Assembly: GCA_025370845.1 (NCBI GenBank)
Contig: JAMXFF010000054.1
Location: 1-47,475, forward strand
DNA length: 47,475 nt
Direction of reading: 5' to 3'
From: Laspinema palackyanum D2a
Lineage (GTDB): Bacteria; Cyanobacteriota; Cyanobacteriia; Cyanobacteriales; Laspinemataceae
Of the stretch, positions 1 to 47,475 are shown piece after piece (the stretch's first letter is position 1; every line of letters begins with the position of its first letter). The notes below the pieces were generated by a model. That model was not told the DNA's origin. It ran no database searches and saw only the letters and a list, made by a program, of their open reading frames with translations. The position numbers and the translations under genes were made by a program.

Positions 1-87
1 CAAATCCTTAAGTTTATCGATTACTTCAACCGAACGAGCGCCAAACCATTCTTATGGAAATTTGAAGGCTTCAAGGAGTCTAACTAG
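1..87 (+). CDS. IS630-type transposase, C-terminal tip (cut by window start)
   Basis: Frame 1 is open from the first base to the TAG at 85-87 and encodes 28 residues containing FIDYFNRTSAKPF followed by W-K-F. A C-terminal F-I-x-Y-F-N-x-T-x-A-K-P-F-x-W block is typical of the end of IS630/Tc1-mariner-type transposases of cyanobacteria. The rest of the gene lies upstream of the window, so I cannot say whether it is intact. It sits next to the NB-ARC/TPR region and marks this edge as mobile-element territory. The assignment rests on one short motif. Confidence 0.6.
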   Translation, partial: QILKFIDYFNRTSAKPFLWKFEGFKESN

Positions 88-196
88 ACTGGCTATTTAT
101 TTTTGCACGTCTGTATTAGTCCTTGATGGAATGGAGGAGCGATCGCCCCGGGTTTGTAGTAGCGCTTTTGCGCGATCGCCCCTTCTTCTTGCCTCA

Positions 197-409
197 TTAG
201 GGTTTGTTATCCTTTCCGTTGGAGATGAGGCAGTAGACAGCGACTCCAAGGGCAGCAAACCCGGCGAGGGGTGACACAGCAGATAGGGTAATAATAGCAG
301 AGGCGATATTCAGAAGTTCCAGCAAGAACTTGGGATCTACTTTTTTGCTCATCATTCCTGAGAGGATTTGCGGGAGTTGGGTGAAAAAGAGGCGGTTTCG
401 TAGTTTCAT
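197..409 (-). CDS. Small hydrophobic membrane protein (70 aa), unknown function
   Basis: An ORF of 70 codons starts at an ATG preceded by an AGGAGA ribosome-binding site about 7 bases upstream on the minus strand, which favours a real gene. The first 30 residues are basic and polar (MKLRNR..., SKKVDPK); residues about 30-64 are hydrophobic, rich in A, L, I and V with a Pro-Leu-Ala-Gly turn, suggesting one or two membrane segments. It ends in a short charged tail (NGKDNKP). It is transcribed divergently from the NB-ARC/TPR gene and shares its repeat-bearing upstream region. I do not recognise the family. The position suggests, without proving, a partner of the STAND protein. Confidence 0.55.
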   Translation of the reverse strand: MKLRNRLFFTQLPQILSGMMSKKVDPKFLLELLNIASAIITLSAVSPLAGFAALGVAVYCLISNGKDNKP

Positions 410-447
410 CGGTGTATCTCCTATCGGGTTAACCCCATGAAAACCGC

Positions 448-513
448 CTCAGCGCTGAGTTCGGCGCTGACAACCGCTAACTCAGCGCTGACTTGAGGGT
501 GAGTTAACGCTGA
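448..513. promoter_or_regulatory. Phased operator-like repeats in the divergent promoter
   Basis: Four copies of a GCGCTGA-type core end at about 458, 470, 491 and 513, with a degenerate CCGCTAA near 474-480. The first lies in a perfect 12-bp palindrome, CTCAGCGCTGAG (448-459), and the third in TCAGCGCTGA (482-491). Spacings are near 10-12 or 21-22 bp, i.e. whole helical turns, so the copies face the same side of the DNA. They lie between the small membrane gene (minus) and the HTH-NB-ARC gene (plus). Autoregulation by the HTH protein is an inference. Confidence 0.45.
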
Positions 514-564
514 CTTGCTCAAAAAAAGGGGGTATGCTTTAGACAGCTATCTCTTCAACAAGTC

Positions 565-3500
565 ATGTCGCGTTCCATTCGGGTTCGTCAAGAATTAATC
601 CCCCGTGTCAAACAGGCGGTTACGCGCAGTGGGTTTGTGCGCCAAAAAGATGTAGCACTAGAGTTGGATCTGGCTGACTCTACAATCCGAAATTTCCTCA
701 ACGGTAGACCCGTTGATTCAACGAATTTCATAGAAATTTGTCGGGTTTTAAACTTAGAGTGGCAAGATGTGGCCGATCTGGGGGAACCCGATGGCGATGA
801 TTTATCCCAAGTCTCCGGGAAGGAACCCCAGGAGAGGAAAACCCCCGCCCAGAAAATTCCTTTCGTGTTGCCGCAACTGGATGTGTCTACCTTCACTGGG
901 AGAAGGGAGGAGTTAGACCAACTCAAACAATTGTTGAGCGATCGCCAGGGGGAGAAAGTTTGCACCATTGTGGGATTAGCTGGCGCGGGAGGAATTGGTA
1001 AATCAGCCCTCGCCTGCCACTTTGCCACTCAGCATAAAAATGATTTTCCCGATGGAGTGATTGGGTTGCGGGTGGATGGTAAAGAGCCCGATGCGATCGC
1101 CCGGGAGTTTGCCCGTCGCGGTGGCGAGCAACTCGATCTAGAAGATGAACGGGATGCCGCAACCCTGATGCAAGAGGTATTTGCACATCGGCGGATGCTG
1201 CTGATTTTCGATAATGCCGACAACAGCGACAAGATCCGAAAGTTGCGTCCCGGAGGAAACCGATGCGCGGTGATTGTTACCACGCGCGATCGCCTCTTGC
1301 CTATCGCTTTAGATATTCCAGAGCAAGGTAGAATCGACCTGCTCCCCCTGTCGGATCCCGATGCACGGCTATTGCTGGAACGACTTTTAGGTCAGGAACG
1401 GGTGAGCGCTGAACTCGAAGCTGCCCAAGAAATTATCCGACTCGTCGGCAATTTACCCCTGGCTTTACAAATCGTGGGGGCAGCATTGCAACTCAGAGCA
1501 GGACGTAGCCTCGCAGACTATGGCGCTTCCTTGAGCGAAGAACGATCGCGACTGGGAAGGCTGAAGCTTCGCGGCGAGGAACATCTCAATGTCCAGGCGT
1601 CCCTGTCTTTGAGTTTGGAGATGTTAGAACCGGAGGAGATTGATTTCTTTGCCTGTGTGAGCGTTTGTGCTGAAAATGGATTTTCCCGGCAAGCGGCGAT
1701 CGCAGCGAGTGGATGCGAGGATGAGTTTCTAGCCGAGGATTATCTAGCTTGTCTCTATCGCCTTTCTTTGCTGAACTATTCTGAGGTGGGAGAAAACCGC
1801 TTCGTATTTCACCCCCTCATCCGATTATTTGCTGGGGAACTTGCACAGAAGCGGCAATTGCGAGAATTGGCAGCAGCACGACACGCTCAGTTTTATATCG
1901 AGTGGGTCAAGTCCAGGGAGGAGAACAATCCTGCCGTAGCTGCTGCGATCGCAGAAGAATTCGACGAGATTATCTTAGCGGCGAATTGGATGCAGTGCCA
2001 GGAAACAACATCTAAAACCGACGAAAAGGAAAAATACAGTTTTTTCTACTGCCTTCCGCCATTTTTAGAATTGTATGGTCAATGGCAGAAAGCAGTTGAG
2101 CTGGCTTCTAACTTTCAGTTATTAGCGCAGGTCAATGAAGATTGGGATTGGGCTGCTAAATTCCGAATTAAGCAGGCCAAATATCTGTCACTTCAGGGTG
2201 AATTTTCCACCGCTGAAGAGGTTTTGGCGGGGATTCCAGACATCCTCAGTCGGATTGAGGTAGAAAGCACTCGTCAGCGTTCTGAAGTAAAGTGGCTCAC
2301 GACGTTGGGAGGCATACAGCAAAAGCAAGGACAACTGGATGAAGCGCTCACAGTCCTCCAGCGCAGTGTTGAGATTGCCGAAACCCTTAAGGACCAACCT
2401 TCCCTTGCCATCGGACTCAACAGCTTAGGAGGGTTACTCCAACAACTCGGACGCAGCGATGAAGCCCTGGATGCGTTCCAGCGCCAAGTTGCCATCACCG
2501 AAACCCTCAACGACCAACGACAACTTGCTATTGGACTCAACAGCTTAGGAGGGTTACTCCAACAACTCGGACGCAGCGATGAAGCCCTGGATGCGTTCCA
2601 GCGCCAAGTTGCCATCACCGAAACCCTCAACGACCAACGTTCTCTTGCCATTGGACTCAACCGCTTAGGGGGGTTACTGCAACAACTCGGACGCAGCGAT
2701 GAAGCCCTCAATGCGTTTCAGCGCAGTGTTGCCATCAGTGAAACCCTCAACGACCAACGTTCTATTACCATCGGACTCAACCGCTTAGGTGGGTTACTCC
2801 AACAACTCGGACGCAGCGATGAAGCCCTCAATGCGTTTCAGCGCAGTGTTGCCATCAGCGAAACCCTCAACGACCAACCTTCCCTTGCCATCGGACTCAA
2901 TCGCTTAGGGGGGTTACTCCAACAACTCGGACGCAGCGATGAAGCCCTAGATGTATTCCAGCGCCAAGTTGCCATCAGCGAAACCCTCAACGACCAACGT
3001 TCTATTACCATCGGACTCAACTGCTTAGGGGGGTTACTCCAACAACTCGGACGCAACGATGAAGCCCTAGATGCGTTCCAGCGCCAAGTTGTCATCAGCG
3101 AAGCACTTAACGACCAACGTTCTATTACCATCGGACTCAACTGCTTAGGGGGGTTACTCCAACAACTCGGACGCAGCGATGAAGCCCTGGATGCGTTCCA
3201 GCGCCAAGTTGCCATCACCGAAACACTTAACGACCAACCTTTTGCCATCGGACTCAACCGCTTAGGGGGGTTACTCCAACAACTCGGACGCAGCGATGAA
3301 GCCCTAGATGTATTCCAGCGCAGTGTTGCCATCAGCGAAACCCTCAACGACCAACCTTCCCTTGCCATCGGACTCAACCGCTTAGGGGGGTTACTCCAAC
3401 AACTCGGACGCAGCAATGAAGCCCTAGATGTATTCCAGCGCAGTGTTGCCCTCAGCGAAACACTTAACGACCAACGTTCTCTTACCATCGGACTCAACTG

Positions 3501-4776
3501 CTTAGGGGGGTTACTCCAACAACTCGGACGCAGCGATGAAGCCCTAGATGCGTTCCAGCGCCAAGTTGCCCTCAGCGAAACACTTAACGACCAACCTTCC
3601 CTTGCCATCGGACTCAACCGCTTAGGGGGGTTATTCCAACAACTCGGACGCAGCGATGAAGCCCTAGATGTATTCCAGCGAAGTATAGCAATTGAGGAGC
3701 AAAAAGGTAACGCGCGAGGACTGGCAATGAGATTGAGCAGTTTCAGCCGATTTCTGCGGGAACAGAATCGGATTGAAGAGGCAATTGCCACTCTGCACCG
3801 TCTTGCTGCGATCGAGGATGAACTGGGAAACCCCCAAGGTGTGGTAATGACGCTTACCAGTATCGTCGGTTTATTGAGAGAGGAGGGGCGTTTTGAGGAA
3901 GCGATTGTCATTAGCAACCAAATCCTGACTCAGGAAAAGGAACTTGGCAACGAACAACAACAAGCACAGACACTCACACTATTAGGTGGAGTGCTGCAAC
4001 AGCAAGGGTGCTTGGAGGAAGCAATTGATGTGTTTGAGCGTGCTATTCAACTCAACGAAAAACTAGGGCAAAAACAATATCAAATAGCAGGGCTGGGTGA
4101 TTTGGCTGGACTGCTGCATCAGCAGGGGTGTTTGTTACTCCAAAACTCAGAAAACTGGGATAAAGCAGAAGCACTCCTGCGCCGCAGTCAGGAAATTTTT
4201 GAGGATTTAGAGAGTGACCGACCTCTGGCAATGGTCTTGAACAGCTTGGGCGGACTACTCAGGAAACGGTGCAAATGGGATGAAGCAGAGCATATTATCC
4301 GTTGCAGCTACGATTTGGCCTTTAAAGTTGAAGATTTGCGAGGACAGGCGATCGTTCTCAATAGCTTGGCACAGGTACTGCAATTGCAGGAAAGTGAAGA
4401 AAAATTTTCTCAAGCTATTGCAGCGTTTAAACAGAGCATAAAATTGGGAAAGGAAATCAATGATTTAGAACATTTGGCCAAAGTTCACACGGCTATGGGC
4501 AAAGCCTTAATTCACCAGCGAAATTTTGAAGAGGCAGCCGCGCAACTCGTCGAAGGGTTTAAAATTGATGAAGGTTTGAAAAATAAGCGAGGGTTAGAGC
4601 TAGTCACGCCCAATTTAACCTATGCACTCACAATGTTGGGCAAAGGAGATGAAGCGAGAACCTATTGTCAAAAAGCGCTGGAAATCGCCCCAAAGAGTCA
4701 ACGCTTGCTGGAGCTTTACGATCGCATTGCTTCCCCGAAACCCCGAGTCGAGAAAAAGATGCCTAAACGGCGGTAA
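565..4776 (+). CDS. HTH - NB-ARC - TPR STAND ATPase (1403 aa)
   Basis: The N-terminus (about residues 1-70) looks like a helix-turn-helix domain (RQKDVALELDLADSTIRNFL region). A STAND NTPase follows: Walker A GAGGIGKS at 140-147, Walker B LLIFDNAD with D216, VIVTTR at 236-241, NLPLAL at 296-301 and an MHD-like FHPL at 415-418. A linker leads into about twenty 40-residue TPR units. Units at residues 612-1050 are nearly identical in both protein and DNA; those before and after are diverged. Such proteins are thought to oligomerise when the repeats sense a ligand or invader and to act in signalling or conflict (family knowledge). No effector domain is seen before the TAA, but a cold-shock-like segment follows in frame. 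No clear ribosome-binding site precedes the ATG. Ligand and output are unknown. Confidence 0.9.
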   Translation: MSRSIRVRQELIPRVKQAVTRSGFVRQKDVALELDLADSTIRNFLNGRPVDSTNFIEICRVLNLEWQDVADLGEPDGDDLSQVSGKEPQERKTPAQKIPFVLPQLDVSTFTGRREELDQLKQLLSDRQGEKVCTIVGLAGAGGIGKSALACHFATQHKNDFPDGVIGLRVDGKEPDAIAREFARRGGEQLDLEDERDAATLMQEVFAHRRMLLIFDNADNSDKIRKLRPGGNRCAVIVTTRDRLLPIALDIPEQGRIDLLPLSDPDARLLLERLLGQERVSAELEAAQEIIRLVGNLPLALQIVGAALQLRAGRSLADYGASLSEERSRLGRLKLRGEEHLNVQASLSLSLEMLEPEEIDFFACVSVCAENGFSRQAAIAASGCEDEFLAEDYLACLYRLSLLNYSEVGENRFVFHPLIRLFAGELAQKRQLRELAAARHAQFYIEWVKSREENNPAVAAAIAEEFDEIILAANWMQCQETTSKTDEKEKYSFFYCLPPFLELYGQWQKAVELASNFQLLAQVNEDWDWAAKFRIKQAKYLSLQGEFSTAEEVLAGIPDILSRIEVESTRQRSEVKWLTTLGGIQQKQGQLDEALTVLQRSVEIAETLKDQPSLAIGLNSLGGLLQQLGRSDEALDAFQRQVAITETLNDQRQLAIGLNSLGGLLQQLGRSDEALDAFQRQVAITETLNDQRSLAIGLNRLGGLLQQLGRSDEALNAFQRSVAISETLNDQRSITIGLNRLGGLLQQLGRSDEALNAFQRSVAISETLNDQPSLAIGLNRLGGLLQQLGRSDEALDVFQRQVAISETLNDQRSITIGLNCLGGLLQQLGRNDEALDAFQRQVVISEALNDQRSITIGLNCLGGLLQQLGRSDEALDAFQRQVAITETLNDQPFAIGLNRLGGLLQQLGRSDEALDVFQRSVAISETLNDQPSLAIGLNRLGGLLQQLGRSNEALDVFQRSVALSETLNDQRSLTIGLNCLGGLLQQLGRSDEALDAFQRQVALSETLNDQPSLAIGLNRLGGLFQQLGRSDEALDVFQRSIAIEEQKGNARGLAMRLSSFSRFLREQNRIEEAIATLHRLAAIEDELGNPQGVVMTLTSIVGLLREEGRFEEAIVISNQILTQEKELGNEQQQAQTLTLLGGVLQQQGCLEEAIDVFERAIQLNEKLGQKQYQIAGLGDLAGLLHQQGCLLLQNSENWDKAEALLRRSQEIFEDLESDRPLAMVLNSLGGLLRKRCKWDEAEHIIRCSYDLAFKVEDLRGQAIVLNSLAQVLQLQESEEKFSQAIAAFKQSIKLGKEINDLEHLAKVHTAMGKALIHQRNFEEAAAQLVEGFKIDEGLKNKRGLELVTPNLTYALTMLGKGDEARTYCQKALEIAPKSQRLLELYDRIASPKPRVEKKMPKRR
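2398..3714 (+). repeat. Eleven near-identical 120-bp repeats coding TPR units
   Basis: Units begin at 2398, 2518, 2638, 2758, 2878, 2998, 3118, 3238, 3355, 3475 and 3595. Each encodes 40 residues around the core LGGLLQQLGRSDEALDAFQR. The unit at 3238 lacks one codon (117 bp). Silent positions are nearly as conserved as coding ones, which points to recent amplification or gene conversion. Differences fall at a few positions with two or three alternatives, such as P/R at 1, S/R/C in the N-x-L position, D/N, A/V, and RQV versus RSV, combined in mosaic fashion. Confidence 0.95.
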
Positions 4777-4980
4777 GTTAAATTTATTCGGTACGATCCT
4801 CAAAGCGCTCAACACTGGGGATATATTGCACCAGAAGATCGCAGTGCGGATATTCGCTTTTATGAAAACTCTATCAATCCGGGTGTTTTGTCTCAACTCA
4901 AAACCGGAATGCGGGTTGAAGTTGAGGTTAAAGAAACCCCCACCGGGCCGAGGGCCAAAAGCGTTAAAATAATGCCGTGA
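4777..4980 (+). pseudogene. Cold-shock-domain-like segment, in frame behind a TAA
   Basis: Directly after the TAA at 4774-4776 the same frame stays open for 67 codons to a TGA at 4978-4980. The translation starts VKFIRYDP, continues WGYIAPEDRSADIRFYENSI, then L-x-x-G-M-R-V-E-V-E-V and a T-G-P-R-A-K-S-V-K end. This follows the five-strand cold-shock pattern (V-K-W/F, G-F/Y-I-x-P-D/E-D, D-V/I-F-F, G-x-x-V, G-P-x-A-x-x-V). No ATG, GTG or TTG start suits the domain and there is no spacer, so it looks like the former C-terminus of the TPR protein severed by a point mutation, or reached by readthrough. Confidence 0.65.
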
Positions 4981-5081
4981 AAAAAGCTGTCCAAGATTAA
5001 TAGAACATATTTTGGCAATATTTTTCATTCAGCGAGATCGCCTCTTCCTACTACCAGAAAGGCGATCGCACCTCCAATCCT

Positions 5082-5795
5082 TTAACTATCCGGATCCACT
5101 CCCAACTCCCGCAACCGTTGCGCCAGTCGTTCAGCGCGTTGGCGCTCTTGTTCAGCGCGTTCCTCGGGCCATAGGAGGAGTTCTCCTTCGGCATTCCACC
5201 AGCGCAACCAATAGCCGGTACGATTATCGCCCTTTCCCTGCCAGACTCCTAAAAAGAGTTCTAATCCGGGAATCCAATATCGACCGTCGGCATTGGTCGT
5301 CTGGATTTGGTAGCGATCGCTCTCTAATCGATAGACTTCTAAAGTCGCAGTTTGCGGTTGGAAAATCGCATAAATTGGTACCTTCACCACCCGCTCGTAA
5401 AAATACCACTTCCCGATGCGCTGTTGAAACTCCACGGAGTATTCTTCGCCGTAGGTATCGGATAGAAATTCCATCACCACTAACGGAACGGGTCCTTCGG
5501 TGTGGGGAGTGTAGCTGCGACGGGGATAGGGATGCGGCCAAGGTTCTACCGGACGGACGTACATCCAATCGGGCGCTTTACAAAGGATGCGATTATTAAT
5601 TGCGGCGCAGAGGGCAAAATTTGAGACAATTAAAGCCTCTTCTACTAATGCCGGAGGAAGGGCTTGACGCAGAGCATTTGCTAGTAAAGGATGTTCTGTA
5701 TTTTCCACTGGATCGTCAGGCAGTACAAAGTCATCTGGCAGTTTAGGCCAGGTAATTTTTATCTCAGAAACTGGGGTTTGAGGTATGACAGACAT
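5082..5795 (-). CDS. Uma2 family (DUF820) endonuclease-fold protein
   Basis: The product has the layout of the cyanobacterial Uma2/DUF820 family, a PD-(D/E)XK nuclease-fold group: a helical N-terminus with ALPPALVEEALIVSNFALCAAIN, then APDWMYVRPVEPW, a strand with LVVMEFLS, and K-W-Y-F-Y-E-R-x-x-K-V-P-I-Y. The C-terminus is a basic, glutamine- and arginine-rich coiled coil (EERAEQERQRAERLAQRLRE). The ATG at 5795 is chosen because a GGGAGGT ribosome-binding site lies 6 bases ahead; the upstream in-frame ATG at 5810 overlaps that site. The gene converges on the NB-ARC gene. The biological role of Uma2 proteins is not known. Confidence 0.85.
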   Translation of the reverse strand: MSVIPQTPVSEIKITWPKLPDDFVLPDDPVENTEHPLLANALRQALPPALVEEALIVSNFALCAAINNRILCKAPDWMYVRPVEPWPHPYPRRSYTPHTEGPVPLVVMEFLSDTYGEEYSVEFQQRIGKWYFYERVVKVPIYAIFQPQTATLEVYRLESDRYQIQTTNADGRYWIPGLELFLGVWQGKGDNRTGYWLRWWNAEGELLLWPEERAEQERQRAERLAQRLRELGVDPDS

Positions 5796-5906
5796 TATGC
5801 AACCTCCCATGACCGTTAATAGGGAATTTGCTGTTATTCTATCGGATAGAAGCTGGCGATCGCATCCCCGACCGATTTAACCTCAATTCATGCTGTCTGC
5901 CCTCTG

Positions 5907-5915
5907 TGCTACAAT
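5907..5915 (+). promoter_or_regulatory. Candidate extended -10 promoter for the AbiE-like pair
   Basis: TGCTACAAT fits an extended -10 element (TGn-TACAAT) and lies 67 bases before the ATG at 5982. No good -35 box is seen at the expected distance. Prediction from motif only. Confidence 0.35.
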
Positions 5916-5981
5916 GACACCAGAAAATCCGGCTTTTAACAACCTTTCCTTAAAAATTGAGAATCCACCGCATTGGCATCC

Positions 5982-7034
5982 ATGAAACAAGAAAGTCCGT
6001 TGTTGCGAGAGTGCCTAGACCATATGAATGCTTTACCGGATATTGAGGCGAGAAACGGCGATCGCAACTCGATTACTATCCGCAACTGCGATAAATCGGT
6101 AGATTATGCTTACAAAATTCAGCCAGATGTTACAGGCACTACCGCTGAACTCATTATCCCATATTTTCAACGATTTGAACGAAATAACGGAGATAAAATT
6201 CTCCTGATTACCCGCTACTTATCCAACCCCGCCATCGATATTTTGCTGGAAAAACAGATAGAGTTTATCGATACAGCAGGCAATATTTATCTCAATAATC
6301 CAGCCGCTTATATTCTGATTCGCGGTCAGCGTCGGCCAAAGGGGAACCCTTTGTCTCGTTCCAAAATCACCGTTACGACACTTAAACTCATCTATATTTT
6401 ATTGAAAAATCCCCACATTTTGCAGGCCACTGTGGGCGATATCGCTGCGGCTGCTGGTATTGCATCCTCAACGGTGCTTCGTAGCCTTCAGGATTTATAT
6501 GAGTTGGGCTATTTACAACGGCAACGAGATGGAAACTATCGAATTGTTAACTATCCCAAACTTTTAGAGCGTTGGGAAATGGGCTACGCTGAAAGTCTTC
6601 GCCCCCAACTGATAGTGGAAGCTTTTACCCCTGCAGGAGAGGAGAGCTTTTCAGATGTAGCAGAGCGTCTTATGGAAGGAGCGAAAGAGGGTAAATTTTT
6701 GTTGGGCGGAGAACTGGGGGCAGCGATCGCAACGGATTATCTTCGTCCCCAAAGCGCTACATTGCATTTAGTTGAGAGTGGTCCTCAGACCTCGGTGAAA
6801 TCACAAGCGATGGCAATTGCCGCAAAAATGAGGCTTAAGCCCAATCTAAAAGGAAACATCGTCTTTGTCCAGCAATTTGGTAAGCAGAATGTCTGGAGTG
6901 AGGATGGGATGGAAACCCTCGCAGATCCATTGCTGCTTCATGCAGAGTTGCTGTTAATTCCGGATGAGCGATCGCAAGAAACTGCCGATCGCCTTTACAC
7001 AAATTCTATTGCACCTAGGCAGCACAATGCTTGA
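5982..7034 (+). CDS. AbiEi-like type IV antitoxin / winged-helix protein
   Basis: A 350-residue protein counted from the ATG at 5982; a TTG three codons upstream is also possible. The N-terminal half has a nuclease-like pattern (ILLITRYLSNPAIDILLEKQ then EFIDTAGNIYLN). Residues about 125-190 form a winged helix (VGDIAAAAGIASSTVLRSLQ, then ELGYLQRQRDGNYRIV). The C-terminal half resembles the AbiEi-type domain, with FLLGGELGAAIATDYLRP and LADPLLLHAELLLI. The next gene overlaps its stop by 8 bases and encodes a nucleotidyltransferase, the usual partner of this antitoxin class. In the family the antitoxin represses its promoter and counters the toxin. The AbiE assignment is by fold and pairing; phage resistance is not shown. 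Confidence 0.75.
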   Translation: MKQESPLLRECLDHMNALPDIEARNGDRNSITIRNCDKSVDYAYKIQPDVTGTTAELIIPYFQRFERNNGDKILLITRYLSNPAIDILLEKQIEFIDTAGNIYLNNPAAYILIRGQRRPKGNPLSRSKITVTTLKLIYILLKNPHILQATVGDIAAAAGIASSTVLRSLQDLYELGYLQRQRDGNYRIVNYPKLLERWEMGYAESLRPQLIVEAFTPAGEESFSDVAERLMEGAKEGKFLLGGELGAAIATDYLRPQSATLHLVESGPQTSVKSQAMAIAAKMRLKPNLKGNIVFVQQFGKQNVWSEDGMETLADPLLLHAELLLIPDERSQETADRLYTNSIAPRQHNA

Positions 7035-7875
7035 ACCGCAAGAGAAGCAGGTTTTAGTCGATCTCAAGGCTGTACTAGATTCCCTAGATCTGCCCATGCT
7101 TGTGGTCGGTGCTGGAGCCAGGTTGTTAATTTTTGACCGACAATACAACAGGGAAGGTCGTGCGACAAAAGACGGGGATGTTGCAGTAGAGTTAGATAGC
7201 TGGTCAGATTTTCAAACCCTGTGCGATCGCCTGACTCTTGGAGAAAACCCCCGCTTCAAAGTCGCTCATAAAGTTCCTCATAAATTCATTCACATGGAAA
7301 CAGGTGTAGAGGTTGATATTGTACCTTTTGGAGAAATCGGTCAACCGAAACAGGAAATTGAATGGGAGGATGGCCTTAAAATGAATTTACTCGGATTGGA
7401 AGAGGCTTTACTATGCGCCAAAGAGCAAGTCATTGACGACGACCTTGTGCTTCCAGTTGTAGATCCTCCCGCTTTTTTGGGTCTTAAACTCATTGCTTGG
7501 TCAGATCGGGGAGGCAATAAAGATTTAAAAGACATCGATTTTATAATTGGAGGAATCGCGGATAGGGGAATTTATGACGAGCGCATTTTTGAAGAACTGG
7601 TCAATGAAATTTCTGAAGGACAAGTTGAGTATCTAGCTGCGCCTACTTTCTTACTAGGGCGAGACATTCGGCGGATGTTTCGGGATGCCACAGTCAGTAA
7701 AATTAATGAAATATTGTCGGAAATCTTGGAGAACCGGGATACAGTGATTCCACAACTCATTCCCCGGACTGTAACTGACAACGAAGAATGGGACGATCGC
7801 TTCGATGCGATCGTTCGACGTTTTGAAGTGTTACAACGCGGGATACTGTCTCCTCCCTCTCCAGACAATACCTAG
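7027..7875 (+). CDS. AbiEii-like nucleotidyltransferase toxin
   Basis: A 282-residue protein from the ATG at 7027, which overlaps the stop of the upstream gene by 8 bases; an ATG at 6964 in the same frame would overlap far more and is less likely. The DNA polymerase-beta nucleotidyltransferase signature is visible: VVGAGARLL, then TKDGDVAVEL with D49-x-D51 and a third acidic strand VEVDIVPFG with D97. A hydrophobic segment, EEALLCAKEQ to PVVDPPAFLGLKLIAW, and KDLKDIDFI follow. AbiEii toxins transfer nucleotides to tRNA in characterised members (family knowledge); the substrate here is unknown. The frame continues open beyond its TAG. Confidence 0.78.
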   Translation: MLEPQEKQVLVDLKAVLDSLDLPMLVVGAGARLLIFDRQYNREGRATKDGDVAVELDSWSDFQTLCDRLTLGENPRFKVAHKVPHKFIHMETGVEVDIVPFGEIGQPKQEIEWEDGLKMNLLGLEEALLCAKEQVIDDDLVLPVVDPPAFLGLKLIAWSDRGGNKDLKDIDFIIGGIADRGIYDERIFEELVNEISEGQVEYLAAPTFLLGRDIRRMFRDATVSKINEILSEILENRDTVIPQLIPRTVTDNEEWDDRFDAIVRRFEVLQRGILSPPSPDNT

Positions 7876-8056
7876 TTCTGGACCTCAAAAGTCAATTTCG
7901 AGGTTATCGATAGGCTTCCAGAAACGATAAAACTGCTTAAGGAAAAACCTGACCCAGTTTTATTGAGTCAGATTTTCAAACGCTTATCCAGTCTGGGCTG
8001 TATCCATCCACATTCATAAATTGAAGCGTAAGTTCTAATTCCATTAGAAATATAGA

Positions 8057-8100
8057 AAAATTGAGAAGACAGAACCCTAGGATTCTATCTTCTCAATTTT
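8057..8100. terminator. Bidirectional hairpin between convergent genes
   Basis: A 13-bp stem (AAAATTGAGAAGA at 8057-8069 with its complement at 8088-8100) continues inward through a mismatch into AGAA/TTCT around a CCTAGG loop. It is A-rich on one side and T-rich on the other, so it can end transcription from both the AbiE pair and ycf51. A 7-bp CAATTTT motif is repeated tandemly next to it (about 8094-8119). Confidence 0.7.
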
Positions 8101-8121
8101 CAATTTTCAATTTTCAATTGT

Positions 8122-8658
8122 TTAAGCGTCTTCGGCTGCTGGTTTCAGTTTAGAGAGTTCCGAGAATTGATCGGCGTAGATTTCGATTTCAATGTTTTCA
8201 TCGTCGCGAACCCCCAGAGATCGCTTCACCTGACCCAAAAACAAGGGTTTAGAGAGTCCCGGTTCAGGATGGACAATCGTGCGAGCTCGGATAGTTAATT
8301 GGTTTTCTCCACGGGAACTAAACCGCCCCTGAGAAAACAAATCATTGGCGGCTTGACGCAGGGTTAATTCTAGGTCAGACTCGGTAATCGTTGGCGGTAA
8401 AGCAATCACCGTTTGACTGCCGCCATTGTCGTAGACCCTGGTATAATGGAGGGCACCTGGGACTTGGACCCGAGTTAGAGGGACCAAGCTCAGGGCAAAT
8501 AAACCGCCGGTGAGGACTCCCATAAAGCCGGTAATTCCTACCAAGCGAAAGCGGACTCCCCATTTGAAGAGAAATCCTAACAGACTCAGGACTCCACTAA
8601 CCAGGGTGAGGATGCCTGCCCACTTAAAAGCAACGAAAAATTCTGCGGTTGTTAGCAT
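8122..8658 (-). CDS. ycf51: Ycf51 family protein
   Basis: A 178-residue protein with two N-terminal membrane segments (about 8-32 and 36-62; FKWAGILTLVSGVLSLLGFL and GITGFMGVLTGGLFALSLVP) followed by a soluble domain. This matches the Ycf51 (DUF2518) family of cyanobacteria and some plastids. The soluble part has VPGALHYTRVYDNGGSQTVI, PPTITESDLELTLRQAANDL and a C-terminal QVKRSLGVRDDENIEIEIY. Function is unknown in the family. It lies upstream of, and on the opposite strand to, nothing obviously linked; sufU on the same strand begins further upstream with a 50-base gap, so the two could be co-transcribed. Confidence 0.85.
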   Translation of the reverse strand: MLTTAEFFVAFKWAGILTLVSGVLSLLGFLFKWGVRFRLVGITGFMGVLTGGLFALSLVPLTRVQVPGALHYTRVYDNGGSQTVIALPPTITESDLELTLRQAANDLFSQGRFSSRGENQLTIRARTIVHPEPGLSKPLFLGQVKRSLGVRDDENIEIEIYADQFSELSKLKPAAEDA

Positions 8659-8708
8659 ATTGGTTTCTGGTGTAATTGAGGAGTAGTGTGGGTGAGTTCC
8701 ATTCAGAT

Positions 8709-9185
8709 TTAAGATTCCGCTTCATTACTGACAAAGCTATCGGAATCAGGGTTCGCTGATTCGATCGCCGCTTTTAGAGTATGCCAGCAGAGGTTGGCGC
8801 ATTTGATACGAACGGGAAATTGGGCGACCCCTTGCATGACATTGAGCTTGCGCTGTTCTTTCGGAAATTCCGCCTCGCCTTTCATCATGCTTTGGAAGCG
8901 CTGTACCATTTCAATGGCTTCCGCTGTGGATTTGCCGCGCAACGCTTCTGCCATCAGGTCAACGGACGCCATCGAGATGGCGCAGCCTTCCCCGTCAAAT
9001 TTTACTTCTTCAATGCGATCGCCCGCCTCATTCAGCCGCAATGTCAGTTCGATGGTATCGCCACAGGAGGGGTTATGTCCTCGCTGTCGGCGATGCACCG
9101 GATCGGTGACACCTCGATATTTGGGAGACTTGTAACGCTCCAGAATGACTTGCTGGTAGAGGTCGCGCAGATTGCTCAGAGACAT
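8709..9185 (-). CDS. sufU: SufU/NifU-like iron-sulfur cluster assembly protein
   Basis: A 158-residue protein of the IscU/SufU fold. Three ligand cysteines sit in the expected motifs: GHNPSCGDTI (C41, with D43), GEGCAIS (C68) and IKCANLCWHTL (C129), and the SufU-type insertion (RFQSMMKGE... region, about 97-118) between the second and third is present. It would accept sulfur from a SufS-type desulfurase or serve as a zinc-dependent sulfur-transfer partner; which applies in cyanobacteria cannot be told from sequence. No other suf gene is adjacent. It runs in the same direction as ycf51. Confidence 0.92.
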   Translation of the reverse strand: MSLSNLRDLYQQVILERYKSPKYRGVTDPVHRRQRGHNPSCGDTIELTLRLNEAGDRIEEVKFDGEGCAISMASVDLMAEALRGKSTAEAIEMVQRFQSMMKGEAEFPKEQRKLNVMQGVAQFPVRIKCANLCWHTLKAAIESANPDSDSFVSNEAES

Positions 9186-9417
9186 GATGGTAAGCGGGGA
9201 GAACTTAATTAATCTTTAGTTTAGATCCTATCAGCACTAGCACGCTTTGGAGTAGGTTGAGGGTGAGAAGTTCTGGAGAATCATCCTCTAGGGAATTTAA
9301 TTCTTAAAATCTCGCCTACCCATTTATCAGGACTGTTGCAGTTCTTGATGATGGCGAGGCGCGATGATCATGCTATATATTTTTATCATAAATTAAAATT
9401 TAATTAGAAAATCAACA

Positions 9418-10626
9418 ATGAAAAGCCCGATAGAAAAGTCTCAGGGATGGAATATCACTGAAGCGGAACGAGCTATTTATCGAAACCGATCTCAGGCATC
9501 GAGTGCGGCGAAGGCGAAGGCATTGCGGGGAGAGGGACCGAAACCCATTCATCCAATTAATGTGCCGAAGTTGCATCCAGAAGACTTGATGCCGCAGTTG
9601 CCACCTCATGGACTGCGATCGCTCTCTTTATTCAGTGGCGGAGGGGGTCTGGATTTAGGGTTCGATCGCGCCGGTTTTACTCATGTTGCCAGTTATGATA
9701 TTCTCCCCGATGCCGGTAAAACTTTAACGCAAAATCGCCCCCATTGGACGGTATTTGCTGGGGAACCCGGAGATGTCACCCCAATCGATTGGGGCAGTTA
9801 TCGCGGGTTAGTTGATGTGATTCATGGCGGTCCTCCTTGTCAGCCTTTTTCGGTGGCGGGTCATCAAAAAGGAAAAGCCGATCGCCGGGATATGTTTCCT
9901 GAATTTGTTCGCGCTGTCTTGGAAATTCAACCCTTAGCATTTGTCGCAGAAAATGTAACTGCACTACTGGGTAAAAAGTTTAATTCTTATGTAGAGGAAG
10001 AAATAGAAAAACCCCTAAGCAAAACCTATCATTTAACTAAATTTATTTTGTCTGCCCCCGATTTTGGGATTCCGCAAATCCGCAAGCGTGTTTTTTTTGT
10101 GGGATTTAAAACGGATAAAATGGCAGAAAAATATCAGCCACCTCAACCCACTCACCACTGGGAAAAGGGGGAAGCAATTAGTATCGGGCAAGCCATTCAG
10201 TTGGATTTATTTTCCCCAGGAGAGCCTTCCCAACTCCCTCGATGTATGGGGATTCGTGAAGCCTTGGGATTGCCGGATATCGGCTTTGATGCCTTAGCAC
10301 CGACGATTAGAAGTGGACTGACTGGACCCCGGCATACCACCTCAGTGTTGAGTAGTGTTTCCGCTCAAAAGACCTGGGAAAAACTACAAATTTGGCCCAA
10401 TGGAGTGGCTGCTAATCGAGAACAAGCGCATTTATTTGTGGCGAAGAGTGGTCATTTTCGATTGTCAGTGGCTGACTGTGCAATGATTCAAGGATTCCCG
10501 GAATTTTGGAGGATTGAGGGTGCGGTTTATATGGCATTAGGACAAATTGGGAATGCGGTTCCTCCACCTGTTGTTTATCGAGTGGCGGAATCGGTACAAG
10601 TTGCCATCCAAACTGATATAAATTAA
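9418..10626 (+). CDS. DNA (cytosine-5) methyltransferase, orphan
   Basis: C5-methyltransferase motifs are in order: motif I LFSGGGGLDLGF (71-82), motif IV GGPPCQPFS with catalytic C141, motif VI ENV (178-180), motif VIII QIRKRVFFVG and motif X GNAVPP (378-383). A target-recognition region lies between VIII and X. The N-terminal 65 residues are basic and Ala/Lys-rich, an extension ahead of the catalytic core. No endonuclease gene is adjacent, so it appears solitary. Solitary cyanobacterial C5 enzymes methylating CGATCG, the HIP1 core, are known; that this is one of them is a hypothesis. The upstream 100 bases are AT-rich. The TAA forms the foot of a terminator hairpin. Confidence 0.93.
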   Translation: MKSPIEKSQGWNITEAERAIYRNRSQASSAAKAKALRGEGPKPIHPINVPKLHPEDLMPQLPPHGLRSLSLFSGGGGLDLGFDRAGFTHVASYDILPDAGKTLTQNRPHWTVFAGEPGDVTPIDWGSYRGLVDVIHGGPPCQPFSVAGHQKGKADRRDMFPEFVRAVLEIQPLAFVAENVTALLGKKFNSYVEEEIEKPLSKTYHLTKFILSAPDFGIPQIRKRVFFVGFKTDKMAEKYQPPQPTHHWEKGEAISIGQAIQLDLFSPGEPSQLPRCMGIREALGLPDIGFDALAPTIRSGLTGPRHTTSVLSSVSAQKTWEKLQIWPNGVAANREQAHLFVAKSGHFRLSVADCAMIQGFPEFWRIEGAVYMALGQIGNAVPPPVVYRVAESVQVAIQTDIN

Positions 10627-10651
10627 GGACACGGCAGCAGCCGTGTCCTTA
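10624..10651. terminator. Hairpin between methyltransferase and FKBP genes
   Basis: TAAGGACACGGC (10624-10635), a four-base AGCA loop, and a perfect 12-bp complement (10640-10651). It begins on the stop codon of the methyltransferase and lies between convergent genes. There is no T-run, so it may act as an mRNA 3' end or a bidirectional barrier. Confidence 0.65.
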
Positions 10652-10678
10652 CGATGTCCGGTCAGAAATTGGGGAAAT

Positions 10679-11245
10679 TTATCCCGCGATTCTGAGCAGT
10701 TCTACATCAAAAATTAAGGTAGCATTGGGGGGAATAACGCCACCGGCACCGCGTGCACCGTAGCCTAATTCTGGGGGAATCACTAATTCGCGACGTCCGC
10801 CCACTTTCATGGTGGAGAGACCTTCATCCCAACCTTGGATAACTTGACCGACTCCGAGTTTGAAGGAAAATGGCTGATTCCGATCGCGGGAACTGTCAAA
10901 CTTGGTGCCATCTTCTAAGGTTCCGGTGTAGTGAACTACAACAGTTTGCCCCTTTTGAGGGGTTGCGCCGGTTCCTTCGGCGATTTCCGTATATTTCAGA
11001 CCCGAAGGTGTCGTTTCCATAGTTGTCGTTGTCTCCTGTTGTGTGGTGTCAGCGCTGGCGATTTGCGTCTGAGCGCTCAACCGCTGCGCCAACAGGGATT
11101 TGCTGGGCGTTGGTACTTCAGTTGTGGTTTGAGTTGGCTGAATGTTGGACGCGATCGCCTGACTTGAGCGATCGGTAAACTGAGCGACCACCAGCACCAA
11201 AACGCAGGCCAGCATCACCCCAAAGCTGATTAAAATTTCTCGCAA
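10679..11245 (-). CDS. FKBP-type peptidyl-prolyl cis-trans isomerase, exported or membrane-anchored
   Basis: The C-terminal about 105 residues form a complete FKBP domain: [64 protein letters not shown] and [10 protein letters not shown]. An N-terminal hydrophobic stretch ([16 protein letters not shown]) acts as a signal or anchor, followed by a Thr/Ser/Gln-rich linker of about 55 residues. The TTG at 11245 is chosen as start because an AGGAGG ribosome-binding site lies 7 bases ahead; a TTG at 11302 is also in frame but its extra 19 residues have no such support. It probably folds proteins in the periplasm or thylakoid lumen. Confidence 0.92.
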
Positions 11246-11399
11246 AATCAGTCCTCCTGAGTAGCCTGTAATGGCTCCAATCGTTGGGCTAGAATTTGAC
11301 AACCCAGCGATTGTAGCCTGATCCCTACTCTAACGCCAAATGTCCCCCGGCTCGCCCCGGATTTCTGAATTGAGTATCGGACAGTGGGAGTAACCCCGC

Positions 11400-11723
11400 T
11401 TACCGCCACTGCTTATTTTCCAAATCGCGAATTTGACGTTCTAGGCGATCGAGGCGTCCTCTGAGTTCGTCCATTTCCGCTTGACGCGGCACTCCCAGGT
11501 CTTGCATGACGTTACGAATCTGGCGCTGCACCTGGGTTTCAAAATTCCCCTGTTCCGATTTCATCTGCTGCATGAGATCATCGACAAAATGTTTCGCTTG
11601 GTCGGGATTCAGTTTGCCATCCTGGACCCACTGGTCGCTGACCTCTTTGATTTTCTCGGCGACTAGCGAGGTGGTGCCAATGCCGATCAACAGCAGTTGC
11701 TTGAGCAAATTATTCGCATCCAT
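11400..11723 (-). CDS. Phasin-like coiled-coil protein
   Basis: A 107-residue protein with an amphipathic N-terminal helix (NNLLKQLLLIGIGTTSLVAEKI), a region SDQWVQDGKLNPDQAKHFVDDL and a long C-terminal coiled coil ending ELRGRLDRLERQIRDLENKQ. This is the layout of the short phasin-family proteins of cyanobacteria, which coat polyhydroxyalkanoate granules or other hydrophobic surfaces. No PHA synthase gene is nearby, so a role in granules is not supported here. The ATG follows an AGAGGAAA element about 12 bases upstream. Confidence 0.7.
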   Translation of the reverse strand: MDANNLLKQLLLIGIGTTSLVAEKIKEVSDQWVQDGKLNPDQAKHFVDDLMQQMKSEQGNFETQVQRQIRNVMQDLGVPRQAEMDELRGRLDRLERQIRDLENKQWR

Positions 11724-12015
11724 ATTGTTTTATTGTTTTCCTCTGACTGGGGTTATGAAAATATCATCTACGATAGCGCGGGCCTTCTAAAGCGTGCGAT
11801 CGCTGGCTCTATTTTGGCCCACTCTTCTATTGTGGGATATCGTATCCTGCTTCTGCGGCTGTTCTACCTCTTATGTTGTAGGGTTTCCATTCTGAGGCAG
11901 ACTGCCTTTACCCCAGATACTTAGGGTACGATGAAACAAAGGGCGGCTCTATGAGTGAGGAAACCCGCACTCAATCGCGATCGCCCCCTACCGGATTCCA
12001 CCCCCATTTGCCATC

Positions 12016-12378
12016 ATGTCTGACTGTCCGCAGTGCCATCAATCCGTTGATGACCAAGCTGTCAAATGTCCTTACTGCCAAACCCCACTCAAAGGATTTG
12101 GTCATCCCGGTATTCCCCTACATCAGGCCAACTCTGAAGCGTTTTTATGCCAGAGTTGCACTTACCATGAGGACGATACCTGCAACTATCCCCAGCGACC
12201 CTACGCCAAAACCTGTACGCTTTATCACGATAAATCTCAACCCCTGGTCCCGGTGATTCACACCCCCTATTCTCAGTCGAGGTCCTTTTCCGGGGTGAAT
12301 CGATGGGTAAGCAGACATCCTGGCGCGATCGCCTTGGTGGCGATCGCCCTAATTAGTCTCTTCCTGGCACTCCGATAA
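12016..12378 (+). CDS. Zinc-ribbon protein with C-terminal membrane anchor
   Basis: A 120-residue protein with an N-terminal zinc ribbon (C4, C7, C18, C21; CPQC and CPYC). A second cysteine set follows: C45, C48, C56, C67 with H51 and H71 nearby. It ends in one membrane helix (about 103-119, GAIALVAIALISLFLAL). It is likely a tail-anchored zinc protein with the metal domain in the cytoplasm. Homologues are common in cyanobacteria but have no known role. It converges on the acyltransferase gene with 13 bases between stops. An upstream ATG-start ORF in another frame overlaps it and is a shadow. Confidence 0.75.
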   Translation: MSDCPQCHQSVDDQAVKCPYCQTPLKGFGHPGIPLHQANSEAFLCQSCTYHEDDTCNYPQRPYAKTCTLYHDKSQPLVPVIHTPYSQSRSFSGVNRWVSRHPGAIALVAIALISLFLALR

Positions 12379-12391
12379 CCTCAACGATAAA

Positions 12392-13306
12392 CTAGGACCG
12401 ATCGCCGACTTCCGCAATCAACTGGTCCAAAGACTGCTGCATCTGAGTACAAACCAACTGATAGCACTCATTTACATAGTCGCGATCGCCTGCTGCCTCT
12501 CGTCCATACCGCTCAAAGGCGACTGGTGCACAAACCCGGGTATGAATCTTTGCCGGAAGGGGAAAATTCGGCCAAGGTCCAAAAGCAATCCCCCAAGGCA
12601 ACCCCAAATAAATGGGAAACACCACCGGATCAATCCCCAATAACCAAGGCATCCCCCACTCCTCATGCAACTGGCGCATTTGTTTGTAAATATCCGCCAT
12701 TACAAACAGAGTGTCATGAGCGCCATAGGAAATAATCGGTAAAATTGGGGCATTTTCGCGCAGGGCCAACTTAATAAACCCTTGGCGACCCGCAAAATAA
12801 ATTTTATCCCGCAGGTGATGGGGTCGAAACACATCCTCGGCACCCCCGGGATAGACTAACACCGTTGCCCCCTTTTGCAGGGCCGCGATCGCCATTTTGG
12901 GATGCGCCCGTAGCGCCCCACATTGGGCCGATTGGCGAACCACCGTATCGGGAAAGGTGTCCCAAACCGTCGGATGCATCAGTCCGTAGGTCAGGCGATC
13001 GAACCCTTGGCGACGGAACCAATCATACATAAACATAAACATATCCGGTGCCGCGAGTCCCCCATTGTGAGAACCCACCACCAGCATTTTTCCCTCGGGT
13101 AAAACATGATGCCATCCGTCGGTTTGCACGCTAAAATAGTGCTGGTATGCCCATTCCCACAGGGGCATAAACGATTGAATCACCCGGGGGTCCCGCTGGT
13201 CTAACGACCAACCATCATAGGGATGGCGATCGCCCTTTCGTGCGAGGAAATCAGGTTTAAAAAATGATTCCAGGTTGTCAAACAAAGCCTCTCCCAGCCC
13301 TTCCAT
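12392..13306 (-). CDS. Lysophospholipid/diacylglycerol acyltransferase family protein
   Basis: The product has the MGAT/DGAT-like LPLAT layout: an acyl-acceptor motif region VVGSHNGGLAAPD (the conserved His, in an H-N-G-G variant), then YGLMHPTVWDTFPDTVVRQ, and the second block VLVYPGGAEDVFRPHHLRDK and GFIKLALRENAPILPIISYG. In the family it moves an acyl group from acyl-ACP or acyl-CoA to a lipid acceptor at the membrane. A cyanobacterial member acylates plastoquinol or diacylglycerol; whether this is its orthologue is unproven. The start at 13306 (MEGLGEALFDNLESFF) is chosen because the 43 residues before it are polar, low in conserved features, and begin with TTG or an ATG at 13423; the start remains uncertain. 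Confidence 0.82.
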   Translation of the reverse strand: MEGLGEALFDNLESFFKPDFLARKGDRHPYDGWSLDQRDPRVIQSFMPLWEWAYQHYFSVQTDGWHHVLPEGKMLVVGSHNGGLAAPDMFMFMYDWFRRQGFDRLTYGLMHPTVWDTFPDTVVRQSAQCGALRAHPKMAIAALQKGATVLVYPGGAEDVFRPHHLRDKIYFAGRQGFIKLALRENAPILPIISYGAHDTLFVMADIYKQMRQLHEEWGMPWLLGIDPVVFPIYLGLPWGIAFGPWPNFPLPAKIHTRVCAPVAFERYGREAAGDRDYVNECYQLVCTQMQQSLDQLIAEVGDRS

Positions 13307-13753
13307 AGCAGAATAGCGCTTTCCAGAATAATCTGGTCTGCACCCTCTTGACAAATCTAGCAACTCTGGGGACCGCAATGGTCGCTCTGTGGCCCTGTCG
13401 CCTTCGGATTCCCCGTCCCCCATCCCGATCCACAACCCTGCGATATCCTCGACACATCCTCGTCATATCTGCCTTTTACATTAAAAATAGTCAGCCCTTC
13501 AACCCGGTTGAAACGGTCTCAACCCGTGCTGATGCGGGTCTTGACTTTATGCTAGAACGGTCTATAAAATAGCGAGTCTCTATCCTTGAGAAAATCTGAC
13601 TCTGTTCCCTCTGGGTCTAACCCAGACATGAAAGCAGGCCGATTTTTCCTGGATACTTCCCGATTAGTTTCGACGAGCTATATTATCCCGACTGCAAGCA
13701 AGAACGCTCGATTTTAAGGTAATGCAGGAGTTTTGCAGCAGGAGTTATCCCGA
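13307..13753. other. Intergenic region, acyltransferase / HtrA divergent
   Basis: About 450 bases between divergent genes. It holds the possible upstream coding extension of the acyltransferase (to 13435) and the promoter candidate at 13541-13568. An inverted motif AACCCGGTTGAAACGG / TCAACCCGT at about 13501-13526 is weak. No other coding region is supported. Confidence 0.5.
13541..13568 (+). promoter_or_regulatory. Sigma-70-type promoter for the HtrA gene
   Basis: TTGACT (13541-13546) and TATAAA (13563-13568) are spaced by 16 bases, a good match to the housekeeping consensus. It lies 185 bases before the ATG, giving a leader of roughly 180 bases. Confidence 0.6.
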
Positions 13754-15025
13754 ATGAAAACAACACAGGATCAGTTCAATACCCCCTCGGAACCCTTGAA
13801 GAATTCTGCTCATCCAGGGTCGGCCCCCGGTTGGCAAAAACCCCTCACCTATTTTTCTATCTTTCTCCTCGGCGCGAGTGCTACCTGGTCCGCTACGCAA
13901 TTTCTGAATGGACCAACCCTGGTTTCACCTGCGGTTAACGCGGCCTCTCCCGCTCAAGTCCAGACTGCGGCCCCAGTGATTCAGGCGAGATTGCCGATCG
14001 CAGACACCAATTTTATTACCCAGGTGGTTCAAAATGTGGGTCCGGCGGTGGTCCGGATTAATGCCTCCCGTACTGTGACGACCCAAATTCCCGATGCCTT
14101 TAATGATCCATTTTTCCGGCAATTTTTTGGGTCCCGATTGCCGACTCAACCTCAAGAGCGGGTAGAGCGGGGGACGGGTTCTGGGTTTATTATTAGTAAT
14201 GACGGCCAAATTCTCACCAATGCCCATGTTGTTGCCGGTGCGGATACGGTGGAAGTCACCCTCAAAGATGGTCGCTCGTTTACAGGTCGAGTCATGGGGA
14301 CGGACCCGGTAACCGATGTGGCGGTGGTGAAAATTGAGGCGAATGATTTGCCGACAGCAGTTGTGGGAGACTCAGAGCAATTGCAACCCGGGGAATGGGC
14401 GATCGCGATCGGCAATCCCCTCGGGTTGGATAATACGGTGACTGTGGGCATTATTAGCGGTACCGGGCGATCGAGTTCTCAAGTCGGGGTCCCGGATAAG
14501 CGGGTCAACTTTATTCAAACCGATGCGGCGATTAATCCCGGTAACTCAGGCGGTCCCCTGCTCAATCAGCGCGGTGAAGTGATTGGCATGAATACCGCGA
14601 TTATTCAAGGGGCTCAAGGTCTCGGATTTGCCATTCCCATTAATCGCGCTCAAGATATTGCTCAACAATTGATTGCTAATGGGGAAGTTCAACATCCCTA
14701 TCTCGGCATTCAAATGGTGCAGTTGACTTCAGAACTGAAAAATGAAATTAACAATAATCCCAATGCCGGGTTAACGGTTACTGAAGATAAAGGGATTTTA
14801 ATTGCTCAAGTTATGCCGGATTCTCCGGCGGTTCGCGGTGGACTCCGCGCCGGTGATGTGATTGTTTCGATTAATGGGGTACAGATGACGGATGCCAATG
14901 CTGTACAACAGCAAGTGGAACGGACTCGTGTCGGGGGCGAATTGCAAATGCAAGTGATTCGCAATGGTCAACCGATGACTTTGGCGGTACAACCCGGTGC
15001 TTTTCCTTCCCAAGCGAGTAATTAA
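13754..15025 (+). CDS. HtrA/Deg-type serine protease with PDZ domain
   Basis: A 423-residue protein from the ATG at 13754, which has GGAG 9 bases ahead; a TTG seven codons upstream is less likely. After a membrane anchor or signal segment ([20 protein letters not shown]) comes a trypsin-like protease domain. The triad is H158 (NAHVVAGAD), D188 (TDVAVVKIE) and S265 (NPGNSGGPL). A single PDZ domain closes the protein ([36 protein letters not shown]). It is an HhoA/HhoB/HtrA-type cyanobacterial Deg protease acting in the periplasm or lumen on damaged proteins, often under light or heat stress. Which of the three paralogues it is cannot be decided by eye. Confidence 0.95.
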
Positions 15026-15061
15026 TTGGCACTCCAGTTAGTATTTCAATCATTTTTATCT

Positions 15062-15112
15062 GGCTCTGTTGGGGAAGCGTTTACAAGACTTCCCAGCAGA
15101 GCCAACTTTTTT
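15062..15112 (+). terminator. Rho-independent terminator of the HtrA gene
   Basis: GGCTCTG...GGGGAAG (15062-15077) pairs with CTTCCC...CAGAGCC (15089-15103) with one bulge, and six T residues follow at 15107-15112. It lies 37 bases after the stop codon of the protease. Confidence 0.8.
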
Positions 15113-15224
15113 AAAGCCGCTTGATATTCATTAAGAAGTGTTTGTAAGAAGCCATTGAATATTAAGTTTAAATAAGGCCGATCGCCGGTTAAGAGAGCGA
15201 AAGAAACGGTTGAGAGCGCTCTGA

Positions 15225-16097
15225 TTAACCGGATGCCGTCACGACGCGATCGCGTCCTTGGGTCTTCCCCTGATATAACGCCGCATCCGCTGCTTGCATG
15301 AGCTGGTTTCCAGTTACCCCATGCTGGGGAAACACAGCCAATCCAACGGAAATACTTACCCCCGGAAGATCTTGAGATAAATAAGTCAATTTTAGACGTT
15401 TAACCTGTCTGCGTAGATGCTCCGCTTGTTGCTGAGTCTTTTCTAAAGATGCTTCGGGTAAAATGACCATAAACTCCTCTCCCCCATATCGACAAGGAAT
15501 ATCAAGGGCACCACTTTCAGTTTTGAGTAGCCATCCTAGTTCCCTTAAGACTACATCCCCCGCTTCATGTCCGTAGGTATCGTTGAATCCTTTAAAATGG
15601 TCAACATCCAGCATGATCAGACCCAGCGATCGCTCGGTCAGTTGAGCACGACACAGTTCTCGTTCTAAAGATTTGGCTAAATACCTGCGGTTAAATAAAC
15701 CCGTTAACGGATCGCGAATACACTGCTCATGCAATAACTCTTCCATGAGATCGGAATGTTGGACGATCGTATCGAGCATGATTTCTAAATCGGCTTTTTC
15801 TCGGAGCAGGTTCGTCACCAGAAACTGGTAGGTGGATTCAGTCTGCTTGCGATCGCGCCGTTCGGCTTCCAATTTTTGGGTTAACTCGGAGACCAAAGCG
15901 CTCAGGGCCTGGGTATGGAGCATCAAGGTCTTTTGGTTACAAAGCAGTTTGGCCTTTTCCTGCTTAACTTTATCAAGTTTCAGGCGCAGCCTTTCCACCT
16001 CCCACAGAAGAGAGGTGTTGGGTTCTGGCTCATCTTCATCGTCTCGATAAAATGGGGTCTTGACACAAGTCAGGTTTCTCGATGGCTCAATTATCAT
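15225..16097 (-). CDS. GGDEF diguanylate cyclase with N-terminal coiled coil
   Basis: A 290-residue protein. Residues about 28-110 are a charged coiled coil (LLWEVERLRLKLDKVKQEKA). The GGDEF domain starts at DPLTGLFNRRYLAKSLEREL, has the metal-binding LDVDHFKGFNDTYGHEAGD and an intact active site RYGGEEFMVILP, so it should make cyclic di-GMP. Five residues before the active site the inhibitory RxxD motif reads G-A-L-D, so the arginine of the I-site is missing and product inhibition is probably weak. GGAGT precedes the ATG by 8 bases. No sensor domain is recognised; the coiled coil may be the dimerisation and input part. Confidence 0.92.
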   Translation of the reverse strand: MIIEPSRNLTCVKTPFYRDDEDEPEPNTSLLWEVERLRLKLDKVKQEKAKLLCNQKTLMLHTQALSALVSELTQKLEAERRDRKQTESTYQFLVTNLLREKADLEIMLDTIVQHSDLMEELLHEQCIRDPLTGLFNRRYLAKSLERELCRAQLTERSLGLIMLDVDHFKGFNDTYGHEAGDVVLRELGWLLKTESGALDIPCRYGGEEFMVILPEASLEKTQQQAEHLRRQVKRLKLTYLSQDLPGVSISVGLAVFPQHGVTGNQLMQAADAALYQGKTQGRDRVVTASG

Positions 16098-16497
16098 GAC
16101 GCGGGACTCCTTTAAACTTTTCTATTATATCTCGACTCTAAATGGAGTGTCATCCCTTTGATAGATGCAATTTTTTAAAAAATAGAGTATGCATTCTATT
16201 TTTGTGTGCCTGATTCCCGATTCCGTCCTTATAGGAACATCATAGTTCGGGCAGCCGTCAGCCGTTGGTATATTTGGAACCCCTTTATCAGATTTTTCCG
16301 GAAGTTTCTGGAAGCGTTGACCCACCCTTCTATGATTCCCCCTTTTCAACGGCTCAACTTCCGTTTAAAAAATCCCTTTATAACTAATTGCCTTCAGTTA
16401 TGACACAAGACCCTAAAGCCGGTTATCTTCACTCCCCGGTTGAAGGGTTTTATCAGAAGTAATTAAACGGATTTTTGAGAAAATTCACCCCACCGAC
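16098..16497. other. Intergenic region upstream of the GGDEF gene
   Basis: About 400 bases without a supported gene. It contains an inverted repeat AAAAATAGA / TCTATTTTT (16178-16186 and 16195-16203) around a GTATGCAT loop, about 80 bases upstream of the GGDEF start. Small ORFs here have no ribosome-binding site and no family features. Confidence 0.5.
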
Positions 16498-17577
16498 TCA
16501 AGCCAAAGGAAGAGAGAACTCAAACCGGCTGCCTTTTCCCACTTCACTCTCGACTTGCATCTGGCCCCCTTGGAGTTCCACTAACCGCCGAGAAATGGCT
16601 AAACCGATGCCGGTGCCATTGCTGCCACTGGACCTGCGCCAGAAGCGATCGAACACATGAGGCAGATCCTCTGGGGGGATACCGGACCCTGTATCAATCA
16701 CGGCAATCCACAGATAACCCCCATTGGTCCAGGTTCGCAGACAAATCGAACCCGTCGCGGTATGACGCAAAGCATTCCCCAGAAGATTGACTAGCACTTG
16801 TTCTAAGCGATCGGGGTCCGCCATGACCCCCGGGAGTTGAGGAGGACAGTCTAATTGCAACACCAGGTTTTCTTCCACAATCCAATCGGAAAACCGTTCA
16901 ATTAAGGTTTCCAATAAAGGACGCACATTCATTCGCTGCAAATCAATCGGCAAATAACCCGCTTCCGCTTTGGAGAGTTCCTGCAAGTCATTGACTAACC
17001 GTTCCAAACGCCGAGTTTCTTTGGCAAGACGGTGATAAATATCGGGGTCCGGTGGCAGGGTCCCATCTTCGAGTTGTTCCAAATTGCCCCGAATAATGGT
17101 TAAAGGGGTTCGCAATTCGTGAGTCAAATCGCTAATCAATTCCCGGCGTCGGTGCTCCACATTTTCGATACTGGCTGCCATGCGGTTAAAGCTGGCACTG
17201 AGGCGATTGAGTTCAGGAATTTCACTGGCAGGCATTCGTTGATGGAGTTCACCGGCGGCAAATTTTTGGGTGACTCGTTCCATGAGAGTCATGGGTTTAG
17301 TAATCCGTTTGGCAACAAAATAACTGAGTAAACCGGCCCCAGTAGTTCCGACAATTACGGACCAAAATGTGCCCCGATTCCAGGTGGTTTCAAAGACATC
17401 GACTAAAGAAGTGCGGACATAGTGAAGGTTAAATCCTTTGCCTTCAAGTTGTTGAAGGTGAACGATAAAGAAGCGGGGGGAGGAGAGTTTGCCGGTAATG
17501 ACGAGGACGGTCACCCCAACCATTAAGACGAGGAGATGGGATAAAAATAAACGCGATCGCAATCCTATCTTAGCCAT
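16498..17577 (-). CDS. HAMP-type sensor histidine kinase (orphan)
   Basis: A 359-residue protein from the ATG at 17577; a TTG four codons upstream is possible. It has a first membrane helix ([20 protein letters not shown]), a short periplasmic loop of about 45 residues, a second helix ([19 protein letters not shown]), a HAMP linker ([20 protein letters not shown]), a HisKA box with the phospho-histidine in [10 protein letters not shown], and an HATPase_c domain with [22 protein letters not shown] and [10 protein letters not shown]. The short extracytoplasmic loop suggests envelope or membrane sensing. No response regulator is adjacent, unlike most BaeS-like kinases, so its partner is elsewhere. 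Confidence 0.94.
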
Positions 17578-17797
17578 AGTTTTAAGCAACTTTTACCCGG
17601 TTTCTGACCCCAATTATGCAGGGTTTCAGCGTTGATAGGACTTCCGCATTGCCGCTATATCTGTAGTGACAATTCCCTTGGATGCCCCTACAGGGTTTCA
17701 GGTCCATTGCTTCGGTCCGGGCAGGGTGACTGCTCAGAGACCATCCCCGGGTGACGGGCGATCGCCTTTGGATGCTATTTTAGCGATTTTCATTGAA

Positions 17798-17869
17798 AGC
17801 CGATGGCGGGATTTGAACCCGCGACCGCCTGATTACGAATCAAGTGCTCTACCCCTGAGCTACATCGGC
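17798..17869 (-). tRNA. tRNA-Thr (anticodon CGT)
   Basis: On the minus strand the sequence folds as a cloverleaf: acceptor stem GCCGATG / CATCGGC, a D arm with AGCTCAGGGGTAGAGC, anticodon stem CTTGA / TCAGG with loop TTCGTAA (anticodon CGT, reading ACG), and a T arm GCGGGTTCAAATCCCGC. CCA is not encoded. Confidence 0.95.
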
Positions 17870-18155
17870 ATGACTGACATTAGATGATTGTAGCAGGCTT
17901 TTTTTGAGTTGGCTAGAGGGTTTAGCAGATATTTTTCAGGAATTTTTTGAACCGTGACTAGGACGCCGGTATCGTCAAAGGAAGGTCCCAGTTGAGAAAC
18001 CGGGTTTCGGGTCCCTTACCCCAGTTGAATGCAGAACTTTTTTGGGGGAAATCCCTGAGAAAAATTCCGGTGGGATTCAAAGGCGATCGCCTCAATGGTA
18101 GGATTTGGTCTAACCCAGTCCCACAAGTGCACAGATTGCTGTTGATCCCTTGCTA
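17870..18155. other. Intergenic region between tRNA-Thr and ureE
   Basis: About 285 bases with no supported gene. It contains the palindrome GAAACCGGGTTTC (17996-18008), seen elsewhere in the window, and a HIP1 octamer. I found no GTAN8TAC site before ureE. Confidence 0.5.
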
Positions 18156-18599
18156 ATGTTGACCTTAACCCACTGTTTGCCACCGGATCCCGAGGCGGCG
18201 ATCGCCTTGACCCTTTCCCTCACCGCAGACGATCGCACTCGCAGTCGCCATCGATTTGAAACCGAAGAAGGAGAAGCGGTTCATCTCAAGTTACCCCGAG
18301 GGACCGTCTTGAGTCATGGCGACTGCCTCACCGATGACTCCGGGAACATCACGGTTCTCGTCACCGCCAAACCGGAACCCACCCTGATAGTTACTGCTCA
18401 TACTCCCCTGGATTTATTACGCGCTGCTTATCATTTAGGAAATCGTCACGTTCCTTTAGAAATTAAACCGGATTATTTACGTTTGACTGTTGACCCAGTT
18501 TTAAAAACCCTGGTAGAACAATTAGGATTAACGGTTCAAGAAGAAACAGCTCCCTTTCATCCAGAACTAGGAGCTTATCACTCTCCTCATGGTCATTGA
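18156..18599 (+). CDS. ureE: Urease accessory protein UreE
   Basis: A 147-residue nickel metallochaperone from the ATG at 18156 (a TTG two codons upstream is in frame). The N-terminal peptide-binding domain has RSRHRFETEEGEAVHLKLPR and the C-terminal metal-binding domain has DLLRAAYHLGNRHVPLEI with the conserved dimer-interface histidine in the GNRH segment. The tail ends HPELGAYHSPHGH, a short His cluster rather than the long His-rich tail of enteric homologues. It hands nickel to UreG for urease activation. It is first of a ureE-ureF-ureG run on the plus strand. Confidence 0.93.
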   Translation: MLTLTHCLPPDPEAAIALTLSLTADDRTRSRHRFETEEGEAVHLKLPRGTVLSHGDCLTDDSGNITVLVTAKPEPTLIVTAHTPLDLLRAAYHLGNRHVPLEIKPDYLRLTVDPVLKTLVEQLGLTVQEETAPFHPELGAYHSPHGH

Positions 18600-18601
18600 C
18601 T

Positions 18602-18678
18602 GCGGTAAAAATAGATTGTTTATTCTTGAATTTACCGCCATAAGATACATTCTCAATCAACCCATTATCTGATATAAT
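18602..18678 (+). promoter_or_regulatory. Inverted repeat and extended -10 box before ureF
   Basis: GCGGTAAA (18602-18609) is complementary to TTTACCGC (18631-18638). Further on, TGATATAAT (18670-18678) is an extended -10 element ending 10 bases before the ureF ATG. If used, it would give a leader of only a few bases. No convincing -35 box is seen. Confidence 0.35.
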
Positions 18679-18688
18679 ACTCTAATTT

Positions 18689-19372
18689 ATGGTCACTAAT
18701 TTTTCCTTGTTATCCTTGTTGCAACTGGCGAGTCCGGCGCTACCTGTAGGCGCTTATAGCTATTCTGAAGGACTGGAAATGTTAGTTGAACGCGGCATTG
18801 TCAACCGTGCAGAAACTCTCCAAAATTGGATTAATTGGGAATTGCAAGAAGGGGCAATTTCTTTAGATGGAGCGGTGATGGTGAGAGCCTCAAATGCAGC
18901 CAATACAGGCAACTGGCAGAAGGTCCAAGAGTGGAATCACTGGTCATCGGCAACCCGGGAAACGGAAGAATTGCGGCAACAGAGTTGGCAGATGGGAAAT
19001 GCGTTACTGCGGTTATTGATGAACCTCTGGCCGGTAGAAGATAGAGTTGAACTCACCTCTTTGAGTGAGGAGGATTGTAATTTTGCGGTAGCCTTCGGGA
19101 TTGCTGCTTCATATTGGCAGATTCCCCCGGATGTGGCTTTATTGGGATATTTACAGAGTTGGGCTTGTAATTTTATTGGGGCTGGGGTGAAACTGATTCC
19201 CCTGGGGCAAACCGCAGGGCAACAGCTATTATTTAACTTACAACCCAATTTGGTGAGGGCAGTTGAAACAATTTTGAGGCAAGAAGATGACGACCTCAGT
19301 AGTTGCACTTGGGGGCTAAGTTTAGCGAGTATGCAGCATGAAAGTCAATATTCACGATTGTTTAGGAGTTGA
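18689..19372 (+). CDS. ureF: Urease accessory protein UreF
   Basis: A 227-residue all-helical protein of normal UreF length. The N-terminus LLQLASPALPVGAYSYSEGLE is a signature of UreF, and EEDCNFAVAFGIAASYWQIP with LGYLQSWACNFIGAGVKLIPLGQTAGQ is the conserved central part. It bridges UreD and UreG in the complex that loads nickel into urease and gates the GTPase of UreG. It starts 89 bases after ureE; the spacer carries a promoter candidate. Confidence 0.95.
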   Translation: MVTNFSLLSLLQLASPALPVGAYSYSEGLEMLVERGIVNRAETLQNWINWELQEGAISLDGAVMVRASNAANTGNWQKVQEWNHWSSATRETEELRQQSWQMGNALLRLLMNLWPVEDRVELTSLSEEDCNFAVAFGIAASYWQIPPDVALLGYLQSWACNFIGAGVKLIPLGQTAGQQLLFNLQPNLVRAVETILRQEDDDLSSCTWGLSLASMQHESQYSRLFRS

Positions 19373-19447
19373 AACCGTGCAACAACTGATGGGGTTTTGA
19401 ACTCTGCCGGTTTTTTTTAATTTTACCCTTTAAACTTTAACTTGATT

Positions 19448-20044
19448 ATGAGTTCATTTCGTGTCGGAATTGCGGGTCCCGTTGGTTCAGGAAAAACGGC
19501 GTTAGTGGATGCCTTATGTAAGGCAATGCGCGATCGCTATAACTTGGCAGTAGTGACGAATGATATTTACACCCAAGAAGATGCTCAATTTTTAGTGCGA
19601 TCGCAGGCCCTGGAAAAGGACCGAATTATGGGGGTAGAAACCGGCGGCTGTCCTCATACAGCAATTCGGGAAGATGCCTCGTTGAATTTAGCGGCGATCG
19701 CCCAACTGGAACGGAGGTTTTTGACCCTGGATTTGGTATTTGTAGAAAGTGGCGGGGATAATTTAGCGGCGACTTTTAGCCCGGAATTAGTCGATCTCAC
19801 GATTTATGTGATTGATGTTGCCGCTGGGGATAAAATTCCCCGCAAGGGAGGGCCAGGAATTACCAAATCGGATTTGTTAGTGATTAATAAAATTGACCTG
19901 GCCCCTTTAGTGGGGGCAGATTTGGGGGTGATGGAACGGGATAGCCAAAAAATGCGCGGCAGTCGGCCCTTTACCTTTACCAATTTGAAGACCCAAGAAG
20001 GACTGCAAGCGGTGATTGATTTTATTGAGGCTAATCTGGTTTAA
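19448..20044 (+). CDS. ureG: Urease accessory GTPase UreG
   Basis: A 198-residue SIMIBI GTPase from the ATG at 19448; a TTG two codons upstream is also in frame. The P-loop GPVGSGKT is at residues 10-17. The nickel-binding GCPHTAI motif (C-P-H) and the [20 protein letters not shown] block are intact, as is the guanine-specifying NKID. GTP-driven dimerisation delivers nickel to the UreD-UreF-apourease complex. It is the last gene of the ureEFG run and lies 337 bases upstream of urtA. Confidence 0.97.
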
Positions 20045-20092
20045 AAACTGGTAGTTTTGTGCCGGTACTGTAGCTCTATTTGAGACTAGGGT

Positions 20093-20129
20093 CAGGAATT
20101 TGATCGCACTTGATGCGATCAAATCCCTG
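20093..20129 (+). terminator. Stem-loop after ureG
   Basis: ATTTGATCGCA (20098-20108) and its exact complement (20114-20124) flank a five-base loop, and CAGG/CCTG extends the stem across one mismatch. No T-run follows, so it may be an mRNA end or a processing site. Confidence 0.5.
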
Positions 20130-20180
20130 GACTGATGCGTATCTTATGCCGGTGCTTAGAGGGTATGTTAAGGACCAGAA

Positions 20181-20194
20181 GGGTAACGTTACCC
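20181..20194. promoter_or_regulatory. 14-bp perfect palindrome GGGTAACGTTACCC
   Basis: A perfect 14-bp palindrome 95 bases upstream of the NtcA-like site of urtA. It has the form of a binding site for a dimeric regulator, but I do not recognise which one; it does not fit the NtcA spacing. Confidence 0.35.
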
Positions 20195-20288
20195 CCCAAC
20201 CTCACAATTGTTAGAAATCGCAACATTGTCACAAATTGGCTCAGACTAAATATCAGAGGACTAAGGCTTGAATGCCTAGAAAATTTCT

Positions 20289-20332
20289 GTATCCAGAAAT
20301 ACAATTTGTTGCCGAGAAGATCGCTTTAATAT
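20289..20332 (+). promoter_or_regulatory. NtcA-activated promoter of urtA
   Basis: GTATCCAGAAATAC (20289-20302) is an exact GTAN8TAC NtcA site. TAATAT (20327-20332) follows 24 bases later as a TAN3T -10 box, close to the 22-23 base spacing of NtcA-activated promoters. AGGAGGAG lies about 8 bases before the urtA ATG at 20382. Nitrogen-limited induction of urea transport is the expected result. Confidence 0.8.
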
Positions 20333-20381
20333 CAAGGCTCTGATAGGAGCGAGTCAATGCCAGTAGGAGGAGAAAAATAGG

Positions 20382-21680
20382 ATGACACATCGACTTGGAC
20401 GGCGTAAATTTCTGCTTTATGGTACCGCTGCCCTAGGAAGCAGCATTTTGCTGAAAGCTTGTACCGAGGCCAATGTACCGGAAACGGATGCAGCAACTCC
20501 GGGGGCAGGTGGTGGCGTAGATACGATTAAGGTGGGAATCCTCCATTCCCTCAGTGGCACGATGGCGATTAGCGAACAAAGTGTCGTTGATGCCGAACAG
20601 TTGGCGATCGAGGAAATTAACAACGCTGGCGGGGTTCTCGGCAAGAAAATTCAGGCTGTTGTGGAAGATGGGGCGTCGGATTGGCCCACCTTTGCGGAAA
20701 AAGCCAGAAAACTGATTGATCGCGATAAAGTGGCGACGGTTTTTGGCTGCTGGACATCCGCCTCGCGCAAGGCCGTTTTGCCGGTGTTTGAGTCGAGTGG
20801 TCATATGTTATGGTATCCCGTGCAATATGAAGGGCAAGAATGCTCTAAGAATGTTTTCTATACCGGGGCAGCCCCTAATCAACAGATTGAACCGGCGGTG
20901 GATTGGCTGTTAGAAAATAAAGGCCAGCAATTCTTTCTAGTCGGGTCCGATTATGTGTTTCCCCGGACCGCCAATACGATTATTAAGGCTCAACTTGAAG
21001 CCAAAGGGGGACAAACCGTGGGAGAAGATTATATCCCCCTGGGTGGCACGGAAGTTACCGCAATTATTACCAAAATTCAAGCGGCTTTGCCTGATGGTGG
21101 CGTGATTTTTAATACCCTCAACGGGGACAGCAACGTGGCCTTTTTCAAACAGATGCAAGGGGCTGGGTTGACACCGGACAAATATCCCACCATGTCTGTG
21201 AGTATTGCGGAAGAAGAAGTGCGAGCGATCGGGACTGAATATCTCAAAGGTCATTATGCCGCTTGGAATTATTTCCAATCGGTCAATACCCCCGAAAACC
21301 AAAAGTTTGTTCAGGCATTTAAGTCAAAATACGGCCAAAATCGGGTGACCAATGACCCAATGGAAGCCGCTTACATTATGGTTTATTTGTGGAAACAAGC
21401 GGTGGAAAAAGCGGGAACGGCGGATGATATTGAGGCAGTCCGTAAAGCCGCTGTGGGACAAACCTTCCAAGCGCCAGGAGGTCTGGTTACCCTCCAAAAT
21501 AACCATCACCTCTCAAAAACAGTCCGCATCGGTGAAATTGGGGATGATGGAATGTTTAAAATTGTCTCCGAAACCCCAGCCCCAGTTGACCCAATTCCTT
21601 GGAATCAATATGTGGCCGATACAAAGGGCTATTCTTGCAACTGGGAAGACCCCTCTAAAGGTGGCAAGTACCGGATGTAA
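20382..21680 (+). CDS. urtA: Urea ABC transporter substrate-binding protein UrtA
   Basis: A 432-residue periplasmic binding protein. The N-terminus carries a twin-arginine motif ([10 protein letters not shown]7-R8) and a lipobox LLKAC with C27, so it should be a Tat-exported lipoprotein. The mature part is the amide-binding (Peripla_BP_5) fold: [53 protein letters not shown] and [20 protein letters not shown], which match UrtA closely. It binds urea and hands it to UrtBC. It is the first gene of urtABCDE, with an NtcA site and a strong ribosome-binding site upstream. Confidence 0.97.
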
Positions 21681-21791
21681 AGATTGCTCAGGATGGGTAA
21701 CGGTAATGTTGAGAGTTTAGAGGGGAAAAGCAAAAGACAATTTTGCTTAACCATAGGACTGGGTACCGTTTGAAATCTAAAGGCCAAGACA

Positions 21792-21849
21792 CCGAGTTTC
21801 GGGCAAAAGAGAAAGTTACTCTTGGGTAAAAGGTTGTTCAGAAACTCGG
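21792..21849 (+). ncRNA. Structured spacer between urtA and urtB
   Basis: CCGAGTTTC (21792-21800) pairs with GAAACTCGG (21841-21849), enclosing AAGAG/CTCTT. The 265-base urtA-urtB gap is long for an operon and may hold a processing or attenuating stem that keeps binding-protein mRNA in excess. It is a structural prediction, not a recognised RNA family. Confidence 0.35.
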
Positions 21850-21945
21850 TTTCTCAGTCATAGGAGAAAAGTTCTATTTCACCTCTAAACCCTACCCATT
21901 CATGGAAAATTCCCCGCTTCAGTGAAATAATTTAAGTCAACTCTA

Positions 21946-23103
21946 ATGGCACTATTTTTACAAAGTCTGTTTAATGGCCTTAGCATTGGATCGGTTTTAT
22001 TAATTGCTGCATTAGGATTAGCCATTGTCTTTGGCATTATGGGCGTAATTAATCTCGCTCATGGTGAATTGATGATGCTAGGAGCCTACACAACATTTGT
22101 GGTCCAAAATGTGTTTAGAGGATTTGGAGAACCCTGGTTTGGGTTCTATATTGTGGCTGCCCTTCCTCTGGCATTTTTGGTGGCGGGTGCAGCCGGTTTA
22201 CTCCTAGAACGGGGGGTGATTCGCTATCTGTATGGCCGACCTTTGGAAACCCTCCTGGCAACCTGGGGGGTGAGCTTAATTTTGCAACAATTGGTCCGCA
22301 GTGTCAGTGGGGTGATCTGTATTCAAATTGGGCTGTTTTGTCTGCTATTTTTTGGCGGATTATGGGGGGTCAAGCGGCGTCCAGATTTTGAGCGGATTCG
22401 CAACGGGGCGATCGCCATTTTGCTGCCTCTTTCTGCTGGAATTACCGTAGCAGTCGGTTCGATTTTAGGGAAATCTGCTGGATTAGCCCTCACTCAACCC
22501 TGGTTTGGCGCACAAGGGGTGGATGTGACGGCACCGGGTTGGTTGCGCGGGGGGATTCCCATTGGCACATTCCAATTGCCTTATGTCCGGTTATTTATTA
22601 TTGCCTTAACTGTGGTTTGTGTGGTCGGAATTTACCTGTTTTTGTTGCGATCGCCTTGGGGATTGCGAATTCGGGCCGTTACTCAAAATCGCAGCATGAG
22701 TGCTTGTCTAGGAATTCCCACTCAAAAAGTGGATGCGTTGACTTTTGCGATCGGTTCCGGATTAGCTGGAATTGCCGGTTGTGCCATTAGTTTGCTCGGT
22801 TCCGTTGGACCGAATACGGGCCAAAACTATATTGTGGATGCCTTTATGGTGGTGGTTGTCGGGGGAGTCGGGAAAATTATTGGAACCGTTGTCGCAGCCC
22901 TTGCCATTGGATTGGTGAACTACATTATTGGTTCAGGAATTTTCATTTCAATGGTTTCTCCCGACAGTGCTTTATTTAATTTCTTGACCTTTTTTGCTAC
23001 CACGAGCATGGCAAGAGTGATGGTATTTGTGCTGATTATTCTGTTCTTACAACTCCGTCCAGCAGGACTGTTTCCTCAGAAGGGACGCACGGTCGATGCC
23101 TAG
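21946..23103 (+). CDS. urtB: Urea ABC transporter permease UrtB
   Basis: A 385-residue LivH-type branched-chain/urea permease with 8 or more membrane helices. The N-terminus QSLFNGLSIGSVLLIAALGL and VFGIMGVINLAHGELMMLGA is the classic start of the family, and near the C-terminus VDAFMVVVVGGVGKIIGTVV is conserved. A stretch of about 80 residues (about 125-205) with WGVKRRPDFERIRN is a UrtB-type insertion absent from shorter LivH proteins. It forms the membrane channel with UrtC. Spacing to urtC is 36 bases. Confidence 0.96.
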   Translation: MALFLQSLFNGLSIGSVLLIAALGLAIVFGIMGVINLAHGELMMLGAYTTFVVQNVFRGFGEPWFGFYIVAALPLAFLVAGAAGLLLERGVIRYLYGRPLETLLATWGVSLILQQLVRSVSGVICIQIGLFCLLFFGGLWGVKRRPDFERIRNGAIAILLPLSAGITVAVGSILGKSAGLALTQPWFGAQGVDVTAPGWLRGGIPIGTFQLPYVRLFIIALTVVCVVGIYLFLLRSPWGLRIRAVTQNRSMSACLGIPTQKVDALTFAIGSGLAGIAGCAISLLGSVGPNTGQNYIVDAFMVVVVGGVGKIIGTVVAALAIGLVNYIIGSGIFISMVSPDSALFNFLTFFATTSMARVMVFVLIILFLQLRPAGLFPQKGRTVDA

Positions 23104-23139
23104 GTTTAGAGGTCAGTTAAACGAGGTAAAAAAAGCGGC

Positions 23140-24387
23140 ATGAATAACGATAAATTTCCAGAGAAATGGGAAGATAAGAAAGATAAAGAGCGCTCAGAAA
23201 GTAAGAGTTGGATAGAAGGATTTATCGGGTTTAAAGACAAGGTTAATCAGGTTGCGAAGCGGAAACCGCGATTATTTGAACTTTCGGCGATTGGGGTCAT
23301 GGCTTTAATCTTGATTGCCGTTATGCCGCTCATCTTGTCAGATTTTCGCTTGGATTTGTTGCATCGGTATTTAGCCTTGGCGATCGTTGCCTTGGGGATT
23401 GATTTGATTTGGGGTTATACGGGATTGCTGAGTTTGGGACATGGGATATTTTTTGCCCTTGGGGGATATGCGATCGCCATGCATATCAAATTACAAATTC
23501 CTGAAACTGCCAGCAGTCAACTTCCCGACTTCATGGGACTCTATGGAGTAACCGAACTGCCGTGGTTTTGGGGACCCTTTTCATCCTTTCCCGTCACGGC
23601 GATCGCCATCATCTTGATTCCCGGCATCCTCGCCGCCTTTCTCGGCTATCTCGTCTTCCGAAACCGCATCCGAGGCGTCTACTTCTCCATTCTCACCCAA
23701 GCCGCTACCATCGTCTTTTTTAACTTCTTCAACGGACAACAAAAACTCTTCAACGGCACTAACGGACTCACGGATTTTCAAACCCTGTTAGGATTTCCCA
23801 TCTCTAACCCCAACACTCAATATGGGTTTTATGTAATCACCGTCATCCTGTTAGCCGCTTCCTATCTCCTCTGTCGCTGGTTAACCTCGGGACGCTTTGG
23901 ACGCTTACTGATTGCCATTCGTGATGATGAAAGTCGCGTCCGGTTTTCCGGTTACAATCCCACCGGATATAAAGTCTTAGTCTTTGCAATTTCTGCCGCT
24001 TTAGCCGGACTCGGAGGCGCACTTTTTACCCTCAGAGCGGGTATCATTTCCCCCAGAGCAATGGATATTGCCTTTTCCATTGAAATGGTAATATGGGTTG
24101 CAGTCGGCGGTCGAGCCACCTTAATCGGAGCCATCCTTGGAGCCTTATTAGTCAACTACGGCAAAAGTTTCTTAAGTGAACAATTCCCCGAAATTTGGCT
24201 GTTTTTCCAAGGCGCACTCTTCCTCATTGTTGTCTTAGTTCTTCCCAATGGCATCGTGGGTTGGTTGCGGACCGAAGCGGGTAATTTCATTCGCCGAATT
24301 ACCGGACATCCGCGATATGTGATTACCTATCCCCAGTTAGCAGAAGACCCGGAAATTCAACGGGAGCGTGAAACCCTGGAGCCTTAA
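23140..24387 (+). CDS. urtC: Urea ABC transporter permease UrtC
   Basis: A 415-residue LivM-type permease. A hydrophilic, Lys/Glu-rich N-terminus of about 45 residues precedes the membrane region. Family blocks include LIWGYTGLLSLGHGIFFALGGYA, GVYFSILTQAATIVFFNFFN, FGRLLIAIRDDESRVRFSGY (cytoplasmic coupling loop) and GALFTLRAGIISP. It pairs with UrtB. GAGGT lies 12 bases ahead of the ATG. The long charged N-terminal tail may contact the ATPases or a regulator; this is inference. Confidence 0.96.
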   Translation: MNNDKFPEKWEDKKDKERSESKSWIEGFIGFKDKVNQVAKRKPRLFELSAIGVMALILIAVMPLILSDFRLDLLHRYLALAIVALGIDLIWGYTGLLSLGHGIFFALGGYAIAMHIKLQIPETASSQLPDFMGLYGVTELPWFWGPFSSFPVTAIAIILIPGILAAFLGYLVFRNRIRGVYFSILTQAATIVFFNFFNGQQKLFNGTNGLTDFQTLLGFPISNPNTQYGFYVITVILLAASYLLCRWLTSGRFGRLLIAIRDDESRVRFSGYNPTGYKVLVFAISAALAGLGGALFTLRAGIISPRAMDIAFSIEMVIWVAVGGRATLIGAILGALLVNYGKSFLSEQFPEIWLFFQGALFLIVVLVLPNGIVGWLRTEAGNFIRRITGHPRYVITYPQLAEDPEIQRERETLEP

Positions 24388-24435
24388 AATCATCGACTCC
24401 TGATGAGTTGAGTTCGGAAATAGTCTAGTCATCAA

Positions 24436-25209
24436 GTGTCAGAGAGAGAGTCCGTGAACGAAAACATCTTAGAAATTGAAAATTTAACCGTTAGTTTTGA
24501 CGGATTTAATGCCCTCAACCACTTGACATTCACCATGAATACGGGAGAGTTGCGGGTCATTATTGGTCCCAATGGGGCCGGAAAAACTACCTTTTTAGAT
24601 GTGATTACCGGAAAAGTGAAACCCACCCAAGGGAAAGTTTTCTTTAAAGGGCGAAACCTCCGGAAATATTCTGAAGATAGTATCGCTCGGTTTGGCATTG
24701 GTCGCAAATTTCAAACTCCACGAGTTTATCTAAATCTCACCCCTCGGGAAAATTTAGAAATTTCCTGCAATCGGAATAAAAATGTATTTCAAACCTTATT
24801 CAAACCGACCCCGGCATCGGAGCATAATACGGTCAAAACCTTGCTGGAAACCATTGGTTTAGTCGCTAAAGCAGATATTGCCTCGGGATTACTTTCCCAC
24901 GGGGAAAAGCAATGGCTAGAAATTGGGATGTTGCTGGCGCAATCTCCCGATTTACTCCTGGTTGATGAACCCGTAGCGGGTTTAACCGATGAAGAAACCG
25001 CTCTCACCGGGGAATTACTGATTTCCTTGGCCCAAAGTCATTCCATTATTGTGATTGAACATGATATGGAATTCGTGCGGCAAATCGCCCGAAAAGTGAC
25101 GGTATTGCATGAGGGTTCGGTCCTCTGTGAAGGGAGTATCGAAGAGGTGCAAAATGACCCCAAAGTGATTCAAGTCTATTTGGGAAGTACGGAAGAACAT
25201 GACAAATAA
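24436..25209 (+). CDS. urtD: Urea ABC transporter ATP-binding protein UrtD
   Basis: A 257-residue ATPase. Walker A is GPNGAGKTT (44-52), the signature is the LSHGEKQWLEIGMLL form typical of UrtD rather than LSGGQ, and Walker B is LLLVDEPVAGLTDEE with a downstream IIVIEHDMEFV switch His. It powers the UrtBC channel with UrtE. The start is a GTG at 24436; another GTG at 24454 has GAGAGAG closer upstream and would remove six residues, so the exact start is open. Confidence 0.95.
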   Translation: MSERESVNENILEIENLTVSFDGFNALNHLTFTMNTGELRVIIGPNGAGKTTFLDVITGKVKPTQGKVFFKGRNLRKYSEDSIARFGIGRKFQTPRVYLNLTPRENLEISCNRNKNVFQTLFKPTPASEHNTVKTLLETIGLVAKADIASGLLSHGEKQWLEIGMLLAQSPDLLLVDEPVAGLTDEETALTGELLISLAQSHSIIVIEHDMEFVRQIARKVTVLHEGSVLCEGSIEEVQNDPKVIQVYLGSTEEHDK

Positions 25210-25247
25210 GCCAGATTAAGGCCCTATAAAAACTGAGAATAAAGTTG

Positions 25248-26003
25248 ATGAATTCAATTGACAACTTGGAAAAATCCTACCTGACCGAACCCTCACCCCA
25301 TCGGATGCTGCAAGTATCTGGATTGAATGTTTATTATGGGGAAAGTCACATTTTGCGGGATGTGGATTTGAACGTCTCCCCGGGACAAATGGTTTGCTTA
25401 ATTGGACGGAATGGGGTCGGCAAAACCACTCTGTTAAAAACGATTATGGGATTACTGCAACCTCGCAAGGGACAAATCTATTTGGAGGGGCAACCCATCC
25501 TCGATAAATCGAGCGATCGCCGTGCTAAAATGGGCATTGGTTATGTCCCCCAAGGTCGGGAAATTATTCCCCGGTTGACGGTGAAAGAAAATTTAATTTT
25601 GGGGTTAGAAGCACGACCCACTCGGCCTAAAAATCTGGAAATTCCTGATGAAATATTTGAATTATTTCCGGTTTTAAACAAAATGTTGCATCGGATGGGC
25701 GGAGATTTGAGTGGGGGACAACAACAACAACTGGCGATCGCCCGCGCCTTGATGGGAAATCCTCGCTTACTCATCCTCGATGAACCCACGGAAGGGATTC
25801 AACCTTCGATTATTTTAGAAATTGAAGCAGCAGTGCGTCGGATTATCCAAACAAAAGGTATTTCAGTGCTGTTAGTAGAACAGCATTTGCATTTTGTCCG
25901 AGAAGCCGATTGGTATTATGCCATGCAAAAAGGAGGAATTGTTGCCTCGGGTTCTACTGAAGAACTCAGTAATGAAGTCATTCAACGATTCCTAGCGGTT
26001 TAA
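25248..26003 (+). CDS. urtE: Urea ABC transporter ATP-binding protein UrtE
   Basis: A 251-residue LivF-type ATPase from the ATG at 25248. It has Walker A GRNGVGKTT, signature LSGGQQQQLAIARAL, Walker B LLILDEPTEGIQPS and VLLVEQHLHFVREAD. The first 18 residues precede the usual family start at MLQVSGLNVYYGESHI, so an internal ATG about 50 bases downstream is a possible alternative. It is the last urt gene; a large repeat region follows before ureD. Confidence 0.95.
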   Translation: MNSIDNLEKSYLTEPSPHRMLQVSGLNVYYGESHILRDVDLNVSPGQMVCLIGRNGVGKTTLLKTIMGLLQPRKGQIYLEGQPILDKSSDRRAKMGIGYVPQGREIIPRLTVKENLILGLEARPTRPKNLEIPDEIFELFPVLNKMLHRMGGDLSGGQQQQLAIARALMGNPRLLILDEPTEGIQPSIILEIEAAVRRIIQTKGISVLLVEQHLHFVREADWYYAMQKGGIVASGSTEELSNEVIQRFLAV

Positions 26004-26081
26004 TCCGAAAGTGGCAACAACCTGCGGGGGTTAAAACGATTGGTGGCCTCATACATCCAGTCGGTTTCAACTGACATCTTC

Positions 26082-26461
26082 CACCATTCTCAACAACCGG
26101 CGAGGGTTTAAACCTTTTAGCCTGTAGAGGCGCTTTTATAAGCGCCTCTACGGCGGGGGTTTAAACCCCCGCCTAATAGCTAAAGTCGGTTAAAAACCGA
26201 CTGCAAGTCTGATACACTGGCGACAACCGGCGGAGGTTAAAACGATTGGCGGCCTCATAGCTTGCATTCGGTTTTTAACCGACTGCAAGTCTGATACAGT
26301 GGTGTTTTCAGTCGGTTTTTAACCGACTTGAGCTGTTAGGCCGCCAATCGTTTAAACCCCCGCTGCAAGTCTGATACAGTGGTGTTTTCAGTCGGTTTTT
26401 AACCGACTTGAGCTGTTAGGCCGCCAATCGTTTAAACCCCCGCCGGTTGTTGAGAATGGTG
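26082..26461. mobile_element. 380-bp palindrome-rich element with 21-bp inverted ends
   Basis: Positions 26082-26102 and 26441-26461 are exact 21-bp inverted repeats. The interior holds a 12-bp hairpin (26124-26135 with 26140-26151), a 22-bp perfect palindrome centred on GTTTAAAC (26152-26173), several AGTCGGTT/AACCGACT hairpins and an 80-bp tandem duplication. Parts of the right side recur inverted at about 26226-26252, and related sequence lies at 26012-26048. No ORF is present. It resembles a non-coding MITE-like or dispersed palindromic element; mobility is unproven and no flanking target duplication was established. Confidence 0.6.
26283..26442 (+). repeat. 80-bp exact tandem duplication
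   Basis: Bases 26283-26362 and 26363-26442 are identical. Each copy holds the hairpin CAGTCGGTTTTTAACCGACTTG and ends in a GTTTAAACCCCCG half-palindrome. Confidence 0.95.
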
Positions 26462-26554
26462 CAACAGGTCAGGTTTTTATAAACGATGACAACCGGATTT
26501 CTTGTCAAATAGCAGGGTATAGTAAAATTTGATGTAACCTGAATCCGAGAATCT

Positions 26555-27418
26555 GTGAGTAATAGTCAGACTGAAAATCAAGCCGTTAAAGGATGGCATG
26601 GCAGCTTAGAATTAGCTTATGCTCAATCGGGAACAGCCACCCAAATGGTATCGGCTAAGGCGACGGCCCCTCTCAAGATGCAGCGACCTTTTTATCCGGA
26701 AGGGGAAGGGGTTTGTCATAGTGTAATTTTGCATACTGCTGGGGGAATTGTGGGCGGTGATTCCCTGGGACAATCGATTCATCTTAAGGAAAATGCTCAT
26801 GCCTTAATTACCACCGCAGCGGCGGCTAAGATTTATCGGAGTATGGGGGAAGTTGCACGGCAAACTATTCAGATTAAAGTAGATTCTGGGGCTTATTGTG
26901 AATGGCTTCCCCAGGAAAGTATTATTTTTAATGGGGCAATCTATCGCCAAGATTTACGGATTGAATTAGCCCCGAATGCCCGCTTTTTGTTGTGGGAAAT
27001 TAACCGATTTGGACGGAGTGCCAGGGGGGAAACCTTTGTTCAGGGAAAGTGGCGATCGCAGACGGAAATCTGGCAAGAAGGTAGTCCCCTCTGGATCGAT
27101 CGCCAACATCTCCAGGGGAGTGAATCCGCAGTTGCCTCGAACTCCGCTTTAGCCGGTTTCCCCATTGTGGCGACTCTCGCCTGGATTGGGGACCCGGTGA
27201 CCCCGGAATTGGTTCAGGAAGCGCGATCGCTGTGGGACGCACGTTCCCGTTCCTCCTCGGGTGAAGCTGGCGTCACCAGGCTGACTCACGGATTATTATG
27301 TCGATATCGTGGATCTTCGACCCCCGAAGTGCGAAACTGGTTTAGTGAAGTTTGGCAACTCCTGCGCCTGAGTTTTATAGGCCGTCCGAGTTGTCCTCCG
27401 CGAGTTTGGCCGATTTGA
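26555..27418 (+). CDS. ureD: Urease accessory protein UreD
   Basis: A 287-residue protein of UreD/UreH family length, starting at a GTG at 26555 with GAGA 4 bases ahead. Family blocks are [58 protein letters not shown] and [12 protein letters not shown], then [17 protein letters not shown], and it ends ...[14 protein letters not shown], a typical UreD end. It is the scaffold that binds apourease and UreF-UreG. It is separated from urtE by the 550-base repeat region and leads ureA and ureB by 10 bases. Confidence 0.96.
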
Positions 27419-27428
27419 AGGACTTATT

Positions 27429-27731
27429 ATGCAACTTTCTCCCCAAGAAAAAGACAAATTATTGATTTTTACCGCCGCGTTAGTTGCCGAACGCCGTAAA
27501 AATCGCGGCTTACTTTTAAATTACCCCGAAGCGGTTGCCTATATTTCTGCTGCTATTTTAGAAGGGGCAAGAGATGGCAGAAGCGTCGCCGATTTGATGA
27601 GCTATGGTGCCACCTTACTCACCCGGGAGGAAGTGATGGAAGGCGTCCCGGAAATGGTGGCGGAAGTACAGGTGGAAGCAACGTTTCCTGATGGCACCAA
27701 ATTGGTGACGGTTCACAATCCGATTCGATAA
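27429..27731 (+). CDS. ureA: Urease gamma subunit
   Basis: A 100-residue protein, exactly the usual gamma-subunit length, with [52 protein letters not shown] and [20 protein letters not shown]. It forms the UreABC trimer unit with UreB and UreC. It lies 10 bases after ureD. Confidence 0.98.
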
Positions 27732-27771
27732 ATTAAATCGATTTAATCTGAAATCCTACAGGTAAGAGGTA

Positions 27772-28086
27772 ATGATGATTCCTGGAGAAATTATTGTTAA
27801 AACTGGAGAAATTGAGCTAAATGCGGGACGAAAAACTGTCCGATTGCAGGTAGCCAATGCAGGCGATCGCCCAATTCAAGTGGGTTCACATTATCATTTT
27901 TTTGAGGTCAATGAAGCCTTGAGTTTTGACCGAGATGCTGCCCGAGGAATGCACCTAAATATTCCCGCAGGAACTGCGGTGCGGTTTGAACCGGGAGATG
28001 AGCGAGAGGTGGAATTAGTTCCCTTTGTCGGCAGTCGTCAGGTGTATGGGTTCAATGGTCAAATTAATGGCCCATTGGACTCCTAA
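27772..28086 (+). CDS. ureB: Urease beta subunit
   Basis: A 104-residue protein with [17 protein letters not shown], the beta-subunit signature [39 protein letters not shown] and [16 protein letters not shown]. Two adjacent ATGs (27772, 27775) follow AAGAGGT; either may be used. The alpha subunit gene ureC, which normally follows and carries the nickel site, is absent: the next gene is an NDH-2, 145 bases on. Confidence 0.98.
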
Positions 28087-28231
28087 TGCTCAAAGTCTGT
28101 AACCGTCACTACTACCATTGTTAAGAATTTCTTTTAAAGTGGAAGCAGTCCTCACTCTCACCCTGGTTCTTGCGGGAGTTCGGGGGAGAAAATGGGGAGA
28201 AATTTCCTCTAAAACTAGAAATATATAACTC

Positions 28232-29593
28232 ATGGTAGATGTAAAATCGACGACACCGATTCATCAGGTTGTGATTGTGGGGGGTGGATTTGGGGGGCTT
28301 TATGCCGCCCAGTCCCTGGGTCGTGCTCCTGTCCAAGTCACCCTCATTGATAAACGGAATTTTCATTTATTTCAACCCCTGCTTTATCAAGTGGCAACGG
28401 GAACCCTTTCCCCGGCAGATATTGCCTCTCCCTTGCGGGGGGTTCTCAGTAAAAATAAGAATACCAAAGTGCTGCTGGAAGAAGCGGTGGATATTGACCC
28501 CGAACAGCAAACCTTGAAGTTGTTAGGGGAAGAAATTCGATATGATACGTTAATTGTTGCCACGGGGGTGAGTCATCATTATTTTGGCAATGACCACTGG
28601 GAAGACAAAGCGCCGGGGTTAAAAACCGTGGAAGATGCTTTAGAAATGCGGCGGCGAATTTTTATGGCATTTGAAGCGGCAGAGAAGGAAACGGACCCAC
28701 AAAAACGCCAAGCTTGGTTAACTTTTGCGATCGCAGGAGGGGGACCGACGGGGGTGGAATTAGCCGGGGCGATCGCCGAATTGGCGCATAACACCTTAAA
28801 AGAAGATTTTCGCAATATTGACACCACGGAAGCGAAAATTTTGCTGTTAGAAGGGATGGATAGAATTCTACCGCCTTATCCCCCAGAATTGTCCGTGAAA
28901 GCGGAAAAATCTTTACATGAATTAGGGGTAACGGTACAAACCAATAGTTTGGTCACCAATGTCACAGAAGATGCGGTCACCGTCCGACGTAACGATGGGG
29001 AGGAAATCATTCCCACGCGCACTTTATTATGGGCGGCAGGGGTGAAAGCATCGGGAATGGGTGAAATTTTGGCCCAACGGACGGGAGTGGAACGCGATCG
29101 CGCTGGACGATTGATTGTGGAACCTGATTTAAGTTTACCGGGATATCCGAATATTTTTGCGATCGGGGATTTGGCCCATTTTGCTCATCAAGATGGCAAA
29201 CCTTTACCCGGGGTTGCGCCGGTTGCCATGCAGGAAGGGGAATATGTCGCCAAGGTGATTCAACAGCGCTTCAAACAAAAGGAATATCCGCCCTTTCATT
29301 ATGTAGATTTTGGCAGTTTAGCGGTGATTGGACGTCATGCAGCGGTTGTGGATTTAGGATTTATTCAATTTTCAGGCTTTATTGCATGGCTATTTTGGGT
29401 GTTTGTGCATATCTACTTCTTGATTGAATTTGACAATAAATTAATCGTGATGATTCAGTGGGGTTGGAACTATTTTACTCGCAAACGGGGGGCGCGATTA
29501 ATTACCGGAGAAGAGGCCAAAATGTTAATTGAAATTGATGGTCGAGGGGACTATCATCTCCCGGAACTGGAAAAAGAAACCTTGGAAGTGTAA
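28232..29593 (+). CDS. Type II NAD(P)H dehydrogenase (NDH-2)
   Basis: A 453-residue two-dinucleotide-binding flavoprotein. The FAD site is VVIVGGGFGGLYAAQSLG near the N-terminus, followed by LIDKRNFHLFQPLLYQVATG, and the NAD(P)H site is FAIAGGGPTGVELAGAIAEL. A second FAD block, PGYPNIFAIGDLA, and GVAPVAMQEGEYVAKVI complete the pattern. The C-terminal region has a hydrophobic stretch (SGFIAWLFWVFVHIYFLIEF) for membrane attachment. It passes electrons from NAD(P)H to quinone without pumping protons. Paralogue identity (NdbA, B or C) is not assigned. Confidence 0.95.
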   Translation: MVDVKSTTPIHQVVIVGGGFGGLYAAQSLGRAPVQVTLIDKRNFHLFQPLLYQVATGTLSPADIASPLRGVLSKNKNTKVLLEEAVDIDPEQQTLKLLGEEIRYDTLIVATGVSHHYFGNDHWEDKAPGLKTVEDALEMRRRIFMAFEAAEKETDPQKRQAWLTFAIAGGGPTGVELAGAIAELAHNTLKEDFRNIDTTEAKILLLEGMDRILPPYPPELSVKAEKSLHELGVTVQTNSLVTNVTEDAVTVRRNDGEEIIPTRTLLWAAGVKASGMGEILAQRTGVERDRAGRLIVEPDLSLPGYPNIFAIGDLAHFAHQDGKPLPGVAPVAMQEGEYVAKVIQQRFKQKEYPPFHYVDFGSLAVIGRHAAVVDLGFIQFSGFIAWLFWVFVHIYFLIEFDNKLIVMIQWGWNYFTRKRGARLITGEEAKMLIEIDGRGDYHLPELEKETLEV

Positions 29594-29705
29594 TCTGTCA
29601 CCTGCATTTTGTGCCGAGTGAGGAGAATCGGGCGGAATGACTCGAAAATCTGGCGATCGCAATATCACCCTAAGACACCCTATCAACAGGGCGATCGCCA
29701 CTTTT

Positions 29706-30026
29706 TCAAAATACAATTTTATCCACAACCTCCATCGGTTCATCGTCATCGGATAAAATATCGAGTAGCCTATCCAGTTCGGTAATTTCCAACAGATAAA
29801 TCACCGATCCTTTCAGGTTACACAAACTTAAACGGCGGCCTGTTTTTTTAGCCAGTTGATTGGCGCTGATTAATGCCATGAGTCCCGAATGACTCACCGT
29901 GGTGACTTCCCCTAAGTCAATAAACCAGCGATTGTATTTTTCCCAGGCTAAACGCGCGATATTTTGTTGAAGCATCGCCGCTGCTTTTAAGTCTAAATTC
30001 CCTTGGGGCTGAAGGACTACGTTCAT
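29706..30026 (-). CDS. STAS-domain protein (anti-sigma factor antagonist-like)
   Basis: A 106-residue single STAS domain from the ATG at 30026, chosen because GAGGAAA lies about 6 bases upstream; a longer in-frame start at 30092 lacks this. The phospho-acceptor region reads TVSHSGLMALISANQLA, where the usual D-S-S/T-G is S-H-S-G, keeping the serine. Such proteins are switched by phosphorylation on that serine by an RsbW-like kinase and a PP2C phosphatase. Neither partner is adjacent. A -10-like TATAGT lies at about 30246-30251 on the minus strand. Confidence 0.82.
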   Translation of the reverse strand: MNVVLQPQGNLDLKAAAMLQQNIARLAWEKYNRWFIDLGEVTTVSHSGLMALISANQLAKKTGRRLSLCNLKGSVIYLLEITELDRLLDILSDDDEPMEVVDKIVF

Positions 30027-30396
30027 ACAAATTTCCTCGGGTGATGGGTCTGTATCTTTAGAATCGGCGAGAGTGCACGGGTTCACGCCCATTCCTGACT
30101 CTGCGTAAAAACACGAATGATTTCCCCTGACTTATGGTCAATATCCGTGATTTTGCGGGGATGTTGTGTGATGCAGAAACCTAGAAACAGCGATCATTTG
30201 GCCGAACTTCGGTGATCCCAATCACTGACAAGTAGCGACTATTCAACTATAAGAGGGGGTTTAACCCTCCAGGCTGTTTGCCACTACAGCAAAGAGCCTG
30301 ACTTGTCCGGCTTTATCCAGTTCTGGAGTTGCTATCAGAAGGTCTTGTTAACTCCAGGAGGACGACAAATAGAGGCAATACCGACAGGTTGGCGCA
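30027..30396. other. Intergenic region upstream of the STAS gene
   Basis: About 370 bases separate the STAS gene from the downstream end of the NlpC/P60 gene, both on the minus strand. It contains an interrupted GAGGG/CCCTC inverted repeat near 30253-30270 beside a -10-like TATAGT. No coding region is supported. Confidence 0.5.
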
Positions 30397-31677
30397 TTAG
30401 GCAGGAAGGGTGAGGGTGCGATCGCCGATGGGAATTTGAGGTACTCGTCCCCCCCCAAAATAAATCCGCTGAAAATAGCGATCGTACTGAGTCCCATTTC
30501 TGAGGCGATTAATTTTCACCCCACTGTAACCGCCTCGGGGAGTAGAATGAATGAATTGGGAATTGCCAATATAAATCCCCACATGAGTGGCTAACCGGCG
30601 ATTTTCACTGAAAAAAACTAAATCCCCCGGTTGTAACTCATCCAGGTTTTGCAACGTTTCCGCCACAGGTTGAGAATAGAATTGTTGCTGATAGGCATCC
30701 CGAGGTAAGTAAAAATTTCCCTCGCGAAAAACCGTCTGGACGAAGCCGCTACAGTCGAGACGATTGCCGACGGTTCCCCCCCATAAGTAAGACCCACCTC
30801 CATATTTTTTCTGCGGCATAAATTGTTGAGCAACTTGAATCAGGGGAGTTTTATCCGAGAGCAATTGAGGAGAAATTACCTGGGAATTTGACAATTGCAG
30901 AGTGCGATTATCCGGCAATCTGACGGTGATTTTATCCCCGGAAGTTTCTGGAAGAACTACAGGGAGGCGAGTTCCTAAATACAGGGGTTGGGGTTGAGAA
31001 ATCGTCTCGGTGAGTTGCACTTTCGGGGCATTGAGCCAAGCCTCAAAGGTCGGGCGATCGCATTCCAGCAAATCTTGCCGTTGAATCCAAGCCAGATATC
31101 CATCATCTTCTATTCTGACTCGCACAAATTTACCATCGGCACTATAATCTAATAGCCTGAGCGCAGTTCCCATCCGCACTTGGGTGGCTAAGTCGCGAAT
31201 TTCTAGGGTCGGTTTGGTATAGAGATTGCTAAAAGTTTTGACCGTAATGCCATAATCTAAATCAATATCAGAATAGGGGAAAATTGCCAAATGGGATTCC
31301 GCCCCATTGGGAAAAGTTTCGAGAGCTAATCTTTCAATTAAATCCCGTTCTGGGGCCGTTAAAACTTTCCCATTTAACACGGGAATGTTGCTACCGGAAG
31401 TGATGCTAACCTGGAAGACGGTATCTCGCTCAATGCGAGCAGAAGGTTCTAATCGGGTAATCCTTCCCGATTGTTGAGGAGCAATATCAAAAAAGACTTC
31501 TCGGCGATGGAGTTGCTGTTGTAAAAGCTGTTCCATCTGCGGAGTCAATCGATTCACAAAGGTTTGGATATCGGCGGGAACAGCGTTTCCGGGACTGGAT
31601 AAACTGACGGCGATTAAAAAGGTTAATAATCCGATCCAAAAAGTGGTGATTTTGAGCTTAAATGGGTTCAATTTCAT
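30397..31677 (-). CDS. Exported NlpC/P60 peptidoglycan endopeptidase with SH3 regions
   Basis: A 426-residue protein from the ATG at 31677, which puts a classic signal peptide (LKITTFWIGLLTFLIAVSLS) at the N-terminus; a longer ORF start at 31752 would bury it. The middle part has two SH3b-like segments (about residues 165-230 and 245-300). The C-terminal NlpC/P60 domain carries the triad C309 (DCSGFVQ), H365 (THVGIYIG) and H377 (FIHSTPRGG). It should cut peptide cross-links of peptidoglycan during growth or septum remodelling. Confidence 0.93.
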   Translation of the reverse strand: MKLNPFKLKITTFWIGLLTFLIAVSLSSPGNAVPADIQTFVNRLTPQMEQLLQQQLHRREVFFDIAPQQSGRITRLEPSARIERDTVFQVSITSGSNIPVLNGKVLTAPERDLIERLALETFPNGAESHLAIFPYSDIDLDYGITVKTFSNLYTKPTLEIRDLATQVRMGTALRLLDYSADGKFVRVRIEDDGYLAWIQRQDLLECDRPTFEAWLNAPKVQLTETISQPQPLYLGTRLPVVLPETSGDKITVRLPDNRTLQLSNSQVISPQLLSDKTPLIQVAQQFMPQKKYGGGSYLWGGTVGNRLDCSGFVQTVFREGNFYLPRDAYQQQFYSQPVAETLQNLDELQPGDLVFFSENRRLATHVGIYIGNSQFIHSTPRGGYSGVKINRLRNGTQYDRYFQRIYFGGGRVPQIPIGDRTLTLPA

Positions 31678-32068
31678 CGGGATTCTGTTGTTTTGCAGCA
31701 GCAACTGAAGCTCATGCCTAGCCGCTGTTTTAGGTTTCCGGAAGCATCTCAATTTTGCCTAAAAACCGCTCGGACCTTTCCCCCCTGCCCTTGTAGGGGA
31801 GGGGGGAATTTTATGTCTTTCTCCCCCTGCCCTCAAAGGGAAGGGGGCTGGGGGGTTAGGTCTCTTTTCAAAATTGAGGTCCTCCCCTGTTTCAAGCCCT
31901 CACTCGCGAATCCGGATAGCCTATTTCTGAATGAGGTGGGAGTCGCTTGTGTGGGAAGGAAGCTTCCCTCGCGATAGCCTTCTCTTAGCTGCGGTGGGTT
32001 ATAAAGGTCAGCATCGTATTCCGGGATACAATAAGTAGAGATTCTTTATCCCGTTATCTTGATGATTT
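31678..32068. repeat. Intergenic region with GC-rich inverted repeat
   Basis: About 390 bases between divergent genes. It holds a C6/G6 hairpin (31778-31808, TTCCCCCC...GGGGGGAA) and a related CCCCCTGCCC/GGGAAGGGGG copy at about 31823-31856, typical of dispersed cyanobacterial repeats. A -10-like TACAAT at 32027-32032 lies 36 bases before the kinase ATG. ORFs through the repeat are not supported. Confidence 0.6.
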
Positions 32069-35000
32069 ATGTTCAAGAACGCGATCGCCAGTATGGTTAT
32101 GCACTTGGTCAAACAGGTCCCTCTACGTCGGGTTTTAATTGTTCCTTTTGTGCTGCAAATTGTGTTGGCGGTGGGGTTGACGGGATATCTCTCTTATCGG
32201 AACAGTCAAGAGGCGATCGCCCAACTGGCTTACCAGTTGATGGATGAAGTCAGCGATCGCCTCAAACAACAACTCACCCAACATCTGGCTATTCCCCACC
32301 AAATCAATCGCATCAATGCCGAAACGGTTCGCAACGGTCAACTCAATCTGGCGGATCCGGAGGACCTTGAACGCCATCTCTTTCAACAGATCCAGGTGTT
32401 TAAAGAGGTCAGCCACATTTTAGTGGGCACAGAACAGGGAGTATTGCGAATTGCCTCTTCTTATCCCGTCTGGGGAATGCTGATGTCAGATCCCCTCGAA
32501 GAGAACTTAATCTATTATTATCGGCTCGGGCAGGATGGTAAAAAAACTTATTTGATTGACTCCTGGAGGCAACCGCCAGTCCAGCAGCGTCCCTGGTATC
32601 GTCGAGCCGTGGAGGCAGCTCAACCCACTTGGGTGCCTATTTTTGAGGTAGGGAATGGTTCGGACCTCTCCCTGAATGCGAGTTATCCCCTCTATGATCC
32701 TCAGAGTGGGAAACTCCTGGGGGTGTTTTCTGCCGCCTCTGATCTTTCGTTGATTCCTGAATTCCTCGCCAAGTTGAGGGTTGGGAACAAGGGACGAGTG
32801 TTTATCATGGAACGGAATGGGTTGCTCGTCGGCAGTTCCAACTTGGAACTCCCCTATCGCATCCGGGAGGACAATCAAACTCAACGGTTGCAACGACTTC
32901 AGGGGATAGAGAGTCAAGACCCTTTGGTTCAAAAAACCAGTGAATATTTGCGATCGCACTGGACCCATTGGCAGACCCTGAAGAAACCTGAACACTTAGA
33001 GTTTCGCATCGCCGGAAATCTTCATTATTTACAACTGGTTCCTTTCCAGGATGACTTGGGGTTAGATTGGCTGATTGCCGTGGTGATTCCTGCGGAGGAT
33101 TTTATGCAGGACATTGAGGAGAACACTCGTCTGATGGTTTTTCTTTGTATTCTGGCCCTGTTTGGGGCGATCGGCTGCGGACTGATGACCGCTGCCTGGA
33201 TCACCGAACCGATTTTATCCCTCAATTTAGCCGCGAAGGATATAGCTAAAGGAGAACGGCACAAACCCGTCAAAATCTCTGAGATTCATGAAGTGGGAGA
33301 ATTAGCCCTTTCCTTTAATCAAATGGCACTCCAACTCCAAAACTCCTTAGCGGAACTGCAAACCTTAAATCAGGCCCTTTCCCAGAGTGAACGCCGCTTG
33401 CATGACTTTCTGGAAGCCTTGCCTGTGGGGGTGACGGTGATGAATCCCGATGGCAGTCTGGCCTATGTTAATCCCACGGGAGAACGCTTATTTAGAAAGG
33501 GAATTGTTGCCGATATCACCGCCAAAGATTTATCAAAAACCTATCAAGTCTATCGGACAGGAACCGATGAACTTTACCCCACAGAACAACTTCCAGGCAT
33601 CCGGGCATTACAGGGGGAAACCGTGATGGTTGATGATTTAGAAATCCGCTTTGATGCGGAGCCAATTGTTCCTTTGAAAGTTTATTCAATCCCAATTTAT
33701 AACTCTAAAGGAGAGATTATTTATTCTATTAATGCTTATGAAGATATTAGGGAAATTCAGCAAGCGAAATCTGTTTTGAACGATTATAATCGAGTTTTGA
33801 AACAACAAGTTGAAGAACGAACGGCTGAATTAATGGCGGCCAAAGAAGCGGCGGAAATTGCGAATCGGGCGAAAAGCCGCTTTTTAGCTAATATGAGCCA
33901 TGAATTGCGAACCCCCCTGAATGCGATTCTCGGTTTTACTCACTTGATCGGACGCCATCCCACCTTACCGGCGGAATGTCGAGAACAGACTGAGATTATT
34001 CGGCGCAGTGGTCAACATCTGTTAACCCTGATTAATGATGTTTTAGATATGGCGAAGATTGAATCGGGACGCATCAGTGTGACGGAAACCCGTTTTGATT
34101 TGTATGGCTTACTCGATGATGTGAAATCGATGTTTTGCTTTAAAGCCCAGGAAAAAAGATTGCAGATTTCTGTAAAGTACGGTCCCGAGGTTCCGCGATA
34201 TTTACAGACCGATGAAATGAAACTGCGACAGGTGTTGATTAATTTAGTGGGAAATGCCATAAAGTTTACCCAAACCGGGGGGGTGGGTTTATGGGTGAGA
34301 CGATGGAGTGCGGATCAGGAATCGGGGACGGTTTTGGACAATCAAGGGGGGGTGATTTCCGGGCTTCCTGGGAATATGTTGGCCTTTGAAGTGAGAGATA
34401 CGGGACCGGGAATTGCCAAGGAAGATATCGAGAATCTCTTTGATGCCTTCGTACAAACCAAAAGCGGATCTATCTCTGCGGAAGGAACGGGACTGGGATT
34501 ACCGATCTCGCGGAAGTTCGTCCAACTGATGGGAGGGGAGATCACCCTAGAATCTGAACTGGGACGGGGTAGTTGCTTCACGGTTTATCTGCCGGTGAAG
34601 GAAGTCTCGGAAATCCCCGAAGCGACTCCAGAGACTGCACCCCGTCCAGTGGCCCTGGCCCCGAACCAACCCCGGTATCGGATTGCGATTGTGGATGATC
34701 AATTAGATAGTCGGCAACTGTTAGTTGCGTTGTTGTCTCCCTTCGGCTTTGAACTGCGGGAAGCGACGAATGGGCAAGAGGCGATCGCCCTGTGGTCAGA
34801 ATGGTATCCCCATCTGATGTTTATAGATATGCAGATGCCGGTCCTGGATGGTTATCAAGCCACCCAGCAGATTAAAGAGATGGCCGGCGATCAGGAAACT
34901 GTGATTATTGCGGTTACCGCGAGTATCCTCTCCTCAGAAACAGCCAGTATCCTTTCGGCAGGATGCGATGATTGGATTCGCAAACCCTTTCCTGAATCCG

Positions 35001-35314
35001 TTATCTTTGAGACAATACAGAACTATATCGGTGCGCGCTTTATTTATGAAGAAAAATCCCATCCAGAGTCCTCTTTCTTCACGCCCCCGATATTACTCAA
35101 TCCAGCATTGCTGTCGGACTGGCCTTCAGGGATTCTCGAAGAACTGGAACGGGCAGTAGTCTGTATTGATGTAGCGGGGATGAACCAGGCGATCGCCCAA
35201 ATTGCCCTCCATCCCCCCGAGGAAAATGCCGCGATCGCAAAGGCCCTGAAACAGTGGGTCGATGAATTTGATTATCCGAGTATTTTGTCATTTATTCGTC
35301 CGAGTCAATTATAA
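32069..35314 (+). CDS. Hybrid histidine kinase: dCACHE-HAMP-PAS-HisKA-HATPase-REC
   Basis: A 1081-residue membrane kinase. TM1 is at about 17-42, a large extracytoplasmic dCACHE-like sensor spans about 43-350 ([20 protein letters not shown], then [20 protein letters not shown]), TM2 is at 355-378, then HAMP and a PAS domain (about 441-572). The HisKA box [10 protein letters not shown] has H611; the ATPase has [17 protein letters not shown] and GTGLGLPIS. The C-terminal receiver has D920 ([12 protein letters not shown]). A helical tail of about 75 residues follows and recurs in the next protein. dCACHE domains usually bind small metabolites. It lies 2 bases from the next gene. Confidence 0.95.
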
Positions 35315-35316
35315 AA

Positions 35317-38300
35317 ATGAACAGCGCTCAACCTGCCGATAATATATTAGTCGTAGACGATACCCCGGAAAATCTCCGCCTGTTAACCCAAGTCTTATCC
35401 CAGCGGGGGTATGTGGTTCGGCCAGTCCTAGAGGGGAAATCCGCGATCGCCGCTGCCCTTGTGCATCCCCCGGACCTCATTTTGCTGGATATTTTAATGC
35501 CCCAACCCGATGGCTATGAAGTCTGCCAACTCCTGAAATCTGACCCCAGGACGCGGGATATTCCGATTATTTTTCTCACGGCTTTAAGTGATGCCCTGGA
35601 TAAAGTCAAAGCCTTTTCCCTGGGGGCAGTGGATTATATTACCAAACCCTTTGAAGTCGAAGAAGTCATTGCCCGAATTGAAAATCAACTGCGCTTGCGA
35701 TCGCTACAAAAAGAACTGGAAGCCAAAAATCATCACCTCCAACAAGAAATCCAAAATCGTTTATTAGCAGAAACTGCCCTCCTAGACCGGGCCGAAGAAC
35801 TTCGCATCCAAAACACCCTCTTAACCGACCTCGCCAGAAGTCCCGACCTCTATCAGGGAGATAAGACAGCCGCCTTTCACAAACTCATCGCTGCGGCGGT
35901 CAACTATTTAGACCTCGATCGCGCGGGGGTGTGGTTGTATGACGAACCGGGAACAAGACTGGAACGATTCGCCCACTTTGAAAAAAATTTAGAAGGCATT
36001 GAGGCAGTCAATCCCGATCTCCTCGCCGAGTATTTAGTCTCCCTACAAACCGCCTCCACAGACTCCCTCACCTTTGTCTGCCACTTCGACTCGCAGAACT
36101 CCATCTCCTGTGTCCCCCAACCCCGATCAATGGGTTGCCTTTCCCTGGCCCCGATCCGCCAGGACGGTCAAACCATTGGACTCTTAGAAAGTGCCCGGTT
36201 CACCCCCGATCGCCTCTGGACCCCGGAGGAGGAGAACTTCATTCGGTCCCTGGCGGACCTGGCTGCGGTTACGTTGCAAGGGGCCAAACGACAACAGGCC
36301 GATCGCCAGCGTCAGATCACAGAAGAAAAATTTTCCTTAGCCTTTCGCGCTTCTCCTGATGCGATCGCCATCCTTTCTTGGCCGGAATGCCGGTATTTAG
36401 AAGTCAACGACGGGTTTTGTCAGCAACGGGGCTATTCTCGTACAGAAATTCTCGGGAAAACTTCTGAAGAACTCAATTTTATTGTCAATCCAGAAGCCGC
36501 TACCGCCATTCGGGAGCAATTTCGCCAGCAACGCAGCCTGACCAACATAGAAACCCAAATTCGCACCCAAACCGGGGAAATCAAAACCGTTTTGATCTGT
36601 TCGGAATTCGTTGAGATGGATGGGAATCCCGGCATTTTAACCTTTAGTAAAGATATCACCGATCGCGAACGAAACCGACTCGCGATCGAACAACAATTAC
36701 ATCGGAGTAATCTGCTGCGGGAAATCACTGAGCGCATTCGCAGCGAAATCCAAACCCAGCAAGTCTTTGAGACTGCTGCAAATGCGATCGGACGAGCTTT
36801 TAAAGTCTGTCGTTGCTTGATTCATACCTGTGTAGAGGAACCGGTGCCGATGATTCCCGTAATCGGTGAATATTTAAGCCCGGGTCATTCCTCCCTCAAA
36901 CCCCGAACTATTTACCTGGCAGACAATCCGGGCTTAGAACGGTTGCTCTTTGAGGAACGGGCGATCGCCTACGATGATGTCAATACCGACCCCAGGCTGG
37001 AGAGTGCCAATTCCCTGCATCGACAAGTCACCATCAAGTCGATGCTATCCGTGGGGATTTTTTATCAAGGTCAAGCCAATGGGATTATCAGTTTGCACCA
37101 GTGCGATCGCTTTCGTCAGTGGACCGCACAAGAGATAGAACTGATCGAGGCGATCGCCGCGCAACTGGGAATTGCGATCGCCCAAGCCCGACTCCTGGAA
37201 GAGGAAAAACAAGCCCGCCTCGCCTTTGAGCAGCAAAATATCCAGTTACAACGAGAAATCACTGAGCGCCGCATCACCCAAGAAGCCCTCCGGCACAGCG
37301 AACAGAAATATCGAGCCCTGGTGGATGCCTCACAAGATGTCATTTGGTCTATAGATATCCGAGGCTGTTATACATTTATTAATCCAGCAGTGGAAAAAAT
37401 TTACGGTTATACTCCCACCGCAACCCTCGGCTGCAAATTAACTCAATTTGTCGCCCCGGAATACCGCAAGCAGGAAAGAAAGCTCCTGGAACGGCTGCTG
37501 CAAGAGGGAGAACCCCTGCTTCAACATGAAACCCGCTATCAGCGTCAAGACGGCAAACAGATTTACGTCCTGGTGAATGCGATCGCCTTACGCGACTCGG
37601 AAGGGCGGATTCGCGGGGCCACCGGAACCACCATCGATATCACCGAACGCCGACAGCAGGAAGAAGCCTTACGAGCAATGGTAGAAGGCAGTGCTGCCGC
37701 CGGTGGCATGGAATACTTCCGGTCCTGTGTTCGGTCCATCGCCAAGGTGCTGCAAGTCAAATATGCCCTCCTTGCGGAATATAGCAACTCGACCCAAAAT
37801 CGGGTCCGTTCCCTGGCCTTTTGGACCGGCAGTAGCTGGAGTGCACCCATCGAGTATGAACTCCCAGGAACCCCCTGTGAGGTGGTGCTGAAAACGAGCC
37901 AAACCTGTTATTATTCCCAATCTCTCCAGAATCTATTTCCCTCGGATCTCGGCTTAGTTACTCTCAATGCCGAGAGTTATCTGGGTTTACCCATCCAAAC
38001 GGCCCAGGGGGAAATCTTAGGCTATCTGGCGATCCTTGATGACAAACCCATGTTTGCCACGGCTCACACTGAATCCATTTTAAAACTTTTTGCCGATCGC
38101 GCTGCTGTGGAAATCCAACGCCTGAAATCCGAGCAAGCCCTGCAACAAAGTGAGCAACGATTCCGGGCCATTTTCCACTCTATGTTCCAATTTATCGGCC
38201 TGCTCAACCCCGATGGCACCGTCTTGGAACTGAATCAAACCGCCCTAGATTTTATCGGCTTAGAACAGGCCCAAGTGGTCGGTCAACCCTTCTGGGAACT

Positions 38301-41300
38301 GCCTTGGTGGAATCGCTCAGCGGCACTGCAACAGCAACTCAAGGAGGCCACATCCCAGGCATCCCAGGGGGAGTTTATCCGCTACCAAGTCGAAGCCACA
38401 GGGGTTCAAGGGATAACCATCACCCTGGACTTTTCCCTGAAACCCGTCCTGGACGAACAGGGGAGGGTAATCTTGCTGATCCCCGAAGGACGAGACATCA
38501 GCGATCGCGTTTCGGCGCAAGTCCAGTTACAACGGACCACGGAACGCTTGCAATACTTGCTCAGTTCCAGTCCAGCAATTATCTATAGTGCGAAAATTTT
38601 CGGCGACTATCGCCCCACCTTTATGAGTGAAAATGTTCAGATTATCTTGGGGTATGAAGCGCGGGAATTTTTAGAAAACCCCACGTTTTGGCGCGATCGG
38701 ATTCATCCAGAAGACCGCGATCGCCTCTTCGGTAAAATCTCCACCCTCGTCTCCCAACGCAGTGTGAGCGAGGAATATCGCTTTCTCCATGCCGATGGCA
38801 CCTATCACTGGGTGGACGATCGCATGAGATTAGTCCGAGATGAAACCGGCAATGCCACAGAATGCGTCGGGTATTGGATCGATATCACAGAGCGTAAAAT
38901 CGCCCAACAGGCATTCCAGGCATCAGTGCGGCGCTATCAAACCTTAGCAGAAGCCTCTCCCGTGGGGATTTTCCACACCGATGCCGAAGGCAACTGTCTC
39001 TATGTGAATCAACGCTGGTGTGAAATTACTGGACTATCCCTGGCTGAATCTCTAGGACCGGGATGGATGAGTACCTTGCACCCGGAAGACCGCAGTCGCG
39101 TGAGTCAAGAGTGTCATACCGCCTCGGAAAATCAAGTCCCGTTTAAGTCCGAGTATCGGTTCTTGCGTCCTGATGGAAAAATTACCTGGGTCATGGGTCA
39201 GACGATCGCCGAAATCAATCCCGACGGGACTCTAAAAGGATACATTGGCACGATTTCCGATATCAGCGATCGCAAACTTGCCGAAAATGAACTCTTAGAA
39301 CGATCAGAACGCGATCGGGCCATTTTTATCTTGTTCCAACGGATGCGCCAAACCTTGGAACTAGACCAGATTTTCGCCGCCACAACGGAGGATTTGCGAC
39401 AACTCCTAGAAAGCGATCGGGTCGTCGTCTATCGTTGTCCTCCTGAACCGGATATGAACTCGATCTGGGAGTCCGTGGGTCAAGAATGGGTCCCCCTGTT
39501 GGCGGCACCGGATGGGAAACCCCCAGAGAAACACCTCCGGGATCAAGGGTTGAGGGATGCTGAAGCGGCTTTGAAGGCCTGGAACTTGACCCTGGAAGCC
39601 CGGGACCAACGCGATCGCCAACCCGGCCCCCTCTATCCCCACCCGTCGGATTTCCCCGGGCTGGTGATCCCCGACCTTACCCAGGCCCCTGTAAACCCCG
39701 ACGAACTCTCCCATCTGTCTCGATTGCAAGCGCAAGCCTATCTGATCGTCCCGATTTTTGCCCATAATCAACTGTGGGGACTGTTGGCGATTTATCAAAA
39801 TAGCGGTCCGCGCGATTGGAAACAAGCCGATGTAAATATTGCCATCCAAATTGCCACGCAATTAGGGGTAGCCTTGCAGCAAGCGCAACTGCTCGAACGG
39901 ACGCAAAAGCAAGCTCAGGCCCTACAAAAAGCGGCGATCGCTGCTGATACCGCCAACCGTGCCAAAAGTGAGTTTCTGGCGAATATGAGTCACGAATTGC
40001 GGACTCCCTTGAATGCTATCCTTGGCTTTTCCCAGGTGATGACCCGCGATGCTTCTTTAAACAGCCAACAGGGGGAGCAATTACGGATTATTAATCGCGC
40101 TGGGGAACATCTGCTGGATTTAATTAATGACATTTTGGAAATGTCTAAAATTGAAGCAGGCCGCACGGGGTTTCATGAAGTCAGTTTCGACCTCTTGGAT
40201 TTGCTGGAAAACCTGGAAACCATGTTGCGACTCAAGGCTAAATCTAAAGGGTTACAACTTGATTTTGAAATTGATTCCCAAGTGCCACAGTTTATCAGCA
40301 CCGATGAAGGAAAACTGCGTCAGGTGTTACTTAATATTTTGGGGAATGCGATTAAATTTACCAAAACTGGGGGGGTTTTCCTGCGGGTCCGGGCTCTCCC
40401 CGACGAGGGGACGCCACCGGGGGAAACGGTTCTAGGCGATCGCCTCAAGAAACTTTACTTTGAAATCGAAGACACAGGTCCGGGAATTGCGGCTCACGAG
40501 ATGCACCGGCTATTTGAACCCTTTTCCCAAACCGAAAGCGGGATAAAATCGGGACAAGGCACGGGTCTGGGGTTACCGATTAGCCAGAAATTTGTGGAAC
40601 TGATGGGGGGACAGATTCAGGTTCGCAGTACCCCGAATAAAGGCACGGTGTTTTCCTTTGAATTGACCCCCGGTCAAGGGGAACCTGTGCCTTGTCCCCA
40701 GAGACGAACCAAACCCCGGGCGATCGCCTTAGCACCCAATCAGCCGGAATACCGGATCTTAGCCGTCGATGATGCCTTTGAAAGCCGTCTGCTGCTGATT
40801 ACCCTGTTCTCCGGATTAGGGTTTTCCGTCCGGGGTGCAGCCACGGGTCGCGAGGCCCTGGAAATTTGGGAAAACTGGGACCCCCATTTAATTTGGATGG
40901 ATATGAGGATGCCGGACATGGATGGGTTTCAAGCGACTCGACTGATTAAAGCCACCCCAAAGGGGCAAAACACCGTCGTGATTGCTTTAACCGCGAGTGC
41001 TTTTGAAGAAGACCGTCAACTGGTGCTTGCTGCCGGATGCAATGATTTTATTCACAAGCCTTTTCGGGAAGAAGTTTTGCTCTCCAAGGTGGTTGAGCAT
41101 ATAGGGGTACGATATATTTATGATGAGCCATTAGAGTCAGACTCCCACAACAGGATTCAAGGTGCAACGGAGGATTCAGCCTTTATTCTTGAGCCTCAAT
41201 CTTTCCAAGTCATGCCCCGGGATTGGGTGGTGCGCGTTTATGATGCAGCCTGCCAATGTAGTGATGATATGATTTTAGAGTTAATTGAGGAAATTCCCCC

Positions 41301-41394
41301 AGAAAATGCTCCGTTCGCCAAGGCACTGACGGAACTGGCCAATAACTTTCAATTTGAAACAGTCATGGCATTTATTAAACAGGAGACATCATGA
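35317..41394 (+). CDS. Giant hybrid kinase (2025 aa): REC-4xGAF-5xPAS-HisKA-HATPase-REC
   Basis: No membrane segment is seen. In order: receiver (D58, LLDILMPQPDGYEV), GAF (about 155-330), PAS (334-458), GAF (460-632), PAS (658-787), GAF (786-942), three PAS (943-1068, 1069-1200, 1201-1331), GAF (1332-1528), HisKA with H1559 ([10 protein letters not shown]), HATPase ([26 protein letters not shown]), a second receiver with D1862 and a helical tail. PAS boundaries are marked by GTTIDITERR, YWIDITERK and ISDISDRK. Many inputs seem to feed one kinase core. The GAF domains show no obvious bilin-attachment Cys-His, so I do not call them photoreceptors. The stop overlaps the next start (ATGA). Confidence 0.95.
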   Translation: MNSAQPADNILVVDDTPENLRLLTQVLSQRGYVVRPVLEGKSAIAAALVHPPDLILLDILMPQPDGYEVCQLLKSDPRTRDIPIIFLTALSDALDKVKAFSLGAVDYITKPFEVEEVIARIENQLRLRSLQKELEAKNHHLQQEIQNRLLAETALLDRAEELRIQNTLLTDLARSPDLYQGDKTAAFHKLIAAAVNYLDLDRAGVWLYDEPGTRLERFAHFEKNLEGIEAVNPDLLAEYLVSLQTASTDSLTFVCHFDSQNSISCVPQPRSMGCLSLAPIRQDGQTIGLLESARFTPDRLWTPEEENFIRSLADLAAVTLQGAKRQQADRQRQITEEKFSLAFRASPDAIAILSWPECRYLEVNDGFCQQRGYSRTEILGKTSEELNFIVNPEAATAIREQFRQQRSLTNIETQIRTQTGEIKTVLICSEFVEMDGNPGILTFSKDITDRERNRLAIEQQLHRSNLLREITERIRSEIQTQQVFETAANAIGRAFKVCRCLIHTCVEEPVPMIPVIGEYLSPGHSSLKPRTIYLADNPGLERLLFEERAIAYDDVNTDPRLESANSLHRQVTIKSMLSVGIFYQGQANGIISLHQCDRFRQWTAQEIELIEAIAAQLGIAIAQARLLEEEKQARLAFEQQNIQLQREITERRITQEALRHSEQKYRALVDASQDVIWSIDIRGCYTFINPAVEKIYGYTPTATLGCKLTQFVAPEYRKQERKLLERLLQEGEPLLQHETRYQRQDGKQIYVLVNAIALRDSEGRIRGATGTTIDITERRQQEEALRAMVEGSAAAGGMEYFRSCVRSIAKVLQVKYALLAEYSNSTQNRVRSLAFWTGSSWSAPIEYELPGTPCEVVLKTSQTCYYSQSLQNLFPSDLGLVTLNAESYLGLPIQTAQGEILGYLAILDDKPMFATAHTESILKLFADRAAVEIQRLKSEQALQQSEQRFRAIFHSMFQFIGLLNPDGTVLELNQTALDFIGLEQAQVVGQPFWELPWWNRSAALQQQLKEATSQASQGEFIRYQVEATGVQGITITLDFSLKPVLDEQGRVILLIPEGRDISDRVSAQVQLQRTTERLQYLLSSSPAIIYSAKIFGDYRPTFMSENVQIILGYEAREFLENPTFWRDRIHPEDRDRLFGKISTLVSQRSVSEEYRFLHADGTYHWVDDRMRLVRDETGNATECVGYWIDITERKIAQQAFQASVRRYQTLAEASPVGIFHTDAEGNCLYVNQRWCEITGLSLAESLGPGWMSTLHPEDRSRVSQECHTASENQVPFKSEYRFLRPDGKITWVMGQTIAEINPDGTLKGYIGTISDISDRKLAENELLERSERDRAIFILFQRMRQTLELDQIFAATTEDLRQLLESDRVVVYRCPPEPDMNSIWESVGQEWVPLLAAPDGKPPEKHLRDQGLRDAEAALKAWNLTLEARDQRDRQPGPLYPHPSDFPGLVIPDLTQAPVNPDELSHLSRLQAQAYLIVPIFAHNQLWGLLAIYQNSGPRDWKQADVNIAIQIATQLGVALQQAQLLERTQKQAQALQKAAIAADTANRAKSEFLANMSHELRTPLNAILGFSQVMTRDASLNSQQGEQLRIINRAGEHLLDLINDILEMSKIEAGRTGFHEVSFDLLDLLENLETMLRLKAKSKGLQLDFEIDSQVPQFISTDEGKLRQVLLNILGNAIKFTKTGGVFLRVRALPDEGTPPGETVLGDRLKKLYFEIEDTGPGIAAHEMHRLFEPFSQTESGIKSGQGTGLGLPISQKFVELMGGQIQVRSTPNKGTVFSFELTPGQGEPVPCPQRRTKPRAIALAPNQPEYRILAVDDAFESRLLLITLFSGLGFSVRGAATGREALEIWENWDPHLIWMDMRMPDMDGFQATRLIKATPKGQNTVVIALTASAFEEDRQLVLAAGCNDFIHKPFREEVLLSKVVEHIGVRYIYDEPLESDSHNRIQGATEDSAFILEPQSFQVMPRDWVVRVYDAACQCSDDMILELIEEIPPENAPFAKALTELANNFQFETVMAFIKQETS

Positions 41395-42539
41395 ATTCGG
41401 CATCCCAGGAGCATACCCACAAAGATATTTTAATTGTTGATGATACCCCGGTCAATCTCCGAGTCCTGGCTAAAATACTCAGCGATCGCGGCTATAAAGT
41501 CCGCAAAGCCCTAAATGGTCAAATTGCTCTGACTGCTTGTCAAACGCTGTTACCCGATGTCATTTTACTGGATATTATGATGCCGGATATGGATGGTTAT
41601 GAGGTTTGTCAACGGCTGAAATCTGACCCCAAAACTCAGGATATTCCGATAATTTTTATCAGCGCCCTGGAGGATGAATGGGATAAGGTCAAAGCTTTTA
41701 AAAGTGGGGGGTCTGATTATATTACCAAACCCTTTCAGATTGAAGAGGTCCTCGCCCGAGTTAAACATCACCTAACCATTCAACAACTCCAATATCAACT
41801 CAAGATCCAAAATGCAGAATTGCAAGCTTTAAATGAGCAACTGGTGCGGTCTAATCTGGAACTGGAGCAATTTGCTCATGTGGCATCTCATGATTTACAA
41901 TCTCCCCTCCAAGTGATTATAGGCAATGCGGATTTGCTCACTTGGAAATATGAACAGCAACTCGGTCCCGATGGCGATCGCTATCTGACAAATATTATTG
42001 ATGCTTCCGGGAGAATGACCCAACTGATTCAGGACTTACTGACCTACTCTAAAGTCGGCATTCCCCCCCTAGCCCAAAGTTTTGAATCCATTGATTCCAA
42101 CTTTGTGTTAGAAGAAGCTTTGGCTAATTTAAGTGGAGAAATTTCCAAAAGTGGATCGATTATTACCCATTCCCACCTGCCCACCGTCCGGGGAAACGAA
42201 AGTCAATTGATGCAGCTCTTTCAAAATATAATGGCTAACGCTATTAAGTTTCGACTCCCGGATGTTTCTCCCAAAATTGAGGTTTCCTGTAATCAGAATA
42301 ATCGGGAAGAATGGCAGTTTGAAATCCGGGATAATGGCATTGGCATCGACCCGGACCAAGGCGATCGCATCTTTGAGGCATTTTATCGCCTCCATTCCTA
42401 CGATGAATATCCGGGGACCGGCATTGGGTTAACCCTCTGCAAAAAAATCGTCGAACGTCACGGGGGTAGACTCTGGTTTGATTCCATTAAGGGGGAGGGA
42501 ACCTCATTTTATTTTACCCTCCCTGCCCTAAAATCCTGA
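41391..42539 (+). CDS. REC-histidine kinase (382 aa)
   Basis: A receiver with D61 (LLDIMMPDMDGY) and KVKAFKSGGSDYITKPFQ is joined by a short coiled coil to a phytochrome-class kinase: FAHVASHDLQSPL with H167, IDSNFVLEEAL, NIMANAIKFR, DNGIGIDPDQGDRIF and GTGIGLTLCKKIVERHGG. It is the form in which a receiver controls a kinase. Start overlaps the previous stop by four bases (ATGA), so the two are translationally coupled and probably work in one relay. The receiver closely resembles those of the giant kinase and the two downstream proteins. Confidence 0.95.
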   Translation: MNSASQEHTHKDILIVDDTPVNLRVLAKILSDRGYKVRKALNGQIALTACQTLLPDVILLDIMMPDMDGYEVCQRLKSDPKTQDIPIIFISALEDEWDKVKAFKSGGSDYITKPFQIEEVLARVKHHLTIQQLQYQLKIQNAELQALNEQLVRSNLELEQFAHVASHDLQSPLQVIIGNADLLTWKYEQQLGPDGDRYLTNIIDASGRMTQLIQDLLTYSKVGIPPLAQSFESIDSNFVLEEALANLSGEISKSGSIITHSHLPTVRGNESQLMQLFQNIMANAIKFRLPDVSPKIEVSCNQNNREEWQFEIRDNGIGIDPDQGDRIFEAFYRLHSYDEYPGTGIGLTLCKKIVERHGGRLWFDSIKGEGTSFYFTLPALKS

Positions 42540-42845
42540 ACCGACAAGGGTGATTGTTCAAGATTTATTCGGTAATGCTTCGCATCCATTGGGTTGAGTT
42601 ACTATTCAATTCATACCCTTTCAACCTTTCCGACCGATGACTTCTTAAGTTAACCACCTGGACCAATCAATTGTTTAAAAAGGGGGAGATAGCCAGCATG
42701 AAAAAAACAATAAAATTCAGGGGTAAGCTATCACCAGCTCTATCTATCCTAGTTACCGTCAATCCAGAAGGGTTCACACCATTGGCATCCGCACTAAATC
42801 GGCTCAATCCTGGGCAGTTTTAATCATACAAAGGATGCACAGATT
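42540..42845. other. Intergenic region before the REC-GGDEF gene
   Basis: About 305 bases. A possible 41-codon ORF (42698-42823) lies in it; otherwise no clear promoter or terminator was found. Confidence 0.45.
42698..42823 (+). CDS. Possible 41-residue basic small protein
   Basis: An ATG at 42698 is preceded 10 bases upstream by GGGGGAG and opens 41 codons to the TAA at 42821. The product starts MKKTIKFRGKLSPALSILV, basic then hydrophobic, followed by TVNPEGFTPLASALNRLNPG. No family is recognised. It ends 22 bases before the REC-GGDEF start. The ribosome-binding site and the position ahead of a signalling gene make it worth listing, but the length is too short for firm support. Confidence 0.3.
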   Translation: MKKTIKFRGKLSPALSILVTVNPEGFTPLASALNRLNPGQF

Positions 42846-43943
42846 ATGATTGAAGGATTAGATACCCCATGCAAAGGAAACATTCTGCTCGTCGATGACA
42901 ACGCGAATAATTTGCGGGTCTTATCTTCTATTTTAACCAAGCATGGCTATTATATTCGTAAAGCCTTGAATGGAGAAATGGCGATTACTGCGGCCCACGC
43001 CTTAATCCCCGATTTAATTCTCCTGGATATTAATATGCCCTCCATGAACGGGTATGAAGTTTGTACCGCTTTAAAACAATCCGAAAAAACTCGCCATATT
43101 CCAATTATTTTTATCAGTGTTTTAGATAATGTTTTAGATAAAGTAAAAGCCTTTCAAGTGGGGGGGATTGATTATATTACCAAACCCTTTCAGCTAGAAG
43201 AAGTTATTGCTCGTATTGAAAATCAACTCAAAATTAAACGCTTGCAAGCAGAACTCCAAGAAAAGAATCGAATTTTAGAAGAAAAAAATATCCTGCTAAG
43301 GACTGAAATTGAACAGCGTAAAAATGCAGAAAATGCTTTAAAGAAAGCCAATCTTAAATTACAAAAACTAGCCTGTATAGACGGTTTGACAAAAGTCTCA
43401 AATCGCCGTAAATTTGATGAATATTTTAAACAAGAATGGGTTCGCCTAGTGCGACAAAATCATCCTTTATCCTTAATTTTATGCGATATTGACTATTTTA
43501 AAGCCTATAACGATACTTATGGCCATCCCGCCGGAGATGAGTGTTTAAAACAGGTTGCCCAAGCCATTTCTCAGGCAGTCAAACGTCCAGCAGATTTGGT
43601 GGCCCGCTATGGCGGTGAAGAATTTGCCGTCATTCTTCCCCATACCAATTCCCTTGGAGCCTTATCCGTCGCCCGCAACATTCAGCATAAAATACAGCAG
43701 CTAGATATTAAACATTGTGCATCTGATGTCTGCAATATCGTGACCATCAGTCTTGGAATTTGTACGATGATTCCAACCGGAGAAGAATCCCTAGATTCCT
43801 TGATTTTGAGCGCCGACAAAGCCCTCTATCAAGCCAAGCAAACCGGAAGAAATTGCTATTGTACTTACCTACATCAACCGGAGGGGGAATCGTTTAAATG
43901 TGGGAATTTTCAATGTGAATTGCTCGAACAGACAGAAGAATAG
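42846..43943 (+). CDS. Response regulator diguanylate cyclase (REC-GGDEF)
   Basis: A 365-residue protein. The receiver has D61 (LLDINMPSMNGY) and the DKVKAFQVGGIDYITKPFQ switch region. A coiled-coil linker (LQAELQEKNRILEEKNILL) leads to a GGDEF domain with LCDIDYFKAYNDTYGHPAGDE and an intact GGEEF at 256-260. The RxxD inhibitory site is present (R-P-A-D, 247-250). It should make cyclic di-GMP when phosphorylated and be limited by its product. It is the only recognised output domain in the signalling island. Confidence 0.96.
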   Translation: MIEGLDTPCKGNILLVDDNANNLRVLSSILTKHGYYIRKALNGEMAITAAHALIPDLILLDINMPSMNGYEVCTALKQSEKTRHIPIIFISVLDNVLDKVKAFQVGGIDYITKPFQLEEVIARIENQLKIKRLQAELQEKNRILEEKNILLRTEIEQRKNAENALKKANLKLQKLACIDGLTKVSNRRKFDEYFKQEWVRLVRQNHPLSLILCDIDYFKAYNDTYGHPAGDECLKQVAQAISQAVKRPADLVARYGGEEFAVILPHTNSLGALSVARNIQHKIQQLDIKHCASDVCNIVTISLGICTMIPTGEESLDSLILSADKALYQAKQTGRNCYCTYLHQPEGESFKCGNFQCELLEQTEE

Positions 43944-44160
43944 TCTGTGTTTTGTCAAATGAAACAAGTCCTCATCTCGGGTGATTTCCTCGTTAATTGG
44001 GCCTAATTTCCCGAGAGTCAGCAAGAAATGCTGTTGTCTTCCCTCTAGTGTAAAGCTTAGGGATTCGGCATAATCTCCTCGACAATTTTTTTAAAGTTTG
44101 ATAGACTGAAGCGCATTAAGTTTTTCAAATTTTATGGATTGAGAGATCCTTTATAATCTG

Positions 44161-45504
44161 ATGAATAAAAATAACATGAGTCCGGACGAACCCGCAGATA
44201 TTCTGATTGTTGATGATACCCCCGCTAATCTCCGGCTTTTGTCCATGATTCTCAGCCGCAAAGGTTATCGGGTTCGTAAGGCTATCTCCCCTCATCTGGC
44301 ACTGAATGCGGTAGAACTCAGTTTACCTCACTTGATTTTGCTGGATATTAATATGCCAGAGATGAATGGGTATCAGGTTTGTTCCAAGCTCAAGGCAAAT
44401 CCTCAGACTCGGGAAGTTCCGATTATTTTTATTAGTGCGCTCGATGATGTTTTTGACAAAATCAAAGCCTTTGAAGTGGGAGGGAATGATTATATTACCA
44501 AACCGTTTCAGGATGCCGAAGTTTTAATCCGCGTGGAGCATCAATTAAAGTTGCGATCGCTGCAAATGGAGTTACTAGATAAAAATCGGATATTAGAACA
44601 AACTTTAACGGAACTTAAACAGGCCCAAAATCACATCATTCAAAATGAAAAAATGGTGAGTCTGGGCCAACTCGTGGCCGGAGTTTGCCACGAAATCAAC
44701 AATCCGGTTAATTTTATTTGGGGCAATCTGATTTATGTCAAAACTTATGTAAAGCAATTATTAGGGTTGCTCCAGGAGTATCGTCAGGCATTAGGCTCAA
44801 TCCCCCAGGAAATTCAACAACTTGAAGAAGACATAGAATTAGACTTTCTAGTGGAGGATTTCCCCAAATTGGTGAGTTCTATGCAAGGGGGAGCCGAACG
44901 GATCCGCAAGATTGTGGAATCTCTGCGAAATTTCTCCAGACTGGATGAAGCAGAACTCAAATCCGTGGATCTCCATGAAGGATTGGAGAGCACGTTAATG
45001 ATGTTAGGGCATCGCCTAGAACCTTGTGGCGATCGCCGGGGAATTACCGTGATCAAAAACTATGCTCAACTCCCCTTCGTCCGTTGCTATGCCGCTCAAC
45101 TCAATCAGGTTTTTATGAATCTGCTCACCAATGCGATCGATGCCCTAGAGTCGGGCTCTCGCCATCCCCACTCCCTCCCCAACAGCGATGACGAGGGTGC
45201 GATCGGCCCCTGCGCTCCTGCCCCCACCCTCTGGATTAACACCGCACAACCCACGGAAAACACCGTCACCATCTCCATCGCCGATAATGGTCCCGGAATG
45301 AGCCCAGAATTACAACAACAAGCCTTTGACCCCTTTTTTACCACGAAACAAGTGGGATATGGCACCGGATTAGGATTATCCATTTCTTACCAAATTGTCG
45401 TAGAAGGACATCGGGGAACCCTCGATTGTCAGAGTTTGCCCGGAATGGGAACGACTTTTACCCTCGGATTGCCGATTCAACCTTCCCCAGACCGACCCAA
45501 ATAG
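44161..45504 (+). CDS. REC-histidine kinase (447 aa)
   Basis: A receiver with D62 (LLDINMPEMNGY) and DKIKAFEVGGNDYITKPFQ is linked by a coiled coil (LQMELLDKNRILEQTLTEL) to a kinase of the MVSLGQLVAGVCHEINNPVNF type with H177. The ATPase has NQVFMNLLTNAIDAL, DNGPGMSPELQ and GTGLGLSISYQIV. A variable insertion (about 335-365, ESGSRHPHSLPNSDDE, hydrophilic) sits inside the ATPase. It lies 217 bases after the REC-GGDEF gene and may have its own promoter. Its partner is unknown. Confidence 0.95.
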   Translation: MNKNNMSPDEPADILIVDDTPANLRLLSMILSRKGYRVRKAISPHLALNAVELSLPHLILLDINMPEMNGYQVCSKLKANPQTREVPIIFISALDDVFDKIKAFEVGGNDYITKPFQDAEVLIRVEHQLKLRSLQMELLDKNRILEQTLTELKQAQNHIIQNEKMVSLGQLVAGVCHEINNPVNFIWGNLIYVKTYVKQLLGLLQEYRQALGSIPQEIQQLEEDIELDFLVEDFPKLVSSMQGGAERIRKIVESLRNFSRLDEAELKSVDLHEGLESTLMMLGHRLEPCGDRRGITVIKNYAQLPFVRCYAAQLNQVFMNLLTNAIDALESGSRHPHSLPNSDDEGAIGPCAPAPTLWINTAQPTENTVTISIADNGPGMSPELQQQAFDPFFTTKQVGYGTGLGLSISYQIVVEGHRGTLDCQSLPGMGTTFTLGLPIQPSPDRPK

Positions 45505-45734
45505 AACAGCTACAGCCCCCAAAAAATAGCCCTCCCCTCTGTCTGAGACCGGATTGAGTGGGGTCCCTGCGGTGATGAAAACCCCATAATTTCCCGATGG
45601 GATACTCCCTCCGATTTGGGTACCCCCCTTGTCTTGCCTAGAATTCCCACTCCCCACAACTCCTTCAACCCCGAATCAATCCCACGAACCCGAAAAAATC
45701 TCCGCTCCTGATTCGAGTAAATCAGCGTACAATA

Positions 45735-45740
45735 TATAAT
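45735..45740 (+). promoter_or_regulatory. Candidate -10 box for sdhB-Hlip
   Basis: TATAAT at 45735-45740 within TATATAATC lies 37 bases before the sdhB ATG. The -35 position shows no good match, so an activator may be involved. Confidence 0.4.
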
Positions 45741-45777
45741 CGAAGCAGTTCCCCGACGGGATTGGGTAGCCATCATC

Positions 45778-46884
45778 ATGCAAGTTTTATTTAAAATCGT
45801 TCGCCAAAGCCAAAATACGGGCCCTCGGATCCAGACCTATCAACTCGATGTAGAACCGGGGAATACCATCCTCGATTGTCTGAATCGGATTAAATGGGAG
45901 CAAGACGGAACCCTCGCCTTTCGTAAAAATTGCCGCAATACCATCTGCGGCAGTTGCTCCATGCGGATTAATGGCCGTTCCGCCCTCGCCTGTAAAGAGA
46001 ATATCGGCGCTGAAATCGCCCGATTGAACCAAATCTCGGAACAGAGCACCGAAACCGAGTCTGTTAGCCGCGATCGCGAAAAAACTGAAAACTCGGCCCT
46101 CAATGCCTTACCCGGTGCACCCCCCAGGGCGACTGCACCGGGCGCCATTCCAGAAATTACCATTGCGCCAATGGGAAATATGCCCGTTGTCAAGGATCTG
46201 GTGGTGGATATGCAGCGGTTTTGGAACAATCTCGAAGCGGTTGATCCCTATGTGAGTAATAGTGCCAGAAAAATCCCCGAACGAGAATTTCTCCAAACTC
46301 CCGAGGAGCGATCGCGCCTAGAGGAAAGCGGCAATTGTATCCTCTGCGGTGCCTGCTATTCTGAATGTAACGCCGTGGAAGTCAACCCGAACTTTGTCGG
46401 TCCCCATGCCCTCGCCAAAGCCTATCGCATGGTGGAAGACGATCGCGACGACCAAACCGAATCCCGCTTACAAAACTATAACCAAGCTAACTCCGGCGTC
46501 TGGAGTTGCACTCGCTGCTTTTACTGTAATTCCGTTTGTCCAATGGGCGTCGAACCCCTGGATAAAATTGGTAAAATTAAGGACGAAATTCTCGAACGCA
46601 GCGATGACCAAGCCAGTCGTTCCATTCGTCATCGTAAAGTCTTAATTGATTTAGTCAAAAAAGGCGGATGGGTCGATGAACGTAAATTTGCCGTCATGGT
46701 CGTCGGTAATTTCTTCCGGGATATCAAAGGATTATTAAGCCTGGGTCCGGTCGGATTCCAGTCGATTAAACGGGGCAAAATGCCCTTAACCTTTGAAGCC
46801 TCTGAAGGCACGAAAGAAGTGCGATCGTTGATTGAAGCCGTTCAAGAACTCGAATCTAAATCCTCGAAAGCTCCTAAAAAATAA
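45778..46884 (+). CDS. sdhB: Succinate dehydrogenase/fumarate reductase iron-sulfur subunit
   Basis: A 368-residue protein. The 2Fe-2S domain has C52, C57, C60 and C72 (NCRNTICGSC, then SALACKE). Two later clusters are CILCGACYSEC (C187, 190, 193, 197) and CTRCFYCNSVCP (C244, 247, 250, 254). Between the two domains is an insertion of about 40 residues (about 86-126) rich in S, E, P and A, before ITIAPMGNMPVVKDLVVDM. It passes electrons from succinate towards quinone. SdhA is not in the window, as in many cyanobacteria where sdh genes are dispersed. Five bases separate it from the Hlip gene. Confidence 0.93.
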   Translation: MQVLFKIVRQSQNTGPRIQTYQLDVEPGNTILDCLNRIKWEQDGTLAFRKNCRNTICGSCSMRINGRSALACKENIGAEIARLNQISEQSTETESVSRDREKTENSALNALPGAPPRATAPGAIPEITIAPMGNMPVVKDLVVDMQRFWNNLEAVDPYVSNSARKIPEREFLQTPEERSRLEESGNCILCGACYSECNAVEVNPNFVGPHALAKAYRMVEDDRDDQTESRLQNYNQANSGVWSCTRCFYCNSVCPMGVEPLDKIGKIKDEILERSDDQASRSIRHRKVLIDLVKKGGWVDERKFAVMVVGNFFRDIKGLLSLGPVGFQSIKRGKMPLTFEASEGTKEVRSLIEAVQELESKSSKAPKK

Positions 46885-46889
46885 CCTCA

Positions 46890-47084
46890 ATGACTCAGCA
46901 AAAAACTACCCCGACTCAACCCCCCGTTGTTCAAGATTTACCCGCCGAACCTGAACCGGCCTTTGGATGGACTCAATATGCCGAACGCATCAATGGTCGA
47001 GTTGCCATGATTGCCTTTATCGCATTGCTCCTACTCGAAGCCGTCACCCATCAAGACCTCTTTACCTGGTTAGGATTGCGGTAA
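46890..47084 (+). CDS. High-light-inducible protein (Hlip/Scp)
   Basis: A 64-residue protein with one membrane helix and the chlorophyll-binding Lhc-like motif: AERINGRVAMIAFIALLLLE, where E and N-G-R match E-x-x-N-G-R-x-A-M. A hydrophilic Pro/Gln-rich N-terminus precedes FGWTQYAERINGR. Hlips bind chlorophyll and carotenoid and protect photosystem II assembly under light stress. It begins 5 bases after sdhB, so a two-gene operon is likely. It is followed by the hairpin repeat array. Confidence 0.95.
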   Translation: MTQQKTTPTQPPVVQDLPAEPEPAFGWTQYAERINGRVAMIAFIALLLLEAVTHQDLFTWLGLR

Positions 47085-47104
47085 TTTCATCCCCCAATCG
47101 TACA

Positions 47105-47303
47105 GTTCGTAGTAATGCCTTCAGGCGTTCTCTTCTTTTGTTCGTAGTAACGACTTCAGTCGTTCTCTTCTCCATGTTCGTAGTAACGCCTTCAGGCGTT
47201 ATCTTATCTTCGTTCGTAGTAACGACTTCAGTCGTTCTCTTCTCCATGTTCGTAGTAACGCCTTCAGTCGTTATCCCCGTTTGTAGTAACGACTTCAGTC
47301 GTT
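47105..47303. repeat. Hairpin repeat array, six direct copies
   Basis: Copies of a 25-base unit GTTCGTAGTAACGACTTCAG+TCGTT start at 47105, 47140, 47176, 47212, 47248 and 47279, about 36 bases apart with CT-rich spacers of 10-11 bases. Each holds a short stem. Copies 1 and 3 have GCCT/AGGC, copies 2, 4 and 6 have GACT/AGTC, and copy 5 is a mismatched hybrid. Confidence 0.9.
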
Positions 47304-47403
47304 ATCCCGGACAAAAAACCGGGTTTCTGACCCAGATTTGTTGCTAATTGCGATAAATTCTGTAAAAAAAAACGGTTTCTAACCTCTACGCACTAAGAAA
47401 GAG

Positions 47404-47475
47404 AACGACTGAAGTCGTTACTACGAACTGAAGAAAGAGAACGACTGAAGTCGTTACTACGAACTGAAGAAAGAG
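47404..47475. repeat. Hairpin repeat array, inverted copies at window end
   Basis: Two complete copies of the same 25-base unit lie in reverse orientation (47404-47428 and 47440-47464), 36 bases apart, separated by CTGAAGAAAGAG. The last bases start a further spacer, so the array probably continues beyond the window. Confidence 0.9.

Follow-up and report, generated by a model that had tools for sequence, protein, structure and literature searches.

Does a run of near-identical TPR units within a bacterial STAND protein belong to a sensor that diversifies its own specificity, or is it the product of neutral turnover? The question is raised by a gene of Laspinema palackyanum D2a located in the window, by which we mean the whole stretch of 47,475 nucleotides analyzed here (contig JAMXFF010000054.1, assembly GCA_025370845.1). 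A first-pass annotation of this DNA, made from the sequence alone, had proposed such a self-diversifying sensor, with units homogenized by gene conversion or unequal exchange.

The window gene and its repeat array

The features of the window gene are summarized in Table 1. The NB-ARC domain contains the P-loop GAGGIGKS as read from the sequence, in keeping with the NB-ARC/AP-ATPase clade. The diverged TPR immediately upstream overlaps the array at its end because of the register used. The cold-shock-like domain lies inside the ORF in 12 of 25 homologues and is cut off by the TAA in the window copy; the in-frame stops of the window gene and of the homologue G528 may indicate decay.

Table 1. 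Features of the window gene, with positions counted from the first nucleotide of the window.
Feature	Position	Strand	Evidence or remark
HTH–NB-ARC–TPR protein, 1403 aa	565..4776	+	25 homologues found in other genomes
Cro/C1-type helix-turn-helix (HTH) module, N-terminal	565..789	+	HTH_3, E 1.8e-4, 21.9 bits, just below the 23-bit cut-off
NB-ARC STAND NTPase domain	907..1497	+	PF00931, aa 115-311, 56.1 bits, cut-off 23.5
Diverged TPR immediately 5' of the array	2287..2406	+	Corresponds to the first TPR of G044
Homogenized array, eleven 120-bp TPR units (unit 8, 117 bp)	2380..3696	+	TRF, codon register
Unit 8, 39 aa, in frame despite the loss of one codon	3220..3336	+	Codon register
Diverged C-terminal TPRs	3697..4770	+	G044 match, 75% identity over aa 1030-1396
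In-frame TAA ending the ORF ahead of the cold-shock-like domain	4774..4776	+	Sequence
Cold-shock-like domain coded in the same frame past the stop	4777..4977	+	PF00313 CSD, 31.6 bits, cut-off 27

With TRF, the stretch 2379-3680 was resolved into 10.9 copies of a 120-bp unit (91% matches, score 1974), whereas ten shuffles of the window gave a top score of 53 and no array with a period of at least 60, and a chance origin of the array is thus ruled out. Together with the codon register and the Pfam NB-ARC match, this bears out the eleven near-identical TPR units within a STAND protein that had been annotated; the span assigned to them, 2398-3714, has to be shifted by 18 bp, and the uniform unit length of 120 bp applies to all units except unit 8. 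The claim that the units are almost identical even at silent positions broadly holds, as the identical codon is used in 88.5% of the 1543 codon pairs that encode the same residue in ten units, compared with 34.4% expected from the codon usage of the gene outside the array. Between the five flanking TPRs and the array units, the same-codon share is 40%. The flanking TPRs are diverged, as annotated. Yet the proposed comparison of synonymous and nonsynonymous differences showed that, per site, silent differences among the ten units are more frequent than replacement differences (pS 0.185, pN 0.078), and silent divergence of this size rules out a single recent amplification burst.

Units 1-10 are 85-97% identical in DNA and on average 85.7% identical in protein (75-95%, with 27 of 45 pairs at 85% or above), and the mean protein identity of all 11 units is 85.0%. 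The window array is therefore borderline with regard to the HIC threshold, defined as repeats more than 85% identical across at least 100 aa (PMC4986451; papers given here by PMC number are cited from excerpts). The mean protein identities of the other 15 arrays described below range from 58.5% to 90.8%, and only that of G756 exceeds 85%. As first noticed, the differences are confined to few residues, the 31 variable columns of the ten units falling in 15 residue-changing and seven silent-only codons, and the variants are arranged in mosaic order: all four combinations occur at 75 of 171 informative site pairs, and mean r2 drops from 0.32 for sites at most 12 nt apart to 0.13 for sites more than 30 nt apart. 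The array has no second DNA copy anywhere in the genome, which excludes ectopic conversion from another gene and places the exchange locally, inside the gene. The remaining protein-level matches in this genome show 25-38% identity, except for N-terminal HTH matches of 48 and 54%; N-termini related to the window HTH also head other genes of this genome.

Arrays across relatives

In total, we identified 25 homologues in other genomes, all sharing a common core; the genome searches scored 2 to 6 candidates per genome, and this count may be an underestimate. Three Prevotella TPR loci with ~26% identity, obtained in a whole-protein contig search, were left out of the analysis. With an array defined as at least four units, each at least 75% identical in DNA to another unit of the same gene, arrays are present in 16 of the 26 genes, each from a different genome. 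The ten genes without a qualifying array, some of them because a contig ends, were excluded from the unit tree: the ORF of G528 stops in its second unit, the contigs of G380, G788, and G809 end early, and G039, G416, G257, G180, G518, and G595 have no such array.

In the tree of 127 units from the 16 genes, labeling by gene gave 32 label changes (mean of 99.7 and minimum of 92 in 300 shuffles), while labeling by array position gave 102 (shuffled mean 93.4). The units thus cluster by gene and not by position, supporting gene conversion or unequal exchange as originally suggested. The 11 window units form a single group (1 change); among close relatives, such as G479/G524 and G485/G452, the units of different arrays interleave, with 3-7 changes per array. 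Across the 16 genes, the nearest unit belongs to the same gene for 94 of 146 units, including 11 of 13 in the window gene, and 11 of 12 in G454, but 1 of 9 and 1 of 8 in the closely related pair G479/G524. The units with an outside nearest neighbor sit at or near the array ends in the window gene, G044, G096, and G452.

Repeat number and order, which the first-pass annotation expected to vary, are not conserved between close relatives, each of a different species: G454 has 10 units and G528 five with core DNA 95.6% identical. G452 has 12 and G518 two with core protein only 66% identical. In the pair G479/G524, DNA identity is 76.9% in the array, 94.4% in the core, and 90.4% and 93.3% in the flanks, which makes the array ~4 times as diverged as the core and 2.4 times as diverged as the 5' flanking TPRs. 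Faster change of the array than of core and flanks is seen in this one pair; in G485/G452, divergence of the array does not exceed that of the 5' flanking TPRs (83.6% and 83.8% identity, respectively). Concerted evolution of the TPR array is well supported by these data.

Concerted evolution may nevertheless be neutral, with slippage or unequal exchange operating under purifying selection on the fold and the array serving as a scaffold or spacer without specificity. We regard this as possible, though not the likelier outcome; it shares its copying mechanism with the sensor that we favor, and the odds of the two are not exclusive. Replacement changes are below silent changes in all 12 arrays tested (pN/pS 0.29-0.59, pooled ~0.40), and a crude test without site models gave no sign of positive selection at binding-surface codons in these arrays; positive selection is therefore not shown. 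The 12-array tests predate the last six homologues and cover 12 of the final 16 arrays. Homogenized TPRs were also found in five of eight other TPR loci of the genome, three of them TPR-CHAT genes by Pfam, and homogenization may thus be a general property of such DNA. The stops in two family members are likewise consistent with neutral turnover.

The variable residues had been expected on one binding surface, for which we found no support. Exposure was judged from the published TPR position scheme, in which positions 2, 5, 6, 9, 12, and 13 contact ligands (PMC1261162). In the window, variation is seen at one of these six positions (position 6) and at 13 of the remaining 34 (Fisher P 0.40); as unit 8 lacks one codon, the unit taken from aa 855 runs one residue out of register at its end in this test. 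Groove enrichment over the 12 arrays was non-significant (P 0.22). Variable positions are scattered over the groove, other helix positions, and loops, as neutral turnover would have it. The excess array divergence of G479/G524 argues against neutrality, as does position 6, which varies in all 12 arrays tested and has both Arg and Cys in nine of the 16 arrays (the window gene, G044, G087, G096, G571, G454, G485, G452, and G704). The codons are CGY and TGY, except for one CGG in G454, and several of the nine genes homogenized their arrays separately. His, which like Cys is one transition from CGY, is present at position 6 in none of the 127 array units. A recombining code, in which each unit contributes one groove residue, position 6, switched between Arg and Cys, and the number and order of Arg and Cys units would decide which ligand fits the channel, nevertheless appears improbable. 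If it were true, unit exchange would rewrite specificity, giving a heritable, fast-edited bacterial receptor without reverse transcriptase.

Of the five predicted structures, two are confident, with a mean pLDDT of 81 and 74; the remaining three are at 46-47. In the best one, the protein is predicted to form a TPR superhelix resembling the TPR domain of LGN/Pins, its best compact match (TM-score up to 0.87 of target, 2.4-2.6 Å), in spite of a sequence identity of ~20% and the function of LGN/Pins in eukaryotic cell polarity. The PAF/SKI subunits, which are longer TPR proteins, came first by E-value with TM <0.3. The groove of LGN wraps extended peptides.

N-terminal modules, neighbors, and further alternatives

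In 18 of the relatives, the slot of the window HTH is occupied by EAD8 (six), caspase (six), CHAT (two), or a coiled segment (four); one further homologue has an HTH and six N-termini are unclassified. An EAD8-effector gene adjoins all six EAD8 homologues, encoding trypsin in five cases and TIR in one, and a TRADD-N-like neighbor is located beside both CHAT homologues. Counter-invader conflict systems of multicellular bacteria have been described in which EAD copies sit on a STAND protein and on an adjoining effector, or in which an AP-ATPase–TPR gene neighbors a TRADD-N protein (PMC7159879, PMC8195603), and judging from sequence the EAD8 and CHAT homologues appear to have this architecture through their EAD pairing or TRADD-N neighbor. 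The window gene itself differs in bearing an HTH and neither EAD nor effector, with only 564 bp of upstream DNA before the contig ends. PADLOC matched no Avs or other named defence STAND model to the window protein; it gave two matches, one to a generic TPR model and a weak one to bGSDM that falls within the TPRs.

The window HTH is compatible with an AfsR/MalT-like transcription regulator that answers a metabolite or protein signal and is not an immune sensor, an identity we consider unlikely. AfsR, a SARP–NB-ARC–TPR regulator, is the nearest solved relative of the window NB-ARC domain (8k60, E 1.9e-34) and the best NCBIfam match of the protein (NF053617), at 262.7 bits and thus far under the cut-off of 1430 for an AfsR equivalog. 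In AfsR, a DNA-binding domain likewise stands ahead of NB-ARC and TPR; it belongs to a family other than that of the window HTH, and AfsR is not known to have a homogenized array. Against a regulator, an HTH is found in only two of the 26 genes, as judged by eye, whereas 14 of the other 24 have EAD8, caspase, or CHAT as assigned by Pfam, and the EAD8 and CHAT genes adjoin effector or TRADD-N genes. The distribution is also patchy, with no homologue in seven same-genus genomes at E 1e-60; plasmids gave no match at E 1e-40.

It is very unlikely that the array is real but owes its unit count and mosaic order to short-read assembly. The genome is a 116-contig draft, the G087 contig ends within its array, the G044 array contains N, and in Podospora arrays of this kind defeat Illumina-based assembly (PMC12222747); however, arrays are present as one open frame each in the few-contig assemblies G522 (3), G571 (6), and G452 (7). 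Diversity-generating retroelements (DGRs) diversify putative STAND sensors in multicellular bacteria (PMC10907252), but that one wrote the variable codons here can practically be dismissed, since none of the four reverse transcriptase matches in the genome is on the window contig and two are RT-Cas1 fusions (one by scan, one by eye), the changes involve all bases and silent sites in whole-unit mosaics, and a second array copy to act as template is absent from the genome.

A candidate sensor and its known counterparts

The product of the window gene is thus probably an NLR-like STAND sensor, akin to those in the conflict systems of multicellular bacteria, with a concertedly evolving TPR array. 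Its domains, the homogenization, and the copy-number gap between close relatives are established. In the sensor, an N-terminal signaling module (HTH in the window gene) would be followed by the NB-ARC switch, the TPR superhelix and, in many relatives, the cold-shock-like domain. Unequal exchange or slippage between 120-bp units would delete, duplicate, and reshuffle units inside the gene, keeping them alike in one gene and unlike between species, and such recopying would quickly give the sensor arm a different length and local chemistry. The superhelix would bind an intracellular cue in its channel, the NB-ARC domain would then oligomerize, and the N-terminal module would signal: EAD8 relatives would recruit a protease or TIR effector, the module of caspase or CHAT relatives would itself work as a protease, and HTH members would alter transcription. 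We infer ligand binding and oligomerization, as well as an immune role and a benefit of diversification; self-diversifying specificity is plausible on the sequence evidence.

The window gene is similar to fungal NLRs, such as the Podospora HNWD WD40 genes and the NB-ARC/TPR gene Pa_2_10340, in combining NB-ARC or NACHT with near-identical short repeats that evolve in concert; the fungal cases include TPRs and are polymorphic in repeat number (PMC4986451, PMC12222747), which differs between species in the arrays described here. In fungal TPRs, positively selected sites lie on the concave face, whereas groove enrichment was non-significant here, and fungal allelic variation is documented within species, whereas our comparison is between species with one genome each. 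In addition, bacterial EAD/trypsin partners and the cold-shock-like domain replace the fungal effectors. WRAP, likewise a STAND NTPase of cyanobacteria, has a domain of near-identical repeats, in this case WD40 blades, that was amplified recently; disrupted copies are reported and an immune role is proposed (PMC9218822, citing Dunin-Horkawicz 2014). The beta-propeller blades of WRAP are said to be without synonymous differences, indicating recent amplification (PMC9218822), whereas the window TPR units, with pS 0.19, point to longer-running turnover and not to one burst. The diversification of EAD/TRADD-N systems has been ascribed to DGRs and effector-domain exchange (PMC7159879, PMC8195603); near-identical or homogenized repeats are unmentioned in the excerpts of PMC7159879, as are near-identical repeats in those of PMC8195603, and none of the titles returned by our literature searches concerned bacterial STAND proteins with arrays of near-identical TPRs.

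Near-identical sensor repeats that evolve in concert are already documented in fungal NLRs, and blade amplification is documented in cyanobacterial STAND propellers; here the repeats are TPRs, and the bacterial STAND family that contains them has links to EAD8, caspase, CHAT, and TRADD-N. By analogy, the putative sensor arm of this family varies in length and sequence among relatives much as fungal self/non-self receptors do. The 16 arrays from 16 genomes provide a comparative set for weighing repeat recombination as immune diversification against neutral turnover. If diversification is true, the family would represent a reverse-transcriptase-free counterpart of diversity-generating retroelements.

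Copying of TPR units at the DNA level

The window, one complete contig (C73) of a 7.41 Mb genome assembled in 116 contigs, carries a STAND gene (565-4776) whose product of 1403 aa was found by Pfam to contain an NB-ARC domain and many TPRs, together with a Cro/C1-type HTH at the N-terminus scoring slightly below the cut-off. The near-identical TPR array reported in the first-pass annotation was confirmed as eleven units, with a TRF score of 1974; shuffling the window ten times gave no score above 53. Near-identity at silent positions was likewise borne out: among 1543 same-residue codon pairs from ten window units, 88.5% had the identical codon, as against 34.4% expected from codon usage alone and 40% when five flanking TPRs were compared with array units. 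The units are thus DNA-level copies and not merely similar proteins, and with pS of 0.185 and pN of 0.078 among them they are not very young copies. The mosaic order of variants described in the annotation was also recovered, as four combinations occurred at 75 of the 171 informative site pairs and r2 between informative sites dropped from 0.32 (near) to 0.13 (far), a pattern left by exchange of unit parts. No second DNA copy of the array was found in the D2a genome.

Concerted evolution of the array across homologues

Homologues were searched for mainly in four overlapping genome sets, with two to six candidates scored per genome. Matches were found in at least 10 of 99 relatives (E 1e-60), at least 6 of 386 genomes of the phylum (1e-100) and at least 13 of 388 genomes of the order (1e-150), own genome counted in each, and in at least 13 of 217 genomes of family f33 (1e-150); the seven same-genus genomes gave no homologue at 1e-60. 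In total 26 genes were analyzed, including the window gene, and 16 have arrays of at least four units. In the core, taken between the FTGR motif and the first TPR, the homologue in genome G044 is 79% identical to the window and 18 others are 44-63% identical. One genome per species was compared, and array differences are therefore differences between species.

When 127 units were placed on one tree, gene labels changed 32 times (minimum possible 15; at least 92 in 300 shuffles), while the position label changed 102 times, which is at chance level (shuffled mean 93.4). Six arrays formed single groups with one change each (window, G087, G454, G522, G642, and G756), followed by G044, G571, and G704 with two, G524 with three, G096 and G614 with four, G479 and G550 with five, and G485 and G452 with seven. 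The nearest neighbour lay within the same gene for 94 of the 146 units in 16 genes, ranging from 11/13 in the window down to 1/9 and 1/8 in the closely related G479 and G524. Units with an outside neighbour were at or near the array ends in the window, G044, G096, and G452, and this placement fits unequal exchange working on the array middle.

The annotation had named an identical number and order of repeats across distant strains as evidence against its reading; the close relatives G454 and G528, whose cores are 95.6% identical in DNA, carry 10 and 5 units. Locus L058 of G528 has an in-frame TAA near the array start, and its assembly consists of three contigs. Between G479 and G524 the core is 94.4% identical and the flanks 90.4% and 93.3%, compared with only 76.9% for the array. 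However, the G485 and G452 arrays (83.6%) are no more diverged than their 5' flanking TPRs (83.8%; core 91.7%), which counts against the array changing faster than its flanks. Concerted evolution of the array is well supported, and the label changes and differing unit numbers agree with the gene conversion or unequal exchange originally proposed. A diversifying function is plausible, but unproven.

Near-identical TPRs were also present in five of the eight other TPR loci of the D2a genome (L003, L004, L005, L007, and L009; units of 40-42 aa), three of which are TPR-CHAT by Pfam (L004, L007, and L009). L007 has an N gap inside the locus. Since the arrays are broken in the G044 and G087 assemblies, draft assemblies have trouble with such arrays.

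Structure model and variable positions

Residues 494-1244 were modelled from the single sequence in five models. The best model (mean pLDDT 81, pTM 0.52; array 74-93 per ten-residue block) predicts a regular TPR superhelix, with LGN and Pins as best compact structural matches (TM up to 0.87 of target); the second model had pLDDT 74 and the remaining three 46-47. Magliery and Regan (PMC1261162) place TPR ligand contacts at positions 2, 5, 6, 9, 12, and 13. Only position 6 of these is variable in the window, along with 13 of the 34 other positions, and over 12 arrays the excess of mean entropy in the groove was not significant (0.61 bits vs. 0.53 overall, P 0.22), so the suggestion that variable residues lie on one surface was not supported. 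Across these 12 arrays pN/pS was 0.29-0.59, and position 6 varied in all 12. Both Arg and Cys occur there in nine of 16 arrays; with the differing first unit set aside, the residue is Gln in G479, G524, and G614, Gly in G522, Gln/Lys in G550, Ser/Gly/Asn in G642, and Cys only in G756. It appears improbable that Arg/Cys switching at this position acts as a recombining specificity code for putative binding.

N-termini, gene neighbourhood and relation to known systems

Pfam identified an EAD8 N-terminus in six genes (G096, G571, G485, G452, G518, and G595), a caspase in six (G479, G550, G524, G614, G642, and G809) and CHAT in two (G257 and G180). HTH heads the window and G044 genes, and a coiled segment was recognized by eye in G087, G454, G528, and G522, of which G454 was scanned with Pfam and gave just a sub-threshold EAD9 match. 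Six N-termini were unclassifiable (G039, G416, G380, G704, G756, and G788). A cold-shock-like domain lies within the ORF in 12 of the 26 genes; it was not found in another 12, five of which have <20 bases of contig left, and in G044 it lies beyond an assembly gap. In the window the domain follows an in-frame stop, and this copy of the gene may be truncated or decaying.

Features of the window
Feature	Position	Remark
NB-ARC	aa 115-311 of window protein	Pfam
TPR array, eleven units	2380-3696	one unit 39 aa
In-frame TAA, then stretch encoding cold-shock-like domain	4774-4977	domain is part of the ORF in 12/25 relatives
Uma2 gene	5082-5810	downstream of STAND gene
AbiEi-like antitoxin and AbiEii-like toxin genes	5973-7875	downstream of STAND gene, past Uma2
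Perfect 80-bp tandem duplication	26283-26443	
36-bp repeats, both orientations	47105-47475	contig end

The 36-bp repeats are a likely cause of the assembly break. GCGATCGC, a mark of cyanobacteria, occurs 80 times in the window (0.55 expected), a mean of about one per 600 bases, and is absent from 1953-5061 (3.1 kb, including the TPR region).

Elsewhere in the D2a genome, loci L079 (contig C48) and L080 (C52) each have an RT-Cas1-like gene, recognized by RVT_1 and Cas1 (Pfam) in L079 and by eye in L080, divergent from a long gene that starts with an HTH module akin to that of the window gene. Pfam gave only sub-threshold STAND/NACHT matches in the long gene of L079 and none in that of L080. 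The two loci may represent a CRISPR-associated STAND pairing.

All six EAD8 genes adjoin a gene for EAD8 plus an effector, which is trypsin in five; in L061 (G595) an EAD8-TIR gene takes this place. Both CHAT genes adjoin a gene with a TRADD-like N domain. The window member has no EAD, and its upstream neighbour lies beyond the contig end. Published descriptions present EADs as adaptors with a second copy on the adjoining effector (PMC7159879) and AP-ATPase–TPR genes as adjoining TRADD-N proteins (PMC8195603), and by this likeness the family looks like an NLR-type conflict sensor.

Protein identity within the window array, 85.7% for ten units and 85.0% for eleven, is borderline at the 85% threshold used for fungi, and 14 of the 15 other arrays fall under it. 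Fungal TPR/WD/ANK NLRs (PMC4986451, PMC12222747) and cyanobacterial WRAP propellers (PMC9218822) share the regime of the window array; the kind of system is thus already known, and the TPR array described here is a variant of it.
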